The translations under genes were made by a program, and so were the position numbers. DNA of 14,432 nt. It comes from Azoarcus sp. GTDB taxonomy: Bacteria > Pseudomonadota > Gammaproteobacteria > Burkholderiales > Rhodocyclaceae. Under the pieces are notes generated by a model. The model was not told the origin of the DNA, ran no database searches, and saw only the letters and a program-made list of their open reading frames with translations. The first letter of the stretch is position 1; every line of letters begins with the position of its first letter. The stretch covers positions 1 to 14,432 of the forward strand of contig JAIRLA010000090.1 in assembly GCA_031259795.1 (NCBI GenBank), in the 5' to 3' direction. Below are positions 1 to 14,432 of the stretch, one piece after another.

Positions 1-702
1 CTTCTTGTCGCCATTCCCCAGAATCTCCGCCTCCAGTGTCGTATCCGCATGAGGATTGCCATACTTTCGTTGCGCTTCAAACAGCGCTTTCAACTCCTCT
101 CCCAACAAAACGCGGGAAAGCGCCTTGGTGTACTCGCCCCGTTTGTTGCGAAATGCTGTCAGATTATTTTGTCCAATTTCCCTGAGCAGCATTTCGGCAG
201 GACTGCGATAGCTCTTTTTTTCCATCAATTTCCGGGTTCCTGCCAGGCCCTGCTTGACCTTGCCTTCCTCGCTCTTGCTATCGGTTTCCGCTGCTTTTTC
301 CTCCGCCTTGCTGATCCAATGAAAACCGCGATGCTTGGCGATGTGGTAAATCACCCGCGCCCATTCTTCCGGTGCAAGTCGGCGATCCAGGCCTTCGACA
401 CGCAATTGCCAAAGGTTCTTTTCCTTGTCTACATAGGGGTTTTCATACGAAAAGAAGCGGGTATCGACAATCAGACCATGCCGTTTCAACACCCGCGCCA
501 GCTTCTTTAGCCGCCACTTCCGGTGATCGAGGCACCGCCGCATCAGCCTTGCCATACGCCGGGCGAGGTTCAGCGACTCCCCTTCCCTGGCGGTTTCCGC
601 TTTGTCGAAAGTGCGCACCCCCAAGTCAATGATGTGATTTTCCGCCAGCAGCGCCCAGCCCACCGAAGCGATGCCAATATCCAGACCAAGCGTATACATC
701 AT
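1..702 (-). CDS. cas9: Cas9 endonuclease, type II-C-like, N-terminal part (runs off the window)
   Basis: Partial gene: 234 codons lie in the window and the reading frame is open to its edge. Cas9 is the crRNA:tracrRNA-guided DNA nuclease of type II CRISPR-Cas. Seen: RuvC-I motif GLDIGIASVGWAL at residues 6-18 with the expected catalytic Asp at 8; an arginine/lysine-rich bridge helix at about 46-74 (LARRMARLMRR onward); REC-lobe stretches resembling Neisseria meningitidis Cas9, namely WQLRVEGLDRRL (98-109), VIYHIAKHRGF (117-127), NKRGEYTKALSR (186-197) and RKYGNPHAD (212-220). HNH, RuvC-II/III and the PAM-interacting domain would lie beyond the window. Start: ATG ATG at 702/699; GGGGGA at 711-706 is a fair ribosome site and its spacing suits the second ATG slightly better; an in-frame ATG at 714 is possible. 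A divergent tracrRNA lies upstream. A weak -10 (TATTAT, 745-740) may serve it. Base composition is visibly less GC-rich than the neighbours, suggesting transfer. IscB is unlikely given the Cas9-type REC sequence. Confidence 0.93.
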   Translation of the reverse strand, partial: MMYTLGLDIGIASVGWALLAENHIIDLGVRTFDKAETAREGESLNLARRMARLMRRCLDHRKWRLKKLARVLKRHGLIVDTRFFSYENPYVDKEKNLWQLRVEGLDRRLAPEEWARVIYHIAKHRGFHWISKAEEKAAETDSKSEEGKVKQGLAGTRKLMEKKSYRSPAEMLLREIGQNNLTAFRNKRGEYTKALSRVLLGEELKALFEAQRKYGNPHADTTLEAEILGNGDKK

Positions 703-716
703 GCGTCCCCCCATGG

Positions 717-744
717 CTGCCACAAACAGCAAATGCCGTATAAT
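717..744 (+). promoter_or_regulatory. sigma70-type promoter of the tracrRNA
   Basis: A perfect -10 hexamer TATAAT lies at 739-744. A -35-like CTGCCA (4 of 6 matches to TTGACA) lies at 717-722, with a 16-bp spacer. The predicted start, about 7 bases after the -10, falls at about 751, exactly where the anti-repeat begins. The promoter points away from cas9, and its -10 overlaps a weaker minus-strand -10 (TATTAT at 745-740) that could fire toward cas9. Confidence 0.7.
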
Positions 745-750
745 AGCGGC

Positions 751-850
751 ACTTGTAGCTTTCCGGGGTGAGAGCCGTTGCTACAATAAGGTGCCGCTTT
801 CGGGCGGCGACCGAACCCGACCCGGCACAAGCGTGTCGGGTCTTTTCTTT
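751..850 (+). ncRNA. tracrRNA of the type II CRISPR-Cas system
   Basis: A trans-activating crRNA pairs with the crRNA repeat, directs RNase III processing and loads Cas9. Seen in order: a 36-nt anti-repeat at 752-787, beginning TTGTAGC and ending GCTACAAT, with the internal GAGAGCCGTTGCTACAATAA that closely matches the Neisseria meningitidis tracrRNA (GAGAACCGTTGCTACAATAA); then AAGG; then a stem-loop GCCGC/GCGGC at 793-808 capped by TTCG; then a linker; then an intrinsic terminator at 819-842 followed by a T-rich run. A consensus -10 sits just upstream. The expected transcript is about 100 nt. It is divergent from cas9, and its end comes about 15 bases before the trpE stop codon, which approaches from the other side. 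Assignment rests on recognised similarity to II-C tracrRNAs plus the adjacent Cas9. Confidence 0.88.
819..850 (+). terminator. intrinsic terminator of the tracrRNA
   Basis: GACCCGGCAC (819-828) pairs with GTGTCGGGTC (833-842) over ten base pairs, including one G-U, around the loop AAGC. It is followed directly by TTTTCTTTTT. The T-rich run is only on the plus-strand 3' side, so it terminates the tracrRNA and not the convergent trpE. In tracrRNAs this hairpin is normally also part of the Cas9-bound structure. Confidence 0.85.
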
Positions 851-866
851 TTGTACCTTTGTATCT

Positions 867-2339
867 TCAAAGCCGCGTATCGAGGCCGTTTTCCGCCATT
901 TCCGCCGCGCGCAGCATGGCGCGGGCCTTGTTTTGCGTTTCCGCCCATTCGGCATCGGGATCGGAATCGGCGACGAGACCGGCGCCCGCCTGGACATGAA
1001 GCTGGCCGTCCTTGAGGATGGCGGTGCGCAGGGCGATGGCCAGGTCCATGTCGCCGTGAAAGCCGATGTAGCCGACCGCGCCCGCGTAGAGGCCGCGTTT
1101 GACCGGCTCCAGTTCGTCGATGATTTCCATCGCCCGTACTTTGGGGGCGCCGGAGACGGTGCCCGCGGGGAAGGCGGCGCGCAGGACATCGAAGGCGTCC
1201 AGCCCGGCGGCCAGCCGCCCTTCGACGTTGGAGACGAGGTGCATCACATGCGAATAGCGTTCGACGATGAAACGCTCGGTGACTTTCACCGTGCCGGTCG
1301 CCGCCACGCGCCCGGCGTCGTTGCGGCCCAGGTCGAGCAGTTGCAGGTGTTCGGCGCGCTCTTTTTCGTCGGCGAGGAGTTCCGCTTCCAGCGCCTTGTC
1401 TTCGGCGGCGGTCGCGCCGCGTTTGCGGGTGCCCGCGATGGGACGCACGGTGATATTGCCGTCCTGGAGCTGGACGAGAATCTCGGGTGAAGCGCCGACG
1501 ACGTGGAAATCGTCGAAATGGAAGTTGAACAGATAGGGCGAGGGATTGAGCGAGCGGATGGCGCGGTAGAGCGCGAGCGGCGGCGCGGCAAAGGGTTTGC
1601 TCATGCGCTGGGAGAGGACGGTCTGCATGACATCGCCGTCGACGATGTACTGCTTGACGCGGCGCACCGCGTCCTTGAACGCTTGTTCGCCGAAGCTCGA
1701 TACCGCCGGGGCGCTGGCCGTGCGCGTATCGCAGGGAATTCGTACCGGATCGCGCAGTTTGGCGAGGAGTTCCGCCAACCGCCGCCGTGCGCGCCGGAAC
1801 GCGCCCGGCACGTTGGGATCGGCATGGACGACCAGCGTGAGTTTGCCGGAAAGGTTGTCGACGATGGCGATTTCTTCGGAGAGCAGCAGCAGGATGTCGG
1901 GGGCGCCGAGGGGATCGGGTTTTTTCGGCGCGCCCAGGCGCGGCTCGATGTAGCGTACGGCGTCGTAGCCGAAGCAGCCGACGAGACCGCCCGCGAATTT
2001 CGGCAATCCCGCGCGCGGCGGCACTTTGATCCGCCCGATGAATTCGGCGATGAAGGCGAGCGGGTCGGCGTCGTCCCGGCGTTCGATCAGGCGGTTGCCG
2101 GTCAGCAGCAGGGCGGTGCGGTCATGGACTTCGATGCGGGTCGGCGAGGCGAGGCCGATGAAGGAATAGCGCCCGAAGCGTTCGCCGCCTTGTACGGATT
2201 CGAGCAGGTAGGTGTAAGGCTCGTCGGCGAGTTTCAGGTAAATGGTCAGGGGGGTGTCGAGGTCGGCGAAGGTTTCGAGCGTGACCGGAATGCGGTTGTA
2301 ACCCTCGGCGGCGAGGGCGTCGAACGTTTGTTCGAGCAT
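867..2339 (-). CDS. trpE: Anthranilate synthase component I
   Basis: TrpE converts chorismate to anthranilate, the first committed step of tryptophan synthesis, with ammonia supplied by a TrpG/PabA-type glutamine amidotransferase. The 490 residues match the usual family length. Seen: N-terminal LLES at residues 45-48, the conserved element of the Trp feedback site; then the chorismate-binding domain with PIAGTRKRG, LDLGRNDAGRV, SHVMHLVSNVEG, FPAGTVSGAPKVRAMEIIDELE-type core and the C-terminal QAGAGLVADSDP. Start chosen at ATG 2339, with GGAG seven bases upstream; a GTG at 2351 overlaps that GGAG and would add only four residues. No trpG, trpD or trpC follows inside the window, although in many betaproteobacteria they do. 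The gene ends just before the convergent tracrRNA terminator. It is probably controlled by the leader described separately. Confidence 0.97.
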   Translation of the reverse strand: MLEQTFDALAAEGYNRIPVTLETFADLDTPLTIYLKLADEPYTYLLESVQGGERFGRYSFIGLASPTRIEVHDRTALLLTGNRLIERRDDADPLAFIAEFIGRIKVPPRAGLPKFAGGLVGCFGYDAVRYIEPRLGAPKKPDPLGAPDILLLLSEEIAIVDNLSGKLTLVVHADPNVPGAFRRARRRLAELLAKLRDPVRIPCDTRTASAPAVSSFGEQAFKDAVRRVKQYIVDGDVMQTVLSQRMSKPFAAPPLALYRAIRSLNPSPYLFNFHFDDFHVVGASPEILVQLQDGNITVRPIAGTRKRGATAAEDKALEAELLADEKERAEHLQLLDLGRNDAGRVAATGTVKVTERFIVERYSHVMHLVSNVEGRLAAGLDAFDVLRAAFPAGTVSGAPKVRAMEIIDELEPVKRGLYAGAVGYIGFHGDMDLAIALRTAILKDGQLHVQAGAGLVADSDPDAEWAETQNKARAMLRAAEMAENGLDTRL

Positions 2340-2409
2340 GGGAGACTCCACGGAAAGAAACGGGAAAGCGGTGTTCGGACGGCTGGGCGAGGCGCGGGGC
2401 GACGCGAAA

Positions 2410-2442
2410 TGGCGGGTTTTACTGGCCCAGAGGCCACCGCCA
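2410..2442 (-). promoter_or_regulatory. Candidate attenuator hairpin over the Trp codons of the trpE leader
   Basis: On the minus strand TGGCGG (2442-2437) can pair with CCGCCA (2415-2410), enclosing a smaller hairpin TGGCC-TCTG-GGCCA (2436-2423). Both Trp codons of the candidate leader peptide lie in the stem-forming strands, and the stem is followed by only three T. Ribosome stalling at these codons would disrupt the fold. The T tail is too weak for a convincing terminator, so this is a tentative regulatory structure. Confidence 0.3.
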
Positions 2443-2493
2443 GCGAGGCTGGAGAGCGGCGATCAGCGCGGAGAATCCGGCAATGTGCGTCAC
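2419..2493 (-). CDS. trpL: Candidate trp leader peptide
   Basis: A 24-codon reading frame starts with GTG and ends QPRWRWPLGQ then TAA. It lies 80 bases upstream of trpE and downstream of a promoter-like sequence. Two Trp codons close to the end of a short upstream peptide are the hallmark of transcription attenuation of trp operons, where charged tRNA-Trp supply decides whether RNA polymerase proceeds. The start has only a weak ribosome site (GGAA). The peptide is longer and has fewer Trp codons than classic leaders such as that of Escherichia coli, so chance is not excluded. Confidence 0.4.
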   Translation of the reverse strand: MTHIAGFSALIAALQPRWRWPLGQ

Positions 2494-2554
2494 GGTCGTT
2501 CCGTGGAGAAGATCAGAAACCGAAGCGAATGGATCAAGACTCGAAGTGCGGGCG

Positions 2555-2584
2555 ATGGTAGCCCATCACGCGCGGCGCTGTCTA
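2555..2584 (-). promoter_or_regulatory. Candidate promoter of trpE and its leader
   Basis: On the minus strand TAGACA (2584-2579; 5 of 6 to the -35 consensus) is followed after 18 bases by TACCAT (2560-2555; 4 of 6 to the -10). Transcription would begin near 2548 and give a leader of about 210 bases before trpE that contains the candidate leader peptide. This is a match by eye in GC-rich DNA. Confidence 0.4.
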
Positions 2585-2670
2585 CGCCAGGGGGGGCTAT
2601 GTCAGGAGTCGCGCGCTTTCCGCCAGCTCCGGCGGTTTCGCCGGGAGCGAGGCGGAGAGGGCGGCGGCGT

Positions 2671-4089
2671 TCAGCGCTTGCCGGAGAACAGGGCCGCGCG
2701 CGGCGCGGTGCGGCGGGGATTGGCGTCCGCCGTGTTCGCGCGCGCGTTGCCATGGATGTTGCCGCCATTGTCATGGCGGGGCGCGGGGTCATGCCGGTTG
2801 GCGGAGCGCTTGCCCGCGCGCCGGGCGGCGGGAGCATGTCCATCCCGGGCCGGCGTAGCGCTCTGGCGAGCCGGACGGGAACGGCGCGGCGGCGGTTCGC
2901 GTTGCAGGTCGTTATCGTAAGCGGTTTCGGCGCTGGCGCTGGGCGTGAAGCCTTCGGCTTCGGTGCGCGCGATCTTGCGGCGCATCAGGCGCTCGATGGC
3001 GGCAAGCAGTTTGAGTTCTTCCGGGGCAACCAGCGAGATGGCGTGGCCCGCCGCGCCGGCGCGGCCTGTGCGCCCGATGCGGTGAACATAGTCTTCGGAC
3101 ACGTTGGGCAGCTCGAAGTTGACGACTTGCGGCAATTGTTCGATGTCGAGGCCGCGCGCGGCGATGTCGGTGGCGACCAGCACCGGCAGCGAGCCGTCCT
3201 TGAAGCAGGCGAGCGCGCGCGTGCGCGCCGACTGGCTTTTGTTGCCGTGGATGGCGGCGGCCTCGATGTCGTGACGGCAGAGATATTCGGCCAGCTTGTT
3301 CGCGCCATGCTTGGTGCGGGTGAAAACGAGCACCTGGAACCATTGGCGTTCATGAATCAGCCAAGCGAGCAATTCCCGCTTCTGCTTTTGCCCGATCACG
3401 TATACGCATTGTTCGACTTTTTCGGCGGCGGTGTTGCGCGGCGCGACTTCGACACGGGCCGGATCGACCAGCAGGCCGTTGGCGAGCGTGCGGATTTCGT
3501 CGGAAAACGTCGCCGAAAACAGCAGGTTCTGGCGTTTTTTCGGCAGCAGGGCGAGTATTTTGCGAATGTCCTGGATGAAACCCATGTCGAGCATGCGGTC
3601 GGCTTCATCGAGCACGAGGATCTCGACGCCGGAAAGGTCGATGGAACCTTGCCGGGCATGGTCGAGCAGTCTTCCCGGCGTGGCGACGAGAAGGTCGACG
3701 CGCTTTTTCAGCGCCGTGATCTGCGGATTGATGCTGACGCCGCCAAACATCACCATCGTGGCAAGCGGCAGATGTCGCCCGTAAGTGCGCACCGATTCGG
3801 CGATCTGCGCGGCCAGTTCGCGCGTCGGGGTGAGGATGAGGCTGCGCGGACGGCCCGGCGGATGGGGATGGATGGGATTGCCCGCCAGCATATGAAGTAT
3901 GGGCAGGGTGAACGCGGCGGTCTTGCCCGTGCCGGTCTGGGCGGCGGCGAGCAGGTCGCCGCCGGCGAGCACTTCGGGAATGGCCTGGAGCTGGATCGGC
4001 GTGGGCCGGGTGTACCCGGCTTCGGCGATGGCGGCGAGAAGAGGGGCGGCCAGTCCGAGGCTGGTAAAGTCGGGGGAATTGTCATTCAT
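2671..4089 (-). CDS. rhlE: DEAD-box ATP-dependent RNA helicase, RhlE type
   Basis: A 472-residue DEAD-box helicase, which unwinds short RNA duplexes with ATP; RhlE proteins act in ribosome maturation and RNA decay. Seen: Q-motif region near 28-36 (RPTPIQLQ), Walker A AQTGTGKT at 50-57, PTRELA at 88-93, TPGR at 137-140, DEAD at 161-164, SAT at 192-194, the second RecA domain with [10 protein letters not shown] and HRIGRTGR (336-343), then a basic, Arg/Pro-rich disordered tail from about 398, typical for RNA binding. Start chosen at ATG 4089, where homology begins ([13 protein letters not shown]); GGAG is 11 bases upstream, a little far. The frame stays open upstream to about 4554, but that stretch has no protein-like character. 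rhlE is preferred over srmB or dbpA because of the [10 protein letters not shown] and [16 protein letters not shown] character; the exact paralogue is not certain. Confidence 0.93.
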
Positions 4090-4180
4090 TGTAAAACTGA
4101 CTCCGGTTTGAAACGCGGTACTTGCAAGGCGGTCTTGCGCGATGGGCGTGTGCGCCCGCCGCGCATTTGCGTCGGTGGAT

Positions 4181-4230
4181 CGCGCCGCGGCGGCAATCGA
4201 AAATCGAGAATCGATTTTTCCCGCGGCGCG
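4181..4230. repeat. Nested inverted repeat in the rhlE leader region
   Basis: Outer arms CGCGCCGCGG (4181-4190) and CCGCGGCGCG (4221-4230) are perfectly complementary. Inside them AAAATCGA (4200-4207) and TCGATTTT (4211-4218) form a second perfect 8-bp stem with a 3-base loop. The inner stem is AT-rich in an otherwise GC-rich region, and the left gap (9 bases) is longer than the right (2). It could be an RNA fold in the rhlE leader, a DNA-binding site or a terminator; the sequence alone does not decide. Confidence 0.6.
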
Positions 4231-4518
4231 GATGAGGTAAATGAGGGGACGAAACAGATGGCAAAATGACGATGATCGCGCCGCCGGGAAGCGGGCCGAA
4301 TGGGTAGGATAGCCGGACGAAACGTGGAAGAGGGCGGGAAATCCCGGGAGACGAAAAAGGAGGCGCGGCAAAAACGGCGCGGCGAAAGGAAGATAATATC
4401 CGTATTCCCTTCCATGATGACGGGAAGCGGAAGACCGGGAAACGATCGCGACGGCGGACATTTCCCGGCTGGACGGGGGCGCACTGTAATCGTTTTCGCA
4501 CCAAAAAGCGAGCCAGAC

Positions 4519-4547
4519 ATGACGGAGCAGCGTTTTTTCCATAGAAT
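4519..4547 (+). promoter_or_regulatory. Candidate promoter of the hemCDXY operon
   Basis: ATGACG (4519-4524, 4 of 6) and TAGAAT (4542-4547, 5 of 6) are spaced by 17 bases, and transcription would start about 65 bases before hemC. No operator is recognised. Assigned by eye. Confidence 0.4.
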
Positions 4548-4618
4548 CGCCCACGCTTTCGCAGGTTTTTCACTATTTCCGCGCCGTTTCCGCGGCAGCA
4601 TTTTTGTGTGAGTTCGTC

Positions 4619-5575
4619 GTGAGTATTCCTTCCTCTCTCGCCGGGGATTTCCGCGCGCCGGGGCGCATCGCCATCGCCACCCGCGAGAGCCGGCTGGCGC
4701 TGTGGCAGGCCGGACACATCAAGGCGCGGCTCGAAGCCCTGTATCCGGCTTGCCGGGTCGAACTGCTGGGCATGACCACGCGCGGCGACCAGATACTGGA
4801 TCGCCCCTTGGCCCGCGTGGGCGGCAAGGGGCTGTTCGTCAAGGAACTGGAAGCGGCGCTCCTCGACGGGCGCGCCGACATCGCCGTGCATTCCATGAAA
4901 GACGTGCCGATGCTCATGGGCGACGAATTCACCCTCGCCTGCGTCACGGCGCGCGAAACGCCGTTCGACGCTTTCGTCTCCGCGCGCTACGCCACGCTCG
5001 ACGACATGCCGCCGGGCGCGGTCGTCGGCACATCATCGCTGCGGCGCGAAGCGCAAATCCACGCCCAATACCCGTTTCTCGCCGTCGCCAGCCTGCGCGG
5101 CAACCTCGATACCCGCCTGCGCAAGCTCGATGAAAGCCGGTACGATGCCATCATCCTCGCCGCCGCCGGTCTGCGCCGCCTGGGCCTGCAAGAACGCATC
5201 CGCGCCATTCTCCCGGCGGAAATCTCGCTGCCCGCCGCTGGGCAGGGCGCGCTCGGCATCGAATGCCTGAGCGCGCGCGCCGATCTGGCCGCCAGCCTGC
5301 AAGCGCTGGCCGATGCCGCCACGACAGCCTGTATCACCGCCGAACGCGCGTTTTCCCGCGCGCTGGCGGGAAGTTGTGAAGTGCCGCTCGGCGCTTACGG
5401 CGAAATGCGCAATGGCAAGGTGTGGCTGCGCGGCTTCGTCGCCCGACCCGATGGCAGCCGCCTCGTGCGCGGGGAGCGCGAGGGCGCGCCGGATGGCGCG
5501 GAAGACATCGGGCGGACGCTGGCCGGCGATCTGCTCGCCCAGGGGGCCGGAGAAATCCTGGCCGCTCTGGCATGA
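4619..5575 (+). CDS. hemC: Porphobilinogen deaminase (hydroxymethylbilane synthase)
   Basis: HemC condenses four porphobilinogen molecules into hydroxymethylbilane in heme/siroheme synthesis, in the cytoplasm. The 318 residues are normal for the family. Seen: N-terminal [15 protein letters not shown] (17-31), [24 protein letters not shown] region, HSMKDVP (91-97) carrying the catalytic Asp 95, [10 protein letters not shown] (137-146), LRGNLDTRL (159-167), and [10 protein letters not shown] (251-260) in which Cys 253 anchors the dipyrromethane cofactor. Start chosen at GTG 4619, giving a short N-terminal extension usual for the family; a TTG at 4604 is the other in-frame option. The ribosome site is weak (GTGAG). 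Its stop overlaps the hemD start (ATGA), indicating coupled translation. Confidence 0.97.
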
Positions 5576-6357
5576 ACGGCGCGCTCGCCGGACGCACCAT
5601 CGTTGTCACCCGCCCGGTCGCCCAGGCTGGAGCGCTGTGCCGCGCCATCGAGGAACGAGGCGGGCGCGCCTTCCGTTTCCCGGTGCAGGAAATCGCCCCC
5701 GTGACCGATCCCGCCGTCTTTGCGGCGGCGGCGGCGCGGCTCGATGAATTCGACATCGCCTTTTTCGTCAGCCCCAACGCGGTCGAGCATGGCCTGGCCG
5801 GATTGCGGGGAGCGCCGGGATCGCGGCCATGGCCAGCAAAGCTGAAAGTGGCGGCAGTGGGACGCGCGAGCGCCCGGGCGCTCACGGCGCGCGGTTTCGG
5901 CGAAACCGCGATGATCGTGCCGGAAAATGGTTTCGACAGCGAAGCGGTGTTGGCCCTGCCCGCGTTCGCCCCCGAAGCCGTGCGCGGGCGCGCGATCTTG
6001 ATCCTGCGTGGCGGCGGCGGACGCGAACTGCTGGGCGAGACGCTCGCCGCGCGCGGGGCGCGGGTCGAATACCTGTCCTGTTACCAGCGGCGCTGTCCCG
6101 AGGCCGATACCGCGCCGTTGCTGGCATTGGCTGCGCGGGGCGAGACCGACGCCCTGTCGTTTACCAGCAGTGAAGGCGTCGATAACTTCGCCCGCCTCGT
6201 CGGGATCAAGGGACTGGTCTGTTTCACCTCGACGCCTGTTTTCGCGCCGCATCCGCGCATCGCCGCCCGCTGCCGCACATATGGCCTGGCGCGGGTCATT
6301 GCCATCGAGAGCGGAGACGAGGTTTTAGTGCGCGCGCTCATCGCATTCTTTGGGTAA
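5572..6357 (+). CDS. hemD: Uroporphyrinogen-III synthase
   Basis: HemD closes hydroxymethylbilane with inversion of ring D to give uroporphyrinogen III. The 261-residue length fits. The family is poorly conserved in sequence; seen are the opening [25 protein letters not shown] (7 onward), [28 protein letters not shown] and the C-terminal half with [29 protein letters not shown] and [14 protein letters not shown], all typical of the two-domain fold. The position directly after hemC with a 4-base ATGA overlap makes the call secure. The start at 5572 is fixed by that overlap; the frame is open further upstream inside hemC, but that part is hemC sequence read out of frame. Confidence 0.95.
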
Positions 6358-6366
6358 ACTCATGAC

Positions 6367-7833
6367 ATGAATACGCCAGCCAATACCAATACGCCAGCAC
6401 CAGCCGACGCCATGCCAACCGATTCGATGCCCATCGACCCCGCGCATGCCGGCTCCGCGCGGACCGCCTCCAGCCAGGCTGATCCCAGACAGACCGATAC
6501 CGTACAGGGCGAATCCGCGCCGGTGGCGGACGGGCCTTCCGCCAATGCCTCGCCCGAATCCGCCCCCGAAACCGGGATCGAACCCGCCGCGCCCGCCAGC
6601 ACCGCCGAAACGCCCGCTGGCGTTGGCCCGACACCCGCCGCAAGCCCCCCCAGAGCGGCGCCCCCGCCCCCGCCCTCATACCGGCAGTCGGCGCCGGGCG
6701 ATTCTCCGTGCGGCGCGCGCGCCAACTGGGCGCTGTTGCTGGCGCTGGCCGCCCTGGGCTTTTCCGGCTATGCCCTCTGGCAAGCCGGAGAATGGCGCGC
6801 GCGCGCAACGGACTTGCGCGTGGAGATCGCGGAGCGCCTGAACGACAGCGACATCCTGGCCACCGAAGCGCGCACGCTCGCGCGCCAGGGACAAGAAAAC
6901 GCCACCGCCCTGCGCGGCAGACTCGACGAAATCGAAGACAGGATCGAAAAAACCGAGGGGCGATCCGCGGCGCTGAATGAGCTTTACCAGGAATTTTCGC
7001 GTTCGCGGGAAGATCGCGCCCTTGCCGAAGCCGAACAGGCAATGACAATCGCCGCCCAGCAACTGCAATTGACGGGCAACATCGAGATGGCGCTGATCGC
7101 GCTCAAGAGTGCGCAAGCCCGGCTGGAGCAGGCCGATCACGGGCAATTCGCCGTCCTGCGGCGCGCGCTGGCGGCGGATATCGACAAGCTCTCCCGGCAG
7201 GATGTGCTCGACATTCCGGCCACGGCCGCGCGTTTCGGACAATTGCTCGCGCGCGTAGACAAAATGCCGCTGGCTTTCGCCGGCGAAGTGCCGCCCGCGC
7301 ACGGAGCGCCCGCCGAGACCCCGGCGGAAGAAAACAGCGTATCCGGCTTCCTGTGGAGCTTGGCGCGCGAACTCTGGCGCGACATACGCTCGCTGGTGCG
7401 GATCGAACGCCTCGACGCGGATGCCGAGCCGGTGTTGCTCGCGCCGGAACAAAGCGCCTTCCTGCGCGAAAACCTGAAGACTCGTCTCCTGACCGCCCGC
7501 CTCGCCCTGCTCGCGCGCGACAAGCAGACCTATGCCGCCGATCTCGCCCAGGCGCGGGGCTGGATCGAGCGCTTTTTCGACGCGCGCGATGAAGAAGTCA
7601 AGGCGGCGGTCAGCGACCTGCATGCGCTCGAAGCGGTGCAGGTCGGCATCGAGCGCTACGAACTGATCGACAGCATCGCCGCCCTGCGCCATCTCCAGGC
7701 CCAGGCGCGCAACGGCGGCGCGAACGGCGTCCTCCTCCCGCCGCGTTACGAAAAACGGCGCGACGGCGGCGGCGGCGATGACAGCAACGGCACGGTCGTC
7801 CAGCAGCCCGGCAACGGCGCGGCGCAACCCTGA
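6367..7833 (+). CDS. hemX: HemX family membrane protein
   Basis: A 488-residue protein encoded 9 bases after hemD. HemX is conserved next to hemCD in proteobacteria; it is often labelled uroporphyrinogen-III C-methyltransferase, but no SAM-binding methyltransferase motif is visible, so that activity should not be assumed. Seen: a low-complexity Ala/Pro/Thr/Ser-rich N-terminal segment to about residue 112, a single transmembrane helix at about 120-139 (WALLLALAALGFSGYALWQ), a charged helical, probably coiled-coil stretch from about 140 to 230, then an alpha-helical periplasmic-type domain (HGQFAVLRRALAADIDKL and following). The topology implies a cytoplasmic N-terminus and a periplasmic bulk. 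The start is the only ATG between the hemD stop and the coding body; an ATG at 6361 runs into a stop at once. Its role in heme synthesis remains unclear. Confidence 0.88.
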   Translation: MNTPANTNTPAPADAMPTDSMPIDPAHAGSARTASSQADPRQTDTVQGESAPVADGPSANASPESAPETGIEPAAPASTAETPAGVGPTPAASPPRAAPPPPPSYRQSAPGDSPCGARANWALLLALAALGFSGYALWQAGEWRARATDLRVEIAERLNDSDILATEARTLARQGQENATALRGRLDEIEDRIEKTEGRSAALNELYQEFSRSREDRALAEAEQAMTIAAQQLQLTGNIEMALIALKSAQARLEQADHGQFAVLRRALAADIDKLSRQDVLDIPATAARFGQLLARVDKMPLAFAGEVPPAHGAPAETPAEENSVSGFLWSLARELWRDIRSLVRIERLDADAEPVLLAPEQSAFLRENLKTRLLTARLALLARDKQTYAADLAQARGWIERFFDARDEEVKAAVSDLHALEAVQVGIERYELIDSIAALRHLQAQARNGGANGVLLPPRYEKRRDGGGGDDSNGTVVQQPGNGAAQP

Positions 7834-7844
7834 GGTCTGAAGCA

Positions 7845-9026
7845 ATGCGCGTCCTGATCTGGTTCATCGCCATCTTTGGTCTCGCCGTGGGGCTGGTCAT
7901 GCTGTTCGGCCACGACTGGGGCTATGTGCAATTCATGCTTCCGGAACGGTATCGCGTGCAAATGCCGCTCAATCTGTTCGCGGCGCTGCTCGTCATTGCC
8001 TTCGCCGTCGGCTATCTGTTGACACGCCTGATCCGGCGCACGCTGGCGCTGCCCGAAACGGTCGGGCAATGGCGCGAGCGCCGGCGGCGGCAACGGGCGG
8101 ATCGCGCCCTGCGCGAAGCCGTGCTCACCCTGCACGAAGGGCGTTACGCGCAAGCGCTGAAATTCGCGGGGAAAGCATTCGCGGCCAGCGATCATCCGGG
8201 GGCGGCGGCCCTGCTGGCGGCGCGGGCGGCGCACGCCCTGCGCGACGAAACCCGCTACCGGAACTGGATCGAGCATCTCAAGAATGAAGACGGAGAAAAA
8301 GTCCAGGTCGCGCGGCTGATGACCGAAGCCGAGTTGGCCATTACCGCGCGCGACTTCGAAGATGCCGCCGAAAAACTGGAAACCCTGCGGGAAGATGGTC
8401 ATCGCCACATCGCCGCCCTGCGTCTATCGCTGCGGGTCGCCTCCGCGCTGCGGCGCTGGGAAGACGTATTGCGCCTGACCCGCCAACTGCGCAAGCACAA
8501 AGCGCTCACCGAAGCCCAGGCCCTGCCGCTGCTGCGCCGCGCCCATGTCGAATGCCTGCGCGAATGCGCCGGGAACAGCGAAGCGCTGCTGCAAGTCTGG
8601 GACGACATTCCCAACGCGGAACGCGCCGATCCCCAATTGCTGATGGAAGCCGTACCCCTGCTGGCGCGCGCCGGCAAGGGCGACGTCGCGCGGCGCACTC
8701 TCGAACGCCTGCTCGACGACGAATGGGACAGCGGCCTTGCCCGCCTCTATGGTTATTGCGGCGGAAGCGATGGAGACAGCGCCCTTGCCAAAGGCGAAAG
8801 CTGGCTGGCCCGGCATCCGCGCGACGCCGGACTGCTGTTCGCGCTTGGCCGCCTGTGCCTTGCCGCGCAACTATGGGGCAAAGCCGAAAGCTACTTTGGA
8901 GCTTCGCTCGGGCTGCACGCGGACATCGAAACACATCTGGCGCTCGCGCGCCTGTTCGACCGTCTGGAGCGCGGCGCGGATGCGCAACGCCATTACCGCG
9001 CCGCCGCGGAACTGGTCGCGGGTTGA
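7845..9026 (+). CDS. hemY: HemY family inner-membrane protein with TPR-like repeats
   Basis: A 393-residue protein, last gene of the hem operon, 11 bases after hemX. This proteobacterial HemY is unrelated to the Bacillus protoporphyrinogen oxidase of the same name. Seen: two hydrophobic helices at about 3-22 and 44-63 separated by the family-typical GHDWGYVQFMLPERYRVQMPLNLF, which marks the HemY_N domain; then an Arg-rich stretch; then a long Ala/Leu-rich helical region consistent with tetratricopeptide repeats (for example ALREAVLTLHEGRYAQALKFA and a C-terminal LFALGRLCLAAQLWGKAESYFGASL). It may scaffold heme enzymes at the membrane; this is a proposal from the family, not shown here. Start ATG 7845 has GAGG about ten bases upstream. 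Confidence 0.92.
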   Translation: MRVLIWFIAIFGLAVGLVMLFGHDWGYVQFMLPERYRVQMPLNLFAALLVIAFAVGYLLTRLIRRTLALPETVGQWRERRRRQRADRALREAVLTLHEGRYAQALKFAGKAFAASDHPGAAALLAARAAHALRDETRYRNWIEHLKNEDGEKVQVARLMTEAELAITARDFEDAAEKLETLREDGHRHIAALRLSLRVASALRRWEDVLRLTRQLRKHKALTEAQALPLLRRAHVECLRECAGNSEALLQVWDDIPNAERADPQLLMEAVPLLARAGKGDVARRTLERLLDDEWDSGLARLYGYCGGSDGDSALAKGESWLARHPRDAGLLFALGRLCLAAQLWGKAESYFGASLGLHADIETHLALARLFDRLERGADAQRHYRAAAELVAG

Positions 9027-9347
9027 TACCGGGATCAGATTTGGATCAGCGGCGCTGCGCTCCGCAAGGAACGAACTGGATTGCCACGTCGCTTCGCTCC
9101 TCGCATTGACGAGGGGGGGGGGAGACTTTCGCAATGACGAGGTAGGGGAAGGACTTTCGCAATGACGCGGCAATCCATGCGGCGGTTCAAGTCAGGCTAT
9201 CGCGCGGGCCATATGCGCCGCGCCAGACGCGCCACGGGCGGCAAGGCAAGCAGGCTGGCTCGGGCCATGGGAATCCTTTCTGGAATTGTGGCGTCGTGGT
9301 CTGGCGGTGCTGCCCGGCGTCGCCGTTTCCGGCTGTCTCCGGTTCTG
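9027..9347. other. Convergent intergenic region between hemY and lpxH
   Basis: About 320 bases where the two operons meet. It holds a cluster of dispersed-repeat fragments (9077-9188, listed separately) and, next to lpxH, short open frames of doubtful reality. No clear intrinsic terminator is visible for either operon. Confidence 0.6.
9077..9188. repeat. Cluster of dispersed repeat fragments (TGGATTGCC...GCAATGACG type)
   Basis: One unit at 9077-9113 reads TGGATTGCC, then a CG-rich core, then CTCGCATTGACGAG. It is followed by two direct copies of GACTTTCGCAATGACG (9124-9139 and 9152-9167, 28 bases apart) and an inverted partner GGCAATCCATGCGGCGGTTC (9169-9188), which recurs exactly at 14194-14213. 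The general pattern (CGTCATTGCGAGGAGC...GGCAATCCA) is a known type of intergenic interspersed repeat in many bacterial genomes; family naming is uncertain. Confidence 0.75.
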
Positions 9348-9351
9348 TCAT
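9187..9351 (-). CDS. Doubtful small open frame coupled to lpxH
   Basis: A 54-codon frame begins with an ATG that overlaps the lpxH stop (ATGA, 9351-9348) and ends inside the repeat cluster. I recognise no family in it. A second frame inside it, ATG 9268 to the stop at 9197, begins MARASLLALPPVARLARRIW and has a better ribosome site (AAAGGA, five bases upstream). Either could be a small gene or the remnant of a gene cut short where the repeats arrived. The composition is also compatible with chance. Confidence 0.2.
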   Translation of the reverse strand: MTEPETAGNGDAGQHRQTTTPQFQKGFPWPEPACLPCRPWRVWRGAYGPRDSLT

Positions 9352-10124
9352 CCCGCCCCCGTTTTGAATTCCACGCCATCGCAGGCCAGCCAGAGCGGGC
9401 GCTCGTCCCAGTCGGCGAGTACGATGCGTTCGCAGCAATGGCCGTCGACGTGGTGCGTGTGGCGCGCCGGGCGGTGGGTGTGGCCGTGGATGAGCGTGGG
9501 GTAGCCGTGGGCGCGCAGCAGGGCGGCGACCGCGTCGGCATTGACGTCCATGATTTCCGCTGCTTTGCCGCTCTTGGCGATTTCGCTTTGGGCGCGCGCA
9601 TTCTTGATGTGGTCGTGGCGCGCGGCGAGCGGTTGGGCGAGGAATTCGGCTTGCCAGTCTGGATCGCGCACTTGGCGGCGAAAGCTCTGGTAGGCATGGT
9701 CGTCGATGCAGAGCGCATCGCCGTGGGACAGCAGCAATGCACATGCGCCAAGGCGGATCGGCGCCGGGTCGGGGAGAAGGCGCGCTCCGGCGGCGCGCGC
9801 GAAGCCTTCCCCGGCAAGCAGGTCGCGGTTGCCGGTCATGAAGAAAAGGGAAACCCCTCCGGCGGCGACGGCCCGCAAGGCCGCGCAGACGCGCTGGTTG
9901 AAGGGGGTGTCGATGTCATCGTCGCCAGCCCAGTATTCGAACAGGTCGCCGAGGATGAAAAGGCTGCCGGCCTGGCGCGCCGGGCCGGAGAGAAAGTCGA
10001 AAAAGGCTGCGGCGGTGCGCGGGCGTCCGGCGGTCAGGTGCAGGTCGGAGATGAACAACGCCGGCAGCCGTTCCGGAGGAAGGACTGCCGGCGCGGCGCC
10101 GCCAGCGGGGACGAATTCAGACAA
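9348..10124 (-). CDS. lpxH: UDP-2,3-diacylglucosamine diphosphatase
   Basis: LpxH cleaves UDP-2,3-diacylglucosamine to lipid X and UMP, the fourth step of lipid A synthesis, at the cytoplasmic face of the inner membrane. The 258 residues fit. All metallophosphoesterase metal-binding motifs are present: SDLHL (26-30), [11 protein letters not shown] (59-69), GNRD (98-101), SHGDALC (133-139) and GHTHRP (214-219). The start is unusual: the only plausible one is TTG at 10124, overlapping the last codons of ppiB by 8 bases, so translation is probably coupled to ppiB; no earlier ATG or GTG exists in frame before a stop. The N-terminus has about 20 residues before the SDLHL strand, somewhat more than in Escherichia coli LpxH. 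It is the last recognised gene of the ppiA-ppiB-lpxH operon. Confidence 0.95.
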
Positions 10125-10611
10125 CTTCAGCGCGCTCGATGATGATGTCTTCCTTGGGAACGTCCTGGTGGAAGCCCTTGTTGCCGGTGTCGACGCGGCG
10201 GATTTTATCGATCACCTCCAGCCCGTCGGTGACGTGGCCGAACACGCAGTAACCCCAGCCTTGCGGTTCGGGAGCGCGAAAGTCGAGAAAGGCGTTGTCG
10301 GTCACGTTGATGAAAAACTGCGCGGTGGCCGAGTGCGGGTCGTTGGCGCGGGCCATGGCGATGGAGCCGCGCGTGTTCAGGAGGCCATTGCCGGCTTCGT
10401 TCTTGATCGGCTCCCGGGTGGGTTTCTGCTTCATCCCCGGCTCGAAACCGCCGCCCTGGATCATGAAGTTGTCGATCACCCGATGGAACACGGTGTTGTC
10501 GTAATGACCGGCGGCGACGTAGGCAAGGAAATTCTCGACCGTGAGCGGGGCCTTGTCCGCATCGAGTTCGAGGGTGATGGTTCCGAGGCTGGTGTGCAGT
10601 TTGACTGGCAT
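10117..10611 (-). CDS. ppiB: Cytoplasmic peptidyl-prolyl cis-trans isomerase B (cyclophilin)
   Basis: A 164-residue cyclophilin without a signal peptide, accelerating proline isomerisation in the cytoplasm. Seen: [17 protein letters not shown] opening, [15 protein letters not shown] (the catalytic Arg region), [19 protein letters not shown], and [20 protein letters not shown], all hallmarks of the bacterial cyclophilin family. It lies 18 bases after ppiA and overlaps lpxH by 8 bases. Its DNA shares a nearly identical 47-base stretch with ppiA (see findings). The ATG start at 10611 begins the conserved first strand, so the start is secure. Confidence 0.95.
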
Positions 10612-10629
10612 ATATTGCTCCGCGCGCGG

Positions 10630-11250
10630 TTACTTGGCTTTGGTGGTTTTGGCCGCGGCGGGGGCGGGAGCGGCGTCCGCGGGGGCTGTGTCGATGATCC
10701 GGGCGGATTCGATCACCACCGCCTCGATGGGCACATCGCCAAACGGTCCCACGGGCCGGGTCCTGCGTTTGGCGATTTTGTCGACTACGTCCATGCCCTT
10801 GATGACCTTGCCGAACACGGCATAGCCCCAGCCTTGCGGTTCGGGAGCGCGGAAGTCGAGAAAGGCGTTGTCCTTGAGGTTGATGAAGAACTGCGAAGTC
10901 GCGGAATGCGGCGCGTTGGTACGGGCCATTGCCACTGTGCCGCGCACGTTCTTGAGGCCGTTCCCGGCTTCGTTCTCGACCGGCGCGCGGGTGGTTTTTT
11001 GTTGCAGCGCCTTGTCGTAACCACCGCCCTGGATCATGAAATCGTCGATGACGCGATGAAAGACCGTATTGTCGTAGTGACCATCCTTTACGTACTGGAT
11101 GAAGTTGGCGGTCGATTTGGGCGCCTGCCCGGCATCGAGTTCGAGCACAATATCGCCCGCATTGGTCTTGATTTCCACTTGCGGATTGGCGGCATGGGCG
11201 GCGAGGGCGCAAAGGCCGAAGGTCAGGGAAGCAATGAGATGGCGGATCAT
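10630..11250 (-). CDS. ppiA: Periplasmic peptidyl-prolyl cis-trans isomerase A (cyclophilin)
   Basis: A 206-residue cyclophilin with a clear Sec signal peptide: MIRHLIASL, hydrophobic core FGLCALAA, predicted cleavage after AHA at residue 20. The mature part carries FHRVIDDFMIQGGGY, GTVAMARTN, SATSQFFINL and [20 protein letters not shown]. It is therefore a periplasmic folding helper. The C-terminus adds an Ala/Pro/Lys-rich tail after residue 190 (ADAAPAPAAAKTTKAK). Start chosen at ATG 11250, which has GGAG six bases upstream and starts the signal peptide; the frame stays open further upstream but that part contains the promoter region. First gene of the ppiA-ppiB-lpxH operon. Confidence 0.95.
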   Translation of the reverse strand: MIRHLIASLTFGLCALAAHAANPQVEIKTNAGDIVLELDAGQAPKSTANFIQYVKDGHYDNTVFHRVIDDFMIQGGGYDKALQQKTTRAPVENEAGNGLKNVRGTVAMARTNAPHSATSQFFINLKDNAFLDFRAPEPQGWGYAVFGKVIKGMDVVDKIAKRRTRPVGPFGDVPIEAVVIESARIIDTAPADAAPAPAAAKTTKAK

Positions 11251-11400
11251 GCGTACTCCAGGAAATGGGATGAAAAGAATGACAGAAAGGACGGGGAAAC
11301 CGCTTTGCGTCCGGGAAGAATACGCAGGAACCGGCCAAAAGCGCGTGTTACACTGCCAAGTCTTCCGGAGCAATCCCGTTTTCTATCGGTTGGCGCGCAA

Positions 11401-11428
11401 ATTCTATCAACAAGTCCATTTCGTTCAA
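11401..11428 (-). promoter_or_regulatory. Candidate promoter of the ppiA-ppiB-lpxH operon
   Basis: On the minus strand TTGAAC (11428-11423, 4 of 6) and TAGAAT (11406-11401, 5 of 6) are separated by 16 bases. Transcription would begin near 11394, about 145 bases before ppiA. The cysS promoter must lie in the same divergent gap, but I cannot choose one with confidence. Confidence 0.4.
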
Positions 11429-11494
11429 AATAAATAGTGCCCCCCGGTTTTTTGCCGGACGTGATGAACCAGAAAAACCAGATTAGCAGTCGGC

Positions 11495-12910
11495 ATGCTT
11501 ACAATCTATAACACCCTGAGCCGCAACAAGGAAGTTTTCCATCCCATCGAACCCGGCCACGTCAGGATGTACGTGTGCGGCATGACCGTATACGACTATT
11601 GCCATCTCGGGCACGCGCGGGTGATGGTGGTGTTCGACATGGTGGCGCGCTGGCTGCGGGCCTGTGGTTTTACGGTGCGTTATGTACGCAATATCACCGA
11701 TGTCGACGACAAGATCATCCGCCGCGCACGGGAAAACGGCGAATCGATCCATGCGCTCACGGAGCGTTTCATCGCCGCGATGCACGAGGACGCCGACGCT
11801 CTCGGGGTCTTGCGCCCGGATTCCGAGCCGAAAGCAACGGAATATATCGCTCACATGCAGGCGCTCATTGCGCAACTCATGGAAAAGGGGCTTGCCTATG
11901 TCGCCGCCAACGGCGATGTATGTTATTCGGTGCGGAGTTTTCCCGATTATGGCCTGCTGTCGGGCAAATCAATAGACGAACTGCGGGCCGGCGAGCGGGT
12001 GGGCGTCGTCGACGACAAGGATGATCCGCTCGATTTCGTGCTCTGGAAACAGGCCAAGGCCGACGAACCCGGCGAGGCGAAGTGGGATTCTCCCTGGGGG
12101 CGCGGGCGGCCGGGCTGGCACATCGAATGCTCGGCGATGAGTTCCGCGCTGCTCGGCGCGCACTTCGACATCCACGGCGGCGGCCAGGACCTCCAGTTTC
12201 CACATCACGAAAACGAGATCGCCCAGTCCGAAGGGGCGCACGCCCGCCGCTTCGTGAATTACTGGATGCATAACGGCTTCGTGCGCGTCGACAACGAAAA
12301 GATGGCGAAATCCTTGGGCAATTTCACGACGATCCGCGACGTGCTCGCCAGATACGATGCCGAAGTGGTGCGCTTCTTCATCCTGCGCGCGCACTACCGC
12401 AGTCCGCTCAATTATTCCGACGCGCACCTCGACGACGCCCGCCAGGCGCTCGCCCGTCTGTACAACGCCGTGAAGACCGTGCCGGTCGCCGAAACGCCGC
12501 CGGTCGATTGGACGACGCCCTGGGGGGAACGTTTTCACGCGGCGATGGACGAAGACTTCAACACTGTCGAGGCGCTGGCGGCGCTCTTCGATCTGGCCAA
12601 CGAAGCCAACCGCGCCAGTTCCGCCGCGCTCGCCGGACAGGTTCGCGCCTTGGCCGGGGCGCTGGGCCTGCTCGGACGCGAGACGAATGATTTTTTGCAG
12701 GCTGTTGTCGGAAGCGGGGACGCAGAGCTGGAAGCCTCTGCGATCGAAGCGCGCATCGCCGCCCGTCTGGCGGCCAGGAAAGCGCGCGATTTCGCCGAGG
12801 CGGACAGATTGCGCGAGGAGCTGCGATCCGCCGGCATCGAACTGGAAGACGGTCCGCAGGGAACGAGCTGGCGGCGCGCCCGGAGCGCCCCGGCATTGAG
12901 TGACAGGTGA
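11495..12910 (+). CDS. cysS: Cysteinyl-tRNA synthetase
   Basis: CysS attaches cysteine to tRNA-Cys in the cytoplasm. The 471-residue length is normal for a class I CysRS. Seen: HIGH motif as HLGH at 37-40, zinc ligands Cys 28, Cys 212, His 237 and Glu 241 (in [17 protein letters not shown] and [11 protein letters not shown]), the nucleotide-binding signature as KMAKS at 269-273 (Ala instead of the commoner Ser), and the C-terminal helical anticodon-binding region with [29 protein letters not shown]. Start ATG 11495 directly precedes the conserved [14 protein letters not shown] opening. It is divergent from ppiA. The last residues (RSAPALSDR) are outside the conserved core. Confidence 0.97.
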
Positions 12911-12928
12911 CAGTGTTGTCGGGCCGAG

Positions 12929-12950
12929 CCTGGGGGCAAGTATTCCCAGG
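12929..12950 (+). terminator. Weak hairpin after cysS
   Basis: CCTGGG (12929-12934) pairs with CCCAGG (12945-12950) across a 10-base loop, 19 bases after the cysS stop. There is no T run, so it is at best a weak or Rho-assisted end signal. Confidence 0.25.
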
Positions 12951-13026
12951 TAGGGCATGTTGTGGCCGAGGGGGGAACGTGATGGTTCGGATTCGGCCAT
13001 TTAATACTTTAGGCAGGTAAAACATT

Positions 13027-14016
13027 ATGAGAGAGAAAGACATTTGCCGTATCGCGGTGTTCTATGATGGCGCTTACTTTTTCAAGGTCAGCAGCTATTA
13101 TCTTTATCAACATGAGCGGCGGGCGCGGTTGTCGTTCCGGGGGGTGCATGATTTCATCATCGCAGAAGTCGCCCAGCGCGAAGGTATTGCGCAAAGCCGC
13201 TGCCAGATCGTGGATGCGGCGTACTTCCAGGGCCGCCTGACCGCGCAACAGGCGGCGGAACAGGACCGGCTGTTCTCGGACCGGGTATTCGAGGATGCGC
13301 TGACGCGCGCCGACATCGCGCTTTTCCAGCAGCACCTGGCCTTGCGTCCCGATGGTTCGTTCGAGGAAAAGCGCATCGACGTCTGGCTGGCGCTCGAAGC
13401 CTATGAGATGACCAGTCTCAAGAATTACGATGTTTGCGTGCTCATCACCGGCGACGGCGATTTCGTGCCCCTGGTGCGCAAGCTCAACACGCTGGGCGCC
13501 AGGGTGATGCTTCTGGGATGGGAGTTCGAATACGAGCGCGAGGACGGACGCACCATGCGCACCCAAGTATCGACCGGCCTGATCGACCGCGTCAACTATC
13601 CGGTATTGATGAAGCCCCTGATCGACGATCGCGCCCGCCGCCACGATCCCCTGGTCGACAACCTCTTCCTGGCGCAGAGCAACTCGGGCGAATGGGACTG
13701 GCGCTCGCACCGCGACACCAACATCCGCTCCCTGCCGGCGGATTTCGTCGAGGGCGTCGAATGCGAGGGCACCATCGTCAATCTCATTTTCAGCAAGGGC
13801 TACGGTTTCATCAAGCCGATGACGGGCAGCGACAATTACTTTTTCCATGCGAGCGACCTGGTCGACATCAATATCGACGACCTGCGCTACGACGACAAGG
13901 TGACGTTCGTGACCTCGCGCGGTGAAAAGGGCATCGTCGCCAAGAGCGTGCGCCTGAATTCGGAAGAAGAAGGCTACGAGCAAATGGAAGACGACGGCGT
14001 GGCCGATCGCGCCTGA
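13027..14016 (+). CDS. NYN (PIN-like) domain protein with C-terminal cold-shock domain
   Basis: A 329-residue two-domain protein. Residues about 7-195 resemble the NYN/LabA (DUF88) branch of PIN-like nucleases: IAVFYDGAYFF with Asp 14, EEKRIDVWLALEAYEM with Asp 118, and LITGDGDFVPLVRKL with Asp 143 and Asp 145, the usual acidic metal-binding set. Residues about 245-310 form a cold-shock domain: EGTIVNLIFSKGYGFIKP with RNP1-like KGYGFI (258-262 area) and RNP2-like YFFHAS (271-276), followed by DDLRYDDKVTFV and KGIVAKSVRL. The combination suggests an RNA-binding ribonuclease acting in the cytoplasm; the substrate is unknown. ATG 13027 has AGG nine bases upstream. It stands alone between cysS (116-base gap) and a terminator-like hairpin. 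No gene symbol is firmly attached to this architecture. Confidence 0.88.
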   Translation: MREKDICRIAVFYDGAYFFKVSSYYLYQHERRARLSFRGVHDFIIAEVAQREGIAQSRCQIVDAAYFQGRLTAQQAAEQDRLFSDRVFEDALTRADIALFQQHLALRPDGSFEEKRIDVWLALEAYEMTSLKNYDVCVLITGDGDFVPLVRKLNTLGARVMLLGWEFEYEREDGRTMRTQVSTGLIDRVNYPVLMKPLIDDRARRHDPLVDNLFLAQSNSGEWDWRSHRDTNIRSLPADFVEGVECEGTIVNLIFSKGYGFIKPMTGSDNYFFHASDLVDINIDDLRYDDKVTFVTSRGEKGIVAKSVRLNSEEEGYEQMEDDGVADRA

Positions 14017-14031
14017 GAAAGCGGCATGGCG

Positions 14032-14058
14032 CGCCCCGCTTCCTCGTGGAGCGGGGCG
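14032..14058 (+). terminator. Probable terminator hairpin of the NYN-cold-shock gene
   Basis: CGCCCCGCT (14032-14040) and AGCGGGGCG (14050-14058) pair perfectly over nine bases around a 9-base loop, 16 bases after the stop codon. The following GCGGTCTTT has only a short T run, so the strength is uncertain. Confidence 0.5.
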
Positions 14059-14103
14059 GCGGTCTTTGGAGCCTATTCCAATAGGCCCGCCCTGAACTGC
14101 CTG

Positions 14104-14207
14104 CCGCATGGATTGCCGCATCGCTGCGCTCCTCCCCCCGCCCCGTCATTGCGAAAGCCTCCACCCTCGTCATTGCGAGGAGCGCAGCGCCGTGGCAATC
14201 CATGCGG
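14104..14207. repeat. Long inverted repeat formed by two copies of the dispersed element
   Basis: Left arm 14104-14134 and right arm 14177-14207 are inverted copies: CCGCATGGATTGCC pairs with GGCAATCCATGCGG, and CGCTGCGCTCCTC pairs with GAGGAGCGCAGCG, interrupted by a 4-base mismatch (GCAT against CCGT). The 42 bases between the arms contain a further CGTCATTGCGAAAG fragment. The core (CGTCATTGCGAGGAGCGCAG) is the classical form of this interspersed repeat. Confidence 0.85.
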
Positions 14208-14250
14208 CGGTTCCACTTTCCGAAGCGCTCCGGCAACTTGCGAGGCTGTC

Positions 14251-14287
14251 TGGATTGCCGCGGGCCTGCGGCCCTCGCAATGACGAG
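14251..14287 (+). repeat. Dispersed repeat unit
   Basis: TGGATTGCC, then a small hairpin GGGCC-TGC-GGCCC (14262-14274), then CTCGCAATGACGAG. Same layout as the unit at 9077-9113, with a different variable core. Confidence 0.75.
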
Positions 14288-14362
14288 TTCTTCCTGGACG
14301 CCCCTCCTCCGCTCGGCGGGCGAGAGGGTGGCCGAAGGCCGGGAAAGGGCTTCCAACCGTTC

Positions 14363-14397
14363 GGCGCGCAGCGGCGCTGCGCGCCTCGCAATGACGA
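14363..14397 (+). repeat. Hairpin joined to a dispersed repeat end
   Basis: GGCGCGCAGC (14363-14372) and GCTGCGCGCC (14376-14385) form a perfect 10-bp stem with a 3-base loop, followed directly by TCGCAATGACGA, the terminal part of the same repeat family. The TGGATTGCC half is missing, so this is a partial or rearranged copy. Confidence 0.65.
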
Positions 14398-14432
14398 AGT
14401 AGGGGGGGCGCAATGACTGTACAGGCGGGGAG

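What the first reader, a model, noticed from the sequence alone, without database searches (positions are those of the whole stretch)
717..850. Complete tracrRNA gene with its own promoter, divergent from cas9
A perfect TATAAT box, a predicted start at the first base of the anti-repeat, a UUCG-capped stem and a 10-bp terminator with a T run form a self-contained module of about 100 nt. Every part needed for a tracrRNA is readable in the sequence, and nothing else explains it.
Basis: partly seen in the sequence, partly recalled or inferred. Interest (0 to 1): 0.8.

Follow-up and report, generated by a model that had tools for sequence, protein, structure and literature searches.

The report
Guide-RNA partner gene beside cas9
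This is an ordinary, complete-looking gene for the tracrRNA of a CRISPR-Cas9 immune system, the small RNA that lets Cas9 use its guides, and its promoter sits close against the start of the cas9 gene.

Summary
On the + strand lie a weak -35 box (717-722), a perfect TATAAT (739-744), an anti-repeat (753-787), a UUCG-capped stem (790-812) and a 10-bp terminator (819-842) with a T run, divergent from a cas9 that starts at 702 and is cut by the contig edge. A covariance model built from 27 relatives, window excluded, finds it alone in the window: 102.4 bits, E 2e-21. The core recurs opposite cas9 in 75 of 78 related loci; the other 3 are cut or masked. Its -10 box, hairpins and repeat pairing are conserved, with covariation. 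Verdict: a new member of a known kind. Two side results are more interesting: in 47 of 76 loci, not the window, a cas9-frame start codon lies 11-14 nt from the tracr -10 box; and four viral contigs carry isolated repeats of this family.

The parts
717..722 (+). -35-like hexamer CTGCCA of the tracrRNA promoter (4 of 6)
739..744 (+). -10 box TATAAT
   Evidence: at least 5 of 6 in 70 of 76 loci (200 shuffles: mean 7.4, max 15)
751..852 (+). tracrRNA gene, predicted start about 751, end in the T run 843-852
   Evidence: covariance model R1 (window not in it) matches 751-850, 102.4 bits, E 2.2e-21
753..787 (+). anti-repeat; 31 predicted pairs with the nearest relative's CRISPR repeat
   Evidence: -55.3 kcal/mol; 500 shuffled repeats mean -17.2, lowest -31.1; covariation in relatives
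790..812 (+). UUCG-capped stem following the anti-repeat
   Evidence: in A1 4 of 9 pairs have changes on both sides
819..842 (+). intrinsic terminator hairpin, 10 bp, followed by T run 843-852
   Evidence: in A1 6 of 8 pairs have changes on both sides; a terminator was detected in 73 of 75 relatives
1..702 (-). 5' part of cas9 (234 codons), cut by the contig edge
   Evidence: TIGR01865 195.8 bits, cut-off 100; 90% identical to the nearest relative's Cas9 over 234 aa
703..712 (-). GGGGGGACGC before the cas9 start at 702, possible ribosome-binding site (weak)
   Evidence: read from sequence; best SD-like match only 4 of 6

Best explanation
Window 717-852 (+) is a self-contained tracrRNA gene of a type II CRISPR-Cas9 locus, most likely subtype II-C. 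A sigma-70-type promoter starts a transcript of about 100 nt at the first base of the anti-repeat and an intrinsic terminator ends it. The anti-repeat pairs with the repeat part of crRNAs; the duplex is presumably cut by RNase III and loaded into Cas9 together with the 3' hairpins, giving the guide complex that cuts matching DNA. Shown here by computation: parts, conservation, covariation, pairing with a relative's repeat. Inferred: transcription, RNase III processing, Cas9 loading, activity in this organism.
For: Model hit E 2.2e-21, window not in the model. Core opposite cas9 in 75 of 78 related loci; the misses are 2 contig cuts and 1 masked stretch. Helix covariation in 27 relatives: 97.9% of cells paired, 10 of 17 pairs with changes on both sides, 0 of 500 shuffles as high on either. 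Repeat/anti-repeat covariation in 60 loci. Pairing with the repeat of L033, whose locus reads trpE - tracr (opposite strand) - cas9 - cas1 - cas2 - repeat. In 300 genomes of the order, 18 of 20 model hits (own included) lie beside a Cas9 hit on the opposite strand (searches compared).
Against: No own array, cas1 or rest of cas9 in the assembly, so a degraded locus cannot be excluded; a tracr-like relic without a Cas9 match exists in one surveyed genome (G162). No transcript data. The -35 is weak. One of five covariation measures, further pair types, is reached by 26 of 500 shuffles. The best unrelated 36-mer of the window reaches -40.4 kcal/mol with the anti-repeat (6-base steps), so duplex energy alone is not unique, though clearly lower than -55.3.
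Confidence: 0.96

Rival explanations
1. A tracrRNA gene that is intact in sequence but belongs to a decayed, non-functional locus (array and cas genes lost or broken).
For: Array, cas1 and rest of cas9 not found in the assembly; G126 has a Cas9 stretch with 3 TGA and 1 TAG beside its tracr, and G162 has the RNA without a Cas9 match.
Against: cas9 is open for all 234 codons up to the contig edge and 90% identical to the start of an open 1126-aa homologue; the assembly is 78% complete in 308 contigs, so loss by assembly is the simpler reading; promoter and hairpins are intact.
Confidence: 0.12
2. A long-form tracrRNA that acts as a natural single guide and represses the cas9 promoter, as in Streptococcus pyogenes type II-A.
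For: The gene is divergent from cas9 and close to it.
Against: The predicted start is at the anti-repeat, leaving no 5' extension to serve as a guide; the -10 box keeps nearly the same distance to the core (22-29 nt in 75 of 76 loci). A second, upstream promoter was not searched for separately.
Confidence: 0.03
3. An unrelated small RNA or a bare terminator of a neighbouring gene.
For: Six sub-threshold Rfam matches, best E 0.92.
Against: Model hit and repeat/anti-repeat covariation; trpE is on the other strand.
Confidence: 0.01

Closest known systems
tracrRNA of Neisseria meningitidis type II-C (Nme1Cas9)
   Same: Anti-repeat with a short internal bulge, a GTTGCTACAATAAGG-type 3' part, then stem and terminator (Nme sequence recalled, not from a call). 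The full-length Cas9 of L033 matches PDB Cas9 chains led by 6jdq along nearly its whole length; that 6jdq is Nme1Cas9 is recalled.
   Different: Here the gene is divergent from cas9 and just upstream of it; in Neisseria the tracrRNA lies elsewhere in the locus (recalled).
EH CRISPR-Cas9 (type II-C, metagenome; PMC10281378: section 21 and passages read)
   Same: [quoted passage not shown] order cas9-cas1-cas2-array; 36-bp repeats; array at a contig end.
   Different: EHCas9's closest homologues are reported as alphaproteobacterial; most relatives here are betaproteobacterial by record title.
Type II-A tracr-L/tracr-S locus of S. pyogenes (PMC11417352: passages read)
   Same: tracrRNA gene neighbouring the cas genes.
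   Different: Here only one short form is predicted; no upstream guide segment.

Membership tests
tracrRNA of a type II CRISPR-Cas system | Anti-repeat complementary to the cognate CRISPR repeat | tested here: met
   By proxy only: pairs with L033's repeat; covariation in 60 loci. Own repeat not available.
tracrRNA of a type II CRISPR-Cas system | Stem-loops and terminator 3' of the anti-repeat | tested here: met
   (structure only; Cas9 binding not testable)
tracrRNA of a type II CRISPR-Cas system | Close to a cas9 gene | tested here: met
   cas9 start 702, tracr start about 751
tracrRNA of a type II CRISPR-Cas system | Transcribed, cut by RNase III, bound by Cas9 | not testable with these tools
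   needs RNA-seq and pull-down
Subtype II-C | Only cas9, cas1, cas2 (no csn2, no cas4), order cas9-cas1-cas2-array | tested here: inconclusive
   Not visible in the window (contig edge). In the nearest relative L033: cas9 8001-11381, cas1, cas2 (12282-12614), repeat at 12675-12713, no room for a further gene between cas2 and the repeat; Cas1 hits the type II model TIGR03639
Subtype II-C | Cas9 of the II-C branch | tested here: inconclusive
   window fragment and L033 Cas9 hit general Cas9 models; no tree was built

The most novel reading that the evidence does not exclude
Interlocked start sites as a dosage switch. In 47 of 76 loci a cas9-frame start codon lies 11-14 nt from the tracr -10 box, so the cas9 ribosome-binding site falls in the tracr -35/-10 spacer and the tracr -35 position in the first codons of cas9. 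The window is a looser version (36 nt from the -10 box to the start at 702; 24 nt if cas9 starts at the in-frame ATG at 714). A cas9 transcript that includes its ribosome-binding site must then start at or beyond the tracr promoter, so RNA polymerase could not start both genes at once, and cas9 and tracrRNA output would be mutually exclusive and balanced. If cas9 is transcribed from within or beyond the tracr gene, its 5' leader would even be antisense to tracrRNA. No cas9 promoter could be recognised, which leaves this open.
Probability: 0.25. Interest if true: 0.5.

Novelty: new member of a known kind. Interest (0 to 1): 0.25.

Why it matters
It supplies a well-delimited tracrRNA and a covariance model for a Cas9 branch, mostly betaproteobacterial by record title, in which the tracrRNA gene stands opposite cas9 in 75 of 78 loci. 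Together with a relative's repeat it gives the dual guide needed to test such Cas9 proteins. The packed promoter/start-codon arrangement of many relatives makes a simple regulatory question testable.

Tried and rejected
Own CRISPR array: repeat-like pattern, no match; part of the anti-repeat complement with up to 3 mismatches, only the tracr gene itself; no array among the 20 repeat families shown of at least 60. Rest of cas9 and cas1 in the assembly: no match.

Idea that the anti-repeat, read on the other strand as a degenerate repeat, carries a repeat-type -10 box that drives cas9: the last T of TACAAT is kept in only 13 of the 60 anti-repeats printed (counted by eye), and the best promoter scores on the cas9 strand equal those of shuffled sequence (mean 6.54 against 6.44, one shuffle per locus). 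Not supported. Co-transcription of cas9 from the upstream gene as a general rule: the longest ORF within 1.5 kb upstream is on the cas9 strand in 36 loci, on the other in 32, none in 1. Not general; in the window and L033 trpE does point towards cas9. Internal TACAAT in the 3' part of the anti-repeat as a second promoter: on the tracr strand the best-scoring -10 is at the expected place (22-26 nt before the core) in 53 of 76 loci but at this internal box in 22 of 76; since pairing fixes that box I did not interpret it, and a second start there is not excluded.

tracr-like decoys on mobile elements: no match in phage or plasmid records by blastn, no match of two tracr-core patterns in viral contigs.

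Limits of the controls: the -10 search picks the best hexamer in a 20-nt range and rewards A2 and T6, so their invariance is partly by construction; the shuffles used the same search. Covariation shuffles do not correct for shared ancestry; on 32 distinct repeat/anti-repeat combinations the result is alike (10.28 against 7.51, 0 of 2000). 18 of the 78 loci were left out because tracr core or repeat was not in the stretch held. Alignment A1, used for the model and, holds 27 of the 74 distinct relatives, chosen by me for their similar 3' part, and includes the nearest one; the structure was written by me. My choice of cas9 start was wrong for L047 and L053 (start codons inside the tracr gene); redid the count by a fixed rule. 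One search found no terminator for L074 and L101, whose loops exceed my limit. Paper searches were seen as listings only, apart from the papers named here.

Full report
What is there. The window is a whole contig (C29, 14,432 bases) of a 2.4-Mb, 308-contig assembly rated 78% complete. Its left end holds the first 234 codons of cas9 on the - strand, starting at 702 (TIGR01865, 195.8 bits), cut by the contig edge. On the + strand, divergent from cas9, lie a -35-like CTGCCA (717-722), 16 bases, TATAAT (739-744), a predicted start near 751, an anti-repeat (753-787), a UUCG-capped stem (790-812) and a 10-bp terminator (819-842) followed by TTTTCTTTTT. trpE (867-2351, - strand; TIGR00564 543.7 bits) ends with 14 bases between its stop codon and the T run.

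Is it more than chance? The RNA folds at -45.7 kcal/mol, z -3.45; 1 of 200 shuffles is as stable. A covariance model from 27 relatives, without the window but with its nearest relative, finds one place in the window up to E 10: 751-850 +, 102.4 bits, E 2.2e-21. No Rfam family matches at gathering score; six sub-threshold matches have E 0.92 or worse.

Relatives. A scan of one genome per species with the Cas9 fragment gave 78 loci; most titles name betaproteobacteria, a few other groups (by eye). The nearest is L033, an Azoarcus sp. MAG, 90% identical over 234 aa. The tracr core is found on the strand opposite cas9 in 75 of 78; L077 and L108 are cut by the contig end there and L079 reads N. In 71 of the 75 the core is 48-89 nt from the start of the cas9 match; in L107, L098, L050 and L038 it is 146, 152, 196 and 881 nt away, though for L098 the cas9 frame reaches nearer. 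A terminator hairpin with T-rich tail was detected in 73 of 75. A -10 hexamer with at least 5 of 6 matches sits upstream in 70 of 76 loci (75 plus the window), against a mean of 7.4 and maximum of 15 in 200 shuffles. The two hairpins covary: on 27 relatives 97.9% of cells pair and 10 of 17 pairs show changes on both sides, values that 0 of 500 shuffles reach; a further measure, extra pair types, is reached by 26 of 500; sliding the partner by 1-3 columns drops pairing to at most 47.7%.

Does it pair with a repeat? The own array is not in the assembly, nor cas1 nor the rest of cas9. L033 holds one repeat at its contig end (12675-12713 with flank). As crRNA it is 36 nt long and is predicted to form 31 pairs with 753-787, with an internal bulge, at -55.3 kcal/mol; 500 shuffled repeats average -17.2 and reach -31.1 at best, and the best unrelated 36-mer of the window (6-base steps) reaches -40.4. 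Across the 60 loci in which both array repeat and tracr are held, the 11 positions next to the core can pair (G-U allowed) at 10.37 of 11 on average, against 7.71 (sd 0.28) with shuffled partners, 0 of 2000 as high; on 32 distinct combinations 10.28 against 7.51. Alone, the anti-repeat ends pair with each other (753-759 with 780-786), because the repeat is a partial palindrome; with the repeat this hairpin gives way in the co-fold.

Locus layout. L033 shows trpE, then the tracr gene on the other strand, cas9 (8001-11381, 1126 aa), cas1 (type II model TIGR03639, 271 bits), cas2 (TIGR01573) and the repeat. The shared trpE neighbour suggests the orthologous locus. In most loci that hold an array it begins about 4.6 kb after the cas9 start (by eye; L065 is an exception). 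In a survey of 300 genomes of the order, own included, the Cas9 fragment matched in 36 and the tracr model in 20 (stricter filters; weak matches may be lost); comparing the coordinates, 18 of the 20 lie beside the Cas9 hit on the opposite strand. Of the other two, G173's hit ends 19 bases from its contig end (its only Cas9 match is 21.6 bits elsewhere, below cut-off), and G162 has no Cas9 match and looks like a relic.

How it most likely works. By established knowledge of type II systems, the transcript pairs with the repeat part of crRNA, RNase III cuts the duplex, and Cas9 holds the pair with the 3' hairpins. For Campylobacter jejuni, a minimal type II system, dependence on RNase III and tracrRNA and promoters within each repeat were reported from dRNA-seq (PMC3656092, passages read). 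Here only sequence and predicted pairing are shown; transcription, processing and loading are inferred.

Known or new? The kind is known. The EH CRISPR-Cas9 paper (PMC10281378, section 21 and passages read) describes the same anatomy: an approximately 100-bp tracrRNA gene upstream of cas9 with its own promoter and terminator. A search for papers with Cas9, tracrRNA and Dechloromonas found 0, so this branch may not have been described in the library held; most subscription papers are not covered.

Side result on geometry. In 47 of 76 loci (not the window) a cas9-frame ATG or GTG lies 11-14 nt from the tracr -10 box (12 nt in 34 of 47), and a -35 with at least 4 of 6 matches at 16-18 nt, inside the first cas9 codons, occurs in 28 of 47 against a mean of 4.7 and maximum of 11 in 300 shuffles; in 19 of 47 it is weaker. 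The best SD-like match then lies at or next to the tracr -10 box, inside the tracr promoter. In the window the distance is 36 nt from the -10 box to the start at 702, or 24 nt to an in-frame ATG at 714. A cas9 promoter could not be recognised: best scores on the cas9 strand equal those of shuffled sequence. A paper search for tracrRNA, cas9 promoter, overlap, start codon and opposite strand listed nothing on such an overlap by title and start of abstract (12 of 19 listed); one of these, on a Neisseria scaRNA (PMC13431127, passages read), has a figure of scaRNA and cas9 promoter regions that I could not see. That initiation at the two genes excludes each other is inference.

Side result on phages. 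Patterns of the repeat hit four viral contigs: L132, L133 and L135 with one copy, L134 with two copies 69 nt apart. Each repeat ends in TACAAT or TATAAT; in L132-L134 a start codon follows closely (by eye). L132 and L133 hold no tracr core. Their repeats are predicted to pair with the window's anti-repeat at -52.0 and -45.3 kcal/mol. They resemble the solitary repeat units of RNA anti-CRISPRs (Racrs; PMC10651486, abstract and passages seen). [quoted passage not shown] in its main text 'II-C' does not occur and 'type II' occurs once, in an unrelated reference; its supplements were not read.

Noticed in passing
L132 728-752 (-), L133 886-910 (+), L134 113-135 and 182-204 (-), L135 912-934 (-): Isolated CRISPR repeats of this family in four viral contigs, with TACAAT/TATAAT at the repeat 3' end and, in L132-L134, a gene start just after: candidates for RNA anti-CRISPR (Racr-like) decoys or for phage use of the repeat as a promoter.
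   Followed up: partly
47 relatives, e.g. L082, L088, L103, just upstream of cas9: Position of the tracr -35 box lies within the first cas9 codons and the cas9 SD-like site next to the tracr -10 box; start codon 12 nt from the -10 box in 34 of 47.
   Followed up: partly
L122 1501-1598 (genome G162): Orphan tracr-like relic near a recA-like ORF (by eye), no Cas9 match in that genome; no -10 box evident by eye.
   Followed up: partly
L038, L050, L107 upstream of cas9: Three MAG loci (isolates Cf509) have 855, 177 and 120 nt between the tracr -10 box and the cas9 start; content not examined.
   Followed up: no
L036, L039, L046 arrays: Array repeats that end in a perfect TATAAT on the crRNA strand, as expected if each repeat carries a promoter for the next spacer.
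   Followed up: no
window 10117-10611 and 10630-11373 (-): Two adjacent similar ORFs (300-nt direct repeat at 79%) that look like a tandem pair of peptidyl-prolyl isomerases (by eye).
   Followed up: no
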